Below, in pieces: positions 1-64,000 of a stretch of DNA of 64,000 bases. The DNA lies in contig NZ_FCOT01000013.1 in assembly GCF_900046455.1 (NCBI RefSeq), forward strand, positions 744,001 to 808,000, in the 5' to 3' direction. The position numbers and the translations under genes are program-made. Within the stretch, counting starts at the first letter, position 1; each line of letters starts with the position of its first letter. The stretch comes from Cellulomonas timonensis. Its GTDB lineage: Bacteria; Actinomycetota; Actinomycetes; Actinomycetales; Cellulomonadaceae. The notes under the pieces were generated by a model. That model was not told the origin of the DNA. It saw only the letters and a list, made by a program, of their open reading frames with translations, and searched no databases.

Positions 1-822
1 GGAGGCGCCTCGACGCCGCGCCGCGGGTTCGACGCCTGGCAGGAGTGGGCCAAGCAGCGCGGCGCCAAGGGCCTCGCGTACGTCACCATCTCGGAGGACG
101 GCGAGCTGGCCGGCCCCGTCGCGAAGAACCTCTCCGACGCGGAGCGCGCGGGCCTGGTCGAGGCCGTCGGCGCCAAGCCTGGCGACGCGGTGTTCTTCGC
201 GGCCGGGCGCCGCACCGACGCGCAGGCCCTGCTGGGCGCCGCGCGGCTCGAGATCGGCCGTCGCGCCGACCTCATCGACCCCGACGCCTGGGCGTTCGTG
301 TGGATCGTCGACGCGCCGTTGTTCAAGCCGACCGGCGAGGACGACGACGTGGCCGTCGGCGAGGGCGCGTGGACCGCTGTGCACCACGCGTTCACCTCGC
401 CCACCCCCGAGTGGATCGACACCTTCGAGCAGGACCCGGGCGCCGCCCTGGCGTACGCCTACGACATCGTCTGCAACGGCAACGAGATCGGTGGCGGCTC
501 GATCCGTATCCACCGGCGGGACGTGCAGGAGCGCGTGTTCCGGGTCATGGGCATCGGCGAGGAGGAGGCCCAGGAGAAGTTCGGCTTCCTGCTCGACGCC
601 TTCCAGTTCGGCGCCCCGCCGCATGGCGGGATCGCGTTCGGCTGGGACCGCATCGTGGCGCTGCTGACGCGCTCCGAGTCGATCCGCGACGTCATCGCCT
701 TCCCGAAGTCGGGTGGCGGCTACGACCCGCTCACGGGCGCCCCGGCGCCGATCAGCGAGTCGCAGCGCCGCGAGGCGGGCGTCGACGCGAAGCCGAAGCC
801 GGTGGCCGCCGCGGCGGAGTGA
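1..822 (+). CDS. aspS: Aspartyl-tRNA synthetase, C-terminal part (5' end outside window)
   Basis: Charges tRNA-Asp with aspartate (class II synthetase). Reading frame 1 is open from the first base, so the gene enters from the left edge and only about 273 C-terminal residues are present. Early residues ([19 protein letters not shown]) match the insertion (GAD) domain of bacterial-type AspRS. The class II core follows, with [17 protein letters not shown], the [13 protein letters not shown] block and motif 3 ([14 protein letters not shown]). The tail is Lys/Ala-rich, as in many actinobacterial AspRS. Whether it also charges tRNA-Asn depends on whether the genome encodes AsnRS, which this window cannot show. 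It ends 14 bases before a strong bidirectional terminator and converges on the exonuclease gene. Confidence 0.96.
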
Positions 823-836
823 CCTTCAGCCGTTGA

Positions 837-886
837 ATGACGATGGGGCGGGGATGCGCAGGAGCGCATCCCCGCCCCATCGTCGT
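837..886. terminator. Bidirectional intrinsic-type terminator between aspS and the exonuclease gene
   Basis: A perfect 19-bp inverted repeat (841-859 with 864-882) closes on the 4-base loop AGGA and extends by further A-T and G-C pairs at the base. It sits between two convergent genes, so it probably stops transcription from both sides. There is no long U tract, which is usual in high-G+C actinobacteria. Confidence 0.85.
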
Positions 887-933
887 TGTGCGCCCGTGCG
901 CCGGTGTGGCCGCCCGAGAGCGGATGGAACGGC

Positions 934-2082
934 CTAGAAGAGGGTGTCGGCGGTCCAGGGGTCGGCCGGGGCGGGCTGCGGCGCCGGGGCGGCGGCGACG
1001 GCAGCGGCGGCAAGCGCTGAGTCATGCGGCGCGCGCTCCTCGTCTTCGCGCGACCCGGGCTCCGGCCCGTCGGGCACGTCCACGGCGTCCGCAACTGCCG
1101 CCCACGGCTCGCGAGCGGACGAGGCGGCGGGCTCGGCGGGCTCGGCGGGCTCGGCGGCGTCGCACAGCACGCGGCCCGCGTACCCGATGAGCGACGTGAG
1201 CTCCAATGCCGCGAGCGCGGACGTCACACGCCCCTGGTCGAGGGGCAGGCTCCCGGCTCCTGGTTCGTCCCAGCCCAGTCCGAGGGCGACGTCGGTGGAC
1301 ATCGTCATGATCTCGACGTTCTGCCAGAACGCCTCCCGGGCCTCCGCGCTGGAGAGCTTGGCCACGACGGCCTTGCCCACCTCGGACGCCACCCGGGCGC
1401 CGCCGTTCGTGTCGATGTCCGCGAGCGCCGCCTCGACGCTGCCGAACGCGTTGAGCAGTTTGGTGGCGGTCTTCTCGCCGATGCCGCGTACCCCGGTGAG
1501 GTTGTCGGAGGCGTCGCCGCGCATGGCGGCGTACTGGCGGTACTGCCCGGGCTCGATGCCGATCATGGTGGTGAGGCGTTCGGGGGTGAGCACGGGCGAG
1601 GCGTCGATGCCGCCGTTGATGACGCGCAGCACGGAGGTGCTGGTGTCGATGAGGCCGAAGGAGTCGCGGTCGGAGGTGACGACGACTGTCGACCAGCCGG
1701 CGGCGCGGGCCTGTGCGGCGGCGGACGCGACGACGTCGTCGGCTTCGAGCCCGTCGGGGACGACCACGGTGATCCCGGCGTCGCGGAGCAGGTCGGCGGT
1801 CATCTGGAGCTGCTGGACGAGCTCGGGCGCCTTGGGGCCGCGGGTGGCCTTGTAGTGCGGGTGGGCGGCTTTGCGGGCGCTGTGGGTGTGGTCGTCGAAG
1901 CCGACGACGAGCGCGTGGGCGCCGATCCGGTCGACGGCGCCGAGTAGCTGGGAGACGAACCCCTTGACGGCCCAGGTGGGCCGCCCGTCGCGGGTGGTGA
2001 GCTGGGTGCCGAGCAGGGCGTGGAAGGAGCGGTGGACGAGGGAGTTCCCGTCCACCGCGAGGAGGGTGCGCGTCGCGGTCAT
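934..2082 (-). CDS. 5'-3' exonuclease, FEN/PolA N-terminal-like
   Basis: Stand-alone flap/5' nuclease like the N-terminal domain of DNA polymerase I, expected to remove RNA primers or flaps. Metal-binding acidic motifs are visible: LLAVDGNSLVHRSF near the start, VVGFDDH, GLEADDVVASAAAQAR and VTSDRDSFGLI. A helix-hairpin-helix follows (NLTGVRGIGEKTATKLLNAFG, about residues 190-215). The region after about residue 290 is a low-complexity Ala/Glu/Pro tail ending in PWTADTLF, which is not part of the nuclease fold. The ATG at 2082 lies 22 bases after the MMPL stop, so the two probably share a transcript. A true polA was not seen here. Confidence 0.9.
   Translation of the reverse strand: MTATRTLLAVDGNSLVHRSFHALLGTQLTTRDGRPTWAVKGFVSQLLGAVDRIGAHALVVGFDDHTHSARKAAHPHYKATRGPKAPELVQQLQMTADLLRDAGITVVVPDGLEADDVVASAAAQARAAGWSTVVVTSDRDSFGLIDTSTSVLRVINGGIDASPVLTPERLTTMIGIEPGQYRQYAAMRGDASDNLTGVRGIGEKTATKLLNAFGSVEAALADIDTNGGARVASEVGKAVVAKLSSAEAREAFWQNVEIMTMSTDVALGLGWDEPGAGSLPLDQGRVTSALAALELTSLIGYAGRVLCDAAEPAEPAEPAASSAREPWAAVADAVDVPDGPEPGSREDEERAPHDSALAAAAVAAAPAPQPAPADPWTADTLF
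1132..1158. repeat. Three tandem 9-bp units inside the exonuclease tail
   Basis: The unit CTCGGCGGG occurs three times in a row (the last copy differs by one base). On the coding strand it encodes repeated Pro-Ala-Glu in the disordered C-terminal tail. This is a simple in-frame microsatellite with no sign of wider function. Confidence 0.7.
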
Positions 2083-2104
2083 GTCTCGGCTCTGTCGGGG
2101 GCGG

Positions 2105-4435
2105 TCAGTGGGTGAGGGAGAGCTTGTCGTAGACGCGGCGCAGGAACTTCGGCGCCCACCAGTTGACGTTGCCGAGGATGGTCATGGTGGCGGGCACGAG
2201 CAGCATCCGGACGATCGTCGCGTCGATGATCACCGCGACGGCGAGCGCGAAGCCGACCTCCTTGATGACCAGCAGCTTCCCGGCGACGAAGCCGGCGAAG
2301 ACGACGACGATGATCGCGGCGGCGGAGGTGATGATGCGGCCGGACCGTTGCAGGCCGAGGCGGACGGCGTCGTCGTTGGACAAGCCGGAGTCGTGGAGCT
2401 CCTTGATGCGGGAGAGCAGGAAGACCTCGTAGTCCATGGCCAGGCCGAACGCGAACGCGATGACGAGGGCTACGACGTACGTCTCGATGCCCCCCGTGGA
2501 CGTGAAGCCGAGGACTCCCTCGAGGTGGCCGTCCTGGAAGGCCCAGACGAGGACTCCGAGGGAGGCGGCGAGGGACAGGGCGTTCGTGAGGAGCGCCTTG
2601 ATGGGGATGGCCACGGAGCCCGTCATGAGGAACAGCAGCACGAGGGTGGCGAAGACGACGATGCCGATGGCCCAGGGGGCCCGGTCGGCGAGCGCGTCGA
2701 TGAAGTCGATCTGCCCGGCGGCCTGGCCGGTGACCCACGTGCGGAACGGCGGGTCGAGGTCGCGGATCTCGTGCACGACGTTCTGGGAGGTGCTGTCCCC
2801 GGCGTCGCCGGAGTCGGGCCGCACGCCGATGACGACGTAGGAGCCGACCGGGGTGGGCGTGTCGACCGAGGCGACGTCGTCGAGCTGCGCGAGCTCCTGC
2901 GCCCAGGCGGTGGCCTCGTCGAGCGAGGTCTCGGCGATGACGGTGACCGCGGGGGAGGTTGCGGCGGGGTAGTCCTCGGTGAGCGTGGTGACGTAGTCGC
3001 GCTGGGCGCTGCCCGTGGGCAGGAGCTGGGTCGTGGAGTTGCGGAGCTCGATGTGGGCCAGCGGGGAGGCGAGGGCGCCGAGCAGGACGACGGTGCCGAG
3101 CACGACCCACCAGGGGTGGCGCTGGACCCTGGCGGTGAGGCGGGAGAAGAACCCCTCCTCGGACTGCACGTCGGCGGTGTGCACGAGGAGTCGGCGGATG
3201 CCGGGGATCTTGGAGAGCAGCCCGGGGCGCACGAGGCGGCGGCCGAACAGCACGAGGAGGGCGGGGACGAGGGTCAGGGCCGTGGCGACGGCGACCAGGA
3301 CGATCACGACGCCCGCGGCGCCGAACGCGCGCAGGATGTCGGGCCGGAAGGCCAGCAGGCCGGCGATGGAGATGGCCACGGTCAGCGCGGAGAAAGCGAC
3401 GGTGCGTCCGGCGGTGGCCATGGTGCGGGTCAGCGCGGTGACCACGGCGCCGTCGCCGCGCCGACGCCGTGCGCCCTCCCCGCCGTCCTCGGCGACGAGC
3501 GAGTGCAGCTCCTCACGGAAGCGCGAGACGATCAGCAGCCCGTAGTCGATGCAGAGGCCGAGCCCGAGCAGCGTGACGACGTTGACGACGGACGAGTCGA
3601 GGTCCATCAGGTAGGAGAAGCCGAGCAGCGTGCCGAGGCCGAACGCGATGGAGGCGATCGCCCCGATCATCGGCATGGACGCGGCGAGGAACCCGCCGAA
3701 GACCAGCACCATGATCAGGAGGGCCACTGGGAGCGCGATGGCCTCGCCGGTGGCGAGGTCCTTCTCGACCTGGCTGGTGATGGCCTCGAAGATCAGGCTG
3801 GTGCCGCCGACGATGCCGGTGGCGTCCGGAGCCACGGCCTGCAGGGTCTCCGGGACGGTGTCGAGCACCTGCTCCACCGAGTCGAGCGCCTCGGCCTCGG
3901 CGTCCTCGCCGAGCTCGGGCTCGAGGCTGACGACGATGAGGAATCCGTCGCCGTCGTCGGCGAGGAGGGGCGCGGCGGCCGGGTTGGCGACGCCGTCGGG
4001 CAGGGCGAAGGGGTCGATGACGGAGGCGACGCCGTCGATCTCGACGAGCTCCTGCCGCACGGGGGCCAGCGCGGGGCCGATCTCGGGGTCGGCGGGGTCG
4101 ACACCGCTGACCAGCAGGCTGAGCGCGATCTCGGGGTCGGCGGGGTCGACACCGCTGACCAGCAGGCTGAGCGACGCGCCGGACCCGTTGGCCTCGGTCA
4201 GGATCTGGACGCCCTCGGAGCTCTCCGACCCGGGCACTGTCGGCTCGCCGGTGCTGAGCCGGTCGAACAGGCTCTCGCCGTGCACGCCGAAGATGGCCAG
4301 GCCGAACCCGAGGGCGGTTACGACGGCCCACACCAGGACCGTCAGTCGTGGATGGTGGGCTACGCGGCGACCGAGACTTTCGAACACGCGGGTCAGCATC
4401 GCAGCATCGAGGCGCTGCGCGCACGTTCGGGCCAC
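2105..4435 (-). CDS. MMPL/RND-family transporter
   Basis: Large membrane exporter of the MMPL family (actinobacterial lipid or drug exporters of the RND superfamily), about 764-776 residues. It has the family plan: one helix near the N-terminus (LTVLVWAVVTALGFGLAIFG), a large extracytoplasmic loop, five helices including GLGLCIDYGLLIVSRFREE, a second loop, and a second helix block with FAFGLAMDYEVFLLSRIKEL. These two GLxxDY...RFREE/RIKEL stretches are the conserved MMPL motifs that relay protons. The substrate cannot be told from sequence. The start is uncertain: GTG at 4435, or ATG at 4399 (MLTRVFESLG), which fits the family length better; neither has a good ribosome site. Loop 1 holds an exact 48-bp tandem duplication. 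Confidence 0.9.
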   Translation of the reverse strand: MARTCAQRLDAAMLTRVFESLGRRVAHHPRLTVLVWAVVTALGFGLAIFGVHGESLFDRLSTGEPTVPGSESSEGVQILTEANGSGASLSLLVSGVDPADPEIALSLLVSGVDPADPEIGPALAPVRQELVEIDGVASVIDPFALPDGVANPAAAPLLADDGDGFLIVVSLEPELGEDAEAEALDSVEQVLDTVPETLQAVAPDATGIVGGTSLIFEAITSQVEKDLATGEAIALPVALLIMVLVFGGFLAASMPMIGAIASIAFGLGTLLGFSYLMDLDSSVVNVVTLLGLGLCIDYGLLIVSRFREELHSLVAEDGGEGARRRRGDGAVVTALTRTMATAGRTVAFSALTVAISIAGLLAFRPDILRAFGAAGVVIVLVAVATALTLVPALLVLFGRRLVRPGLLSKIPGIRRLLVHTADVQSEEGFFSRLTARVQRHPWWVVLGTVVLLGALASPLAHIELRNSTTQLLPTGSAQRDYVTTLTEDYPAATSPAVTVIAETSLDEATAWAQELAQLDDVASVDTPTPVGSYVVIGVRPDSGDAGDSTSQNVVHEIRDLDPPFRTWVTGQAAGQIDFIDALADRAPWAIGIVVFATLVLLFLMTGSVAIPIKALLTNALSLAASLGVLVWAFQDGHLEGVLGFTSTGGIETYVVALVIAFAFGLAMDYEVFLLSRIKELHDSGLSNDDAVRLGLQRSGRIITSAAAIIVVVFAGFVAGKLLVIKEVGFALAVAVIIDATIVRMLLVPATMTILGNVNWWAPKFLRRVYDKLSLTH
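4078..4173. repeat. Exact 48-bp tandem duplication in the MMPL gene
   Basis: Positions 4078-4125 and 4126-4173 are identical over all 48 bases. On the - strand this repeats 16 residues twice in a row (each copy contains LSLLVSGVDPADPEI) in the first extracytoplasmic loop, about residues 88-119. The frame is kept. Perfect identity, including third codon positions, indicates a recent event. Confidence 0.95.
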
Positions 4436-4464
4436 TCGGATGCGGGGGTGTCGGCGGACATGCG

Positions 4465-4470
4465 TAGGCT
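4465..4470 (+). promoter_or_regulatory. Leaderless -10 box for rarA
   Basis: TAGGCT followed by six bases and then the rarA ATG. In actinobacteria a TAnnnT box 6-7 bases before a start codon usually marks transcription starting at or next to that codon, and no Shine-Dalgarno is present here. Confidence 0.65.
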
Positions 4471-4476
4471 CGCGCC

Positions 4477-5907
4477 ATGGACCTGTTCGACTCCGTCATC
4501 GCGACGGGGCAGGGGATCCCCGCGCCTAGCGCCGGGTCGCCGCTCGCAGTGCGGATGCGCCCGCTCACCCTCGACGAGGTCGCCGGCCAGGGGCACCTCC
4601 TTGTTCCGGGCTCCCCGTTGCGCCGGCTCGTGGAGCCCGGCGAGGGCGCCGCGCGCCGCGCCGCGCCCAGCTCTGTGGTGCTGTGGGGCCCGCCCGGCAC
4701 CGGCAAGACCACCCTCGCCTACCTGATCGCGAACACGTCGGGGCGCAAGTTCGTCGAGCTGTCCGCGGTGACGGCAGGCGTCAAGGACGTGCGCGCCGTC
4801 ATCGAGGCCGCGCGCCGCCGGCTCGCCGCGGACGGCTCGGAGACCGTGCTGTTCATCGACGAGGTGCACCGCTTCACCAAGGCGCAGCAGGACGCCCTGC
4901 TGCCGAGCGTGGAGAACCGGTGGGTGACTCTCGTCGCCGCGACCACCGAGAACCCGAGCTTCTCGGTGAACTCCCCGCTGCTGTCCCGGTCGCTGCTGCT
5001 CACATTGCGCCCGCTGGAGGTCGAGCACGTGCGCGCCCTGGTGCGCCGCGCGGTGACGGATGAGCGCGGACTGGGCGGCGCCGTCGAGCTGGAGGCCGAC
5101 GCCGAGGAGCACCTGCTGCGCCTGGCCGGTGGCGACGCCCGCAAGGCCCTGACCATCTTGGAGGCAGCGGCGGGCGCGGCGCTGTCCCATGCGCCGGCAG
5201 CCGGGGCTGCCGAGCCGGCGGCGCGCGGCGACGAGGACGCGGCGACGTCCGACGGCGCCGAGCCGCCTGCCCGCATCGACCTGGCGACGATGGAGCGGGC
5301 CATCGACGTCGCCGCCGTCCGGTACGACCGGGACGGCGACCAGCACTACGACGTCATCAGCGCCTTCATCAAGTCGATGCGCGGCTCGGACGTCGACGCG
5401 GCACTGCACTACCTCGCCCGGATGATCGCCGCGGGGGAGGACCCGCGCTTCATCGCGCGCCGGATCGTCATCGCCGCGGCGGAGGACGTCGGCATGGCCG
5501 ACCCCAGCGCCCTGCAGACCGCCGTGGCCGCCGCCCAGGCCGTCGCGCTGATCGGGATGCCGGAGGCGTCGCTCATCCTCGCCGAGGCCGTGGTGCACCT
5601 GGCCACCGCGCCCAAGTCCAACGCGTCCTACCTGGCGATCAACGCCGCGTTGGCCGACGTGCGCGCCGGACGTATCGGCTCGGTGCCCGAGCACCTGCGC
5701 GACGCCCACTACCCCGGCGCGGGGTCGCTGGGCCACGGACGCGGCTACGTCTACTCCCACGACGAGCCGCATGCGGTGGCCTCGCAGCAGTACCTGCCCG
5801 ACGAGCTCGTCGGCTCCCGCTACTACCAGCCCTCCGACCGGGGGTTCGAACGCTCCGTCACCGATCGCATGGAGCGGATCCGCGCGATCCTCGACGCCGG
5901 GTCCTGA
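4477..5907 (+). CDS. rarA: Replication-associated recombination protein A (AAA+ ATPase)
   Basis: RarA/MgsA acts at stalled replication forks and belongs to the clamp-loader-like AAA+ group; 476 residues, slightly long for the family. The N-terminal [15 protein letters not shown] region is diagnostic. Walker [10 protein letters not shown] is near residue 70, Walker [11 protein letters not shown] near 125, and sensor/arginine-finger regions are intact ([17 protein letters not shown]). An Ala/Glu/Asp-rich insertion of about 30 residues precedes the C-terminal tetramerisation domain ([21 protein letters not shown]-like [17 protein letters not shown]). The start follows a TAGGCT box by six bases and lacks a ribosome site, so the mRNA is likely leaderless. 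It is divergent from the MMPL gene with little space between. Confidence 0.95.
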
Positions 5908-5947
5908 CGACCGGCGGCGCGGTGGCCACGCCCGGGATGCCGCCGAT

Positions 5948-5977
5948 TGGGCTGCGCGCCCCCCACCCGGTAAGGTG
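5948..5977 (+). promoter_or_regulatory. Putative rpsD promoter
   Basis: TTGGGC (5948-5953) and TAAGGT (5972-5977) are separated by 18 bases, a reasonable housekeeping-sigma promoter. It would give a leader of about 165 bases before rpsD, long enough for regulation. Confidence 0.5.
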
Positions 5978-6034
5978 GGCGGGTCGTCAGGCGCTTGTGC
6001 GCCTACGACCACCCTGGGGCCTCAGCCGCCACCA

Positions 6035-6072
6035 CCAGGAACCTCCCCCAGCACGATCCGGGGGATGCCTGG
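6035..6072 (+). other. Structured element in the rpsD leader
   Basis: CCAGG (6035-6039) can pair with CCTGG (6068-6072) and, inside it, TCCCCC (6044-6049) with GGGGGA (6060-6065) around a 10-base loop. Ribosomal protein S4 represses its own mRNA in several bacteria, so a leader structure here is of interest. No match to a described S4 leader was recognised. Confidence 0.35.
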
Positions 6073-6148
6073 CGTCCATGGTCGGCCCCACCCCGCGACA
6101 CAGCTCCTGTGCGCGGGTGTGACGTCTACAACGACAGGAAGTACATCT

Positions 6149-6775
6149 GTGAGCAGTGTGACTCGCTCGCGTCGCCAGGTGCGCCTTTCGCGCGCCCTCG
6201 GCCTCGCGCTGACGCCCAAGGCCGTCAAGCACTTCGAGAAGCGTCCCTACCCCCCGGGCGAGCACGGCCGCGCCCGTCGCCGCACCGAGTCGGACTACGC
6301 GGTCCGTCTGCGTGAGAAGCAGCGTCTTCGCGCGCAGTACGCCCTGCGTGAGAAGCAGCTCGCCCGTGCGTACGAGGACGCCCGCAAGGCCCCGGGCCTG
6401 ACCGGTGAGGCGCTCGTCGAGAACCTCGAGACCCGCCTGGACGCGCTCGTCCTGCGCGCCGGCTTCTCCCGCACGATCCTCCAGGCCCGCCAGACCGTCG
6501 TGCACCGTCACGTGCTCGTCGACGGCAAGATCGTGGACCGTCCCTCGTTCCGGGTGAAGCCCGGCCAGACGATCCAGATCAAGCCGAAGAGCCAGGCCAC
6601 GGTGCCGTTCCAGGTCGCCGCCGCCGGTGCGCACCGCGACGTGCTGCCCACGCTCCCGGGTTACCTCGACGTCCAGCTCGAGAAGCTGACCGCCGTGCTC
6701 GTCCGCGCCCCCAAGCGCGCCGAGATCCCCGTGACCTGCGAGGTCCAGCTCGTCGTCGAGTACTACGCCCGCTGA
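6149..6775 (+). CDS. rpsD: Ribosomal protein S4
   Basis: Primary 16S rRNA-binding protein of the 30S subunit, 208 residues, the normal length. The N-terminus (SSVTRSRRQVRLSRALG) leads into the S4 N domain. The S4 RNA-binding domain follows (LETRLDALVLRAGFSRTI, ARQTVVHRHVLVDGKIVD). The GTG at 6149 is chosen because AGGAAG (6136-6141) sits 7 bases upstream and this gives the family N-terminus; the open frame extends upstream but without similarity. No zinc-binding cysteines are present, so it is the C-minus form. It is followed by a strong terminator and so is probably transcribed alone. Confidence 0.97.
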   Translation: MSSVTRSRRQVRLSRALGLALTPKAVKHFEKRPYPPGEHGRARRRTESDYAVRLREKQRLRAQYALREKQLARAYEDARKAPGLTGEALVENLETRLDALVLRAGFSRTILQARQTVVHRHVLVDGKIVDRPSFRVKPGQTIQIKPKSQATVPFQVAAAGAHRDVLPTLPGYLDVQLEKLTAVLVRAPKRAEIPVTCEVQLVVEYYAR

Positions 6776-6796
6776 CGCGAGCCGCTCGACATCCGC

Positions 6797-6836
6797 AACG
6801 CCCCGTGCGCGCCGACCTCGGCGCACACGGGGCGTT
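6797..6836 (+). terminator. Terminator after rpsD
   Basis: 17-bp stem (6797-6813 with 6820-6836) with one mismatch and a 6-base loop, 21 bases after the rpsD stop. It is G+C-rich with no U tract. Confidence 0.8.
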
Positions 6837-6848
6837 CGGCTGTCCGGG

Positions 6849-6854
6849 TAGGGT
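6849..6854 (+). promoter_or_regulatory. Putative -10 box upstream of the DUF948 gene
   Basis: TAGGGT lies just beyond the rpsD terminator and about 70 bases before the next start. No convincing -35 was found at normal spacing. Confidence 0.35.
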
Positions 6855-6924
6855 TTCGCAAGGTCGGGCGCGCGCTCGACGCTGGAGGCAGACGAACCGG
6901 GCCCAGGCCCAGGGAGGACAGCAC

Positions 6925-7293
6925 ATGTCGCTCGGAGACGTGGCGAGCCTGATCGCCGCGGTCGCGTTCGTGCTGCTGGTCGGCGCGCTCGCCGTCCCGC
7001 TGGTCAAGCTCGGCAGGCTGTTCGACGAGACCCGGGTCTCAGTCAAGGAGCTCACCGACCACACGCTGCCCGTGATCGACGAGACGGCCTCCGCCGTGGC
7101 CTCGACCAACACGCAGATCGAGCGGGTCGACACCATCACGTCCTCGGCGGCGCAGGTCTCCGAGAACGTCTCCGCGCTGACCTCCCTGTTCGCCGCGACC
7201 GTCGGCTCGCCCATGATCAAGGTCGCCGCCTTCTCCTACGCCGCCCGGCGCATGTTCGCCGGCGCCGCCGACGGCCTGCGAGGCCGGCGATGA
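6925..7293 (+). CDS. DUF948 membrane-anchored protein
   Basis: Small protein (122 residues) with one N-terminal membrane helix (VASLIAAVAFVLLVGALAVPLV). The soluble part is helical and rich in Thr, Ser and Val, probably coiled-coil (VKELTDHTLPVIDETASAVAS). This is the DUF948 arrangement, found between rpsD and alaS in many actinobacteria; its function is unknown. ATG at 6925 is chosen for GGGAGGA (6912-6918) at good spacing. The stop overlaps the start of the next gene, implying coupled translation and a shared role, perhaps at the envelope. Confidence 0.85.
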   Translation: MSLGDVASLIAAVAFVLLVGALAVPLVKLGRLFDETRVSVKELTDHTLPVIDETASAVASTNTQIERVDTITSSAAQVSENVSALTSLFAATVGSPMIKVAAFSYAARRMFAGAADGLRGRR

Positions 7294-7658
7294 GGCGGCT
7301 CCTCTGGGTGGCCGTCGGCGTCGGCCTGACAGTCGTGGTGATCCGCAAGGCCGGCGACCTCGTCGACCGCTACGCCCCGCCGGGCGCACGCCAGGCCGCG
7401 GGCACGCTCACGCAGGCCACCACCGTCGCCCGCGGGGCCAAGGCCGAGTTCCTGGCCGCCATGCGCGAGCGCGAGGAGCAACTGCGCCACGACCTCGTCG
7501 GGAACGTGGACGTCGAGGCGCTGCGGGACGAGCGCGCCAAGCACCGCGCCGCGGCGCCCGCCCCGACCCGGAGGCAGCGCGCCGCCGCCCGCGGGTGGGC
7601 CGATCAGCCCACCGAGGACCCTGAGGACGACGCGAACGTGCCCTACTCGTTCTTCTGA
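7290..7658 (+). CDS. Small conserved actinobacterial protein, DUF6167-like
   Basis: 122 residues, function unknown. The N-terminus is a short hydrophobic segment ([15 protein letters not shown]) followed by basic residues, an amphipathic stretch ([20 protein letters not shown]) and an acidic, disordered C-terminus ending in VPYSFF. The ATG overlaps the DUF948 stop by four bases, so the two are translationally coupled. The trio DUF948, this gene and alaS is a recurrent order in actinobacteria. The family name is assigned from that context and the sequence pattern, not from a search. Confidence 0.75.
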
Positions 7659-7755
7659 CGAGCAGGGCGGAACACTGCGGCCGCTTCGAGCGCTGCACCA
7701 CATGGAGAACGACCGTCGGCCCCACGGCCGGCCCCACACGAACACCGAGGACATC

Positions 7756-10461
7756 ATGCGCACCGCCGAGATCCGCAAGCGTTGGCTCGACCACTTCGAG
7801 GCCCGCGGCCACACCGTTGTGCCGTCCGCCTCGCTGATCTCCCCGGATCCCTCGACGCTGTTCGTCATCGCCGGCATGGTCCCGTTCATCCCGTACATGC
7901 TCGGTGAGCAGACCGCGCCGTGGCCGCGTGCGACGAGCGTGCAGAAGTGCGTGCGCACGCTGGACATCGAAGAGGTCGGCAAGACGACCCGGCACGGCAC
8001 GTTCTTCCAGATGAACGGGAACTTCTCCTTCGGGGACTACTTCAAGGAGGAGGCCATCACCTTCGCCTGGGAGCTCATCACGAACCCCCAGGACCAGGGC
8101 GGCTACGGCTTCGACCCCGAGACGATCTGGGTCACCGTCTACCACGACGACGACGAGGCCGCCGAGCTGTGGAAGCGGATCGCCGGCATGCCCGACGAGC
8201 GCATCCAGCGCCGCGGCATGAAGGACAACTTCTGGTCGACGGGCGCGCGCGGCCCGGCCGGCCCGTGCTCCGAGATCTACGTCGACCGCGGTCCCGCCTA
8301 CGGCGCCGAGGGCGGGCCGATCGTCGACGAGGACCGGTACATCGAGATCTGGAACCTCGTGTTCATGCAGTACGAGCGCGGCGACGGCGGCGGCAAGGAG
8401 GACTTCCCGATCCTCGGGGAGCTCAAGCAGAAGAACATCGACACCGGCATGGGCCTCGAGCGGGTCGCCTACCTGCTGCAGGGCGTCGACAACATGTACG
8501 AGATCGACGAGGTCTTCCCCGTCATCCAGGCCGCGCAGGAGCTCTCCGGCCGCCGTTACGGCGCCGACCACGAGGACGATGTGCGGATGCGCGTCGTCGC
8601 CGACCACGTGCGCAGCGGGCTCATGCTGATGGGCGACGGCGTGACGCCGTCGAACGAGGGCCGCGGCTACGTGCTGCGCCGCCTGCTGCGCCGTGCGGTG
8701 CGCGCGATGCGGCTGCTGGGCGTGGACGAGCCGGCGCTGCCGTCCCTGCTCCCCGTGAGCAAGGACGCGATGAGCGCCTCGTACCCCGAGCTCGCGGAGA
8801 ACTTCGACAGGATCAGCCGAATCGCCTACGCCGAGGAGGACGCGTTCCGGCGCACCCTCGTCGCCGGCACCACGATCCTCGACACAGCCGTGCAGACGGT
8901 GAAGAGCACGCTGCCGCCGACCCCGGACGCGCGTCCCGTGCTGTCCGGCGCGCAGGCGTTCCAGCTGCACGACACCTACGGCTTCCCGATCGACCTGACC
9001 CTCGAGATGGCCGCCGAGCAGGGAGTCGCCGTCGACGAGACGGCGTTCCGCTCCCTCATGCAGGAGCAGCGCCAGCGCGCCCGCGCCGACGCCCTCGCCA
9101 AGCGCGCGGGCCGCGCGGACACCGCCGCGTACCAGGAGCTGCACTCCTCGCTGAGCTCCGGGCAAGGCGGGCCCGTGCAGTTCCTCGGCTACACCGACTC
9201 CACGGCCCGCTCGCGTGTCGTCGGGCTGCTCGTCGACGGTGTCCCGGCGCCGGTCGCCGTCGCGCCCGCGGACGTCGAGATCGTGCTCGACCGCACCCCG
9301 TTCTACGCCGAGGCGGGTGGCCAGCTCGCCGACCACGGGACGATCACGCTCGACGGCGGCGCCCGGGTCGAGGTGGACGACGTGCAGGCCCCGGTCAAGG
9401 GCCTGTCGGTGCACCACGGCCGGCTCGTCGACGGCATCCTGACAGTCGGCGAGGCCGGGACGGCGACGATCGACCTCGACCGTCGCAAGGCGATCAGCCG
9501 CGCGCACACCGCCACGCACATGGTGCACAAGGCGATCCGCGAGGCGCTGGGCGACACCGCCACCCAGGCCGGCTCCGAGAACGCGCCCAGCCGCATCCGG
9601 TTCGACTTCCGCTCCGGCGCGGCCGTGCCCGCCGGGGTCCTGTCCGAGGTGGAGGAGCGGGTCAACACCCAGCTCGCCGAGAACCTCGAGGTCACCGACC
9701 AGGTGATGCCGATCGCCGAGGCCCGCGCGCTCGGCGCGATGGCGCTGTTCGGCGAGAAGTACGGCGACCAGGTGCGCGTCGTGTCCATCGGCGGCGACTG
9801 GTCGCGCGAGCTCTGCGCCGGCACGCACGTGCGCAGCTCCGGCCAGCTCGGCCTCGTCACCCTGCTCGGCGAGGCGTCCATCGGCTCCGGCGTGCGGCGC
9901 ATCGACGCCCTCGTGGGCGCCGGCGCGTACGGCTACCAGGCCAAGGAGCACGCCCTCGTGGGCCAGCTCAGCGGCCTGCTCGGCTCGCGGCCCGACGAGC
10001 TCGGCGACCGCGTCTCCTCGCTGCTGACCCGGCTCAAGGAGTCGGAGAAGGAGCTCGCGGCGCTGCGCCAGGCCCAGGTGCTCGCCGTCGCGGCCTCGCT
10101 CGTCGCCGGCGCCACGGACGTCGATGGCGTCCGGGTCGTCACGCACGACGCGGGGGAGGTCGGCTCGGCCGACGACCTGCGCACCCTCGTCCTGGACGTG
10201 CGCTCCCGGCTGGGCGACTCCACGCCCACTGTCGTGGCCGTCGGCGGCGTCAACAAGGACCGCCCGGTCGTCGTCATCGCGACCAACGCCCCGGCCCGTG
10301 AGCGCGGGATCCGCGCGGGCGCGCTCGTCAAGAGCGCCACCAGCGTGCTCGGCGGCGGGGGCGGCGGCAAGGACGACCTCGCCCAGGGCGGCGGATCCGA
10401 CGCGTCCCGGCTGCCCGAGGCGCTGGACGCGGTCCGCTCCGGGGCGCGTGCGGCCGGCTGA
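7756..10461 (+). CDS. alaS: Alanyl-tRNA synthetase
   Basis: Charges tRNA-Ala; 901 residues, full length. The class II catalytic core begins at once ([19 protein letters not shown]), with motif 2 in the [17 protein letters not shown] region and motif 3 near [14 protein letters not shown]. The editing domain has the zinc ligands HTATH and CAGTH, and the C-Ala/DHHA1 end has the Gly-rich [15 protein letters not shown]. The ATG at 7756 gives the canonical N-terminus; an in-frame start 54 bases upstream would add a non-conserved extension. The 97-base gap before it holds no clear promoter, so it may be read from the DUF948 transcript. Its end overlaps ruvX. Confidence 0.97.
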
Positions 10462-11077
10462 CGTGGGCGAGGAGCTCGTCGTCCGGGGCACGCGCCTGGC
10501 GGTCGACGTCGGCAGCGTGCGGGTCGGTGTGGCCGTCAGCGACCCGGACGGGCTGATCGCGACGCCTGTCGAGACGCTCGCCCGCGACAGCCGCCGCCCG
10601 GCGCCCGGTGCCCTGCCCACGGACCTCGCGCGCCTCGTCGACGAGGTGGGGGAGCGCAACGCCGCTGTCGTGTATGTCGGGCTCCCGCGACACTTGTCGG
10701 GGGACGAAGGCTCCGCATCGGCCGCCGCACGCGCGTACGCTGTCATGTTGGCGCAGGCGATCGCACCCGTACCGGTGCGGCTCGTCGACGAGCGGATGAG
10801 CACGGTATCCGCCCATCAGGCGTTGCGAGCGGCTGGCAGGTCGACTCGCCACCACCGGCAGGTCGTCGACCAGGCGGCCGCCGTGGTGATCTTGCAGACC
10901 GCGCTCGACGCGGAACGTGCCACGGGCCGTCGGCCCGGCGAACGGGTGCTCGTCTCGCTCGCAGGCGCCTCCGACGAGCGCGAGGGGGGCTGCGGGGTCG
11001 AGCAGGACCAGCAAGCAGAGAGTCTGCCTGCGCGGCACCACGCCGACGACGGACCGGAGGGTCGACCAAGTGAGTGA
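10448..11077 (+). CDS. ruvX: Putative pre-16S rRNA nuclease / Holliday junction resolvase-like protein
   Basis: YqgF/RuvX family RNase H-fold nuclease, implicated in maturing the 5' end of 16S rRNA. The acidic active site is present: [17 protein letters not shown] with the first Asp, [22 protein letters not shown] and the final [11 protein letters not shown]. Length is 209 residues; the family core ends near residue 155, leaving about 50 extra polar residues ([16 protein letters not shown] and on) with no recognisable fold. The start is ambiguous between GTG at 10448 (overlapping alaS by 14 bases) and GTG at 10463. The stop overlaps mltG by 8 bases. Confidence 0.9.
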
Positions 11078-12242
11078 CCTCTTCCTCGGGACGGTTTCCC
11101 AGCACGACGCCGGGCAGCCCACCCCGACGCGCAGGAGCCGTTCACGGCAGGACGGCAAGGCGCGCCGCAACCGGCAGCGCCGCAACCGCCGCCGTCGCTC
11201 GATCCTCGTGCTGATCATGGCCATCGGCTTGGTCGGCGGGGCCGGGTACGTCGTGACGAGCATCTTCAGCGACTTCTTCGGCGGCCTGTTCGGCGGGTCC
11301 TCGGAGAACGCCGAGGTCTCCGACTACGAGGGTCCAGGCCAGGGCGAGGCCACCGTGACCGTGGCCAGCGGCGACACGGGCGGCGCCATCGGCGAGAAGC
11401 TCGTGGAGGCCGGTGTGGTGGCCACCACGTCCGCTTTCACCAAGGCGTATGCGGCGAACCCCCTCGCCACGCAGATCCAGCCCGGCGCGTACAAGCTCCG
11501 CCTGCAGATGCGGGCCTCCGACGCCGTGGACGCCCTGCTGGACTCCGCGAACCGGGTCTCGCTCAAGGTCACCGTCACCGAGGGCCTGTCAGCGGCGCAG
11601 ATCTACGAGAAGATCGCCAGCATCACGACGATCCCCGTCGCCGACCTGCAAGCCGCCGCGGCCGACCCCGCCGCCATCGGGCTGCCCGCCGAGGCGAACG
11701 GCCAAATCGAGGGGTGGCTCTTCCCGGCGACCTACAACGTCGATCCGGGCGCCACGGCCGCGTCCATGCTGAGCGCGATGGTGGGCAGGACCGTCGAAGT
11801 CCTCAACGCCAACGCGGTGCCGCAGGACCAGTGGGAGACCGTGCTGATCAAGGCGTCGCTCGTGGAGCGGGAGGGCAAGTCCGCCGAGGACCGCGCCAAG
11901 ATCGCCCAGGCGATCGAGAACCGCCTTGACCGGGGCATGCGCCTCGAGATCGACGCCGTCCTCGCCTACGGCCTCGGCAAGTCCGGCACTGCGCTGTCGA
12001 ACGGCGACAAGGAGGTCGACACCCCCTTCAACTCGTACCGGAAGATCGGGCTGCCGCCCACGCCAATCGCCTCGCCGGGCGAGGTGTCGATCCAGGCGGT
12101 GCTCAACCCGACGCCCGGGCCATGGATCTTCTGGGTCACCGTCAACCTGGAGACGGGTGAGACGAAGTTCGCCGAGACGTTCGACGAGCACCAGAAGAAC
12201 GTCGCGGAGCTGCGGAAGTGGGAGGCCGAGAACTCCAAGTGA
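11070..12242 (+). CDS. mltG: Endolytic murein transglycosylase
   Basis: MltG (YceG-like) cuts nascent peptidoglycan glycan strands at the membrane. It is 390 residues with a very basic cytoplasmic tail (RRNRQRRNRRRRS), one transmembrane helix (ILVLIMAIGLVGGAGYVV), a LysM-like segment and the catalytic domain. The active-site Glu lies in KASLVEREGKSAEDR, and the domain ends with the typical NSYRKIGLPPTPIASPG and FAETFDEHQKNV. GTG at 11070 is selected by GGAGG at 11056-11060. It sits in the conserved alaS-ruvX-mltG-aroE order and ends in a 4-base overlap with aroE. Confidence 0.95.
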   Translation: MSDLFLGTVSQHDAGQPTPTRRSRSRQDGKARRNRQRRNRRRRSILVLIMAIGLVGGAGYVVTSIFSDFFGGLFGGSSENAEVSDYEGPGQGEATVTVASGDTGGAIGEKLVEAGVVATTSAFTKAYAANPLATQIQPGAYKLRLQMRASDAVDALLDSANRVSLKVTVTEGLSAAQIYEKIASITTIPVADLQAAAADPAAIGLPAEANGQIEGWLFPATYNVDPGATAASMLSAMVGRTVEVLNANAVPQDQWETVLIKASLVEREGKSAEDRAKIAQAIENRLDRGMRLEIDAVLAYGLGKSGTALSNGDKEVDTPFNSYRKIGLPPTPIASPGEVSIQAVLNPTPGPWIFWVTVNLETGETKFAETFDEHQKNVAELRKWEAENSK

Positions 12243-13117
12243 CGGCCACACCGCCCGCACCGTCACCGGTGCGCCGAGCCGCCGTGCTCGGACACCCGAT
12301 CGCGCACTCGCTCTCGCCGACGCTGCACCGCGCGGCCTACGCGGCACTCGGCCTGGCCGAGTGGCGGTACGACGCGGTGGATGTCACCGAGGAGCAGCTC
12401 GCGGCGTTCATGGCAGCGCTCGGCCCCGACTGGGCCGGGCTGTCTCTGACCATGCCGCTCAAACAGACGGTCCTGCCGTTGCTGGATCACGTCGAGCCGC
12501 TCGCCGAGGTGGTCGGGGCGGTCAACACGGTGCTCGTGCAGTCCAGCGGGGGAGAACGGCCGGTCCTGACCGGCGCGAACACCGACGTGCACGGACTCGT
12601 CGCAGCCCTCCAAGAAGGGCTTCCGGTCGACGCCCCGGCAGCAGCCCGCACCGCCGCCGTGCTCGGCGCTGGCGCCACGGCGGCGTCGGCGCTGGCCGCC
12701 CTCGCGCAGCTCGGCTGCACGAACCCCGTGGTCTACGTGCGCTCGCTCGCGCGCATCGGACCGCTCATGCGCTCAGCCCACCGGATGGGCGTCGAGCCGC
12801 GGTACGCGCTGCTCGCCACCGCGCCCGCGGAGGTCCCGGCGGCCGACCTCGTCGTGTCGACGCTGCCGCCGCGCGCGGCCGACGGCCTCGCCGCCGAGAT
12901 CACTGCGAGAGCCGCGGACGTGCGGGGCGTGCTGCTCGACGTGGCGTACGACCCGCGGCCCACAGCGCTGTCCGTGGCCTGGGCCGCCGCGCGCGGGACC
13001 GTCGTCGCGGGGGAGCGGATGCTCCTGCACCAGGCGGGGGAGCAGGTGCGCCTCATGACCGGCCACCCGGCGCCCGTCGCCGCGATGGACGCCGCCCTCA
13101 GCGCCGAGCTCGCTTGA
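12239..13117 (+). CDS. aroE: Shikimate dehydrogenase
   Basis: Reduces 3-dehydroshikimate to shikimate with NADPH, the fourth step of chorismate synthesis. The substrate-binding SLSPTLHRAAY, the catalytic Lys in LTMPLKQTV, the NTVL segment and GANTDVHGL are all present. The Rossmann glycine loop is VLGAGATAASAL, and the end carries VAYDPRPTALS and GERMLLHQAGEQ. It is 292 residues from GTG 12239, which overlaps the mltG stop as GTGA; a GTG at 12218 is possible. The other shikimate genes resume only after the pilus locus, 12.5 kb downstream. Confidence 0.95.
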   Translation: MTATPPAPSPVRRAAVLGHPIAHSLSPTLHRAAYAALGLAEWRYDAVDVTEEQLAAFMAALGPDWAGLSLTMPLKQTVLPLLDHVEPLAEVVGAVNTVLVQSSGGERPVLTGANTDVHGLVAALQEGLPVDAPAAARTAAVLGAGATAASALAALAQLGCTNPVVYVRSLARIGPLMRSAHRMGVEPRYALLATAPAEVPAADLVVSTLPPRAADGLAAEITARAADVRGVLLDVAYDPRPTALSVAWAAARGTVVAGERMLLHQAGEQVRLMTGHPAPVAAMDAALSAELA

Positions 13118-13234
13118 GTTCAGTGCTGGGCTGAGAGATCACCCCGTCGGCGCTCACGGCCACGGGCTGGCCTGCCGATCTACTCCACGGGCATTCGCGC
13201 GAACCCGGCGCGGACCCGGACGAGAGGACGATCG

Positions 13235-14914
13235 GTGAAGCAGCTCGGGGAGATCTTGCTGGACGAGGGCCTGGTCACCGAGGCCCAGCTCATCGCGGCG
13301 CTCGATGAGCAGAACAACCGCGGCCAGTCGATGGGCAGAACACTCGTCGAGATCGGCGTCCTGACCGAGGGCCAGCTCGTCTCCGCGCTCGCCCGGCAGG
13401 TCGGGATGGACTTCATCGACCTCGACGACTACCCCGTGGACCGCAGCGCTCTCGCGCTGGTGCCCGCGAGCCTGTGCCGGCGGTACACGGTCCTGCCGGT
13501 GCGCCTCGACAACGGCACCCTCATCCTGGCCACCGCCGACCCGGGCAACGTGATCGCCGTCGACGACGTGCGGACCGTCTCCGGGTTGCAGGTGCGGCCC
13601 GTGGTCGCCACCTATGACAACTTGGCCCGCGCCATCGACCGGTTCTGCCGTGCCGATGGTGAGATGGAAGACCTGTCGTCCGCGTTCGAGGAGGAGTCGC
13701 GGCAGTCGGCCGCGGAGGCCGACCTCTCCCGGATCGGCGACTCAGTCGACGACGACGCGCCGATCGTGCGCTACGTCAACCTGCTGGTCACGCAGGCCAT
13801 CACCGACCGCGCCTCCGACATCCACATCGAGCCCACCGAGCACGACCTGCGCGTGCGGTACCGCATCGACGGGGTGCTGCATGAGATGCAGCGCTCGCCC
13901 AAGCAGATCCAGGGCGGGGTGATCAGCCGCGTCAAGATCCTCTCCGACATCGACATCGCCGAGCGGCGCAAGCCGCAGGACGGGCGCATGTCCGTCACCC
14001 ACAACGGGCGCAAGATCGACCTGCGCGTGGCCACGCTGCCCACCGTGTGGGGCGAGAAGATCGTCATGCGCATCCTCGACAACTCCACCGCGAGCCTCGA
14101 CCTGCGCGACCTGTCGTTCCTCGACGAGAACTACGCGACCTACCACGAGGCGTTCACCAAGCCCTACGGGATGATCCTCGTCACCGGCCCCACCGGCTCC
14201 GGCAAGTCGACGACCCTCTACGCGACGCTCAACGCGGTGTCCAAGCCCGAGATCAATGTCATCACCGTCGAGGACCCCGTCGAGTACCGGCTTGCCGGGA
14301 TCAACCAGGTGCAGGTCAACCCCAAGGCCGGGCTCACGTTCGCCGGCGCCCTGCGCTCGATCCTGCGCTCCGACCCCGACGTGGTGCTGCTCGGCGAGAT
14401 CCGCGACCACGAGACCGCGCAGATCGCCATCGAGGCAGCCCTCACCGGCCACCTCGTGCTCTCCACGCTGCACACCAACGACGCGCCGTCCGCCGTCACC
14501 CGGCTGGTCGAGATGGGCATCGAGCCGTTCCTCGTCGGCTCCGCGCTCGACGCCGTCGTGGCCCAGCGGCTCGCCCGGAAGCTCTGCGACAAGTGCAAGG
14601 AGCCCTACCTGCCCACCGAGGTGGAGATGGTGGGCGCGCGGTTCCCGTGGGTGCCGGGGGAGCAGATCCCCGAGCTCTGGCGGCCGGTGGGGTGCGTGAC
14701 CTGCTCGAAGACCGGCTATCGGGGACGCATCGCGCTGCATGAGGTCATGCGGGTCACCGAGGAGATCGAGCGGTTGGCCGTGTCGCACGCGTCGGCGGCG
14801 GAGATCGGCGCCACCGCGCGGAAGCAGGGGATGATCGCGCTCCGTGACGACGGGTGGCAGAAGGTCGCGTTGGGCCAGACCTCCGTTGAGGAGATCCTCC
14901 GCGTCGTCGCGTGA
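13235..14914 (+). CDS. pilB: Type IV pilus extension ATPase PilB
   Basis: Hexameric motor that powers pilus assembly, cytoplasmic; 559 residues. Two MshEN-type 24-residue motifs occupy about residues 3-26 (GEILLDEGLVTEAQLIAAL) and 34-57 (GRTLVEIGVLTEGQLVSAL); such motifs bind c-di-GMP in some PilB/MshE proteins. The catalytic part has Walker A GPTGSGKST near residue 317, Walker B DPDVVLLGEIRD and the His box LSTLHTNDAPSAV. A CxxC pair of the zinc site is seen (CDKCKEPY, CVTCSKTGYRGR). GTG at 13235 gives the family N-terminus. The 117-base gap after aroE holds no obvious promoter or terminator. Confidence 0.96.
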   Translation: MKQLGEILLDEGLVTEAQLIAALDEQNNRGQSMGRTLVEIGVLTEGQLVSALARQVGMDFIDLDDYPVDRSALALVPASLCRRYTVLPVRLDNGTLILATADPGNVIAVDDVRTVSGLQVRPVVATYDNLARAIDRFCRADGEMEDLSSAFEEESRQSAAEADLSRIGDSVDDDAPIVRYVNLLVTQAITDRASDIHIEPTEHDLRVRYRIDGVLHEMQRSPKQIQGGVISRVKILSDIDIAERRKPQDGRMSVTHNGRKIDLRVATLPTVWGEKIVMRILDNSTASLDLRDLSFLDENYATYHEAFTKPYGMILVTGPTGSGKSTTLYATLNAVSKPEINVITVEDPVEYRLAGINQVQVNPKAGLTFAGALRSILRSDPDVVLLGEIRDHETAQIAIEAALTGHLVLSTLHTNDAPSAVTRLVEMGIEPFLVGSALDAVVAQRLARKLCDKCKEPYLPTEVEMVGARFPWVPGEQIPELWRPVGCVTCSKTGYRGRIALHEVMRVTEEIERLAVSHASAAEIGATARKQGMIALRDDGWQKVALGQTSVEEILRVVA

Positions 14915-15025
14915 CGGTCCCTTTTGTCTCTCAAGCCGCACCAGCGCGCCGCCGATGAGACCCATGACGGCCGCGTAGGCCTCGCGCAGTGTGCGCTGAA
15001 CGTGCCCAGAGGTGGAGGCAGTGCT

Positions 15026-16369
15026 GTGAACAATCCGTACTGGAGCCCGGCTGGCCAGCCAGCGGCGCCGCCTGCCTACATGCCAGCGGCGGCGCAGCCT
15101 GCTGCGCCGCCGTACCCGCAACAGCCGCCGACGTCCGTGGCGCCTCCCGCTCAGGCGCCGCGTTCGGACGTGCCCGCCCAGCAGGCGGCGCCGGCGCGGG
15201 ACCGCAGCGCACGGGTCGGCATGGCACAAGCGCGCGAGACCGAGGATGTCGCGCTGAATGCGGCACTCATCGAGATGATCCGGATGGGCGCCTCGGATAT
15301 GCACCTGACCGTCGGGGCGCCCCCGATGGTGCGCCTTGCGGGCTCACTGCGCCCCCTGGACAACTTCGAGCCGCTCGTGGGCGATTCCTTGCGCCGCACC
15401 ATCTACAACATCCTGACGCAGAAGCAACGGGAGAAGTTCGAGGCCGAGCTCGAGCTCGACTTCGCGTACTCGGTGCGGGGGCATGCGCGGTTCCGCGTCA
15501 ACCTGTACGTGCAGCGCGAGTCCATCGGCGCCGCGTTCCGCGTGATCCCCTATGAGATCAAGCCGCTCGAAGACCTCGGGGTGCCCAATGTCGTTGGCAA
15601 CTTCGCCGGGCTGCCGCGCGGGTTGGTGCTCGTCACCGGTCCCACCGGCTCGGGGAAGTCGACCACCCTGGCTGCGATCGTCGACCTCGCGAACCGCACA
15701 CGGGAAGACCACATTATGACGGTCGAGGACCCGATCGAGTTCCTGCACCGTCACAAGAAATCGCTCATCAACCAGCGCGAGGTCGGCGCCGACACGCACT
15801 CGTTCGCCAACGCGCTCAAGCACGTGCTGCGGCAGGACCCCGACATCATCCTCGTCGGCGAGATGCGCGACCTGGAGACCATCTCGGTGGCGCTGACCGC
15901 CGCCGAGACCGGCCACCTGGTCTTCGCAACCCTGCACACCCAGGACGCCGCGCAGACCATCGACCGCGTGATCGACGTGTTCCCCTCGCATCAGCAGGCG
16001 CAGGTCCGCACCCAGCTCGCGGGCGCTCTGCAGGCGGTCGTCTGCCAGACGCTGTGCAAGCGCTCGGACGCCCCTGGCAGGGCCGTCGCCACGGAGGTGC
16101 TCGTGGTCACGCCCGCGATCCGCAACCTGATCCGGGAGGGGAAGACCCACCAGATCTACTCGGCCATGCAGGCAGGCGCCCAGCAGGGCATGCACACCAT
16201 GGACCAGCACCTCGCCGACCTCGTCAAGACCGGCAAGATCACCTACGAGGTCGGGCTGGAGAAATGCCACCACCTCGAGGACTTCAACCGACTGCTGGGA
16301 CGCTCCGGCGGCCCCGCCCAGGGTGCGGCCGCGACTGCGGGCGCCGGCTACGGGGGGCAGGGGTTCTGA
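15026..16369 (+). CDS. pilT: Type IV pilus retraction ATPase PilT
   Basis: Motor that disassembles pili and drives twitching. The 447 residues exceed the usual length of about 350 because of a Pro/Ala/Gln-rich N-terminal extension of roughly 65 residues. The core starts at LIEMIRMGASDMHLTVG. Walker A GPTGSGKST is near residue 205, Walker B is DPDIILVGEMRD, and the PilT signature AIRNLIREGKTHQ separates it from PilB. GTG at 15026 is chosen because GGTGGAGGCAG (15011-15021) stands just upstream. The 111 bases after pilB hold no gene. The stop overlaps the pilC ATG by one base. Confidence 0.95.
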   Translation: MNNPYWSPAGQPAAPPAYMPAAAQPAAPPYPQQPPTSVAPPAQAPRSDVPAQQAAPARDRSARVGMAQARETEDVALNAALIEMIRMGASDMHLTVGAPPMVRLAGSLRPLDNFEPLVGDSLRRTIYNILTQKQREKFEAELELDFAYSVRGHARFRVNLYVQRESIGAAFRVIPYEIKPLEDLGVPNVVGNFAGLPRGLVLVTGPTGSGKSTTLAAIVDLANRTREDHIMTVEDPIEFLHRHKKSLINQREVGADTHSFANALKHVLRQDPDIILVGEMRDLETISVALTAAETGHLVFATLHTQDAAQTIDRVIDVFPSHQQAQVRTQLAGALQAVVCQTLCKRSDAPGRAVATEVLVVTPAIRNLIREGKTHQIYSAMQAGAQQGMHTMDQHLADLVKTGKITYEVGLEKCHHLEDFNRLLGRSGGPAQGAAATAGAGYGGQGF

Positions 16370-17592
16370 TGGCAGCGAAGACGTATGAGTACGCGGTCCG
16401 CGACCGCGAGGGCAAGGTGGTCAAGGGTCGCATCGACGCGGCGAGCCAGGCCGCTGTGGCCAATCGGCTGCGCGACATGGGTCTGGCCGCGATCTCGATC
16501 CACGAGGTCAACACCAAGGGCCTGAACGCGGAGATCAACATCCCCGGCATGGGGAGCAAGATCAGCCTCAAGGACCTCGCCGTCATGTCGCGCCAACTCG
16601 CGACGATGATCGACTCGGGGCTGTCGCTGCTCCGGGCGCTGACGATCCTCGCCGACCAGACCGAGTCGAAGGCGCTCGCCAAGGTCGTCGGCCAGGTGCG
16701 CGGGGACGTCGAGGTCGGCACGGCGTTCTCGGTGGCCCTCGCGAAGCACTCGGACGTGTTCCCCCCGCTCATGATCAACATGGTCAAGGCAGGTGAGGTC
16801 GGAGGATTCCTCGACGAGGTGCTCGTGTCGGTCGCCGACAACTTCGAGAAGGAAGTGCGGCTGCGCGGCAAGATCAAGTCCGCGATGACGTACCCCGTGA
16901 TCGTGTTGATCATCGCGATCCTCGCCACGGTCGGCATGCTCCTCTTCATCGTGCCGGTGTTCTCCGGGATGTTCGCCAGCCTGGGAGGGGAGCTCCCGTG
17001 GGCGACGCAGATCCTGGTGACACTGTCCGCCATCATGAAGTGGTCCGCGCTGCCCATGCTGGTCGTGGTGATCGCGTTCGCGGCGTGGTGGCGAAAGCAC
17101 AAGAACGACCGCGCGGTGCGTGAGCGCCTCGACCCGTTCAAGTTGAAGGTGCCCGTATTCGGGCCGTTGTTCCGAAAGCTCGCAGTCGCCCGATTCACCC
17201 GGAATTTCGGCGCCATGATCCACGCCGGCGTGCCCATTCTCCAGGCCCTTGAGATTGTCGGGGAGACGAGCGGGAACCTGGTGATCGAGCGCGCTGCGAA
17301 ATCGGTCCAGGAGTCGGTGCGCCGCGGCGAGTCCCTCGCGGGGCCACTGGCGCAGCATCCGGTCTTCCCGCCGATGGTGGTGCAAATGATGGCGGTCGGC
17401 GAGGACACCGGGGCGCTCGACACGATGCTGGGGAAGGTCGCCGATTTCTACGACGAAGAGGTCGAGGCGATGACCGACCAGCTCACGAGCCTCATCGAGC
17501 CGATCATGATCGTGGTCATCGGCTCGATCATCGGGTCGATGGTGATCGCCCTCTATATGCCCATCTTCAGTGTGTTCGACCTGATCGAGTAG
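16369..17592 (+). CDS. pilC: Type IV pilus inner-membrane platform protein PilC
   Basis: Polytopic platform protein on which PilB and PilT act; 407 residues, normal size. It shows the N-terminal YEYAVRDREGKVVKGRIDA region and two T2SSF domains, MSRQLATMIDSGLSLLRAL and FTRNFGAMIHAGVPILQAL. Membrane helices are at VIVLIIAILATVGMLLFIV, PMLVVVIAFAAWW and the C-terminal IMIVVIGSIIGSMVIALY, and it ends IFSVFDLIE. Translation is coupled to pilT (overlap TGATG). Confidence 0.97.
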   Translation: MAAKTYEYAVRDREGKVVKGRIDAASQAAVANRLRDMGLAAISIHEVNTKGLNAEINIPGMGSKISLKDLAVMSRQLATMIDSGLSLLRALTILADQTESKALAKVVGQVRGDVEVGTAFSVALAKHSDVFPPLMINMVKAGEVGGFLDEVLVSVADNFEKEVRLRGKIKSAMTYPVIVLIIAILATVGMLLFIVPVFSGMFASLGGELPWATQILVTLSAIMKWSALPMLVVVIAFAAWWRKHKNDRAVRERLDPFKLKVPVFGPLFRKLAVARFTRNFGAMIHAGVPILQALEIVGETSGNLVIERAAKSVQESVRRGESLAGPLAQHPVFPPMVVQMMAVGEDTGALDTMLGKVADFYDEEVEAMTDQLTSLIEPIMIVVIGSIIGSMVIALYMPIFSVFDLIE

Positions 17593-17761
17593 CGCCGAAA
17601 AGCGGCATCGTGCGCCGTTCGGGTGATTGTGGAAGAAGCCGCCCGCCAATTGTTCAAGCCGCTCCCTCTGTGGGCCGATGACATTGCTGTACCACTGAAC
17701 CGGCACCAGTGCCGGGTTGCTCGCTGAAAACAGACATTGGCCCTACCCACGGGAGCTGAAC
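17593..17761 (+). promoter_or_regulatory. Leader region of the major pilin gene
   Basis: 169 bases without a gene, less G+C-rich than the surroundings. A short hairpin is seen at 17700-17715 (CCGGCA pairing with TGCCGG), followed by an A-rich stretch and GGGAG (17751-17755) as the ribosome site. Pilin genes are usually strongly expressed, so a separate promoter is expected here, but I cannot point to one with confidence. Confidence 0.4.
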
Positions 17762-18220
17762 GTGATCGCACGGCTGCGCAAGTCCATCGAGGAGAAGGAC
17801 AAGGGCTTCACCCTTGTCGAGCTGCTCGTCGTCATCATCATCATCGGGATCCTCGCGGCCATCGCGATCCCCGTGTTCCTCAACCAGCGCACCAAGGCGC
17901 AGGACGCCGCGACGAAGGCTGACATCTCCACCGTCGGCAAGGAGATCGCGACGTACTGGGTCGACGGGACGACCTCGCCGACGATTGCCGTCGACGGGGA
18001 CACCTACACGCTGAACAGCGCCAAGATCGGCAACCGGTCGCCGGGCGTCTTCATCACGGTGTCTGGCAGCAACGCCACGGACTGGGTCGTGACGGGCGGA
18101 AACACGTTCTCCGGCACGAAGGTGTTCCAGTACTCGGCTGCGAACGGGCTGAAGGAAGCCCCCACGAGCACGACGAACCCGGCTGCCGGCCAGGGCGCCA
18201 ACCCCGCGCCGACTCCCTGA
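17762..18220 (+). CDS. Major type IV pilin
   Basis: Structural subunit of the pilus, made as a 152-residue prepilin. The leader is 15 residues and basic, cleaved by PilD at KDKG^FTLVELL. The N-terminal helix (LVVIIIIGILAAIAIPVF) carries Glu at position +5, needed for polymerisation. The mature protein is about 137 residues, with a small globular domain lacking cysteine and a Thr/Asn/Pro-rich C-terminal tail (NPAAGQGANPAPTP). GTG at 17762 is set by GGGAG at 17751. A hairpin terminator immediately after it suggests it is expressed above the downstream minor pilins. Confidence 0.93.
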   Translation: MIARLRKSIEEKDKGFTLVELLVVIIIIGILAAIAIPVFLNQRTKAQDAATKADISTVGKEIATYWVDGTTSPTIAVDGDTYTLNSAKIGNRSPGVFITVSGSNATDWVVTGGNTFSGTKVFQYSAANGLKEAPTSTTNPAAGQGANPAPTP

Positions 18221-18235
18221 TCCATCGCAGTGAGT

Positions 18236-18260
18236 GGGGTGGGAGCCAGGCTCCCACCCC
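18236..18260 (+). terminator. Terminator directly after the major pilin
   Basis: 11-bp perfect stem (18236-18246 with 18250-18260) with a 3-base loop, 15 bases after the pilin stop. CGCAG (18226-18230) and CTGCG (18265-18269) can extend it around a bulge. It lies inside the pilus gene cluster, so it is probably partial. Confidence 0.75.
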
Positions 18261-18332
18261 GCTTCTGCGACACGCCACCGACGCCGCGCTGCGCCCCGAA
18301 TGGAGCTGGCGGAATATCTTGGGAGGACGGCG

Positions 18333-19415
18333 ATGATGAGACCTGCGCCTCAACGGGGATGTCATCACGGCGATGATGGCGGGTTCAGCCTCATCGAGCT
18401 CGTCGTCGCGATGGTGGTCCTCGGCGCCATGTCGGTGGCCGTGATCGGCGTCATCCTCCACGCGCAGGCGCAGAGCGTGAACAACCGCTCGCGCATCGCC
18501 GCGGCCAACCTCGCGGCACGCGAGATCGACATCGTGCGTGAGGAGTTCACGCGGAGCTTCACCGCGCCGGCAACCCTCGCGGCGGCTGGCACTGTCGTGA
18601 ACCCGCATCCGCTTCCCGGCCAGGTGTCGGGCACGCCGCTCGAGATCGACGGCAAGCAGTACACCGTCACACGCAGTGTCGCGTGGAACGCGACGGGAAC
18701 GGGCGCCTCGGCCTGCGAGGGCGGGTCGCTGGTGAACCACCCCACGCTCCGCGTCACCGTCGATGTGACCTGGCCCAACATGGGCTCGACCCGTCCGGTC
18801 ACCTCGAGCACCAACATGGCTCCGCCCAAGAGCTCGGGCGTGCTTGGCAACACCTCCTTCGTGGCCGTGGCGGTCACGGCGTCTGACGGGCTCCCGAACC
18901 CGGGTCGTGCCGTGCGGGTGTTCGCAGGCGGCGAGTCGCGCACGAGCAGCACCGACGCCGCAGGCTGCGCGGTCGTGCAAGTGGCGCCGGCGGCCGGGAC
19001 CGGCACCAACTACAACGTCCAGGTCTCCGGCGCGAACCATGTCGATATCGCGGGCAACCCCGCGCCCCTGGTGAACGTCGGGCTGGTCGCCCGGGGCACG
19101 CTCAACAGCAACGTGAAGCTCTCCTACGACCGAGCGTCGACCCTCGTCCTGCGGTTCGTGGACTCGACAGGCGCCGAGGTCGACGCGACAGGCGAGGATG
19201 TGACGGTCAGCGCAGGGGGCGCGTCCGGCTCGACCGCGCTGCGGGTGCTGCCGGTGACCGGGTCGACGATGACCCTCGACAGCTTGTGGCCGACGCAGTA
19301 CACGGCATTCCTCGGGACCGTCCCGCCAGCGGACGGAGCCGCGACGATCACCCTCGCACCGGGAAGCAGCCAGGTGCTCGAGGTCCCGCTGCCCGACATG
19401 GGCGTGGGCCCGTGA
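18333..19415 (+). CDS. Minor type IV pilin with Ig-like/CarboxypepD-type region
   Basis: Prepilin-like protein of 360 residues, far larger than the major pilin. Leader cleavage is expected at GDDGG^FSLIELVVAM, and Glu+5 is kept. After the helix come a variable region and a stretch that looks like a beta-sandwich extension (AVTASDGLPNPGRAVRVFAG), as in carboxypeptidase-regulatory or Ig-like domains that decorate surface proteins. The mature protein has two cysteines. ATG at 18333 or 18336 follows GGGAGGA (18321-18327). The stop overlaps the next start. It probably belongs to the initiation or tip complex; no specific family name is certain. Confidence 0.85.
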   Translation: MMRPAPQRGCHHGDDGGFSLIELVVAMVVLGAMSVAVIGVILHAQAQSVNNRSRIAAANLAAREIDIVREEFTRSFTAPATLAAAGTVVNPHPLPGQVSGTPLEIDGKQYTVTRSVAWNATGTGASACEGGSLVNHPTLRVTVDVTWPNMGSTRPVTSSTNMAPPKSSGVLGNTSFVAVAVTASDGLPNPGRAVRVFAGGESRTSSTDAAGCAVVQVAPAAGTGTNYNVQVSGANHVDIAGNPAPLVNVGLVARGTLNSNVKLSYDRASTLVLRFVDSTGAEVDATGEDVTVSAGGASGSTALRVLPVTGSTMTLDSLWPTQYTAFLGTVPPADGAATITLAPGSSQVLEVPLPDMGVGP

Positions 19416-20164
19416 GGCGCCGGCTGGCGATGCTCGGCGACGCGGGGACGTCGCTTGTCGAGCTGATGGTCTCCATGCTCATTCTCGGTGTGATTCTCGC
19501 CTCGACGGTGACTCTCGCTATCGGGTTCGAGCGCACCACGGCGCAGAACACCGCTCGGCAAGACCAGCTCGAGTCTGCACGTGTCGCCAGCGAGCGGATG
19601 GCGAGGACGGTGCGGACTGCGGTGAAGCCCAGCCAGCTGACCTCGTGCAGCCTGACAGGGTGCGCTGTGGACGCCTTCATCTCCGGCTCGGGCCTCTCGA
19701 TGTCGTTCTACGCGAACTTTGATAACCCGAGGAACAGCATCGGCCCACGACGCGTCTCCTACACAGTCGCGACGACAGGCGCCGATGCGGGCGTGCTGAT
19801 CGAGAAGATGCAGGTTCCCGACTCGCCGATCCCCACGTCTTCGGGCTACGCCTACTGCAACGCGGACTCGCCGGGCGCCACTGCGGCGTGCCGGGCACGG
19901 GTGACCACCACGCGATTGGCCTCAGGTGTGCGGACCTCCGGGACGCGGGGCGTCTTCACCTACTACGACGACGCCGGGAGTGAGATCCCGCTCGCCTCAG
20001 GCACGTCGCTCACCTCGGCACAGCTCGCGCGTGTGCTCGCGCTCGAGTTGACGGTGGTGGTCCAGAGCGACAGCCCGACACGCCCGGGGCCAACGACGTA
20101 CATCCAGCGTGTGACGCTGCCGAATGCGCAGGCAGTGATGCGGCTCGAAGGGACAGGACCATGA
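19412..20164 (+). CDS. Minor type IV pilin, PilW/ComGF-like
   Basis: 250-residue prepilin-like protein. The leader is short and basic (RRRLAMLGDAG) and the site reads DAG^TSLVELMVSML, so residue +1 is Thr rather than the usual Phe or Met, while Glu+5 is kept. The mature domain is Ser/Thr-rich with four cysteines (SCSLTGC, YCNAD, ACRAR). GTG start overlaps the upstream stop as GTGA and the gene ends in an ATGA overlap with the next gene, so the three pilin-like proteins are made together. The position corresponds to PilW-type genes elsewhere. Confidence 0.83.
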   Translation: MRRRLAMLGDAGTSLVELMVSMLILGVILASTVTLAIGFERTTAQNTARQDQLESARVASERMARTVRTAVKPSQLTSCSLTGCAVDAFISGSGLSMSFYANFDNPRNSIGPRRVSYTVATTGADAGVLIEKMQVPDSPIPTSSGYAYCNADSPGATAACRARVTTTRLASGVRTSGTRGVFTYYDDAGSEIPLASGTSLTSAQLARVLALELTVVVQSDSPTRPGPTTYIQRVTLPNAQAVMRLEGTGP

Positions 20165-22074
20165 CCGACACGTCGACACGGGAGCTGGGCGGCATGCTGA
20201 GGCGTCTGCGTTGGCGCGACGACGATTCCGGATCGGCGCTCGTGATGGTGGTCGGCACCATGACGGTGTTGGCCATGCTGTCGCTGACCGTGCTGGCGTA
20301 CACCGCCAACAGCAGTCGCTTCGCGCGCTACAACCAAGACGTGACAGCGGCAATGGCCGCCGCTCAAGCCGGGATCGACGACTTCATCAGCCGCGTGAAC
20401 AGGGATGACGACTACGGCAAGGTGGTCGATTGCTTGAACGGGGCATGGCGCGGCCCGACGTCTGTCGTGGGCCATCCGTGCGGTTGGTCGACGTCCACGC
20501 CTGTCGGGTGGGCCCCTGTCACCCCCGGTTTGGTGGACGCGAAGGACGCCGCGTTCCACTACTCGGTCGACAGCTCGTTGCGTCAGAGCCAGGGCGCGTT
20601 CTACCTGGTGGTGACGGGACGCGTCAACGGTGTCCACCGCAGCGTGGAGGCCCAGGTGGGCAAGGGCGGCTCCACGGACTATGTGTATTACACGGACTTC
20701 GAGTCCGCGGACCCGGACAACGTGCAGGCGTACGGCGCGAACGGCGCCAGCAGCGTGTTCTGCGGCAAGGGTGGCTTCAGGGACGCCAGCTACTGGCATT
20801 CGAGCAATGCCACAGACGGGAAGCAGAGCCGCAGCGGCAAGAGCTGCGTCGAGATCACTTTCGCCGCGAACGATGAGCTTGACGGCGAGGTCTTCACCAA
20901 CGACACGATCTTCGCCACGCCATCAGGGTCCAACAAGACGCTGTTCAAGCAGCAGGTCTACACCGGCAACCCGGGCTGCGCGTCAGCCGGCGCGACCACG
21001 AACTCGTGGGACACGGCGTGCCTCCGCAGTGGCAGTAAGGCGAACTTCAACGAGATCAAGCCCCAGACCGCCGCCAAGAAGTACCTCGACGACACGTCCG
21101 CGGCCTTCGCCACTCATCCCGGTTGCCACTATGCGGGGTCGACACGCGTGGTGTTCTCAGCCGATGGCCGGATGAAGGTATGGAACAAGACGTCGGTCAA
21201 CAACGGCGTGGAGCCGGTGGCGATCGCCGCCCCTGGCAAGTCGGCCCCGCGGTGCGGCACGCTCCCCGAGCTCGACTCGACGGCCGGGGCTGACTTGCCC
21301 GTCCCCGACGAGATGGTCATCTACGTCGGCGGCTCCACGGGCGCGATGCGTCAGTGCTACGCCGGCGAGCTCGGGGGGCCCTCGGGTCAGCTGCTGCCGG
21401 TCGGCACCTACTCCGCTGCGAAGGCCTCCGGACCCACCAGCTCGGGCGACACCTATCGGGCGGACGCCAACATGATGGAGACGACGAAGATGTGCGGCAG
21501 GGGCAACCTGTACGCCGAGGGTGTGCTCAACGGGCAGGTCACCATCTCGGCATCGGAGTCCGTGATCGCCACCGGTGACCTCGTTCTCGCCGGCGGCTGG
21601 AACGGTGACGATCTCCTCGGCCTCGTCGCGACCAACTCGGTCGAGGTCTTCCACCCCCGCATCGGCGACGTGAAGACCACGACAAGCGGCGGCCGGCGCG
21701 TGTGGAGCACGACGATCGATGGCACCGGAGCCGACGTGAGTGGTTGGCCGCGGCGCTACCGCGATCCGGAGACAGCGTCGAACCGGCCCAGTTCTGGCAT
21801 CCAGATCGCCGGGTCGATCCAGACGTTGCAGCACTCGTTCCTGGTCCAGAAGTACGACGTCGGACCCGCCCAGGGCGACCTCCTGGTCAAGGGCTCGATC
21901 GCCCAGCGCTGGCGCGGGATCGTTGGACGAGGCACTGCGGGGTACATCAAGGATTACCGGTACGACACGCGCCTGACCCTGTCCGCGCCGCCGTACTTCC
22001 CCAAGTGGGCGGACTCCAAGTACGACCTGCGCTACAGCGGCGAGATCAAGACCCCCGACGAGGTGAAGGGGTGA
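20161..22074 (+). CDS. Large PilX-like pilus protein, probable tip component
   Basis: 637 residues. The N-terminus is prepilin-like (RDDDSG^SALVMVVGTMTVL), with a hydrophobic helix and helical spine (FARYNQDVTAAMAAAQAG). It lacks Glu at +5, as do GspK/PilX proteins placed at the end of the fibre. The remainder, about 560 residues, is exported and includes FNGEV-like ELDGEVFTNDTIFATP and a repetitive beta-rich part (GNLYAEGVLNGQVTISASES, LLGLVATNSVEVFHP) resembling the polymer-forming region of large PilX-like proteins. Ten cysteines, an even number, suggest disulfides. Such a protein could be an adhesin; no PilY1 is present. The ATG overlaps the upstream stop. Confidence 0.82.
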   Translation: MTDTSTRELGGMLRRLRWRDDDSGSALVMVVGTMTVLAMLSLTVLAYTANSSRFARYNQDVTAAMAAAQAGIDDFISRVNRDDDYGKVVDCLNGAWRGPTSVVGHPCGWSTSTPVGWAPVTPGLVDAKDAAFHYSVDSSLRQSQGAFYLVVTGRVNGVHRSVEAQVGKGGSTDYVYYTDFESADPDNVQAYGANGASSVFCGKGGFRDASYWHSSNATDGKQSRSGKSCVEITFAANDELDGEVFTNDTIFATPSGSNKTLFKQQVYTGNPGCASAGATTNSWDTACLRSGSKANFNEIKPQTAAKKYLDDTSAAFATHPGCHYAGSTRVVFSADGRMKVWNKTSVNNGVEPVAIAAPGKSAPRCGTLPELDSTAGADLPVPDEMVIYVGGSTGAMRQCYAGELGGPSGQLLPVGTYSAAKASGPTSSGDTYRADANMMETTKMCGRGNLYAEGVLNGQVTISASESVIATGDLVLAGGWNGDDLLGLVATNSVEVFHPRIGDVKTTTSGGRRVWSTTIDGTGADVSGWPRRYRDPETASNRPSSGIQIAGSIQTLQHSFLVQKYDVGPAQGDLLVKGSIAQRWRGIVGRGTAGYIKDYRYDTRLTLSAPPYFPKWADSKYDLRYSGEIKTPDEVKG

Positions 22075-22117
22075 CCGCACGGGGTGGGACGCGCTCCGGT
22101 GGCATCCTGTCGATCCC

Positions 22118-22921
22118 ATGACGACTGCTGAGCTCCCCGCCGCCCTGGTCCTCCCGCTCGCCGCAGTGCTCGGGCTGGTGATCGGCTCATTCCTCAACGT
22201 CGTCGTGTGGCGCGTGCCACGAGGCGAGTCGCTCGTCCAGCCACCGAGCTCCTGCCCGGGGTGCGGTCACCAGATCCGGGCCCGGGACAACGTGCCCGTG
22301 CTGTCCTGGCTCGTGCTGCGCGGGCGCTGCCGGGACTGCGGGGGGAGCATCAGCGCCCGCTACCCCTTGGTGGAGGCGGCGACGGCCGTGCTCTTCGTGG
22401 CGGTCGTGTCGTGGGCCGGCGTGACGTGGGCGTTGCCTGCACTCCTCTACCTCGCCGCCGTGGCGCTCGCCTTGGCGCTGATCGACATCGACACCAAGCG
22501 ACTCCCGAACGCGATCGTGCTGCCCTCGTACCCGGTCGCGCTCGTGCTCCTCGCGTTGGCGAGCCTCAACCCCGGGGGGGCCTCCGACTGGGGCGCCTAC
22601 CTGCGCGCCCTGATCGGCGGAGCTGCGCTCTACGTGCTGTACCTCGTGCTCGTGGTCGTGTACCCGGGTGGCATGGGATTCGGCGACGTCAAGCTCGCCG
22701 GAGTTCTGGGCCTCTACCTCGCGTGGTTCGGCTGGGCCGAGCTGGTCGTCGGGTGGTTCGCCGCGTTCCTCGTCGGGGGGGTGTTCGCGGTGGGGCTCCT
22801 CATCGCCGGCAAGGCCGGACGCAAGACAGGGATCCCGTTCGGGCCCTGGATGCTCGTCGGAGCCGGGCTCGGCCTCATCGCAGGCGAACCCCTCGCGCAG
22901 TGGTACCTCGGACTGCTCTGA
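22118..22921 (+). CDS. pilD: Prepilin peptidase / N-methyltransferase
   Basis: Integral membrane aspartyl protease that cuts prepilin leaders and methylates the new N-terminus. The N-terminal methylase domain has GSFLNVVVWRVPRGES and the zinc-type cysteine pairs CPGC and CRDC, so it should be bifunctional. The catalytic aspartates lie in LIDIDTKRLP and GMGFGDVKLAG (the GxGD motif). It is 267 residues with about eight membrane helices, the usual size. All four prepilin-like proteins upstream are its likely substrates. ATG 22118 has only a weak ribosome site. Confidence 0.96.
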   Translation: MTTAELPAALVLPLAAVLGLVIGSFLNVVVWRVPRGESLVQPPSSCPGCGHQIRARDNVPVLSWLVLRGRCRDCGGSISARYPLVEAATAVLFVAVVSWAGVTWALPALLYLAAVALALALIDIDTKRLPNAIVLPSYPVALVLLALASLNPGGASDWGAYLRALIGGAALYVLYLVLVVVYPGGMGFGDVKLAGVLGLYLAWFGWAELVVGWFAAFLVGGVFAVGLLIAGKAGRKTGIPFGPWMLVGAGLGLIAGEPLAQWYLGLL

Positions 22922-23010
22922 GCGGTCGAACCACCCGTCCGCGTCGCTCAAGTACGCGGGCCTGCTGCCCGATAGCACAGACAACGCTAACGACGGACGG
23001 AAGGACTTTC

Positions 23011-24075
23011 GTGGCCAGCTCACGTGTCATCGGCCTCGACATCGGATCGTCGTGCGTGCGCGCCGCCGAGCTCGAGTTCGGCAGCGGTGGTCCGACGGGG
23101 AAGGCCGGGGCCACGTTGGTGCGGTTCGGCCAGTCGGCCCTCCCGCTCGGGGTAGTCCGGGACGGTGAGGTGACGCAGCCTGAGACCGTGTCAGCCGTGC
23201 TGCGCGAACTGTGGGCGCGTGCGCGCTTCGAGTCCAAGGACGTGGTGATCGGCGTCGGCAACCAGCGTGTGATCGTGCGTGAGCTCGACCTCCCGTGGAT
23301 GCCGCTCGCGCAACTCAAGTCGTCGCTGCCGTACCAGGTGCAAGAGCTTCTGCCGATGTCCACCGACGACGCCCTGCTCGACTTCTTCCCGACCTCGGAG
23401 TACGACGGGCCGCAGGGCCGCGCCGTGCACGGCATGCTCGTCGCAGCGCAACGCGACACTGTGAACGCCAATGTCTCGGCCGTCGAGGGGGCGGGTCTGC
23501 GCCCGCAGATGGTCGACCTCAACGCCTTCGCGTTGGTCCGCTCGCTCGCCCGCGGCGACCTCGCCCAGGCGACGGCCGCCTTCGTCGACATCGGGGCCTC
23601 GATCACCACTGTCGTCGTCGCCGCGCAAGGCTCGCCGCGCATGGTGCGTTCGCTGCCCACCGGCGGTCACAGCGTGACGAATGCGCTGGCGAGCAACCTG
23701 GGAATCTCTGCCGCAGAGGCCGAAGCGCTCAAGCGCGAGGTCGGCATCGGGTACGCCGTGGGATCCGACCGGACCGACGCCGCTGAGGCGATCGCCGGGG
23801 TCGCGCGCGGGCTCGTCGAGTCAGTGCGCAACACGTTCACCTACTACACGGCGAACAACCAGGGGGCCGGGATCGATGTCGTGGTGCTGACGGGTGGAGG
23901 CTGCCATCTGCCGGGCCTCGGCCAGTACCTGTCGAGCGCGTCGCGGCTCCCCGTCGTCCTGGGCGACCCACTCTCGGGGGTGCGATCGGCCAAGACGGCC
24001 CAGCGGGACTCGCTCAATGGTCACGAGTCATTGATCGCCCTGTCCGTCGGACTCGCCTACGGAGTTGCCGCATGA
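23011..24075 (+). CDS. pilM: Type IV pilus assembly protein PilM
   Basis: Actin-like cytoplasmic protein that links the motor to PilN; 354 residues. It opens with VIGLDIGSSCVRAAELEFG (the phosphate-1 loop) and continues with QVQELLPMSTDDALLDFF, the phosphate-2 loop VDIGASITTVVV and the VVLTGGGCHLPGLGQYL adenosine loop. GTG 23011 is chosen because GGAAGGA (22999-23005) stands five bases upstream; the frame is open further upstream but that part is pilD read out of frame. The stop overlaps pilN by ATGA. Confidence 0.95.
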   Translation: MASSRVIGLDIGSSCVRAAELEFGSGGPTGKAGATLVRFGQSALPLGVVRDGEVTQPETVSAVLRELWARARFESKDVVIGVGNQRVIVRELDLPWMPLAQLKSSLPYQVQELLPMSTDDALLDFFPTSEYDGPQGRAVHGMLVAAQRDTVNANVSAVEGAGLRPQMVDLNAFALVRSLARGDLAQATAAFVDIGASITTVVVAAQGSPRMVRSLPTGGHSVTNALASNLGISAAEAEALKREVGIGYAVGSDRTDAAEAIAGVARGLVESVRNTFTYYTANNQGAGIDVVVLTGGGCHLPGLGQYLSSASRLPVVLGDPLSGVRSAKTAQRDSLNGHESLIALSVGLAYGVAA

Positions 24076-24767
24076 GCGCCCTGCTCGAACGTACCCGGAC
24101 GAAGCCAGCCAACGGCTCCGTCCTCCCCATGACGCTTCCCCAGGTCAACCTGCTGCCCCCGGAGGTTCGCGCCGCGCGCGACTTGCGGCGCACGAAGCGG
24201 TGGCTCCTCATCAGCCTGGTGCTGACCGTCGCGCTGTGCGTCGCTGCCTACGGGGCCGCGCTCATCTCCAGCGGAGCCGCACTGGCCCAGCTGAACGATG
24301 CGCAGGACGAGACTGCTCGGCTCAACGACGAGGCCGCGCAGTACTCGAAGGTGCCCATGGTGCTCGGGGCCATCGATCAGGCGGAGAGCGCCCGCGTGAT
24401 CGGCATGGCCACCGACGTGCGGTGGCGGGAGTACGTGGAGGCAGCCTCCGCGGTGCTCCCCGAGGGCGTCAGCATCGACGACTACTCCGTGACGATCCCG
24501 ACCCCGATGTCCGCCACGGCGGAGCCGGACCTCGCTGACCTGCTCTTCGCCGGCGAGATCGCGATGACCCTCCGCACGGAGGCCGTCCCCAACACCGCGC
24601 TGTGGCTCGACGGCTTCGCCTCGGTGCCGGGCTTCTTCTCCCCGTGGATCAGCTCGGCCACGCTCAATGAGGACGAGGACGGGATCTACTACACCGTCAG
24701 CGCCACAGTCACTGTGACCAAGGCCGCGCTCTCGCTCGACTTCGAACCGACTGAGGGGGAGGGCTGA
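24072..24767 (+). CDS. pilN: Type IV pilus assembly protein PilN
   Basis: Bitopic inner-membrane protein that binds PilM through its cytoplasmic tail. The diagnostic PilM-binding motif VNLLPPEVRAARDLRR is at residues 25-40, followed by one helix (WLLISLVLTVALCVAAYGAAL), a coiled-coil (LAQLNDAQDETARLNDEAA) and a ferredoxin-like outer domain. The 231 residues exceed the proteobacterial PilN, with a longer loop before the last strand. It is translationally coupled to pilM and one base from pilO. Confidence 0.92.
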   Translation: MSALLERTRTKPANGSVLPMTLPQVNLLPPEVRAARDLRRTKRWLLISLVLTVALCVAAYGAALISSGAALAQLNDAQDETARLNDEAAQYSKVPMVLGAIDQAESARVIGMATDVRWREYVEAASAVLPEGVSIDDYSVTIPTPMSATAEPDLADLLFAGEIAMTLRTEAVPNTALWLDGFASVPGFFSPWISSATLNEDEDGIYYTVSATVTVTKAALSLDFEPTEGEG

Positions 24768-24768
24768 C

Positions 24769-25557
24769 ATGGGAGGCGCGAAGCGCAGCACATGGATCGG
24801 CGGCGCCGTCTTCATCGCGCTGGTGATGGCCGCGGCGGCGTGGTTCCTGGCGATCTCGCCGCAGCTGACCGAGGCTTCCGAGACACGCGACGAGGCAGTG
24901 CTCGCGCGAGAGCAGAACGAGCTGATGGAGCTCAAGATCCTCAAACTCAAGGCCGACTTCGAGAAGCTCCCCGAGTACGAGGCTCAGCTCGCCACCCTCC
25001 AAGAGGGCATTCCCACAGACGCCCGGGTGGCCGACTACCTGCGAGAGCTCGACGCTATCGGCACCGCCCATGGTGTGACGATCACCGCGGTCTCGCCCTC
25101 GTCGCCCGAGCTCGTCGTGATCGCCCAGCCGGCTGCCGCGTCGGCGCCGGTCACCGACAGCGGGACGCAGGACGTCGCGACGGTGTCCACGGACGAGTCC
25201 GCCACCGATCCGGCCACTCCGAGCCCGATCGCACCCGACGGGTTCACGGCCATTCCCGTCTCGATCTCAGTGCTCGGTAGCTACGACGCGACCCTCTGGT
25301 TCCTCAATGACCTGCAGCGGGGCACGAAGCGCCTGTTCCTGGTCTCGGGGATCACTGGCTCCGCGCTTGATGAGCAGGAGGCCGGTGGGGGCAAGCCCGC
25401 CACGGTGGTGGGCGACCAGGAGCTCGTCATCACGGGATACATCTACGTGCTCCCCGATGGCCTGGGCCTGCCGGACGACACCGAGGAGCTCGTCGAGCCG
25501 CCGCTCCCGGCGCCGGTGCCGGGCAAGAACCCGTTGCTGCCGGCTGGGCGCAACTGA
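24769..25557 (+). CDS. pilO: Type IV pilus assembly protein PilO
   Basis: Partner of PilN in the inner-membrane alignment complex; 262 residues. It has a short cytoplasmic tail, one helix ([20 protein letters not shown]), a coiled-coil ([20 protein letters not shown]) and a periplasmic-type ferredoxin fold with [19 protein letters not shown] and [20 protein letters not shown] Thr/Asp/Pro-rich linker of about 40 residues lies in the middle and a Pro-rich tail at the end. It is the last pilus gene: no PilP or secretin PilQ follows, as expected for a cell without an outer membrane. Confidence 0.92.
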
Positions 25558-25568
25558 CCACCACCCCA

Positions 25569-25606
25569 CGGAAGGCGCGGACACTCATCGAGGTCCGCGC
25601 CTTCCG
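25569..25606 (+). terminator. Terminator after the pilus locus
   Basis: Perfect 14-bp stem (25569-25582 with 25593-25606), 12 bases after the pilO stop. It separates the pilus genes from aroC. Confidence 0.85.
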
Positions 25607-25678
25607 CGCGTGTGGCCTGGCATTCCGTCACCCGGACCGCGCCGAACAGGCCGGGCCAGACGTGGGAAGATCGCTGCC

Positions 25679-26868
25679 ATGCTCCGTTGGTTGACCTCAG
25701 GTGAGTCGCATGGCCAGGCCCTCGTCGGCATCCTCGAAGGCCTCCCGGCCGGTGTCGAGGTGCAGAGCGCGGACATCCAGGCCGCTCTCGCGCGCCGTCG
25801 GCTCGGTTATGGCCGCGGCGCCCGGATGAAGTTCGAGCAGGACGAGGTGCGCGTCCTCGCGGGTGTGCGGCTCGGCCTGACGCAGGGCGGCCCCATCACC
25901 GTGGAGATCGGCAACACCGAGTGGCCCAAGTGGGTCGACGTGATGTCGTCCGACCCGGTGGACGACCCCGAGCTGCTGAACCGGGCCCGCAACGCCCCGC
26001 TGACGCGCCCGCGTCCGGGCCATGCCGACCTGGTCGGCATGCGCAAGTACGCGTTCGACGACGCCCGCCCGGTGCTGGAGCGCGCGTCTGCCCGGGAGAC
26101 GGCCACCCGCGTCGCGCTGGGCACGCTGGCCGCGAAGTTCTTAGAGCAGGCGGCGGGCATCCGGCTCGTCTCGCATGTCGTGGGCATCGGGCCCGTCGCG
26201 GCCCCGGACGGCGCCGGCCTGCCGACCCCCGACGACGTGGCGGCGCTCGACGCCGACCCGGTGCGCTGCTTCGACGCGGCGACCTCGGCGGCGATGGTCG
26301 CGGAGATCGACGAGTGCCACAAGGACGGCGACACCCTGGGCGGCGTGGTCGAGGTGCTCGCCTACGGCGTGCCGTCGGGGCTCGGGTCGTACGTGCACGG
26401 GGACCGTCGCCTGGACGCGCGCCTGGCCGGCGCCCTGATGGGCATCCAGGCGATCAAGGGCGTCGAGGTCGGGGACGGCTTCCGCACGGCGACGCGCCGC
26501 GGCTCCCAGGCGCATGACGAGATGGAGCGGGACGCCTCCGGGCAGATCGTCCGGCGCTCGAACCGCGCGGGCGGTATTGAGGGCGGCATGACCAACGGCG
26601 AGATCCTGCGCGTGCGGGCCGCGATGAAGCCCATCTCGACGGTGCCGCGTGCGCTGGACACGGTGGACACCGCGTCGGGCGACCCGGCGAAGGCGCAGCA
26701 CCAGCGCTCGGACGTGTGCGCGGTGCCGCCGGCGGCTGTTGTGGCGGAGGCCATGGTCGCCCTGGTGCTGGCGGACGCGCTGCTCGAGAAGACGGGCGGC
26801 GACTCCGTGGGCGAGGTGCGCCGGAACCTCGAGGGCTACGTGGCGGCGATCCCCGAGCTGCAGCGCTG

Positions 26869-26869
<1 letters not shown>
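25679..26869 (+). CDS. aroC: Chorismate synthase
   Basis: Last step of the shikimate pathway, converting EPSP to chorismate with reduced FMN; 396 residues. Signatures are at the start ([14 protein letters not shown]), at [13 protein letters not shown], at the flavin/phosphate site [15 protein letters not shown], and at [14 protein letters not shown] and [16 protein letters not shown] at 25679 gives the exact family N-terminus; no ribosome site is visible, so it too may be leaderless. It begins a tightly packed aroC-aroK-aroB run. Confidence 0.97.
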
Positions 26870-28559
<1,690 letters not shown>

Positions 28560-28572
28560 TCGCCGCGTCCCC

Positions 28573-28578
28573 TAGGCT
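28573..28578 (+). promoter_or_regulatory. Leaderless -10 box for aroQ
   Basis: TAGGCT followed by six bases and the aroQ ATG, the same arrangement as at rarA. It would give aroQ its own transcript in addition to read-through from aroB. Confidence 0.65.
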
Positions 28579-28584
28579 CGCGGC

Positions 28585-29040
28585 ATGACGCGCGTCCTCC
28601 TGCTCAACGGTCCCAACCTCGGCCGCCTCGGCGTCCGCGAGCCGGACGTGTACGGCTCCGCGTCGTACACGGACCTCGTGGCCGCGGGGGAGCGGTGGGG
28701 CGCCGAGCGGGGCCTCGACGTGGTGGTGCGGCAGACGGATTCCGAGTCGGAGCTGGTCGGCTGGTTGCATGAGGCCGTCGACAGCGGCGCGCATGTCGTG
28801 CTGAACCCCGCCGCCTTCACGCACTACTCCTACGCGGTGCGCGATGCGGCGGCCCAGGTGACCAAGGCCGGGCTGGTGCTCGTCGAGGTGCACCTGTCGA
28901 ACCCGTACGCCCGCGAGGAGTTCCGGCACACGTCCGTCATCGGCGCCGTCGCCACCGGGACGATCGCCGGGTTCGGCTTCGACTCCTACCGGCTGGCGCT
29001 GGACGCCGTCGCCGGGCGGGTCGGGCAGTCCTCGGTTTGA
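28585..29040 (+). CDS. aroQ: Type II 3-dehydroquinate dehydratase
   Basis: Third step of the shikimate pathway; 151 residues, the normal size of this dodecameric enzyme. The active-site motif [18 protein letters not shown] contains the Arg and Tyr of the mobile loop, [18 protein letters not shown] the binding Asn and catalytic His region, and [19 protein letters not shown] the second His. The ATG has no ribosome site but stands six bases after a TAGGCT box. With aroE, aroC, aroK and aroB it leaves only DAHP synthase and EPSP synthase outside the window. Confidence 0.97.
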
Positions 29041-29043
29041 TCA

Positions 29044-29061
29044 ACAAGGCTCTAGCCTTGT
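29044..29061. promoter_or_regulatory. Upstream palindromic operator (copy 1) of the SatD-like gene
   Basis: ACAAGGCTCTAGCCTTGT: 8-base arms (ACAAGGCT / AGCCTTGT) around two central bases. It starts 4 bases after the aroQ stop and is identical to copy 2 placed exactly 28 bp downstream. Confidence 0.8.
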
Positions 29062-29071
29062 AACAGGCGGA

Positions 29072-29089
29072 ACAAGGCTCTAGCCTTGT
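29072..29089. promoter_or_regulatory. Promoter-overlapping palindromic operator (copy 2) of the SatD-like gene
   Basis: The same 18-base palindrome as copy 1. Its right arm contains the TAGCCT -10 box (29081-29086) and ends three bases before the ATG, so a bound protein would block transcription initiation. Confidence 0.82.
29081..29086 (+). promoter_or_regulatory. Leaderless -10 box embedded in operator copy 2
   Basis: TAGCCT, six bases (TGTGAC) before the ATG at 29093. It lies within the operator, consistent with repression. Confidence 0.65.
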
Positions 29090-29092
29090 GAC

Positions 29093-29728
29093 ATGTTCAT
29101 CCTGACGATCGACCAGCAGGGCAGCCGCCGCGTCGGCGACCGGGTCGGCGAGCTCCTCGCCCACCTCCGGGCACGCGGCGACATGCATCGCGGGTCGGCA
29201 GGCGTGGTCGCCCCGTTCGAGCGGACCGTTGGAGACGAGGTGCAGTGCGTCCTCGACGACCCGGCCCTTGCGGTGGACGTGGCCCTGGCGGTGCTGCGGC
29301 TCACGGGCTGGAGCATCGGCATCGGCGCGGGCGACGTGGACGAGCCCCTGCCCGAGTCCTCCCGCGCCGGATCCGGACCCGCGTTCGTCATGGCACGCGA
29401 CGCCGTCGAGCAGGCCAAGAGCCGCCTGAAGGTGGTGCCCCTGGTGGTGCACGGCGCCGACGAGGAGCGGGCGCGTGAGGCCGAGGCGGTGCTCGTGCTG
29501 CTCGGCGCCACGTTGCAGCGCCGCACCGCGGCCGGATGGGAGGTCGTGGACGCCGTCGAGCGCTCCGGCGAGACCCGGCAGGACCTGATCGCCAGCCGCG
29601 TCGGCGTCACCCAGCAGGCGGTGAGCCAACGGCTGCGGACCGCGCTCTGGCTCGAGGAGCAGGCAGCCCGGCCGGTGGCCGCCCGGCTGCTTGCCGAGGC
29701 GGCGGCGGGTTCTCGCGACGCGCCCTGA
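29093..29728 (+). CDS. SatD-family protein with C-terminal helix-turn-helix
   Basis: 211 residues. The N-terminal two thirds match the SatD pattern: LTIDQQGSRR at the start, FERTVGDEVQCVLDDP (the GDEfQ-like centre), WSIGIGAGDVDEPLP and GPAFVMARDAVEQAK. The C-terminal part is a helix-turn-helix (RQDLIASRVGVTQQAVSQRL). SatD proteins are poorly understood; the name comes from a streptococcal secretion/acid-tolerance locus. Two identical palindromes before the gene, one over its -10, suggest that its own HTH represses it. The next gene encodes a membrane protein typical of SatD partners. Confidence 0.75.
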   Translation: MFILTIDQQGSRRVGDRVGELLAHLRARGDMHRGSAGVVAPFERTVGDEVQCVLDDPALAVDVALAVLRLTGWSIGIGAGDVDEPLPESSRAGSGPAFVMARDAVEQAKSRLKVVPLVVHGADEERAREAEAVLVLLGATLQRRTAAGWEVVDAVERSGETRQDLIASRVGVTQQAVSQRLRTALWLEEQAARPVAARLLAEAAAGSRDAP

Positions 29729-29772
29729 TCCGCCAGACTCGTCCCGCCGCCGTCCGCATCGAAGGAGATCCC

Positions 29773-30213
29773 GTGCACCCCGTGCTCATGCTGCTCACCG
29801 TCCTGGCGATGCTGGCGGTGAGCGCCGTGGGCGGGGGGGTGCTGACCGCCGGCGTGCTGCACCTGGCCGGGCGGTCCTCCGACGCGGGGTCGGCGAAGGA
29901 CGAGGCTGCGCCGCACGACGAGGGCGCCCCGCGGCCCACCGCCCTCTCCGACGGGCCTGACGGCGACCGGGCGCGCGCGGTGCTGCGCGGGGGGACGTGG
30001 ATCGGGCTGCTCGAGCGGGTGGCGGTGACCGGGTGCCTGCTGGCGGGGGAGACGAGCGGGATCGCGATCGTCGTCGCCGTCAAGGGCCTGGGCCGTTACC
30101 CGGAGCTGCGGGAGAACCCCGGCGCGTCGGAGAGGTTCGTCATCGGGACGCTCACCTCGATGATCTGGGCAGCCCTGGTGGGGCTCGCCGGCCGCGCGAT
30201 CCTGCTGGCCTGA
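29773..30213 (+). CDS. Membrane protein partner of the SatD-like regulator
   Basis: 146 residues, function unknown. There is an N-terminal helix ([21 protein letters not shown]), a charged cytoplasmic or extracellular linker, and a C-terminal region with [39 protein letters not shown] and [19 protein letters not shown]. That G-x-hIGxLER ... AKsxxRfpEL ... fxIGTLxS pattern is the one I know from the C-terminal part of DUF3307-type membrane proteins that sit beside SatD. GTG 29773 follows AAGGAG (29762-29767). The 44-base gap to the SatD-like gene suggests one transcript. Confidence 0.7.
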
Positions 30214-30235
30214 GGTTGGGAAGCGTCGCGCGCTG

Positions 30236-30241
30236 TACGAT
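30236..30241 (+). promoter_or_regulatory. Putative -10 box of efp
   Basis: TACGAT preceded by TG. A TTGGGA upstream is only 14 bases away, so the -35 is uncertain. Transcription from here gives a leader of about 80 bases. Confidence 0.4.
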
Positions 30242-30328
30242 GGTCGGCGGTCTGGTCGCCCCCTCCTGCAAGGCGAGGTGAGCGCGGCGACGACTCGCAC
30301 ATTCTCAACTCGACAGGAAGCAGCTCTC

Positions 30329-30892
30329 GTGGCCACCACCAACGACCTCAAGAACGGCACCGTGCTGAAGATCGACGGCCAGCTCTGGGCTGTCGTCGAG
30401 TTCCAGCACGTGAAGCCCGGCAAGGGTGGGGCGTTCGTCCGCACCAAGCTGAAGAACGTCCTCTCGGGCAAGGTCGTCGACAAGACGTTCAACGCCGGCC
30501 TGAAGGTCGAGACGGCGAACGTCGACAAGCGCGACATGCAGTACCTGTACAAGGACGGCTCGGACTACATCTTCATGGACACCGACACGTTCGACCAGAT
30601 GCCCGTCGCGGAGACGGTCGTCGGCGACGCGGCGAACTTCCTGCTCGAGAACCAGAGCGCCATGGTCGCGACGAACGAGGGCGTGCCGCTGTACGTCGAG
30701 CTGCCCCCGTCGGTCGTGCTGGAGATCACCTACACCGAGCCGGGCCTGCAGGGCGACCGCTCCACGGGCGGCACCAAGCCCGCCACGGTGCAGACGGGCT
30801 ATGAGATCCAGGTCCCGCTGTTCCTGGAGACTGGCACGAGGGTCAAGGTGGACACCCGCGACGGGAGCTACCTCGGCCGCGTGAACGACTGA
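30329..30892 (+). CDS. efp: Translation elongation factor P
   Basis: Relieves ribosome stalling at polyproline; 187 residues. All three beta-barrel domains are present: [21 protein letters not shown], the tip loop [15 protein letters not shown], and the C-terminal [28 protein letters not shown]. The loop residue that is modified in some bacteria is Lys here (PGKGG), as in most actinobacteria. GTG 30329 follows AGGAAG (30315-30320). nusB starts two bases after the stop. Confidence 0.97.
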
Positions 30893-30893
30893 C

Positions 30894-31310
30894 GTGGGAG
30901 CTCGCACCAAGGCCCGCAAGCGGGCCATCGACGTCCTCTTCGAGGCCGAGCAGCGCCGCCTCGACCCGGTGACGCTGCTCGCGCAGCGCATCGCCGAGCC
31001 GGGCACGGAGTCGGCGTTGCCGCAGTACTCGGTGGACCTGGTCGAGGGCGTCGCCGCCCGCCAGGCGCGCATCGACGAGCTGATCTCGACGCACGCCCAC
31101 GGCTGGACCATCGAGCGGATGCCCGCCGTGGACCGCGCCCTGGTCCGGCTGGGGATCTGGGAGGTCCTCTACAACGACGACGTCCCGGACGCGGTCGCCG
31201 TGGACGAGGCTGTCGAGCTGGCCCGCGCGCTGTCGACGGACGACTCGCCGACCTTCATCAACGGCCTGCTGGGCCGGATCGTCGACCTGAAGCCGACGCT
31301 GCTGGCCTGA
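30894..31310 (+). CDS. nusB: Transcription antitermination factor NusB
   Basis: Binds boxA RNA with S10 to allow processive transcription of rRNA operons; 138 residues, all-helical. Signatures are ARTKARKRAIDVLFEAEQR at the start, MPAVDRALVRLGIWEVLY and VAVDEAVELARALSTDDSPTFINGLLG. GTG 30894 lies two bases after the efp stop, as in the conserved efp-nusB pair. The end is followed by a strong terminator. Confidence 0.96.
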   Translation: MGARTKARKRAIDVLFEAEQRRLDPVTLLAQRIAEPGTESALPQYSVDLVEGVAARQARIDELISTHAHGWTIERMPAVDRALVRLGIWEVLYNDDVPDAVAVDEAVELARALSTDDSPTFINGLLGRIVDLKPTLLA

Positions 31311-31323
31311 GCGCGCAGCCGCC

Positions 31324-31363
31324 CACGTGTGCCCCGGAGCCCCACAGCCCCGGGGCACATGTG
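31324..31363. terminator. Bidirectional terminator between nusB and the GGDEF-EAL gene
   Basis: 14-bp stem (31324-31337 with 31350-31363) with one G-U pair and a 12-base loop, between convergent genes 14 bases from each stop. Confidence 0.82.
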
Positions 31364-31376
31364 CGCCAGGGGGCGC

Positions 31377-33590
31377 CTACCGTGCGCCGAGCGCCCCATG
31401 CCGGCGCGGCCGCGGTCCGCGCACGGGCAGCCCGGGCGCGGCCCGGCCGAGCAGGTTTCCCTGCACCCGCGTGACACCCAGCTCGACCAGCGCGGTGAGC
31501 TGGGTGGCCTGCTCCACGCCCTCGGCGACGACCTCGAGGCCATGGGCCTCGGCGAGTCCCAGGATCGCGCGCAGCACCGCGATGCCGCGCGCGGTGCCGA
31601 TCTCCCGCACGAAGGACTGGTCGATCTTCAGGATGTCCACGGGCAGTGACGCGAGGCGGGACAGCGAGCTGTAGCCGGTGCCGAAGTCGTCGAGCGCGAT
31701 GCGCACGCCCCGCTCGCGCAACGCCTGCAATTTGATGGTCGCGGCGGCGTCGTCGGCGAGCAGCGCGCTCTCGGTGACCTCGATCGTCAGGCGCACCCAC
31801 TCGCTGTCGCCCCAGGCGCGCTCCACCTGGTCGAGGAAGTCGGGCTCGGAGACCTGGCGCGCCGCGACGTTGACGGCCACGGGCAGTTGGAAGCGGTCGT
31901 AGCCCGTGCGGGCGCTGGCCATGAGCGCCTCGCCGATCGGGATGATCAGGCCTGACTCCTCGGCCAGGGGGAGCCACTCGGCGGGCTGGAGCATGGTGCC
32001 CCGGTGCGACCAGCGGGCGAGCGCCTCGAGCTCGACGACCTCCAAGGTGCGGGCGTCGACGATCGGCTGGAAGTGGGTGACGAACTCGTGGTCGGCGATG
32101 CCCTCGTCGAGAGCGCGGCGCAGGCGCGTCTCCGACTGGACCCGGCGGCGGAGCGGCCGGTCGAACAGGAGCACGCCGACGCGGGTGCGCTTCGCCTCGA
32201 GCATCGCGGTGTCGGCGTGGCGCAGCAGGGCCTCGGTGTCCAGCGGCTCGCCGGGCTCCCATGCGGCGATGCCCACCGTGAGGCGTGGGGCGTTGCTGAC
32301 CGTCCCGGGTCCGGTGAAGCCGTTGCGCAGGCGGTGGCCGAGGTCGCGCAGCGCGTCATCCGACGGCGCCCGGGAGATCACCGCGACGAACTCGTCGCCG
32401 CCGAGCCGCGCGACGCTCGAGCCTGCGGGCACCTGCGAGCGCAGGTGGTCGGCGACCTGGACGAGCAGCGCGTCACCCCAGGCGTGGCCGTGGTGGTCGT
32501 TCGCCTGCTTGAAGTGGTCCAGGTCGCAGTAGACGACAGCGACGCGGGTGCGCTCCACCTCGGCCTGGTCCAGCGCCTCGGCGAGCTGCTTGTCGAGGGC
32601 GTGCCGATTGGGCAGCGAGGTGAGCGAGTCGGTGAACGCGGCCCGTCCGAGCCGGTCGGCGAGCTCGGTGCGCTCGGCGTGCGCCGAGACGAGCTGGGCG
32701 AGGTCCATCAAGAAGCCCCGCTCGCGGGGGTCGAGCGGCCGGCCCTCGAGGGGGAACAGCTCGGTGACGAACCTCCCGCGCGGCAGGTTGCGCAGCGAGC
32801 CCTCGATCTTCGGGTCGCCGAGCACGTGACGGGCCTCCTCGCGGGCGCGCAGCAGCAACGCCTCGGGGTCCTTGAGGAACCAGGCGGCGTTGGCGATGCG
32901 CGCGACCGCGTCGCGCATGCTGTTCTGCCGGTCGGCCTCCCACTGCGAGCGCCGGAGCCGGTGCAGCGCGAGCGCCTCCAGGCCGATGCACAGCGGGATC
33001 GCCCACGAGCTGGTGAGGATCTCCCGCAGGGCGGGGTCGGCCACGAGGAACGACGCGACGAGCACCAGGGTGGACAGCGACGAGACGGCGAGGAGGGCGG
33101 CGCCCATGGCCGTCAGGCGGGTCTTGCCGACGGCGACCACCACATAGACGCCCACGATCGTCACGGGGACGAGGAAGGTGATGGCGTCGACCGGGCCGCG
33201 GGCCGACGCGCCCCCTCCGTGGCGGACGACGAGGTCCGTGCCCAGCCACAGCACGGCGCGCAGGATGTACAGCGCGCTGGTGGCGAGGACGTAGGCGCGC
33301 ACGGGCGGGCCGGAGGCGTAGGCACGGGTGGCGGGCAGTGCCAGGACGACGGCGGCCGCGAGGAGCTGTGCGCGCACGAAGGGCAGCACCTCGCCGGCCG
33401 GCAGGACGGCCAGGAGGCCGTTGACGAGGAACAGGAGCGCGAGCGCGGCGGACCACAGCAGCGTCCAGGCGGCGCCCGCCCGGCGGAGGCGTCCCCGCCA
33501 CCACACCCAGTGCAGCATGCAGAAGCCGCCCACCAATCCGGCGGCGGAGAACTGCACGAGCGCCGCCCAGGTCGGCGCTGAGATCTCCAT
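31377..33590 (-). CDS. Membrane GGDEF-EAL protein (c-di-GMP synthesis and hydrolysis)
   Basis: 737 residues. The N-terminal third is a sensor of seven or so membrane helices (for example LLAAAVVLALPATRAYA). A diguanylate cyclase domain follows with TDSLTSLPNR, DLDHFKQANDHHGH and LGGDEFV near residue 397. The C-terminal EAL phosphodiesterase domain has ELEALARW near residue 521, VNVAARQVS, IEVTESALL, DDFGTGYSSLSRL, KIDQSFVR and EGVEQATQL, ending VQGNLLGRAAPG. Key residues of both domains are intact, so both activities are possible; many such proteins work mainly one way. It is transcribed alone and divergently from pyrR, and it could modulate the pilus through PilB. Confidence 0.93.
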   Translation of the reverse strand: MEISAPTWAALVQFSAAGLVGGFCMLHWVWWRGRLRRAGAAWTLLWSAALALLFLVNGLLAVLPAGEVLPFVRAQLLAAAVVLALPATRAYASGPPVRAYVLATSALYILRAVLWLGTDLVVRHGGGASARGPVDAITFLVPVTIVGVYVVVAVGKTRLTAMGAALLAVSSLSTLVLVASFLVADPALREILTSSWAIPLCIGLEALALHRLRRSQWEADRQNSMRDAVARIANAAWFLKDPEALLLRAREEARHVLGDPKIEGSLRNLPRGRFVTELFPLEGRPLDPRERGFLMDLAQLVSAHAERTELADRLGRAAFTDSLTSLPNRHALDKQLAEALDQAEVERTRVAVVYCDLDHFKQANDHHGHAWGDALLVQVADHLRSQVPAGSSVARLGGDEFVAVISRAPSDDALRDLGHRLRNGFTGPGTVSNAPRLTVGIAAWEPGEPLDTEALLRHADTAMLEAKRTRVGVLLFDRPLRRRVQSETRLRRALDEGIADHEFVTHFQPIVDARTLEVVELEALARWSHRGTMLQPAEWLPLAEESGLIIPIGEALMASARTGYDRFQLPVAVNVAARQVSEPDFLDQVERAWGDSEWVRLTIEVTESALLADDAAATIKLQALRERGVRIALDDFGTGYSSLSRLASLPVDILKIDQSFVREIGTARGIAVLRAILGLAEAHGLEVVAEGVEQATQLTALVELGVTRVQGNLLGRAAPGLPVRGPRPRRHGALGAR

Positions 33591-33641
33591 GTTCGCTCAA
33601 TCGGTCCATTCGCCCGCGGCATTGAGTCGGCATCCGGGTGA

Positions 33642-35370
<1,729 letters not shown>

Positions 35371-35374
<4 letters not shown>

Positions 35375-36714
35375 GGACGACGTATCTGCTCCGGGCCGTG
35401 GCGCCCCTGGGCGGCGAGCCCGTGGACGTGCTGCTGGCCGACGGCGTGATCGCCGCGATGGGGCCCGACGCCGCCGCTCAGGCGGGTGACGACGCTGTCG
35501 TCGTCGACGGCGCGGGCCTGGTGCTGCTGCCCGGCCTGGTGGACCTGCACACGCATCTGCGCGAGCCGGGACGCGAGGACGCCGAGACGGTGCTGTCCGG
35601 GACGCGCGCGGCGGCCCTCGGCGGCTTCACGGCCGTGCACGCGATGGCCAACACCACGCCGACCCAGGACACCGCCGGCGTCGTCGAGCAGGTGTGGCGC
35701 CTGGGCCGTGACGCGGGCTGGGTCGACGTGCGCCCCGTCGGCGCGGTGAGCGTGGGCCTGGACGGCGAGCACCTCGCCGAGCTCGGCGCGATGGCCAGCT
35801 CCGCCGCCCGTGTGCGGGTGTTCTCCGACGACGGCAAGTGCGTGAGCGACCCGGTGCTGATGCGCCGCGCGCTCGAGTACACGAAGGCCTTCGACGGGGT
35901 GGTCTCCCAGCACTCGCAGGAGCCGCGCCTGACCGTCGGCGCCCAGATGCACGAGGGCGTCGTCTCCGCGGAGATCGGCCTCGCGGGCTGGCCCGCGGTC
36001 GCCGAGGAGGCGATCATCGCCCGCGACGTGCTGCTCGCCGAGCACGTCGGCTCGCGCCTGCACGTGTGCCACCTGTCCACGGCCGGCTCGGTGGAGATCA
36101 TCCGCTGGGCGAAGTCGCGGGGCATCGACGTGACGGCCGAGGTCACCCCGCACCACCTCATGCTCACGGACGAGGAGGCCCGCGGCTACGACCCGGTGTT
36201 CAAGGTCACCCCGCCGCTGCGCACCGCCGCCGACGTCGAGGCCGTCCGGGCGGGCTTGGCGGACGGCACCATCGACATCGTCGCCACCGACCACGCGCCG
36301 CATCCGCGCGAGGACAAGGACTGCGAGTGGGCCGCCGCCGCCTTCGGCATGACGGGCCTGGAGACCGCGCTGTCGGTGGTGCAGGAGGCCATGGTCGACA
36401 CCGGGCGCATGACCTGGGCGGACGTCGCCCGCGTGCTGTCCAGCACGCCCGCGGCGATCGGCCGCGTCGAGGACCAGGGGCGGCCGCTGGCGGTGGGGGA
36501 GGCCGCGAACCTCACGCTCGTCGACCCGTCGGCGCGCCGCACGGTGGTCCCCGAGGAGCAGGGCACCGCGAGCGCCAACTCCCCGTTCCGCGGCCGTGAG
36601 CTGCCGGGCGCGGTCGTGGCGACGTTCCTGCGCGGCCGGGCCACGGTGCTCGGTGGTCGGGCGCAGGACGGCCCGGACGGCAGCCGCCGTGCTGCCGGCC
36701 GCGAGGCCGTCTGA
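35371..36714 (+). CDS. pyrC: Dihydroorotase
   Basis: Zinc amidohydrolase that closes the dihydroorotate ring; 447 residues, the long class I type. Metal ligands are in [35 protein letters not shown] and [30 protein letters not shown] and the urease-like ending RTVVPEEQG follow. GTG 35371 overlaps the pyrB stop, and its own stop overlaps the next ATG by one base. Confidence 0.97.
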
Positions 36715-37250
36715 TGCGGGCGGGCGTGACGATCGTCGTCCTGGTGGCCCTGGGCGCGCTGGTGCTGTGGTCGATGCGGCGCGGGTGGCGGAGCCGGGGC
36801 GTGAGCACGGCCGCCGTGGTCCCCGACCTGCCGGCGACGCCCGCGGAGGGGTTGCGCGGGGCGCCGGTGACCGAGCCGATGGAGGCCACGTACATCTCCT
36901 CGACGCGTGCCGGCGACTGGCTCGACCGGGTCGTGGCGCACGACTTGGGCGTGCGCAGTGCCGCGCAGGCGCAGGTGTTCGAGCGCGGTGTCCTGCTGAC
37001 GCGGCGTGGCGCGGCGGACGTGTGGGTGCCGTCGCAGTCGTTGCGGTCGGTCGGCACGACGTCCGGCATGGCTGGCAAGTACGTCGGGGGCGACGGGATC
37101 GTCGTCCTCACCTGGGCGCTGGAAGGTGACGAGCGCGGGCTCGACACGGGTGTGCGCCCGCGTCGCTCCCAGGACCGCACGCGCCTGCTCGAGGCAGCCC
37201 GAGGCTTGATCGACCCGACGTCCCCCGTGGCGCAGAAGGAGCAGCAATGA
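36714..37250 (+). CDS. Membrane-anchored PH-like protein in the pyrimidine operon
   Basis: 178 residues, function unknown. It has one N-terminal helix ([17 protein letters not shown]), then a soluble region with [39 protein letters not shown] and [20 protein letters not shown], a PH-like beta fold. Genes of this type lie between pyrC and carA in many actinobacteria, and the ATGA overlaps on both sides keep it within the pyr transcript here. It has no features of a pyrimidine enzyme, so its role there is open. Confidence 0.8.
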
Positions 37251-38436
37251 CCGACGCAGTCCTGATCCTGGAGGACGGGCGGACGTTCCGCGGGCGCGCC
37301 TACGGCGCCACCGGGGCCACTGTCGGCGAGATCGTCTTCAACACCGGCATGACTGGGTACCAGGAGACGCTCACCGACCCCAGCTATCACCGGCAGATCG
37401 TGGTGATGACGGCCCCGCACATCGGCAACACCGGTGTGAACGACGAGGACCCGGAGTCGGGCCGCATCTGGGTGGCCGGCTTCGTGGTGCGCGACCCTGC
37501 GCGCCGCCCGTCGAACTGGCGCTCCGAGCGGACGCTGGACGAGGAGCTCGCCGCGCAGGGCGTGGTCGGCATCTCGGACATCGACACCCGTGCGCTGACG
37601 CGCCACCTGCGTGAGCGGGGCGTGATGCGGGGTGGGATCTTCTCCGGCGAGGCGCTGCTCGGGGCTGACGGCTCGCGCCTGCCCGACGACGTGCTGCTCG
37701 CCGCGGTGCAGGCCGCCCCGGCGATGCAGGGCGCCGACCTGGCCGGCGAGGTCTCGACGTCGCAGGCGTACGTCGTGGAGCCCCTCGGGGCCGACGGCGC
37801 GCCGCTGGCCGAGCCGGTGGCCACCGTCGCCGCGGTGGACCTGGGCATCAAGTCCATGACGCCGCAGCGGATGGCGGAGCGGGGCATCCGGGTGCATGTG
37901 CTGCCCTCGGACGCGACCATCGACGATGTGCTGGCCACCGGCGCTGACGGGGTGTTCTTCTCGAACGGCCCCGGCGACCCGGCCGCCGCCACGCATGAGG
38001 TCGAGCTGCTGCGCGCGGTGCTCGACCGCCGTATCCCGTTCTTCGGGATCTGCTACGGCAACCAGCTGCTGGGCCGGGCGCTCGGCTACGGCACGTACAA
38101 GTTGGGCTACGGCCACCGTGGCGTGAACCAGCCGGTGGTGGACCGCCTGACCGGCAAGGTGGAGATCACCGCGCACAACCACGGCTTCGCTGTGGACGCC
38201 CCGCTGGACGGCGAGTCCACGGCGCCACATGACGGCGGCCGCTACGGCCGGGTCGTGGTGTCCCACGTGAATCTGAACGACGACGTCGTCGAGGGCCTGT
38301 CCGCCCTGGACCTGCCGGCCTTCTCGGTGCAGTACCACCCCGAGGCCGCGGCGGGCCCGCATGACGCCGCGTACCTCTTCGACCGTTTCCTCGAGCTCAT
38401 GCACACCACGGGTGCGCAGAAGGGTGCCGACGACTG

Positions 38437-38437
<1 letters not shown>
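37247..38437 (+). CDS. carA: Carbamoyl-phosphate synthase, glutamine amidotransferase subunit
   Basis: Releases ammonia from glutamine for CarB; 396 residues. The N-terminal small-subunit domain contains [20 protein letters not shown], followed by the GDIDTR-like [16 protein letters not shown]. The class I amidotransferase triad is present: nucleophile Cys in [12 protein letters not shown] and His-Glu in [14 protein letters not shown]. Stop and carB start overlap. Confidence 0.98.
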
Positions 38438-41768
<3,331 letters not shown>

Positions 41769-41769
<1 letters not shown>

Positions 41770-42629
41770 TGGGCGCCACGTTCGGCGCGCGCCTGGCCGC
41801 GGCGATGGACGCCCACGGCCCGCTGTGCGTCGGGATCGCCCCGCACCCCGGCCTGCTGCGGGCGTGGGGGCTGCCCGACGACGCGTCCGGGCTGTCGGCG
41901 TTCGCGCGCGCCGTTACCGACGCCCTGGGCGGCCGCGTCGCGGCGCTCAAGCCCCAGTCGGCGCTCTTCGAGCGGCACGGCTCCGCCGGGGTCGCCGTGC
42001 TCGAGGAGGTCGTCGCGGCGGGACGCGACTCCGGGACGCTGGTGATCGTCGACGCGAAGCGCGGCGACATCGGCTCCACGATGGCCGCATACGCCGACGC
42101 CTACCTGCGGGACGGCTCGCCGCTCGCCGGCGACGCGCTGACGGTGTCGCCCTACCTGGGCTTCGGCTCGATCGCGCCCGCCGTCGAGGCCGCCCAGGCC
42201 ACCGGGCGCGGCCTGTTCGTGCTGGCCCTGACGTCGAACCCCGAAGGCGCGTCCGTGCAGCATGCGCGCGACGCGCACGGGGTGTCGGTGGCGTCCCGGA
42301 TGGCCCTGGAGGCGGGGGCCCTCAACGAGCGCGAGGTCGCCGCGTCCGGGGCCGAGCTGGGGTCGATCGGGCTCGTCGTGGGCGCCACGATCGGGGATGC
42401 GGCCGCCCGCACGGGCGTGGACCTGGCCGCCGTCCGGGGGCCGTTGCTGGCCCCCGGGGTGGGCGCCCAGGGGGCCGGCGCGGACGAGCTCGCAGCCGTG
42501 TTCGGGGCCGCTCGACGAGCTGTCCTCGCCTCCTCGTCACGTGGTGTGCTGGCCGCCGGGCCCGATCGCGACGCCCTGCGACGGGCTGCGGCCGCCGCCG
42601 CGGCGGAAGCCGCCGCCGCCCTGCGATGA
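41769..42629 (+). CDS. pyrF: Orotidine 5'-phosphate decarboxylase
   Basis: Last step of UMP synthesis; 286 residues, the long actinobacterial/type 2 form. Catalytic Asp-Lys residues lie in IVDAKRGDIGSTMAAYADAY, and KPQSALFERHGSAG and VSPYLGFGSIAPAVEAA flank it. LLAPGVGAQGAG is the phosphate-binding loop. The C-terminus is Ala-rich. The dihydroorotate dehydrogenase and pyrE genes are not in the window. It ends the operon; the 78 bases that follow hold the mihF promoter. Confidence 0.96.
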
Positions 42630-42637
42630 CGTTCGCG

Positions 42638-42667
42638 TTGCCGACCTGTGCGAATGCTCGCTAGGTT
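42638..42667 (+). promoter_or_regulatory. Putative mihF promoter
   Basis: TTGCCG (42638-42643) and TAGGTT (42662-42667), 18 bases apart, giving a short leader to GTG 42708. Confidence 0.55.
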
Positions 42668-42707
42668 CGGTGGACGATCACGTCCCACTGACGAGAAGGT
42701 GACTCGA

Positions 42708-43019
42708 GTGGCTCTTCCACCGCTGACTCCAGAACAACGTTCCGCAGCTCTAGAGAAGGCCGCCGCAGCGCGGCAGGCACGCGCCGAGGTGAAGAACCGG
42801 CTGAAGTACTCCCAGGGGACTCTCTCGGAGGTGATCGCCCAAGGCCATGAGGACGACACCATCGGCAAGCTCAAGGTCGTCGCGCTCCTCGAGTCGCTCC
42901 CCGGAGTCGGCAAGGTCAAGGCGCGGGCCATCATGTCCGAGGTGGGCATCTCCGAGACGCGCCGCGTGCGCGGCCTGGGCCCCCACCAGATCAAGGCGCT
43001 GGTGGACAGGTTCGGGTGA
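42708..43019 (+). CDS. mihF: Integration host factor, actinobacterial type (mIHF)
   Basis: Small nucleoid-associated DNA-bending protein, essential in mycobacteria; 103 residues. It is unrelated to proteobacterial IHF. The family start LPPLTPEQRSAALEKAAAAR, the basic helix ARAEVKNRLKYSQGTLSEVI and the helix-two-turn-helix core LLESLPGVGKVKARAIMSE and RRVRGLGPHQIKALVDRFG are complete. GTG 42708 follows GAGAAGGTGA (42693-42702). It lies next to gmk, the conserved position. Confidence 0.96.
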   Translation: MALPPLTPEQRSAALEKAAAARQARAEVKNRLKYSQGTLSEVIAQGHEDDTIGKLKVVALLESLPGVGKVKARAIMSEVGISETRRVRGLGPHQIKALVDRFG

Positions 43020-43021
43020 GG

Positions 43022-43027
43022 TAGCGT
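43022..43027 (+). promoter_or_regulatory. Putative -10 box of gmk
   Basis: TAGCGT just after the mihF stop, 42 bases ahead of the gmk ATG. No -35 at normal spacing. Confidence 0.4.
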
Positions 43028-43069
43028 CAGTGGGTCCCCCCACCACTGGCCCAGGAGTGCTGCACCCTC

Positions 43070-43639
43070 ATGACGACGACGCCTGCCCGGCTCACCGTTC
43101 TCGCCGGACCGACCGCCGTTGGCAAGGGCACCGTGTCCGCCGACGTGCGGTCGCGGTATCCCGAGTTGTGGCTCTCGGTGTCGGCGACGACCCGGGCGCC
43201 GCGGCCCGGGGAGGTCGAGGGGGTGCATTACCACTTCGTCTCGGGCGCCGAGTTCGACGCGATGGTCGAGCGCGGCGAGATGCTCGAGTGGGCCGTGGTC
43301 CATGGCCGCAACCGCTACGGGACACCGCGTGGGCCGGTCGAGGCGCATCTCGCGGCCGGTGAGCCGGTGCTCCTCGAGCTCGACTTGCAGGGCGCGCGCC
43401 AGGTGCGCGCGTCCATGCCGGACGCTCAGTTCATCTTCCTCGCGCCGCCGAGCTGGGACGAGTTGGTGCGCCGGCTCGTGGGCCGGGGGACCGAGGACGC
43501 CGAGGAGCGCGAGCGCCGCCTGGAGACGGCGCGCGTCGAGCTCGCCGCCGAGTCGGAGTTCGACCACACCATCGTCAACGACGACGTCCGGCGGGCGACT
43601 GACGAGCTGGTCCACCTGATGGGACTTCCGACCGGGTAA
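43070..43639 (+). CDS. gmk: Guanylate kinase
   Basis: Phosphorylates GMP to GDP; 189 residues. The P-loop is GPTAVGKGT at residues 13-21. GMP-binding elements are [19 protein letters not shown] and [23 protein letters not shown]. The lid and C-terminal helix ([18 protein letters not shown]) are complete. The stop overlaps a TAACAT hexamer that could serve as -10 for rpoZ. Confidence 0.97.
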
Positions 43640-43679
43640 CATGGCCCCAGTCCCACCCCTGCAACGTGCGGAGTTCACC

Positions 43680-43946
43680 GTGTCCGGAACCGTCGCCGCC
43701 CCAGTCGGCATCACCGACCCGCCCATCGACCAGCTGCTCGAGCGCGCGGACTCCAAGTACGCGCTCGTCATCTACTCGGCCAAGCGCGCGCGTCAGATCA
43801 ACGCCTACTACTCCCAGCTCAACGAGGGCCTGCTCGAGTACGTCGGCCCCCTCGTCGAGACCCGTCCGCAGGAGAAGCCCCTCTCGATCGCCATGCGCGA
43901 GATCGACGGCGGGCTCCTGACGGTCGAGTCGACGACCGAGGCCTGA
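43680..43946 (+). CDS. rpoZ: RNA polymerase omega subunit
   Basis: Chaperone of the beta' subunit in RNA polymerase; 88 residues. The N-terminus [19 protein letters not shown] and the core [20 protein letters not shown] are those of actinobacterial omega. GTG 43680 is preferred over the ATG at 43641 because it matches the family start and has CGGAG seven bases upstream. The putative -10 TAACAT (43637-43642) overlaps the gmk stop. coaBC follows after 40 bases. Confidence 0.95.
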
Positions 43947-43986
43947 GCCGCCTCGCCTCCGGGCAGGCGCCACCTCGGCGGACCCC

Positions 43987-45192
43987 ATGCGCATCGTCCT
44001 CGGCGTCTCCGGCGGCATCGCCGCCTACAAGTCAGCCCTGCTGCTGCGCCTGCTCACCGAGGCCGGCCATGACGTCCGGGTGGTGCCCACGCGGGCGTCG
44101 CTCGAGTTCGTCGGGCTGGCCACCTGGGAGGCCTTGTCCGGGCATCCGGTGAGCACCGAGGTCTTCGAGGACGTGCCGCATGTGCCGCACGTCTCGCTGG
44201 GCAAGTCGGCCGACCTGGTCGTCGTCGCGCCCGCCACCGCCGACCTGCTCTCGCGCGCGGCCACCGGCCGCGCCGACGACCTGCTCACGGCCACGCTGCT
44301 CACCGCCCGATGCCCGGTGCTCGTCGCCCCCGCGATGCACACCGAGATGTGGGAGCACCCGGCCACCGTCGCGAACGTGCGCACACTGCGTGAGCGCGGG
44401 GTGCATGTGCTGGAGCCCGCCTCGGGGCGGCTCACCGGCGCGGACACGGGCCCCGGCCGGATGCCCGACCCGGAGGTCGTGGCCGCCGCTGCGCTGGCCC
44501 TCGTGGAGCCCGCCGAGCCGTCCCCGGCGCAGGACCTCGCCGGCATGCCCGTCGTGGTCTCCGCCGGTGGCCCCCGCGAGCCGCTCGACCCCGTGCGGTA
44601 CCTGGGCAACCGGTCCTCCGGCCGCCAGGGATACGCCCTCGCCCGTGCGGCGCGCGCACGCGGCGCCCGGGTGACCCTGGTCACCGCCAACGTCGCCCTG
44701 CCTGTGCCTGAGGGCGTCGAGGCGCTCCCGGTCGAGACCACCGAGCAGCTGCGGGACGCGGTGCGCGCCGCGGCGAAGGACGCGGACGTGGTGGTCATGG
44801 CCGCAGCCGTCGCGGACTTCCGCCCGGCGTCCAGCGCCACGTCCAAGATCAAGAAGTCGGGGGGCGACCCGCTCGTCCTGCGGCTCGGGCAGAACCCCGA
44901 CATCCTCGCCGAGCTGGCCGCCGAGCGGTTGCGGCCTGGGCAGGTCGTGGTGGGCTTCGCCGCGGAGACCGGCGACGACGGCGCGTCGGTGCTCGAGCAC
45001 GGCCGGGCGAAGGCCCTGCGCAAGCGAGCCGACCTGCTCGTCGTCAACGCGGTGGGCGCCGGGCGCGGGTTCGGCACAGCCGACAACGACATCACCATCC
45101 TCGACCGCGACGCGGAGGTCGTGGCCACGGCCAGCGGCAGCAAAGACGTCGTCGCCGACCGAGTCTGGGATGCGGTACTCGCACATCTGTGA
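43987..45192 (+). CDS. coaBC: Bifunctional phosphopantothenoylcysteine decarboxylase / phosphopantothenate-cysteine ligase
   Basis: Two consecutive CoA-synthesis steps in one 401-residue flavoprotein. The CoaC half has [20 protein letters not shown], the active-site His in HVPHVSLGK, and [14 protein letters not shown]. The CoaB half has [32 protein letters not shown], the Lys-rich KIKK and NDITILD. The ATG at 43987 gives the exact family start. In this order (gmk-rpoZ-coaBC-metK) it is conserved across actinobacteria. Confidence 0.97.
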
Positions 45193-45205
45193 GCGTCGGC
45201 CGCAT

Positions 45206-45211
45206 TAGGCT
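45206..45211 (+). promoter_or_regulatory. Leaderless -10 box for metK
   Basis: TAGGCT with seven bases to the metK ATG, in the 26-base gap after coaBC. There is no room for a SAM riboswitch. Confidence 0.65.
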
Positions 45212-45218
45212 GTTCCGC

Positions 45219-46427
45219 ATGACCGAGCCTGACATGCGACTGTTCACCTCCGAGTCCGTCACGGAAGGTCACCCGGACAAGATCTGTGATCAGATCTCCG
45301 ACGCCATCCTCGACGCGATCCTCGAGCAGGACCCCGCCGCGCGGGTGGCAGTCGAGACCATGGTCACCACCGGTCTGGTGCATGTCGCGGGTGAGGTGAC
45401 GACCAGCGCGTACGTCGAGATCCCGCAGGTCGTGCGCCAGGTGGTGCGCGGCATCGGCTACACGTCCTCCCACATTGGCTTCGACGGCGACTCGTGCGGC
45501 GTGTCCGTCTCCATCGGGCAGCAGTCGCCCGACATCGCGCAGGGCGTCGACAAGGCGCTCGAGGCGCGTCAGGACGACGCCGACCACGACCCGCCCGACC
45601 TGCAGGGCGCGGGCGACCAGGGCCTGATGTTCGGCTACGCCAGCAACGACACCGCCTCGCTCCTGCCGCTGCCGATCTTCCTGGCCCACCGCCTCGCCGA
45701 GCGGCTCGCCGAGGTCCGCAAGGCAGACGTGGTCCCCGGGCTGCGCCCCGACGGCAAGACGCAGGTGACGATCGGCTACGAGGGCGACCGCGCGGTGCGC
45801 CTCGACACCGTGGTGCTCTCCACCCAGCACGACCCCGACCTGAACCTCGAGGCCGTGCTCGCCCCGGCCATCGCCGAGCATGTCGTCGCCCCCGTCCTCG
45901 CCGAGCTCGACCTGGACCTCGACGTGCGCGGCCACCGCCTGCTCGTCAACCCGACCGGCACGTTCGTCGTCGGCGGCCCCCAGGGCGACGCCGGCCTCAC
46001 CGGCCGCAAGATCATCGTCGACACGTACGGCGGCATGGCCCGCCACGGCGGCGGTGCGTTCTCCGGCAAGGACCCGTCGAAGGTGGACCGCTCCGCCGCG
46101 TACGCGCTGCGCTGGGTGGCCAAGAACGTCGTCGCCGCCGGGCTCGCGACGCGCTGCGAGGTGCAGGTCGCCTACGCCATCGGCAAGGCGCAGCCCGTGG
46201 GCCTGTACGTGGAGACGTTCGGCACCGAGACGGTCCCGCTGGAGCGCATCACGCGGGCCATCCGCGAGGTCTTCGACCTGCGCCCCGCCGCGATCATCCG
46301 GGACCTGGACCTGCTGCGGCCGATCTACCAGCGGACGGCCGCCTACGGGCACTTCGGCCGCGAGCTGCCCGAGTTCACCTGGGAGCGCACCGACCGCGCC
46401 GCCGACCTCCTCACAGCAGTCGGCTGA
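45219..46427 (+). CDS. metK: S-adenosylmethionine synthetase
   Basis: Makes SAM from methionine and ATP; 402 residues. The start [20 protein letters not shown] leads to the catalytic [32 protein letters not shown], the flexible loop and [19 protein letters not shown] are the other family signatures. The ATG 45219, not the upstream in-frame GTG at 45189, is chosen because it sits behind a TAGGCT box at leaderless spacing and fits the family length. Confidence 0.97.
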
Positions 46428-46461
46428 CCCCGGCTTCGCCGTGGGGGATGGTCGCCGGGGT
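46427..46461 (+). terminator. Possible weak terminator after metK
   Basis: 8-bp G+C-rich stem (46427-46434 with 46454-46461) with a 19-base loop, beginning at the metK stop codon. Confidence 0.4.
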
Positions 46462-46516
46462 TGGCTGTCGGGTCATCGGCCGCACCCCGGATGATCAGCG
46501 CTCTGGAGGATGAGAG

Positions 46517-48742
46517 GTGCCGGTGGACGGGCCAGCGCAGGAGCAGGGTGAGCAGCTGACCCTGCTCGACCTGCCCGCCCCGGCGCCCGCGAAGGGTCGC
46601 CGGGCGCGGGCCCTCGCGCGCGACGGCGTGCATCCCGCCGCGGAGCTGCCTGTCGCCCGGGTGTGCGTCGCCCTCCCGCCGGCCCACCTTGACCGCTCGT
46701 TCGAGTACGTGGTGCCCGCCGCGATGAGCGACGCCGCGCAGCCAGGCACGCGGGTCAAGGTCCGATTCGGGGGCCAGGACGTCGACGGGTACCTGCTCGA
46801 GCGCACCGAGCACGCGGAGCACGACGGGACGCTGGCGCCGCTGCGCCGCGTGGTCTCGCCCGAGCAGGTGCTGACCCCCGAGGTGCATGCGCTCGCCCGG
46901 GCAGTCGCGGACCGCTACGCGGGCACCCTGGCCGATGTGCTGCGGCTGGCGATCCCCGCCCGGCACGCGCGGGTCGAGGGCGCGACCATGGCCGCGGCCG
47001 CCGCGGTGGATGAGCCGCACGGCGAGACCACGCCGAGTCCGGCCACCGCGGCCGAGACGCCACCTGCCGTGCCACCCGTCGAGCCTGCGCCGGCGCTCCT
47101 GTCGAGCGCATGGCAGCCCTACCGGGGCGGACCGGCCTTCCTGCAGCACCTGAGCGCTGGCGGGGCGCCGCGCGCGGTGCTGTCGGCGTTGCCCGGCCCT
47201 GCCGGGGAGCGTTGGCCCGACGCGATCGCGCAGGCGGCGGCAGCGTGCCTCGCGGGTGGGCGCGGCGTCCTGGTCGTCGTCCCGGACGCCCGCGACGTGG
47301 TGCGCGTGTGCGCGGCTCTCGACACGGCGGGCATCGGGCCGTGGTCCGGGACGTCCTCCGGGGGCTACGTGCGGCTCCTCGCGGATGACGGCCCCGCGCC
47401 GCGCTACCGCGCGTTCCTCGCCGCCCTGCGCGGCCAGGCGCACGTGGTCGTCGGCACGCGGGCTGCCGCGTTCGCCCCCGTGTCGCGGCTGGGCCTGGTG
47501 GCCTGCTGGGACGACGGCGACGACTTGCATGTCGAGCCACGCACCCCGCACCCCCACGTGCGCGAGGTGCTGGCCCTGCGCGCCGCCCAGCAGGGCGCGG
47601 CCTACCTGCTGGCCGCCCACGGCCGCACCGTCGAGGCGCAGGCGATGGTGGAGCGCGGCTGGGCACATGACGTGGCCGCCGACCGGGCCGTGGTGCGAGC
47701 CCGGACGCCGCAGGTCAGGGCGCTGACGAGCGTGGAGCTCGCCCGCGAGGGCGCGGCCGGGGCCGCCCGGCTGCCCGGCCCCGCGACGCGTCTCATCCGC
47801 GAGCGCCTGGCCCACGGGCCTGTGCTCGTGCAGGTGCCGCGTGCCGGGTACCTGCCGGTGGTGGCCTGCGACAGGTGCCGGGCCGTCGCACGGTGCGGCG
47901 CCTGCCATGGCGCCTTGGCGCTGGGCTCGGCGCAGGCGGTCCCGCAGTGCCAGTGGTGCGGGCGGCTCGCGACGGGCTGGCAGTGCGCGGAGTGCGGCGC
48001 CGGGTCGTTGCGCTCGGTGCGCGTCGGATCGGACCGCACCGCCGAGGAACTGGGCCGCGCGTTCCCGGGTGTGCCGGTGCGCTCGTCGGGCGCCCGTGCC
48101 GCGGCCGGCGTCATCGCGACGGTGCCGGACGCCCCCGCCCTGGTGGTGGCGACGACCGGCGCGGAGCCGGTGTGCGAGGCCGGGTACGCCGGGGCTGTGC
48201 TGCTCGACGCGGGCGTGGGGTCCATGTCGACGTCGCTGAGCGCGGGGGAGGACGCGGTGCGCCGCTGGCTGGCGGCGGCCGCCCTGGTCAGGCCGCACGG
48301 CGAAGGGGGCGTGGTCGCGCTCGTCGGAGACGGGGCGCCAGGGCCCACCCAGGCGTTGGTGCGCTGGGACCCGGCCGGGCTCGCGTCGCGGGACCTGGTC
48401 GAGCGCCAGACGCTGGCGCTGCCGCCCGTGGTGCGCGTGGCGGCGATCACGGGGACGCGCGACGCGGTGCAGGCCGTCGTGGACCGCCTGGAGCTGCCAC
48501 CCGGCGGGGGAGTGCTGGGTCCGGTGCCGGTGACTGGCTCGTCGCAGATCGGCGTGGCGCGGCGGTCGACCCGCGCGCCCGCGCAGGAGACGTTGGACGC
48601 CGAGGTCAGGGTGCTGGTGCGGGCGCCGCTCGCGGAGGGGCACGCCCTGGTGCGCACCCTGGCGGCATCGCTCGCGGTGCGCAGCGCACGGCGTGAGGGC
48701 GGGACCGTGCGGGTGCAGGTCGACCCGGCGGAGATGCTGTGA
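46517..48742 (+). CDS. priA: Actinobacterial PriA-like protein lacking helicase motifs
   Basis: 741 residues, annotated in relatives as primosomal protein N'. The DNA-binding N domain is present (VALPPAHLDRSFEYVVP, GTRVKVRFGGQDVDGYLLER). The expected helicase Walker A (GxGKT) and DEAH box are absent; their positions read GGRGVLVVVPDARDVVRV and LGLVACWDDGDDL. The zinc domain is complete, with eight cysteines in four CxxC pairs at about residues 450-494 (CDRC, CGAC, CQWC, CAEC). Such degenerate PriA is typical of actinobacteria and probably not a helicase. GTG 46517 follows GGAGGA (46505-46510). Confidence 0.93.
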   Translation: MPVDGPAQEQGEQLTLLDLPAPAPAKGRRARALARDGVHPAAELPVARVCVALPPAHLDRSFEYVVPAAMSDAAQPGTRVKVRFGGQDVDGYLLERTEHAEHDGTLAPLRRVVSPEQVLTPEVHALARAVADRYAGTLADVLRLAIPARHARVEGATMAAAAAVDEPHGETTPSPATAAETPPAVPPVEPAPALLSSAWQPYRGGPAFLQHLSAGGAPRAVLSALPGPAGERWPDAIAQAAAACLAGGRGVLVVVPDARDVVRVCAALDTAGIGPWSGTSSGGYVRLLADDGPAPRYRAFLAALRGQAHVVVGTRAAAFAPVSRLGLVACWDDGDDLHVEPRTPHPHVREVLALRAAQQGAAYLLAAHGRTVEAQAMVERGWAHDVAADRAVVRARTPQVRALTSVELAREGAAGAARLPGPATRLIRERLAHGPVLVQVPRAGYLPVVACDRCRAVARCGACHGALALGSAQAVPQCQWCGRLATGWQCAECGAGSLRSVRVGSDRTAEELGRAFPGVPVRSSGARAAAGVIATVPDAPALVVATTGAEPVCEAGYAGAVLLDAGVGSMSTSLSAGEDAVRRWLAAAALVRPHGEGGVVALVGDGAPGPTQALVRWDPAGLASRDLVERQTLALPPVVRVAAITGTRDAVQAVVDRLELPPGGGVLGPVPVTGSSQIGVARRSTRAPAQETLDAEVRVLVRAPLAEGHALVRTLAASLAVRSARREGGTVRVQVDPAEML

Positions 48743-49389
48743 CGTCCGGCGACCTGGACGGCGCGCGGGTGGGCGGGGTCCGGACGTCGGTCCAGGCGGT
48801 GGTGTTCGACCTCGGCAACGTGTTGGTCCGATGGGATCCGCGTCTGCCGTTCGCCGGGAGCCTGACCCCCGCCGAGGTGGACGCCTTGTTCGAGGACGTC
48901 GACTTCGCCGCCTTCAACCACCTGCAGGACGCGGGCCGGCCGTGGGACGTCGCCCTGGCCGCGCTGCACGAGCTGCATCCGCGCCACGCGGCGGCCATGA
49001 CGTTGTATCGCGACAACTTCGCGGCGTCGCTGCCGGGCCCGGTGCCGGGCTCCGCGCAGGTTGTCCAGGACGTGCGGGCTGCGGGAGTGCGGCTGCTGGG
49101 CCTGACGAACTGGTCGGCGGAGACCTTCCACCACGCCGCGCCGGCGGCTCCCGCGATCGAGCTGCTCGAGGACGTGCTGGTGTCAGGCGAGGTGGGCCTG
49201 GCGAAGCCGGACCCCCGGATCTTCCGGCTGCTCGCGCGACGCTTCGGGCTGGACCCGGCGGGCACGGTCTTCGTGGACGACTCGCCGGCGAACGTCGTCG
49301 CCGCGGCTGCCGAGGGTTTCGACGCGCTGCTGTTCACGGATGCGCGCCGGCTGCGCGCCGATCTCGTGGAACGCGGCCTTCCGGTCTGA
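48739..49389 (+). CDS. HAD-family hydrolase, subfamily IA
   Basis: 216-residue haloacid dehalogenase-like enzyme, probably a phosphatase; substrate unknown. Motif I is VVFDLGNVLVRWDP, where the second Asp of the usual DxD is replaced by Gly-Asn (DLGN), as in YihX-like members. Motif II is LLGLTNWS, motif III the Lys in GLAKPDPRIFRL, motif IV TVFVDDSPANV. An N-terminal helical cap lies between motifs I and II. GTG 48739 overlaps the priA stop. Confidence 0.88.
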   Translation: MTSGDLDGARVGGVRTSVQAVVFDLGNVLVRWDPRLPFAGSLTPAEVDALFEDVDFAAFNHLQDAGRPWDVALAALHELHPRHAAAMTLYRDNFAASLPGPVPGSAQVVQDVRAAGVRLLGLTNWSAETFHHAAPAAPAIELLEDVLVSGEVGLAKPDPRIFRLLARRFGLDPAGTVFVDDSPANVVAAAAEGFDALLFTDARRLRADLVERGLPV

Positions 49390-49460
49390 GCCGATCGCGC
49401 GCTGGCCGGCCGGTGGCTGGGCGGCGTGCCCCCGCGGGGAGGCGGGCCCTCCGGGCCGCC

Positions 49461-49466
49461 TAGGAT
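49461..49466 (+). promoter_or_regulatory. Leaderless -10 box for fmt
   Basis: TAGGAT with six bases (CGAGGG) to the ATG. GAGGG could also act as a weak ribosome site if transcription starts earlier. Confidence 0.55.
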
Positions 49467-49472
49467 CGAGGG

Positions 49473-50483
49473 ATGCGACTGCTCTTCGCCGGCACCCCCG
49501 AGGTGGCTGTTCCCGCTCTTGACGCCCTCCTCGACTCACGGCACGACGTGGTGGCGGTGCTGACCCGTCCGGACGCCCGCTCCGGGCGCGGCCGGACCCT
49601 GGCGCCGAGCCCCGTCAAGCGGCGGGCGCTCGAGGCCGGGATCGAGGTCCTCACTCCTGGCAGCCCCCGTGACGTGGAGTTCCAGGCGCGCCTGGCGGAG
49701 CTCGCCGTCCACGCGGCGCCGGTGGTGGCGTACGGAGCCCTGGTGCCCGCGGCGGCGCTCGGCATCCCCACACATGGCTGGGTGAACCTGCACTTCTCGG
49801 TGCTGCCCGCCTGGCGGGGCGCGGCCCCTGTCCAGCGGGCCATCATCTCCGGGGACGAGGTCACCGGCGCCAGCACGTTCCTCCTGGAGGAGGGCCTCGA
49901 CACCGGGCCGGTGTTCGGGACCCTCACGGAGACGATCAGGCCCCGGGACACCGCCGGCGACCTGCTGGGGCGGCTGTCGGTGGCGGGCGCCGACCTGCTG
50001 GTGCGCACGCTCGACGGGATCGAGGACGGGATCCTCAGCCCTGTCCCGCAGCCCCATGACGGGGTCAGCATCGCGCCCCGGCTCGATGTCGAGGACGCGA
50101 GGGTGCGGTGGCGGCTCCCGGCCTACGCCGTGGACCGGCTGATCCGCGGCTGCACCCCCGCGCCGGGCGCCTGGACTCTGCTGCCGGACGGCGCGCGGCT
50201 CGGACTGGGCCCGGTGGCGCCCGACCCCGAGGTCGTCGACCTGGCTCCTGGTGAGGTGCGCCTGACGAAGCGGGACGTGCTGGTGGGCACCGCGACGTCG
50301 GCAGTGCGGTTGGGCGAGGGGACGCCCGCCGGGAAGCGGACGATGGACGCGGCGGCCTGGGCGCGCGGCGCGCGGCTTGCCGACGGCACACCCCGGCGGG
50401 ACGGGCTGCGGCTCGGCGAGGAGGCCGGAGACGGGCCACAACCCGGCAGCGCACAGACGAGCGACTTGGCGGCAGACGCGTGA
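49473..50483 (+). CDS. fmt: Methionyl-tRNA formyltransferase
   Basis: Formylates initiator Met-tRNA; 336 residues. The N-terminal formyltransferase domain starts [18 protein letters not shown] and has the catalytic Asn-His-Asp site in [20 protein letters not shown] and [20 protein letters not shown]. The C-terminal domain has [16 protein letters not shown]. The last 30 residues form an unconserved tail. Stop and rsmB start overlap. Confidence 0.96.
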
Positions 50484-52006
50484 GCGGCGACGGCGGACGC
50501 GGCCCGGCCTCCTCGCGTCGGGACGCCCAGGGGCGTGAGCGTGGGGCCGCGCGCGCCGCCGGCCGCGGCGCGCGGACGGCCAGCGCCCCCTCCCAGCGAC
50601 GACGCGAGGCCGACGTGGCCCGCACGGCCGCATTCGACGTGCTGCGGGCCGTGCGCGAGACGGACTCCTACGCGAACCTCGTGCTGCCGCCGCTGCTGCG
50701 CGAGCGGAGGATCAACGGCAGGGACGCGGGCTTCGCGACGGAGCTCGCCTATGGCGCGCTGCGCCTGCAGGGCCGCTACGACGCGATCATCGAGCAGTGC
50801 GCCGCCCGGCCCGTCGGGGCGATCGACGCCCCGGTGCTGGATGTGCTCCGGCTGGGCGCCCATCAGCTCCTCGGGATGCGGGTGCCCGCGCATGCCGCGG
50901 TCTCCGAGACGGTGGGCCTGGCCCGCCAGCAGGTGGGGACGGGCGCCGCGCAGTTCGTCAACGCGGTGCTGCGAGCCGTCAGCAAGGAGCCGTTGGACGT
51001 GTGGCTGCAGCGCATCGGGGACGCCGCCGACCCCGCGGGCGACGCGCCGCTGGAGCGGCTCGCGGTGGTGGAGAGCCACCCGACCTGGGTGGTGCGCGCG
51101 CTGCGCGAGGCGCTGGTGGCGCACGGGCGCCCCGCCGACGAGATCGACGCGCTGCTCCGCGCGGACAACGACGCGCCGCGGGTGACGTTGGTGGCCCGGC
51201 CCGGGCTGGCCACTGCCGAGGAGGTCGTCGCGGAGCTCCCCGAGAGCCGCATCGGCCAGTGGGCCCCGACCGCCGTGGTCCTGGACTCTGGCGACCCGGC
51301 CTCGCTCCCAGGCGTGCGCCGCGGCGCCGTGGGCGTGCAGGACGAGGGCAGCCAGCTGACCGCGCTGGCGCTGGCCGAGGCGCCCGTCGAGGGACGTGAC
51401 GAGCGCTGGCTCGACCTGTGCGCGGGGCCTGGCGGCAAGGCGGCGCTGCTCGGCGCGCTGGCCGCGGGCCGTGGCGCCCGGCTGGTCGCCAACGAGGTGC
51501 AGCCGCACCGGGCCCGGCTCGTCGAGCGCGCCCTGGCCGCGCTGCCCGACGGCGCCGTCGAGGCAGTGCGGGTGGGCGATGGGCGCACGGTCGGCGAGCA
51601 GGAGCCCGCGGCCTACGACCGGGTGCTGGTCGACGCCCCGTGCACCGGCCTCGGGGCGCTGCGCAGGCGCCCGGAGGCTCGTTGGCGGCGTAGCCCGGCA
51701 GACCTCGCGGGCCTCGGCGAGCTGCAGCGCGCATTGCTCGGGTCGGCGCTCCAGGCGGTGCGGGTCGGCGGCGTCGTCGCCTATGTGACCTGCTCGCCGC
51801 ACCTTGTGGAGACCCAGCTCGTGGTCAAGGACGCGGTGCGCGCCGCGGGCCGGGCCGGCCTGCAGGTGGAGGTCCTTGACGCGCGTGAGCCGATGCGCCG
51901 GCTCGCACCGGAGATCGACCTCGCGGACCGCGTGGACGTGCAGCTGTGGCCGCACGTCCACGGCACCGACGCGATGCACCTGACGCTCCTGCGCCGCGTG
52001 GGCTGA
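50480..52006 (+). CDS. rsmB: 16S rRNA m5C967 methyltransferase-like protein
   Basis: RsmB/NOP2 family SAM-dependent RNA methyltransferase; 508 residues including a basic, disordered N-terminus of about 45 residues ([16 protein letters not shown]). A NusB-like domain follows ([20 protein letters not shown]). The methyltransferase has the SAM motif [15 protein letters not shown], the catalytic motif [21 protein letters not shown] and the second Cys in [20 protein letters not shown] 50480 overlaps fmt, the conserved fmt-rsmB pair. Confidence 0.95.
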
Positions 52007-52049
52007 GCGCACCCCGCGTGCCCTCGCCAGCGCGGCGCGGGCGCGCGGA

Positions 52050-52055
52050 TACCCT
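52050..52055 (+). promoter_or_regulatory. Leaderless -10 box for rpe
   Basis: TACCCT with six bases to GTG 52062, in the 55-base gap after rsmB. Confidence 0.55.
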
Positions 52056-52061
52056 GGTCAG

Positions 52062-52736
52062 GTGGCCGCACTGATCAGTCCCAGCATCCTGTCCGCCGAT
52101 TTCGCGAACCTCGAGCGCGACCTCGAGGTGATCCGCGACGCCGACTACGCGCATGTCGACGTGATGGACAACCACTTCGTCCCGAACCTCACCCTGGGCC
52201 TGCCGGTGGTGCGCCGCATCGTCGAAGTCTCACCCGTGCCGATCGACGCGCACCTGATGATCGAGGACGTGGACCGGTGGGCCCCGCTGTACGCCGAGGC
52301 GGGCGTCGCGTCGGTCACGTTCCACGCGGAGGCCTCCCAGGCCCCCGTGCGGCTGGCCCGCGAGCTCCGGTCGCAGGGCGTGCGCGCCTCCGTGGCGCTG
52401 CGGCCCGCCACGCCCGTGGAGCCGTTCCTGGACCTGCTCGACGAGCTCGACATGATCCTGGTGATGACCGTGGAGCCTGGGTTCGGGGGGCAGGCGTTCA
52501 TCGAGGGCACCCTCGCGAAGATCCGCCGGGCGCGGGCCGCGATCGACGCCAGCGGCGCGGCGACGTGGATCCAGGTCGACGGCGGCGTCTCCCGCGGCAC
52601 GATCGCTGCCATCGCCGCGGCCGGAGCCAACTGCTTCGTGGCGGGCTCGGCCGTGTACGGGGCGCCTGACCCGGCCGCCGAGATCGCCATCCTGCGCGAT
52701 CTGGCCGACGCGGCTGCGCCCGGCAGCGGCGCCTGA
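52062..52736 (+). CDS. rpe: Ribulose-phosphate 3-epimerase
   Basis: Interconverts ribulose- and xylulose-5-phosphate; 224-residue TIM barrel. Metal and catalytic residues occur in [71 protein letters not shown] and [13 protein letters not shown]. It lies just before the riboflavin operon, as in many actinobacteria, which makes sense because ribulose-5-phosphate is the riboflavin precursor. Confidence 0.97.
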
Positions 52737-52810
52737 CGCCGCCCAGCGTGCGGGCGTCCTGACCGGGGGAATGCCCCGTGTGGCATCATCGTTGACAGAA
52801 CGCACACACG

Positions 52811-52935
52811 TGCTCCGGGGTCGGTGTAATTCCGAGCCGGCGGTGACAGTCCGCGACCCGAACGCTCCTCACAGGGCGGCCGGTTGACCTGGTGGAACTC
52901 CAGGACCGACGGTGAAAGTCCGGATGGGAGGAGAC
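52811..52935 (+). promoter_or_regulatory. FMN riboswitch (RFN element)
   Basis: The conserved blocks of the FMN aptamer are present in order: GGGGTCGGTGTAATTCCGAG, CCGGCGGTGACAGTCCGCGACCC in two adjoining parts, a variable arm, CCGGTTGACCTGGTGGAA, ACCGACGGTGAAAGTCC and GGATGGGAGGAG. Outer P1 strands lie near 52811 and 52930. It senses FMN and should shut the rib genes downstream. The promoter was not identified; the TTGACA at 52792 has no -10 at usable spacing. Confidence 0.93.
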
Positions 52936-52943
52936 GTGGCGGT

Positions 52944-52995
52944 GCGCGCCAGCATGGGCGCGCTCCGTGGGATCCGGACGCCTTGACGGGCGTCC
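52944..52995 (+). other. Hairpins between the FMN aptamer and ribD
   Basis: Two 7-bp stems: 52944-52950 with 52957-52963, and 52976-52982 with 52989-52995. The second is followed by C-rich sequence rather than U. They are the candidate expression platform. The ribD ribosome site (GGGAGG near 53030) lies further on. Confidence 0.5.
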
Positions 52996-53040
52996 CCCTC
53001 CCGCAAGCCCCCGGAGCCCTCAGCGGCACGGGAGGCGACG

Positions 53041-54138
53041 ATGGACCAGGCGGATGAGGCACTGCGGCGCGCGATGGCGCGTGCCCTGGAGCTGGCCCGT
53101 CGCGGTCCTGCCCACGGCCCCAACCCGCGTGTCGGCTGCGTCCTGCTGAGCGCTGACGGGCGCACCCTGGGGGAGGGCTGGCATCGTGGCGCAGGGACCC
53201 CGCATGCCGAGGTCATGGCCCTGGACGACGCCCGCGAGCGCGGCGCCGACGTCCGGGGCGCGACAGCTGTGGTGACGTTGGAGCCGTGCGACCACACCGG
53301 TCGCACCGGCCCGTGCTCCCGTGCCCTCATCGACGCCGGCGTCGCCCGCGTGGCCATCGCTGTCGAGGACCCGAACCCTGTCGCGTCGGGTGGCGCCGCG
53401 CGACTGCGCGACGCGGGTGTGGACGTGCTCACCGGCATCGCCGCGGACGAGGGGCGCTTGGTGCTGGGACCGTGGTGGCATGCCGTGGCGCGGGGCCGCC
53501 CGTTCGTCACGCTCAAGCTCGCGACGTCCCTGGACGGCCGGGTGGCTGCCGCCGACGGGTCGAGCCGGTGGATCACCTCGCAGGAGTCCCGCCAGGACGC
53601 GCATGCGCTGCGCGCCGAGGTGGACGCGATCGCGGTGGGCGCGGGCACGGTGCAGGTCGACGATCCCGCGCTGACGGCTCGCGACGCGGACGGCGCCCTC
53701 GCGGCGCACCAGCCGTTGCGGGTGGTGGTGGGCCGACGGCCCGTGCCCCCGTCGGCGCGGCTGCGGGGCGAGGGCGGCGAGTTGGTGCACGTGTCGACGC
53801 ATGACCCCCGCGAGGTGCTGGCGCTGCTGCACGAGCGGGAGGTCCGACACCTGCTGGTGGAGGGCGGCCCCACGTTGGCGGCGGCGTTCCTGCGCGCCGG
53901 GGTCGTGGACGAGGTGCGCGCCTACGTGGCGCCGGTGCTGCTGGGCGCGGGCCTGCCGGCCGTGTCGGACCTCGGCATCGAGTCCATCGACGGCGCGTTG
54001 CGCCTCGAGCCTCGGGAGGTGCGCCGGCTGGGGCCCGACGTGCTCGTCGTCAGCCGCCTCGGCCCACCCCGCACAGACCATTCGACCGGGCCGTCTGGCA
54101 CGGCCCCCCTGATCCGCACGGCCAGCGAGGAGATCTGA
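53041..54138 (+). CDS. ribD: Bifunctional diaminohydroxyphosphoribosylaminopyrimidine deaminase / reductase
   Basis: Second and third steps of the riboflavin pathway; 365 residues. The deaminase half has zinc ligands in GTPHAEVMAL and TLEPCDHTGRTGPCSRAL. The reductase half has RPFVTLKLATSLDGRVAAAD, DAIAVGAGTVQVDDPALTAR and LLVEGGPTLAAAFLRAGVVDE. ATG 53041 follows GGGAGGCGACG. It is the first gene of the riboswitch-controlled operon and its stop overlaps ribE. Confidence 0.97.
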   Translation: MDQADEALRRAMARALELARRGPAHGPNPRVGCVLLSADGRTLGEGWHRGAGTPHAEVMALDDARERGADVRGATAVVTLEPCDHTGRTGPCSRALIDAGVARVAIAVEDPNPVASGGAARLRDAGVDVLTGIAADEGRLVLGPWWHAVARGRPFVTLKLATSLDGRVAAADGSSRWITSQESRQDAHALRAEVDAIAVGAGTVQVDDPALTARDADGALAAHQPLRVVVGRRPVPPSARLRGEGGELVHVSTHDPREVLALLHEREVRHLLVEGGPTLAAAFLRAGVVDEVRAYVAPVLLGAGLPAVSDLGIESIDGALRLEPREVRRLGPDVLVVSRLGPPRTDHSTGPSGTAPLIRTASEEI

Positions 54139-54749
54139 TGTTCACCGGAATCGTCGAAGAGGTCGGCGTCGTCACCGCGATCACCACAGAGGACGGCGGT
54201 GTCGACGCCCGTGTCTCGGTCAAGGGCCCGCTGGTGGTGTCCGACGCGGCGCTGGGCGACTCGATCAGCGTGTCCGGCGTGTGCCTGACCGTCACGGGCC
54301 TGCCGGGCGATGGGACGTTCACCGCCGACGTGATGCCGGAGACGCTGCGCCGCACCGCGCTGGGCGGCCTGGCGGCCGGCTCGTCGGTGAACCTGGAGCG
54401 GGCGCTGCGCGCCGACGCGCGACTGGGCGGGCACATCGTGCAGGGGCATGTGGACGGCGTGGGGGTGCTGCGCTCGCGCACCCCGGGCCCGCGATGGGAC
54501 GACCTGGTGTTCGAGGTGGGTCCCGACCTGGCCCGGTACATCGCCGAGAAGGGGTCGGTGGCGGTCTCCGGGGTGTCGCTGACCGTGACGCAGGTGGCGC
54601 AGGACTCGTTCGGGGTGTCGCTGATCCCCACGACCCTCGCCGCGACGACGTTGGGCGGGCTCACCCCGGGCGCGCTCGTGAATGTGGAGGTCGATGTGCT
54701 GGCGAAGTACGTGGAGCGCCTACTGCAGGCGGGGGAGGTCGTCCGATGA
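54138..54749 (+). CDS. ribE: Riboflavin synthase, alpha chain
   Basis: Dismutates two 6,7-dimethyl-8-ribityllumazine molecules to riboflavin; 203 residues made of two homologous lumazine-binding barrels. The first begins with the invariant MFTGIVEEVG and has VSGVCLTVTG; the second starts at GGHIVQGHVDGVG and has VSGVSLTVTQ. The start overlaps the ribD stop by one base and the stop overlaps ribBA by four. Confidence 0.97.
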   Translation: MFTGIVEEVGVVTAITTEDGGVDARVSVKGPLVVSDAALGDSISVSGVCLTVTGLPGDGTFTADVMPETLRRTALGGLAAGSSVNLERALRADARLGGHIVQGHVDGVGVLRSRTPGPRWDDLVFEVGPDLARYIAEKGSVAVSGVSLTVTQVAQDSFGVSLIPTTLAATTLGGLTPGALVNVEVDVLAKYVERLLQAGEVVR

Positions 54750-56143
54750 GCGCCGAGATCCGACTGGGCACGATCGAGGAGGCCCTCGACGCCCTGCGCG
54801 CGGGCCGCCCAGTGCTCGTGGCCGACTCTCCCGACCGGGAGAACGAGGCCGACGTGATCCTCGCGGCCGCGTCCGCGACCCCCGAGTGGGTGGCCTGGAC
54901 GATCCGGCACTCCTCGGGCTACCTGTGCGCGCCCATGCCGGCGGCGCGCGCGGACGCCCTGCAGCTCCCGCTGATGGTGCCGCACAGCCAGGACCCGCGA
55001 CGCACCGCGTACACCGTGACTGTCGACGCCGCGACGGGTGTCACCACCGGGATCTCCGCCGCTGACCGCGCCCGCACCCTGCGGGTGCTGGCCGACCCCG
55101 CCTCCGGCGCCGAGAGCCTGATCCGCCCGGGCCACGTGCTGCCCCTGCGGGCGGTGCCGGGCGGCGTGCTGCACCGGGCCGGGCACACCGAGGCCGCGGT
55201 GGACCTGTGCCGCCTGGCCGGGCTGGAGCCGGTGGGCGCGATCGCGGAGCTGGTCCACGACGACGGCACGATGATGCGGCTGGACAGCGCCGCGCAGCTC
55301 GCCGCCGACGAGGGCCTGGTGCTCATCACCATCGCCGACCTGGTCGCTTGGCGCACCGAGCACGGCGACGTCGTCGAGCCCGCCGAGGCGTCGGCGCCCG
55401 AGGCCGTCCCCGCGCCCCGCGTCCACGCGACGCACACCGCGTACCTGCCGACCCGGCATGGCGAGTTCCGCATCCACGGGTACCGCGACGTCCGCACGGG
55501 CGCGGAGCATGTGGCCCTCGTCGCCTCCCAGGGCCTGTCGGAGCAGCCGGTGGTCCGCGTGCACTCCGAGTGCCTCACCGGCGACGCGTTCGGCTCCGCG
55601 CGCTGCGACTGCGGCCCCCAGCTCGACGCCGCGCTCGAGCTCGCGGCGCGCGAGGGCGGGGCCGTGGTGTACCTGCGCGGCCATGAGGGTCGCGGGATCG
55701 GCCTGCTGGCCAAGGTGGCGGCCTATGCGCTGCAGGACCAGGGCCGGGACACCGTCGAGGCGAACCTGGACCTGGGCTGGCCGGCGGACCGCCGCGAGTA
55801 TGGCGCGGCCGCCGCGATCCTCGCCGACCTGGGGGTGCGGCGCCTCACGCTGCTGACCAACAACCCGGCGAAGGTCGCGGGACTGCGCGCGCACGGCATC
55901 GATGTGGACCAGGTGCAGGCGCTCGAGGTGGGGCGCACGCCCCATAACGAGGCGTACCTGCGCACCAAGGCGGCCTCGATGGGCCATGTGCTGACGTTCC
56001 CGCCCGGCACCGAGCAGACCGAGCCCCTGCGGCTCGAGCCGGTGGAGGCGGCCCCCGCGGCCCCCGGCACCGACACCAGCGACCACGTCCTGTCCGAGGA
56101 CGACCTGAGCACCATCCCCACCACCGAGGAGATCACGTCATGA
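54746..56143 (+). CDS. ribBA: Bifunctional DHBP synthase / GTP cyclohydrolase II
   Basis: Starts both branches of riboflavin synthesis; 465 residues. The N-terminal DHBP synthase has [33 protein letters not shown] and the [14 protein letters not shown] motif. The GTP cyclohydrolase II half has zinc cysteines in [35 protein letters not shown] and [11 protein letters not shown]. About 45 residues at the C-terminus form an acidic, Thr-rich extension not needed by the fold. ATG 54746 gives the family N-terminus; the frame stays open far upstream only because it runs under ribE. Confidence 0.96.
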
Positions 56144-56616
56144 GCGGCGCCGGAGCACCTTCCCTGGACGTCGACGGCGCCGGCCTGCGGGTGACAGTCG
56201 TCGCCGCGAGCTGGCACACCGTCGTCATGGACGGGCTGATCGAGGGCGCGCGGCGCGCCCTGGCGGCCGCCCACGTGACGGACGTCACCTGGGTGCGCGT
56301 CCCGGGCACCTTCGAGCTGCCTGTGGCGGCCCGTCACGCGGCCGAGCACGCCGATGCCGTGGTGGCCCTGGGCGTCGTCATCCGAGGCGGCACCCCGCAC
56401 TTCGACTACGTGTGCCAGGCGGCCACCATGGGCCTGACCGACGTGGCCGTGCGCACCGGGGTGCCCGTCGGCTTCGGGGTGCTCACGTGCGACGACGAGG
56501 CGCAGGCGCTCGACCGCGCGGGGCTGCCCGGCTCGCAGGAGGACAAGGGCGCCGAGGCCGCGGAGGCGGTCATCGCGACCGTCGCGGCGCTGCGTGCGTC
56601 TAGGCTCCTGCCGTGA
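56140..56616 (+). CDS. ribH: 6,7-dimethyl-8-ribityllumazine synthase
   Basis: Penultimate step of riboflavin synthesis; 158 residues. The family elements [38 protein letters not shown] and [17 protein letters not shown] with the catalytic His are complete, and [21 protein letters not shown] follows. ATG overlaps the ribBA stop (ATGA). The last codons overlap both the hisE promoter box and the hisE start. Confidence 0.97.
56601..56606 (+). promoter_or_regulatory. Leaderless -10 box for hisE inside ribH
   Basis: TAGGCT with six bases to GTG 56613. It lies within the last ribH codons, so hisE can be transcribed independently of the FMN riboswitch. Confidence 0.6.
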
Positions 56617-56876
56617 AGACGTTCGACTCGCTGTTCGCCGAGCTGGCCGACAAGGCCGCCACCCGCCCCGCCGGTTCCCGCACCGTCGTCGAGATCGATG
56701 CCGGCGTCCATGCGATCGGGAAGAAGGTCGTCGAGGAGGCGGCCGAGGTGTGGATGGCCGCCGAGCATGAGGGCGACGCGCGCACCGCCGAGGAGATCTC
56801 GCAGCTGCTGTACCACCTGCAGGTGCTGATGCTCGCCAAGGGCCTGACCCTCGAGGACGTCTACACCCACCTGTGA
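56613..56876 (+). CDS. hisE: Phosphoribosyl-ATP diphosphatase
   Basis: Second step of histidine synthesis; 87 residues, the usual all-helical MazG-like fold. [19 protein letters not shown], the metal-binding [18 protein letters not shown] and [18 protein letters not shown] are characteristic. GTG 56613 overlaps the ribH stop. It pairs with hisG, separate from the rest of the his genes, as in other actinobacteria. Confidence 0.96.
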
Positions 56877-56930
56877 GCCACACGGCCACACCATCTGCCT
56901 TCTTGCCGAACCACCCATCGTGAGGACCCC

Positions 56931-57782
56931 GTGCTGAGGATCGCCGTCCCCAATAAGGGCTCGTTGTCGGAGCCCGCCGCCGAGATGCTGCGCGAGGCGG
57001 GCTACCGCCAGCGCCGCGACTCCCGCGAGCTCGTGCTGCCCGACCCGGACAACGACGTCGAGTTCTTCTTCCTGCGCCCCCGCGACATCGCGGTGTACGT
57101 CGGCGCCGGCACTGTCGACGTCGGGATCACCGGGCGCGACCTGCTGCTCGACTCCGAGTCGGCGGCCACCGAGCACCTGCGGCTCGGCTTCGCGCGCTCC
57201 ACGTTCCGGTTCGCCGCCCCGGCGGCCCAGTCCCTGGAGAACGCGTCGCAGATCGCGGGCCGCCGCGTCGCGACGTCGTACCCGGTGCTCGTGCGCGAGT
57301 ACCTGGCCGAGCGCGGTGTGGCCGCCTCGGAGGTCGTCCGCCTCGACGGGGCCGTGGAGACCGCGATCCGGCTCGGCGTGGCCGACGTGATCGCCGACGT
57401 CGTCGAGACCGGCACGACGCTGCGCGCCGCCGGCCTGGAGATCTTCGGCGACCCGATCCTGCGCTCGGAGGCTGTGCTGATCAAGCGCACGGACGGCGAG
57501 GAGCCCGCAGGCCTCGACGTGCTGACCCGCCGCCTGCAGGGCGTGATGACGGCCCACGAGTACGTGCTAATGGACTACGACGTGCCGCTCGGACTGGTCG
57601 ACGCGGCCGTGGCGATCACGCCCGGCCTGGAGTCCCCGACCGTCTCCCCGCTGCACAACCGGGAGTGGGCGGCCGTGCGGGCGATGGTGCGGCGCTCGGA
57701 CACCAACAGGGTGATGGACACGCTGTACGACCTGGGGGCGCGGGCGATCCTCGTGACGTCGATCCACGCCTGTCGGCTGTGA
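56931..57782 (+). CDS. hisG: ATP phosphoribosyltransferase, long form
   Basis: First and feedback-controlled step of histidine synthesis; 283 residues. The catalytic domains show [34 protein letters not shown] and the PRPP loop [18 protein letters not shown]. The C-terminal histidine-binding (ACT-like) domain ends with [20 protein letters not shown], so the enzyme should be inhibited by histidine without HisZ. GTG 56931 has only a short TGAGGA site. The stop overlaps the next gene. Confidence 0.96.
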
Positions 57783-58276
57783 GCACGCCCGGCGCCGACG
57801 AGGGCCGCGACCCGGCGGACGCCGGTCGCGCCGCGCTCTACGCGCCGTTCCGCCCGCGGTACGCGCGGATCGTGACACTCGCGTTCGCGGGGGTGGTGGC
57901 CGTCTTGACGGTCGTGCTCATCGTGACGTTCCCACAGCTCGCGCCGGACTCGGAGGTCCTGGGCGACCAGATCGGCTTCGGGCTGGTCGGCGCGGGCATC
58001 ACGCTGTTCTGCTGGCGGCAGGCCACCGTCGCGGCGCGGGTCTCCCCGGAGGGGATCGCGGTCCGCAACCTGGTCTTCTCGCGTCGGCTGGGGTGGGCCG
58101 AGGTCGTGCTCGTGCGCTACGGCGAGGGCCGCCCGTGGGCGCAGCTCGACCGGGCCGACGGCACCACGCTCGCGGTGATGGGCGTGCAGCGGGCGGACGG
58201 CGCGCGAGCCGAGCGCGAGGCCCGCAGGCTGGCGACTCTGGTCGAGCTGCACACCCGCACCGAGCGCGACGACTGA
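57779..58276 (+). CDS. Small membrane protein with bacterial PH domain
   Basis: 165 residues, function unknown. There are two adjacent helices ([19 protein letters not shown] and [14 protein letters not shown]), then a PH-like beta barrel ([39 protein letters not shown]). This is the architecture of small actinobacterial PH_6-type proteins that often follow hisG. GTG 57779 overlaps the hisG stop as GTGA. Confidence 0.82.
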
Positions 58277-58291
58277 CGCCCGGCTGCCCGT

Positions 58292-59467
58292 TCAGCCCAC
58301 GCGGTCGGCGGCCAGCCTGGCCGCGTGCACGCCCGCGACGGCTGCCGCGAGGAAGGCCGCCGGGTCGGCGTCGAGCCCGCGCCCCATTGTGGACAGCCTC
58401 CCCGGCGAGGCGCCGAGCGCCGCCGGCAGCCCCGCGTCGGCCGCGCCCCCCACGAGCCGGTGACGGCCGTGCGGGCTGACCAGCCCTGACGCCTGCGCCC
58501 GCACCCGCTGGCCGAGCTCGGCGAACGACGTCCCAGCCTCGTCGTCGGCCGGTCCGAGCGCGGGGTCGAAGACCGGGAGCACGATGTCGGCGGCCGCGAG
58601 CGCGACCCGCCCGTAGGCGGTGAGCGAGTGGTGCGACACGCCGAGATGCCGTTCGCGGGCGTCGGCGCCCGAGACGCGCAGCGAGGCCACAGGGGCGCCG
58701 TGCAGCGTCGCCGCGGCGTTGACCGCCTCGCCCGCCGCGACACCGGAGAACCCCCAGCGGGTGCCCGTGCCGAGGTTGCCCGGCCCCTGCGCGACGACCA
58801 CGAGGTCCGCGCCGACGACGTGCCGTGCCGCGAGGAGCCCGGTGTGCACGGTGACCGCCTCGAGGTCGCCGCCGAAGGCCTGCCCGGTGGTGAGGCAGGC
58901 CTCGATCCAGCCCGCCGACCGCAGCCCCGCCACGGCCTGCGAGAACCACGCCGGCAGCGCGCCGCCGTCGGTCATCACGTACGCCACCCGCGGCGCGGGG
59001 CGACCGGCCTGGGCCGCCGCGTGGCGCGCGCCGGCGATGATCGCCGGGAGCGCGGAGTGCAGGTCGGCGACCACCACGGGAAGCCCGGCGAGGTCGTCCG
59101 CGTCGCGCAGCACGTCGTGGTGCGCGGACTCCTGGTCGTCGACGCCCAGCACCATCTCCTGCAGCGGGGTGTACCGGGCCTTGACCAGGTGGCCCGGGCC
59201 GGGCGCGGGGTCGTCGGGCAGTGTGTCGACGGGCGCCACGACCATCGCGTACCCACCGGTGCCCAGCCCGCGGGCCAGCGCCGTCACGTTGAGCAGCACG
59301 CGCTCACCGACCGCCGGCAGCCCCACCAGGCCCGGGTAGGCCAGCGCCCGCACGCTCGCGCCGGCGGCGATCTGGCCGACGCCCTCGTCAAGGGATGCCT
59401 CGAGCTCCGCCGCACCCGGCCAACGCCGACCGTGCGACACCACGACTGCTGAACGCCAGGTGATCAC
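58292..59467 (-). CDS. DUF3866 family protein
   Basis: 391 residues, soluble, function unknown. Recognised features are ARALAYPGLVGLPAVGERVL, the central VKARYTPLQEMVLGVDDQES, VVVADLHSALPAIIAGAR and AYVMTDGGALPAWFSQAVAG, and the Gly-rich VVVAQGPGNLGTGTRWGFSG, which looks like a nucleotide or phosphate loop. It also has SVSHHSLTAYGR-like LGVSHHSLTAYGRVALAA. In actinobacteria it is usually divergent from pafB, as here. GTG 59467 stands six bases after a TAGCGT box on the - strand, so the mRNA is probably leaderless. Confidence 0.87.
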   Translation of the reverse strand: MITWRSAVVVSHGRRWPGAAELEASLDEGVGQIAAGASVRALAYPGLVGLPAVGERVLLNVTALARGLGTGGYAMVVAPVDTLPDDPAPGPGHLVKARYTPLQEMVLGVDDQESAHHDVLRDADDLAGLPVVVADLHSALPAIIAGARHAAAQAGRPAPRVAYVMTDGGALPAWFSQAVAGLRSAGWIEACLTTGQAFGGDLEAVTVHTGLLAARHVVGADLVVVAQGPGNLGTGTRWGFSGVAAGEAVNAAATLHGAPVASLRVSGADARERHLGVSHHSLTAYGRVALAAADIVLPVFDPALGPADDEAGTSFAELGQRVRAQASGLVSPHGRHRLVGGAADAGLPAALGASPGRLSTMGRGLDADPAAFLAAAVAGVHAARLAADRVG

Positions 59468-59473
59468 CGGATC

Positions 59474-59479
59474 ACGCTA
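59474..59479 (-). promoter_or_regulatory. Leaderless -10 box for the DUF3866 gene
   Basis: TAGCGT on the - strand with six bases to GTG 59467. Only eight bases separate it from the -10 of pafB on the other strand. Confidence 0.62.
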
Positions 59480-59487
59480 CCGGCCAC

Positions 59488-59493
59488 TAGCGT
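59488..59493 (+). promoter_or_regulatory. Leaderless -10 box for pafB
   Basis: TAGCGT with seven bases to ATG 59501. Confidence 0.62.
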
Positions 59494-59500
59494 GGTGCTG

Positions 59501-60529
59501 ATGCCAGAACAGATCCATCCCGCCGAGCGGCTGCTCAACCTGGTCATCGCGCTGGTCAACACCTCGGCGCGCATGACGAAGGACCAGATCCGCACGAGTG
59601 TCGCCGGCTACGGCGACGCTCCGTCCGACGACGCCTTCGAGCGCATGTTCGAGCGGGACAAGGACACGTTGCGCGAGCTCGGCATCCCGATCCTCACGGT
59701 GACGGGCGCGGGGCACGGTGACGACATCGGGTACCGGATCGACCAGGAGGCGTACGCGCTGCCGGCGATCGACCTGACGCCCGCCGAGCTGGGCGTGCTC
59801 TCGCTGGCCTCCCAGTTCTGGCAGGACCAGTCGGTGCGCACCGACACCACCCGGGCCCTGACGAAGCTGCGCGCGGTCGGCGACGCGCCCGAGGCCGCGG
59901 ACCTGGTGGCGGGGCTGGCCCCCCGGGTGCGCGCGGCGGGGGACAGCTTCGGTCCGCTCCTCGAGGCCATCCAGGCACGGCGCGTCGTGACGTTCACCTA
60001 CCGCGCGGCGAGCACCGGCGAGGTGCGCGCCCGCTCGGTGGAGCCGTGGCGGCTGCTGGCCCGGCGCGGCGGCTGGTTCCTCGTGGGCCATGACCGCGAG
60101 CGCGGGGAGGCCCGCTCGTTCCGGCTGAGCCGCATCGAGGGGCCAGTGCGTGCCACCGGCCCCGAGGGCGCGTTCGACGCGCCGGACGCTGACGTGCTCG
60201 AGGCCGCGATGCGGTCGTGGAGCGGGGGTTCCCAGCAGATCGCGGTGCTGGCGGTGCGGCCTGAGCGGGCCGAGGCGCTGCGGGCGCGCGCGCTGTCCTC
60301 GGCGGATGACATGGGCCCGGCCGAGCCGGGCGTCGCGGCGGCGCCCGCCGATCGTGACGTCGTGCGGGTGCCGTTCACGTCGCTCGGGGAGATGGCCGAG
60401 GAGGTGCTCGGCTACGGCGACGCGGTCGTCGTGCTGGCTCCCGCGGCGCTGCGCCAGGCGGTCGTGCGCCTGCTGCGGGTCGCCGCCGGGCTGCACCCCG
60501 CATCGTCGGGAGGGCCGTCGGATGGCTGA
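59501..60529 (+). CDS. pafB: WYL-domain transcriptional regulator PafB
   Basis: One half of the PafBC activator of the LexA/RecA-independent DNA-damage response; 342 residues. It has an N-terminal winged helix (LLNLVIALVNTSARMTKDQI), a linker and a WYL domain with VVTFTYRAASTGEVRARSVE and ARRGGWFLVGHDRERGEAR, plus a WCX C-terminus. WYL domains bind single-stranded DNA. The ATG at 59501 is preferred to GTG 59492 because it lies at leaderless distance from TAGCGT. pafC overlaps its end. Confidence 0.92.
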   Translation: MPEQIHPAERLLNLVIALVNTSARMTKDQIRTSVAGYGDAPSDDAFERMFERDKDTLRELGIPILTVTGAGHGDDIGYRIDQEAYALPAIDLTPAELGVLSLASQFWQDQSVRTDTTRALTKLRAVGDAPEAADLVAGLAPRVRAAGDSFGPLLEAIQARRVVTFTYRAASTGEVRARSVEPWRLLARRGGWFLVGHDRERGEARSFRLSRIEGPVRATGPEGAFDAPDADVLEAAMRSWSGGSQQIAVLAVRPERAEALRARALSSADDMGPAEPGVAAAPADRDVVRVPFTSLGEMAEEVLGYGDAVVVLAPAALRQAVVRLLRVAAGLHPASSGGPSDG

Positions 60530-61505
60530 GCGCGCGAGCGAGCGCCTGCTGCGGCTGCTCGGCATGATCACCTACCTCGACCGTCACGCGGGGGTGCCCG
60601 TCGAGCAGGTCGCGGCGCACTTCGGGGTGAGCCCCCGGCAGGTCATCGACGACGTCGACACGCTGTGGATGACGGGGACTCCCGGCTACTACCCGCATGA
60701 CCTCATCGACTTCGACGCGGCCTCCTACGAGGAGGGCGTGGTTCGCCTCACCGAGGCCCGCGGGATGACGCGGCCGCTGCGGCTCGGCACACGTGAGGCG
60801 GTGGCCCTGGTGGCCGCGCTGAGGGCCATGCGCGAGGCGCTGGACCCGAGCCTGGACGCCGAGCGGTCCCAGGTGCTGTCGTCGGCGCTGGAGAAGCTGA
60901 CGGCTGCCACCGGCGAGGCCGCTGCCGGGGTCGACGTGCGCCTGGCGGTGGACGGCGCGCCGCAGGTGGTCGCGGCCATCGGGTCCGCGCTGCAGTCGGG
61001 CCGGCGCATGTGGCTGCGGTATGTGAACGCGTCCGACGTCGCGAGCGAGCGCGAGGTGGACCCGATCCGGCTGGTGACGTCCGACGAGCGGTCCTACCTG
61101 CTGGCCTGGTGCCTGCGGGCCGGCGGGGAGCGCCTGTTCCGGGTCGATCGCGTGGTCGCGGCCCGGGCTCTCGACGTGCCTGCCGAGCCGCATCCGGTGA
61201 GCGGGCGCGCGACGGACTTCCGCCCGGACGCGTCGGGCGGCCTGGTCACGCTGCGCCTGGCGAGCCGGGCGCGGTGGGTGGCCGAGAGCGTGCCCGTCGA
61301 GGCGGTGCGCAACGATCCGGACGGGTCGTTCGAGGTGGACCTGCGGGTCGCGAACCAGGCCTGGCTGCGCCACCTGGTGCTGAGCGTCGCGGAGGACGTG
61401 CTCGAGGTGCGCCCCTCGGAGGTCGCCGCCGCCGTCGCCGACTTCGCCCGTGACGCCCTCGAGGCGTATGGGCCGCTGGGGGAGCAGGCGGCGCCGACCT
61501 CCTGA
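60522..61505 (+). CDS. pafC: WYL-domain transcriptional regulator PafC
   Basis: Partner of PafB; 327 residues with the same plan: an N-terminal helix-turn-helix (RLLRLLGMITYLDRHAG, VAAHFGVSPRQVIDDVD), a central WYL domain (MWLRYVNASDVASEREVDPI, SYLLAWCLRAGGERLFRVD) and a C-terminal WCX part. GGGAGG lies upstream of ATG 60522, and the gene overlaps pafB by eight bases, so equal amounts of both subunits are made. The neighbourhood pafB-pafC-tatA-tatC is conserved. Confidence 0.93.
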   Translation: MAERASERLLRLLGMITYLDRHAGVPVEQVAAHFGVSPRQVIDDVDTLWMTGTPGYYPHDLIDFDAASYEEGVVRLTEARGMTRPLRLGTREAVALVAALRAMREALDPSLDAERSQVLSSALEKLTAATGEAAAGVDVRLAVDGAPQVVAAIGSALQSGRRMWLRYVNASDVASEREVDPIRLVTSDERSYLLAWCLRAGGERLFRVDRVVAARALDVPAEPHPVSGRATDFRPDASGGLVTLRLASRARWVAESVPVEAVRNDPDGSFEVDLRVANQAWLRHLVLSVAEDVLEVRPSEVAAAVADFARDALEAYGPLGEQAAPTS

Positions 61506-61547
61506 GCCGCGCCCCACGCCTCACCGGGGCGGTGGACGTCGACGCAC

Positions 61548-61553
61548 TAGGGT
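61548..61553 (+). promoter_or_regulatory. Leaderless -10 box for the small membrane protein
   Basis: TAGGGT with six bases to GTG 61560. Confidence 0.6.
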
Positions 61554-61559
61554 GGGCGC

Positions 61560-61886
61560 GTGCTCTGGTTCCTCGTGTGGACGGTCCTCATCCTGGGGAC
61601 GCTCGTCGGCGCGTTCCTGCTCGGGCGCGACCTGTGGCGCAAAGGCCTGGCGCTGACGCGCGAGCTGGGCCGTGCGGCAGAGGCGCTGGGCGTGCTGGCC
61701 GAGCGGATGGCCGAGCTGGCCGACGCCGCCGACGCGATCCCCGCGGCACGACCGCAGCTCCTGGACGATCCGGGCGAGCACCGGGCCACCGTCGACCGGC
61801 TGCGCGAGGAGCGCGTGGAGCGCGCGTCGGCCCGTGCGGAGCGTCGCCAGTCCACCTACGCGCGCTGGCGGGCGTACAGCCGTTGA
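61560..61886 (+). CDS. Small membrane protein with charged helical tail
   Basis: 108 residues; not recognised. One N-terminal helix (WFLVWTVLILGTLVGAFLLG) is followed by a long, charged, probably coiled-coil helix (LGRAAEALGVLAERMAELAD) and a basic tail (REERVERASARAERRQ). GTG 61560 has no ribosome site but a TAGGGT box six bases upstream supports it, and it is consistent with actinobacterial codon use. It lies between pafC and tatA, where comparable small genes occur. A role in the Tat system would be a guess. Confidence 0.75.
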   Translation: MLWFLVWTVLILGTLVGAFLLGRDLWRKGLALTRELGRAAEALGVLAERMAELADAADAIPAARPQLLDDPGEHRATVDRLREERVERASARAERRQSTYARWRAYSR

Positions 61887-61974
61887 GCAGGCGTCGGGCG
61901 GGACTAAGGGGGTCGTCGAGCACCCCTGCCAGCCGGTTAGTATCGGGGCACCATAGGTTCGAGGGAGACATCCG

Positions 61975-62274
61975 ATGAACGCGCTCAAGCCCATGCACAT
62001 CCTGGTCCTGGTGATCATCGTGCTGCTCCTCTTCGGGGCGAAGCGGCTCCCTGATCTCGCCAAGAGCGTGGGTCAGTCATTGAAGATCTTCAAGAACGAG
62101 GTCAAGGACCTCACTGAGGACAACGACACCCCGCCGCCGGCAGCCACGCCCGCCACCGTGGTCGTGCCGCCCGTCGCCGCCCCGCAGGCCGTGGCCGACC
62201 CGCCCGCCGCCGCACCGCATCCTGAGCGGCCGGCGCAGGCGCCTGCGGCCGGGGGCGACCAGCCCTCGAGCTGA
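61975..62274 (+). CDS. tatA: Twin-arginine translocase subunit TatA
   Basis: Pore-forming subunit of the Tat pathway for folded proteins; 99 residues. The N-terminal helix (MHILVLVIIVLLLFGAKRLP) has the Phe-Gly hinge and is followed by the amphipathic helix DLAKSVGQSLKIFKNEVKDL. The C-terminal half is a Pro/Ala-rich disordered tail. GAGGGAGA (61961-61968) marks ATG 61975. TAGTAT (61938-61943) is a possible -10. tatC follows after five bases; tatB is elsewhere, as usual in actinobacteria. Confidence 0.95.
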   Translation: MNALKPMHILVLVIIVLLLFGAKRLPDLAKSVGQSLKIFKNEVKDLTEDNDTPPPAATPATVVVPPVAAPQAVADPPAAAPHPERPAQAPAAGGDQPSS

Positions 62275-62279
62275 CGCCC

Positions 62280-63143
62280 ATGAGCGACAAGGCCCGCCGG
62301 CCAGCCGCCGGCGGCCGGATGCCGCTGCGCGAGCACCTCGTCGAGCTCCGCAAGCGGTTGTTCCTGGCCGCCTGCGGCCTCGTCGTGGGCGCGGTGGTCG
62401 GATGGCTGCTGTTCGACCCGGTGTTCCACGCGCTCCAAAAGCCGCTGCTCGACGCGGCGTCCGCGCGTGGCGCCACTGCCTCGGTGAACTTCGGAGGCCT
62501 GGCCACGGCGTTCGACATGCGCCTGAAGATCTCGCTGTTCCTCGGCGCGATCCTCACGAGCCCGTGGTGGCTGTTCCAGTTCTGGGCGTTCGTGACCCCG
62601 GGGCTCACCCGGCGTGAGCGCGGGTACGCCATCGGCTTCGTGGGGGCGGCGGCGCCGCTGTTCCTCGCCGGGTCGTACCTCGCGTGGACCACGATGCCCA
62701 CGGCGGTGCGCGTCCTGACGGACTTCATCCCGCAGGAGGCCACCAACCTGATCGACGCGCAGACCTACCTCAGCTTCGTCATGCGCTTCGTCCTCGCGTT
62801 CGGCGTCGCGTTCGTGCTGCCGGTGGTGATGGTCGCAGTCAACATGGCCGGCCTCGTGCGGGCGTCCACCTGGGCCAAGGGCTGGCGGTGGGCGGTGCTG
62901 CTGGCCTTCGTGTTCGCGGCGGTCATGACCCCCACCCCCGACGCGATCACAATGGTGGTCATGGCGCTGCCGATCTGCGCCCTGTACTTCATCGCCGTGG
63001 GCATCTGCGTGCTGCACGACCGCCGCGTGAACAAGGCGCGGGTCGCCGCGGGCCTGCCGCGGCTCGACGGCACGATGGCGGACGAGGACGACGACGAGGC
63101 GCCGGCCGCGTCGGCGGACGCCGACGAGCCAGGGCGCGCGTGA
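62280..63143 (+). CDS. tatC: Twin-arginine translocase subunit TatC
   Basis: Signal-peptide receptor of the Tat system; 287 residues with six membrane helices. The N-terminal MPLREHLVELRKRLFLAACG is the conserved twin-arginine-binding region. PWWLFQFWAFVTPGLTRRER and the helix pair around FVMRFVLAFGVAFVLPVVMV and MTPTPDAITMVVMALPICAL are typical. The C-terminus is acidic (MADEDDDEAPAASADADE). The stop overlaps the start of the kinase-like gene. Confidence 0.97.
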   Translation: MSDKARRPAAGGRMPLREHLVELRKRLFLAACGLVVGAVVGWLLFDPVFHALQKPLLDAASARGATASVNFGGLATAFDMRLKISLFLGAILTSPWWLFQFWAFVTPGLTRRERGYAIGFVGAAAPLFLAGSYLAWTTMPTAVRVLTDFIPQEATNLIDAQTYLSFVMRFVLAFGVAFVLPVVMVAVNMAGLVRASTWAKGWRWAVLLAFVFAAVMTPTPDAITMVVMALPICALYFIAVGICVLHDRRVNKARVAAGLPRLDGTMADEDDDEAPAASADADEPGRA

Positions 63144-64000
63144 CTCAGATCGGCGTCGTGGTCAACCCCACCGCAGGGCGGGGCCGGGGCCACGGCGCAG
63201 GCGCCGCGACGGTCGACGCGCTGCGCCGTCGGGGGCACCACGTCGAGGACCTGTCCGCCACCGACCTGGAGGCAGCGAGCGCGCGAGCCCGCCACGCGGC
63301 CGTGCGCGGCCTCGACGCCCTGGTGATGGTGGGCGGCGACGGGATGGTCAACCTCGGCGCGAACGTCGTCGCGGAGACGGATCTGCCGCTCGGCATCGTG
63401 GCCGTGGGCACGGGCAACGACCTGGCGCGCGCCCTGGACCTGCCGCGCAGCGATGTGGACGCCTCGGTGCGCGCGATCGAGCATGGGCTCGCGCAGGGGC
63501 CGCGCGCCATCGACGCCGTCAGCGCCGGGCCGCCGCTGCACTCCACCCGCACCTGGTACCTGGGCGCGCTGTCCTGCGGCGTCGACGCGGCGGTGAACGC
63601 GCGGGCCAACACGATGCGCTGGCCCCGGGGCAGCGCCCGGTACGTGCGCGCCCTCATGGGCGAGCTGCGCGGCTTCGCCCCGTACGGGTACCGGGTGACC
63701 CTCGACGACGTCGTGTGGGAGTCCGCCGGCTGCGTGGTCGCGGTGGCGAACGCGCCGTGGATCGGCGGCGGCGTCAAGATCGCGCCCGACGCGAGGATCG
63801 ACGACGGGCTGCTCGACGTGGTCGTGGCCGGCCCCTTCACGCGGTCCGGTGTCGTGCGGATCTTCCCGGGGATGTACACGGGCCGGCATGTGCGCCATCC
63901 CGCAGTCCAGGTGTTCCGCTCCCGCACCGCGCTGATCGAGCCGGTGGAGCGGTTGGGCTCCGTCCCGCCCGACGCCTTCGCGGACGGGGAGCGGCTCGGG
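63140..64000 (+). CDS. Diacylglycerol/sphingosine kinase-like lipid kinase (3' end outside window)
   Basis: The frame is open from GTG 63140 to the last base, giving 287 residues without a stop. The DAGK catalytic domain is clear: VVNPTAGRGRGHGAGAATVD at the start, the nucleotide loop MVGGDGMVNLG, VGTGNDLARALDLP, and the later NAPWIGGGVKIAPDARIDDG and LLDVVVAG. Family members phosphorylate diacylglycerol or related lipids and typically have about 290-330 residues, so little is missing. The start overlaps tatC as GTGA. The exact substrate is not known. Confidence 0.93.
   Translation, partial: MTQIGVVVNPTAGRGRGHGAGAATVDALRRRGHHVEDLSATDLEAASARARHAAVRGLDALVMVGGDGMVNLGANVVAETDLPLGIVAVGTGNDLARALDLPRSDVDASVRAIEHGLAQGPRAIDAVSAGPPLHSTRTWYLGALSCGVDAAVNARANTMRWPRGSARYVRALMGELRGFAPYGYRVTLDDVVWESAGCVVAVANAPWIGGGVKIAPDARIDDGLLDVVVAGPFTRSGVVRIFPGMYTGRHVRHPAVQVFRSRTALIEPVERLGSVPPDAFADGERLG

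Follow-up and report, generated by a model that had tools for sequence, protein, structure and literature searches.

We consider it likely that the SatD-like protein encoded in the window (the whole stretch of 64,000 nucleotides of Cellulomonas timonensis DNA that was analysed) is an autoregulator, most likely an autorepressor, of a two-gene operon, and that it acts through an operator array with a 28-bp repeat. This proposal is built on computation: the sites, their period, their overlap with the promoter, the predicted fold of the protein, the covariation of the half-sites with its recognition helix, and the linkage to a membrane partner. Four things are new: the array with its 28-bp period, the recognition code, a fold resembling that of cyclases, and an asymmetric partnership; the initial annotation of this DNA lacked the fold, the occurrence of the array in relatives and the nearly constant association of the membrane gene with the regulator. 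Among the listed matches of a search of the literature on SatD, its fold and regulation, and DUF3307, which left subscription papers mostly outside, there was none that treats SatD as an autoregulator binding DNA; a table in one paper labels satD a 'DNA-binding protein' (PMC12005413).

A conserved twin palindrome and its leaderless promoter

The features of the locus are as follows.
29044..29061, no strand: predicted operator site 1, ACAAG-N8-CTTGT, with the -35 element in its right arm
29058..29063, + strand: -35 element TTGTAA, in the right arm of site 1; TTG is found there in 97 of 108 loci
29072..29089, no strand: predicted operator site 2, identical to site 1, carrying the -10 element and ending 3 bp before the ATG
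29081..29086, + strand: -10 element TAGCCT, in site 2, 17 bp after the -35 element and six bases before the ATG at 29093
29093..29728, + strand: SatD-like protein, putative autoregulator, 211 aa, leaderless ATG
29093..29509, + strand: N-terminal nucleotidyl-cyclase/GGDEF-like palm domain (predicted), residues 1-139, with conserved D7, D48 and E49
29528..29641, + strand: helix-turn-helix (HTH), residues 146-183; recognition helix 174-183 at 29612-29641
29773..30213, + strand: small membrane protein, 146 aa, GTG start, AAGGAG at 29762-29767, four predicted helices

The 18-mer ACAAGGCTCTAGCCTTGT is found at 29044-29061 and again at 29072-29089, 28 bp start to start and with 10 bp between the copies. 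It is palindromic in 16 of its 18 bases, and the twin consists of 5-bp half-sites, an 8-bp gap and a 28-bp repeat. With up to three mismatches allowed, these are the only two places in the 64-kb window (expected 0.01), and no further exact copy of ACAAGGCTNNAGCCTTGT was found in the 4,057,828 bp of the organism's own genome. The looser pattern ACAAG-N8-CTTGT occurs three times genome-wide, two of these being the twin; since the reversed control pattern occurs seven times, a lone loose site carries no meaning. The identical palindrome repeated at 28 bp, and the TAGCCT in its second copy six bases before the ATG, had both been pointed out in the initial annotation and stand as described. The gene order, with names read from the translations (aroQ was also tested), is aroC-aroK-aroB-aroQ, the SatD-like gene, the membrane protein gene, efp and nusB.

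Searches with the SatD-like protein identified relatives in 128 of the 150 family genomes, in 150 of the 297 from the order and in 20 of the 396 in a phylum sample, the own genome being included in each count. Loci were taken from a search for related loci (5), from the best family matches (30) and from the best phylum matches (20, one a duplicate), and hand-chosen stretches were added from the places found in the order (80) and in the family (39); 167 loci remained after identical copies were dropped. A motif-free scan of every second locus (84), covering periods of 20-40 bp and even gaps of 2-12 bp, peaked once, at a period of 28 and a gap of 8 (mean score 27.3), and all other periods scored 16.9-18.9. 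When each locus was compared with 100 mononucleotide shuffles, the array of 5-bp half-sites, 8-bp gap and 28-bp repeat was present before 135 of the 167 related genes at p<=0.05 (129 at p<=0.01) and absent from 32. The palindromes are thus conserved before SatD-like genes, a check on which the initial annotation had staked its reading, with a half-site that changes by lineage: among the 135 loci it is TCAAG in 53, ACAAG in 35, TCAAC in 7, ACAAC in 7, TTTAG in 4 and TGAAG in 3, with others in the remainder. Three or four units, with the 28-bp period kept, are found at 33 of these loci; a chance site of equal quality turned up in 10 of 6750 random tests. As the period runs on upstream of the promoter, beyond the spacing of the -35 and -10 elements, it probably reflects protein contacts, and that it stays fixed where there are three or four units suggests that neighbouring dimers touch and that the response is steep.

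The promoter was compared in 108 of the 135 loci, namely those with an array that stops 2-6 bp short of the start codon; the other 27 were excluded. The distance from the array end to the start codon is 3 bp in 87 and 4 bp in 16 of the 108. TTG occupies positions 15-17 of site 1 in 97 loci, while TANNNT occupies positions 10-15 of site 2 in 92 loci and of site 1 in 8. TTG in site 1 and TA in site 2 occur jointly in 86 of 108, with a hexamer distance of 17 bp. Among the 92 loci with TANNNT, 76 have a -10 element that ends 6 nt from the start codon and 15 have one that ends at 7 nt, and Shine-Dalgarno-like bases are found in 3 of the 108 start-proximal loci. The operator and a leaderless promoter thus overlie each other, an arrangement conserved across start-proximal arrays.

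Since TTG and TANNNT lie inside the repeats, and the aroQ stop codon lies 3 bp before site 1, the repeats could be a mere promoter or terminator signature and not a protein operator. We regard this as extremely improbable. The arms of site 1 equal those of site 2 although the -10 element lies only in site 2, third and fourth units stand upstream, the half-site covaries with the protein (see below), and no terminator-like site was found in 28850-30350.

Similar sites are seen in a wider circle of genes. By eye, the loci of PF16264 (SatD) type in the order and three distant loci of the class carry GAAG/TAAG-type sites, twinned at 28 bp in some, with a TATNAT-like element directly before the ATG. 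The automatic site search before PF16264-type genes gave mixed and register-shifted output, which is not a basis for any count.

Covariation, locality and the direction of regulation

The C-terminal HTH that the initial annotation had ascribed to the protein is present in the predicted model, as helices 146-158, 163-170, 174-183 and 186-205. To ask which residues follow the lineage-specific half-site, we calculated the mutual information of each half-site base with every one of the 211 protein columns over 108 loci. The top column was residue 174 for base 1 (0.88 of 1.12 bits), 175 for base 2 and 179 for base 5, all within the recognition helix of the model (174-183); bases 3 and 4 show almost no variation. 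In 113 loci (8 of other registers added, 3 with G at base 1 removed), A at base 1 goes with Q174 in 41 of 45, and where base 1 is T, residue 174 is not Q in any of 68. The signal linking base 2 with residue 175 comes from few variants, C being found with Q in 98 of 108 loci.

Kinship was taken into account with a tree built without the HTH, on which independent pairs were counted. Residue 174 came first for base 1, with 4.4-5 pairs changing in the same direction, 0 in the opposite and about 3-3.6 unchanged in two runs, and residue 179 came first for base 5, with 7.6 the same, 0 opposite and 3.4 unchanged; columns 161 (base 1) and 201 (base 5) were close runners-up. On well-supported branches only, base 1 has three independent switches with one matching change at 174, base 5 has eight, about 4 of them agreeing with 179 and 0.3 opposing it (median p 0.125), and base 2 has two left, so that with these few pairs the tree-corrected support for covariation is modest.

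The arrays are also local. The TCAAG twin, with two mismatches allowed, has matches in 69 of 150 family genomes and its reversed control in 0; the ACAAG twin, with three mismatches, has matches in 47 of the 150. Of the places listed, 74 of 75 for the TCAAG twin and 53 of 58 for the ACAAG twin have a SatD-like gene no more than 150 bp downstream (places listed from 56 of the 69 and from all 47 genomes, four being on both lists). As the arrays are almost confined to SatD-like genes, regulation appears to be local. A wider regulon was considered and rejected, with just 1 of 75 and 5 of 58 listed places lying away from such genes.

Many actinobacterial regulators bind similar inverted repeats, and the repeats assigned here to the SatD-like protein could instead be the sites of another, global regulator, with the SatD-like gene downstream by chance. 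We think this very unlikely, given the near-confinement of the arrays to one gene family, the frequency of loose single sites in the own genome, which is no higher than background, and the way the operator sequence shifts along with the recognition helix of the SatD-like protein itself. Since the best-covarying columns for the three variable bases all fall in that helix, the SatD-like protein is predicted to bind the array, and it very probably does so at its own promoter.

We propose that the C-terminal HTH would bind inverted pairs of 5-bp half-sites, one pair per 28 bp, and that site 1 would occupy the -35 element and site 2 the -10 element and the start point. With its sites over these three parts of the promoter, bound SatD-like protein would shut out RNA polymerase. 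Autoregulation would then most likely be repression, a preference over activation that we infer from this geometry. An activator or dual regulator, for which site 1 at the -35 element recruits polymerase and site 2 tunes the response, is unlikely in our judgement. It would suit the non-consensus promoter elements, at which a strict consensus scan of the window called no promoter, and the match of Pfam Sigma70_r4 to 55 of 80 aligned members at E<=0.1, although many other HTH models matched likewise. Against it, site 2 covers the -10 element and extends as far as the start point, and with spacing identical throughout, protein would sit on both promoter elements. The initial annotation had spoken of a tightly autorepressed two-gene module: the array in relatives, the joint promoter elements, the covariation and the locality argue for autoregulation, for the module and for its leaderless promoter, and the geometry suggests repression.

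The few outlying places are described for completeness. Because the reversed control of the ACAAG twin gave 10 matches in the 150 genomes, they are not counted as targets. Three of them (L183, L184 and L187) coincide with the end of a similar ORF or lie close to it, and resemble terminators. Array-like twins at L182 (G055:C31:6261-6306) and L186 (G046:C6:239278-239323) are next to short ORFs that, judged by eye, have a phage-like look, and could be due to chance or to mobile elements sharing the operator. L185 (G073:C1:4321814-4321859) is a lone near-perfect twin palindrome distant from the SatD-like gene. In genome G028, one TCAAG-twin match was found, the search found no SatD-like gene, and the partner lies at a contig end.

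The SatD-like protein and its predicted fold

Pfam SatD (PF16264) matches the window protein with 19.1 bits (E 0.0011), under the curated cut-off of 29 bits, and for this reason we call the protein SatD-like. The name chosen in the initial annotation is justified through intermediates, as 61 of 80 aligned relatives (own copy included) match PF16264 at E<=0.1, the best at 3.3e-12. Protein length, domain order, the GDE hairpin motif and the C-terminal HTH are all similar to those of the SatD family of the streptococcal sat operon; some PF16264 genes, by eye, have GAAG-type sites directly before the ATG, and PF16264 genes of the order lie near the same partner family. The difference is the score of the window protein under the Pfam cut-off. 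In the parts of the SatD literature covered by the listed matches, neither an operator nor a cyclase fold is described for the family.

In the predicted model, the N-terminal half has the palm fold of the nucleotidyl cyclase/GGDEF superfamily. D7 is conserved in 72, D48 in 76 and E49 in 80 of 80 members, and their places suggest that they are equivalent to metal ligands. Sequence search sees the relation to cyclases weakly (Rv1264, E 0.11), and Foldseek with the predicted model gave no match at E below 0.001. Unlike the class III adenylyl cyclases and GGDEF diguanylate cyclases, to which it has no significant sequence match, the window protein is short and fused to an HTH. F98 appears to take the place of the catalytic Asn of the cyclases, and cyclase activity may therefore be lost. 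The N-terminal half probably binds or makes a nucleotide signal, as judged from the model, and this nucleotide would set the affinity for DNA.

The anti-phage library PADLOC (2023 version) gave no match. Relatives were absent from 50,697 phage records and found in 2 of 72,556 plasmid records. On the Tsukamurella plasmid NZ_LR134449.1 (L189, 17.0-18.2 kb), the SatD-like gene is immediately followed by a 200-aa hypothetical gene, and SPFH and NfeD genes adjoin.

The membrane partner and a possible guard role

The gene downstream was predicted in the initial annotation to encode a membrane protein of the DUF3307-partner type. That it is a membrane protein holds: the model has four helices (pLDDT 74.8) and no evident soluble ligand-binding domain. 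The identity with DUF3307 (PF11750) does not, as this family is not among the 17 matched by any of 57 partner members at E<=1, and its profile has no match in the own genome. What the partner shares with DUF3307 partners is presumably being a small membrane protein that adjoins a SatD-type gene. No Pfam family could be assigned from the 57 members, and the fold search found nothing below E 4. The partner alignment has 11 invariant residues, five of them charged.

Of the 167 loci, 149 have a partner homolog downstream of the SatD-like gene. In two of them (L163 and L110) it is on the opposite strand, and would there be transcribed separately from the SatD-like gene. The array is found at 127 of the 149 loci with a partner and at 8 of the 18 without one (Fisher p 0.0003, kinship ignored; two of the 18 end at a contig end). 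Searched independently, the partner was found in 293 genomes (137 of 150 in the family and 178 of 297 in the order, 22 common to both), and a SatD-type gene is present in 289 of the 293, being a relative of the window protein in 234 and a PF16264 gene over the cut-off in 55 (2 of the 55 pass by summing weak pieces). In the 35 of these 55 genomes with a listed partner place, the PF16264 gene lies within 1.5 kb of the partner in 35 of 35. Three of the four genomes without a SatD-type gene have the partner at a contig end. The fourth, G675, has an orphan partner: by reading, its 4.2-kb neighbourhood has no SatD-like ORF, and 3 of the 11 invariant residues are changed. In the reverse direction, 258 genomes have a SatD-like gene and 24 of them lack the partner, a raw count that may include contig breaks. 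As in toxin-antitoxin pairs, the second gene hardly persists without the first.

We propose that the SatD-like regulator would hold the small membrane protein at a safe level; that restraint is needed is suggested by the linkage. According to a meta-analysis, satD is essential across the emm1, emm28 and emm49 strains of S. pyogenes studied, and it is accessory in the species, being present in 178 of 249 genomes (PMC11323703). A gene that is essential yet accessory, with a partner rarely found without it, may by analogy be a repressor or antitoxin-like guardian of a potentially harmful membrane protein.

This leads to an alternative that is compatible with autoregulation and follows the logic of toxin-antitoxin or Panoptes systems: the SatD-like protein, by repression and possibly through a nucleotide, would keep the membrane effector inactive, and the effector would be freed if either the regulator or its nucleotide were lost. 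We hold it as a tentative possibility. In Panoptes, the membrane protein OptE is silenced by a nucleotide made by OptS, a palm-domain protein whose fold uses D6 and D57; OptE is toxic when OptS is absent (PMC12657218). Both systems are two-gene operons that pair a transmembrane protein with one of palm fold. OptS has a metal-binding Asp near residue 6-7 and another further on (D57), for which D7 and D48 are the presumed equivalents here. The accessible text on OptS-OptE, in contrast, mentions neither a helix-turn-helix nor DNA binding (PMC12657218), the partner here is without an evident soluble domain, and the mCpol structure 9mnr ranked 28th in Foldseek (E 0.45). As in autoregulated toxin-antitoxin operons, a small HTH regulator comes first, tandem palindromes lie over the promoter and co-occurrence is asymmetric, an asymmetry with which the altered residues of the orphan partner and the streptococcal data agree; the enzyme-like domain of the regulator is a difference, and the partner would be a putative toxin. 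Speaking against such logic are also the lack of a PADLOC match and the commonness of the module in the order, where it often adjoins housekeeping genes.

A broader reading, which we put forward as a rather unlikely speculation, is that SatD-type proteins in general are cyclase-fold nucleotide enzymes or sensors joined to an autorepressing HTH, and that with the partner they form a widespread chromosomal guard module whose effector is freed by nucleotide depletion or by loss of the regulator. If true, it would account for a satD that is essential where present and yet dispensable as a gene in streptococci, and would tie housekeeping chromosomes to nucleotide-gated membrane effectors. For the named family itself, so far without a function, the analysis provides a predicted fold, a predicted DNA target, a candidate three-position recognition code and a near-obligate partner.

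The two genes appear to travel together from one housekeeping locus to another. In an Arthrobacter locus (L009, 3001-4259) it lies between what we take to be an M50 protease-like gene and, past a short ORF, an ispG-like gene; aroQ and efp are not its flanks there, unlike in the window. At L180 (G545:C1), the partner and a PF16264 SatD gene point away from each other; 37 bp separate their start codons, and a GAAG-type site lies over the gap.
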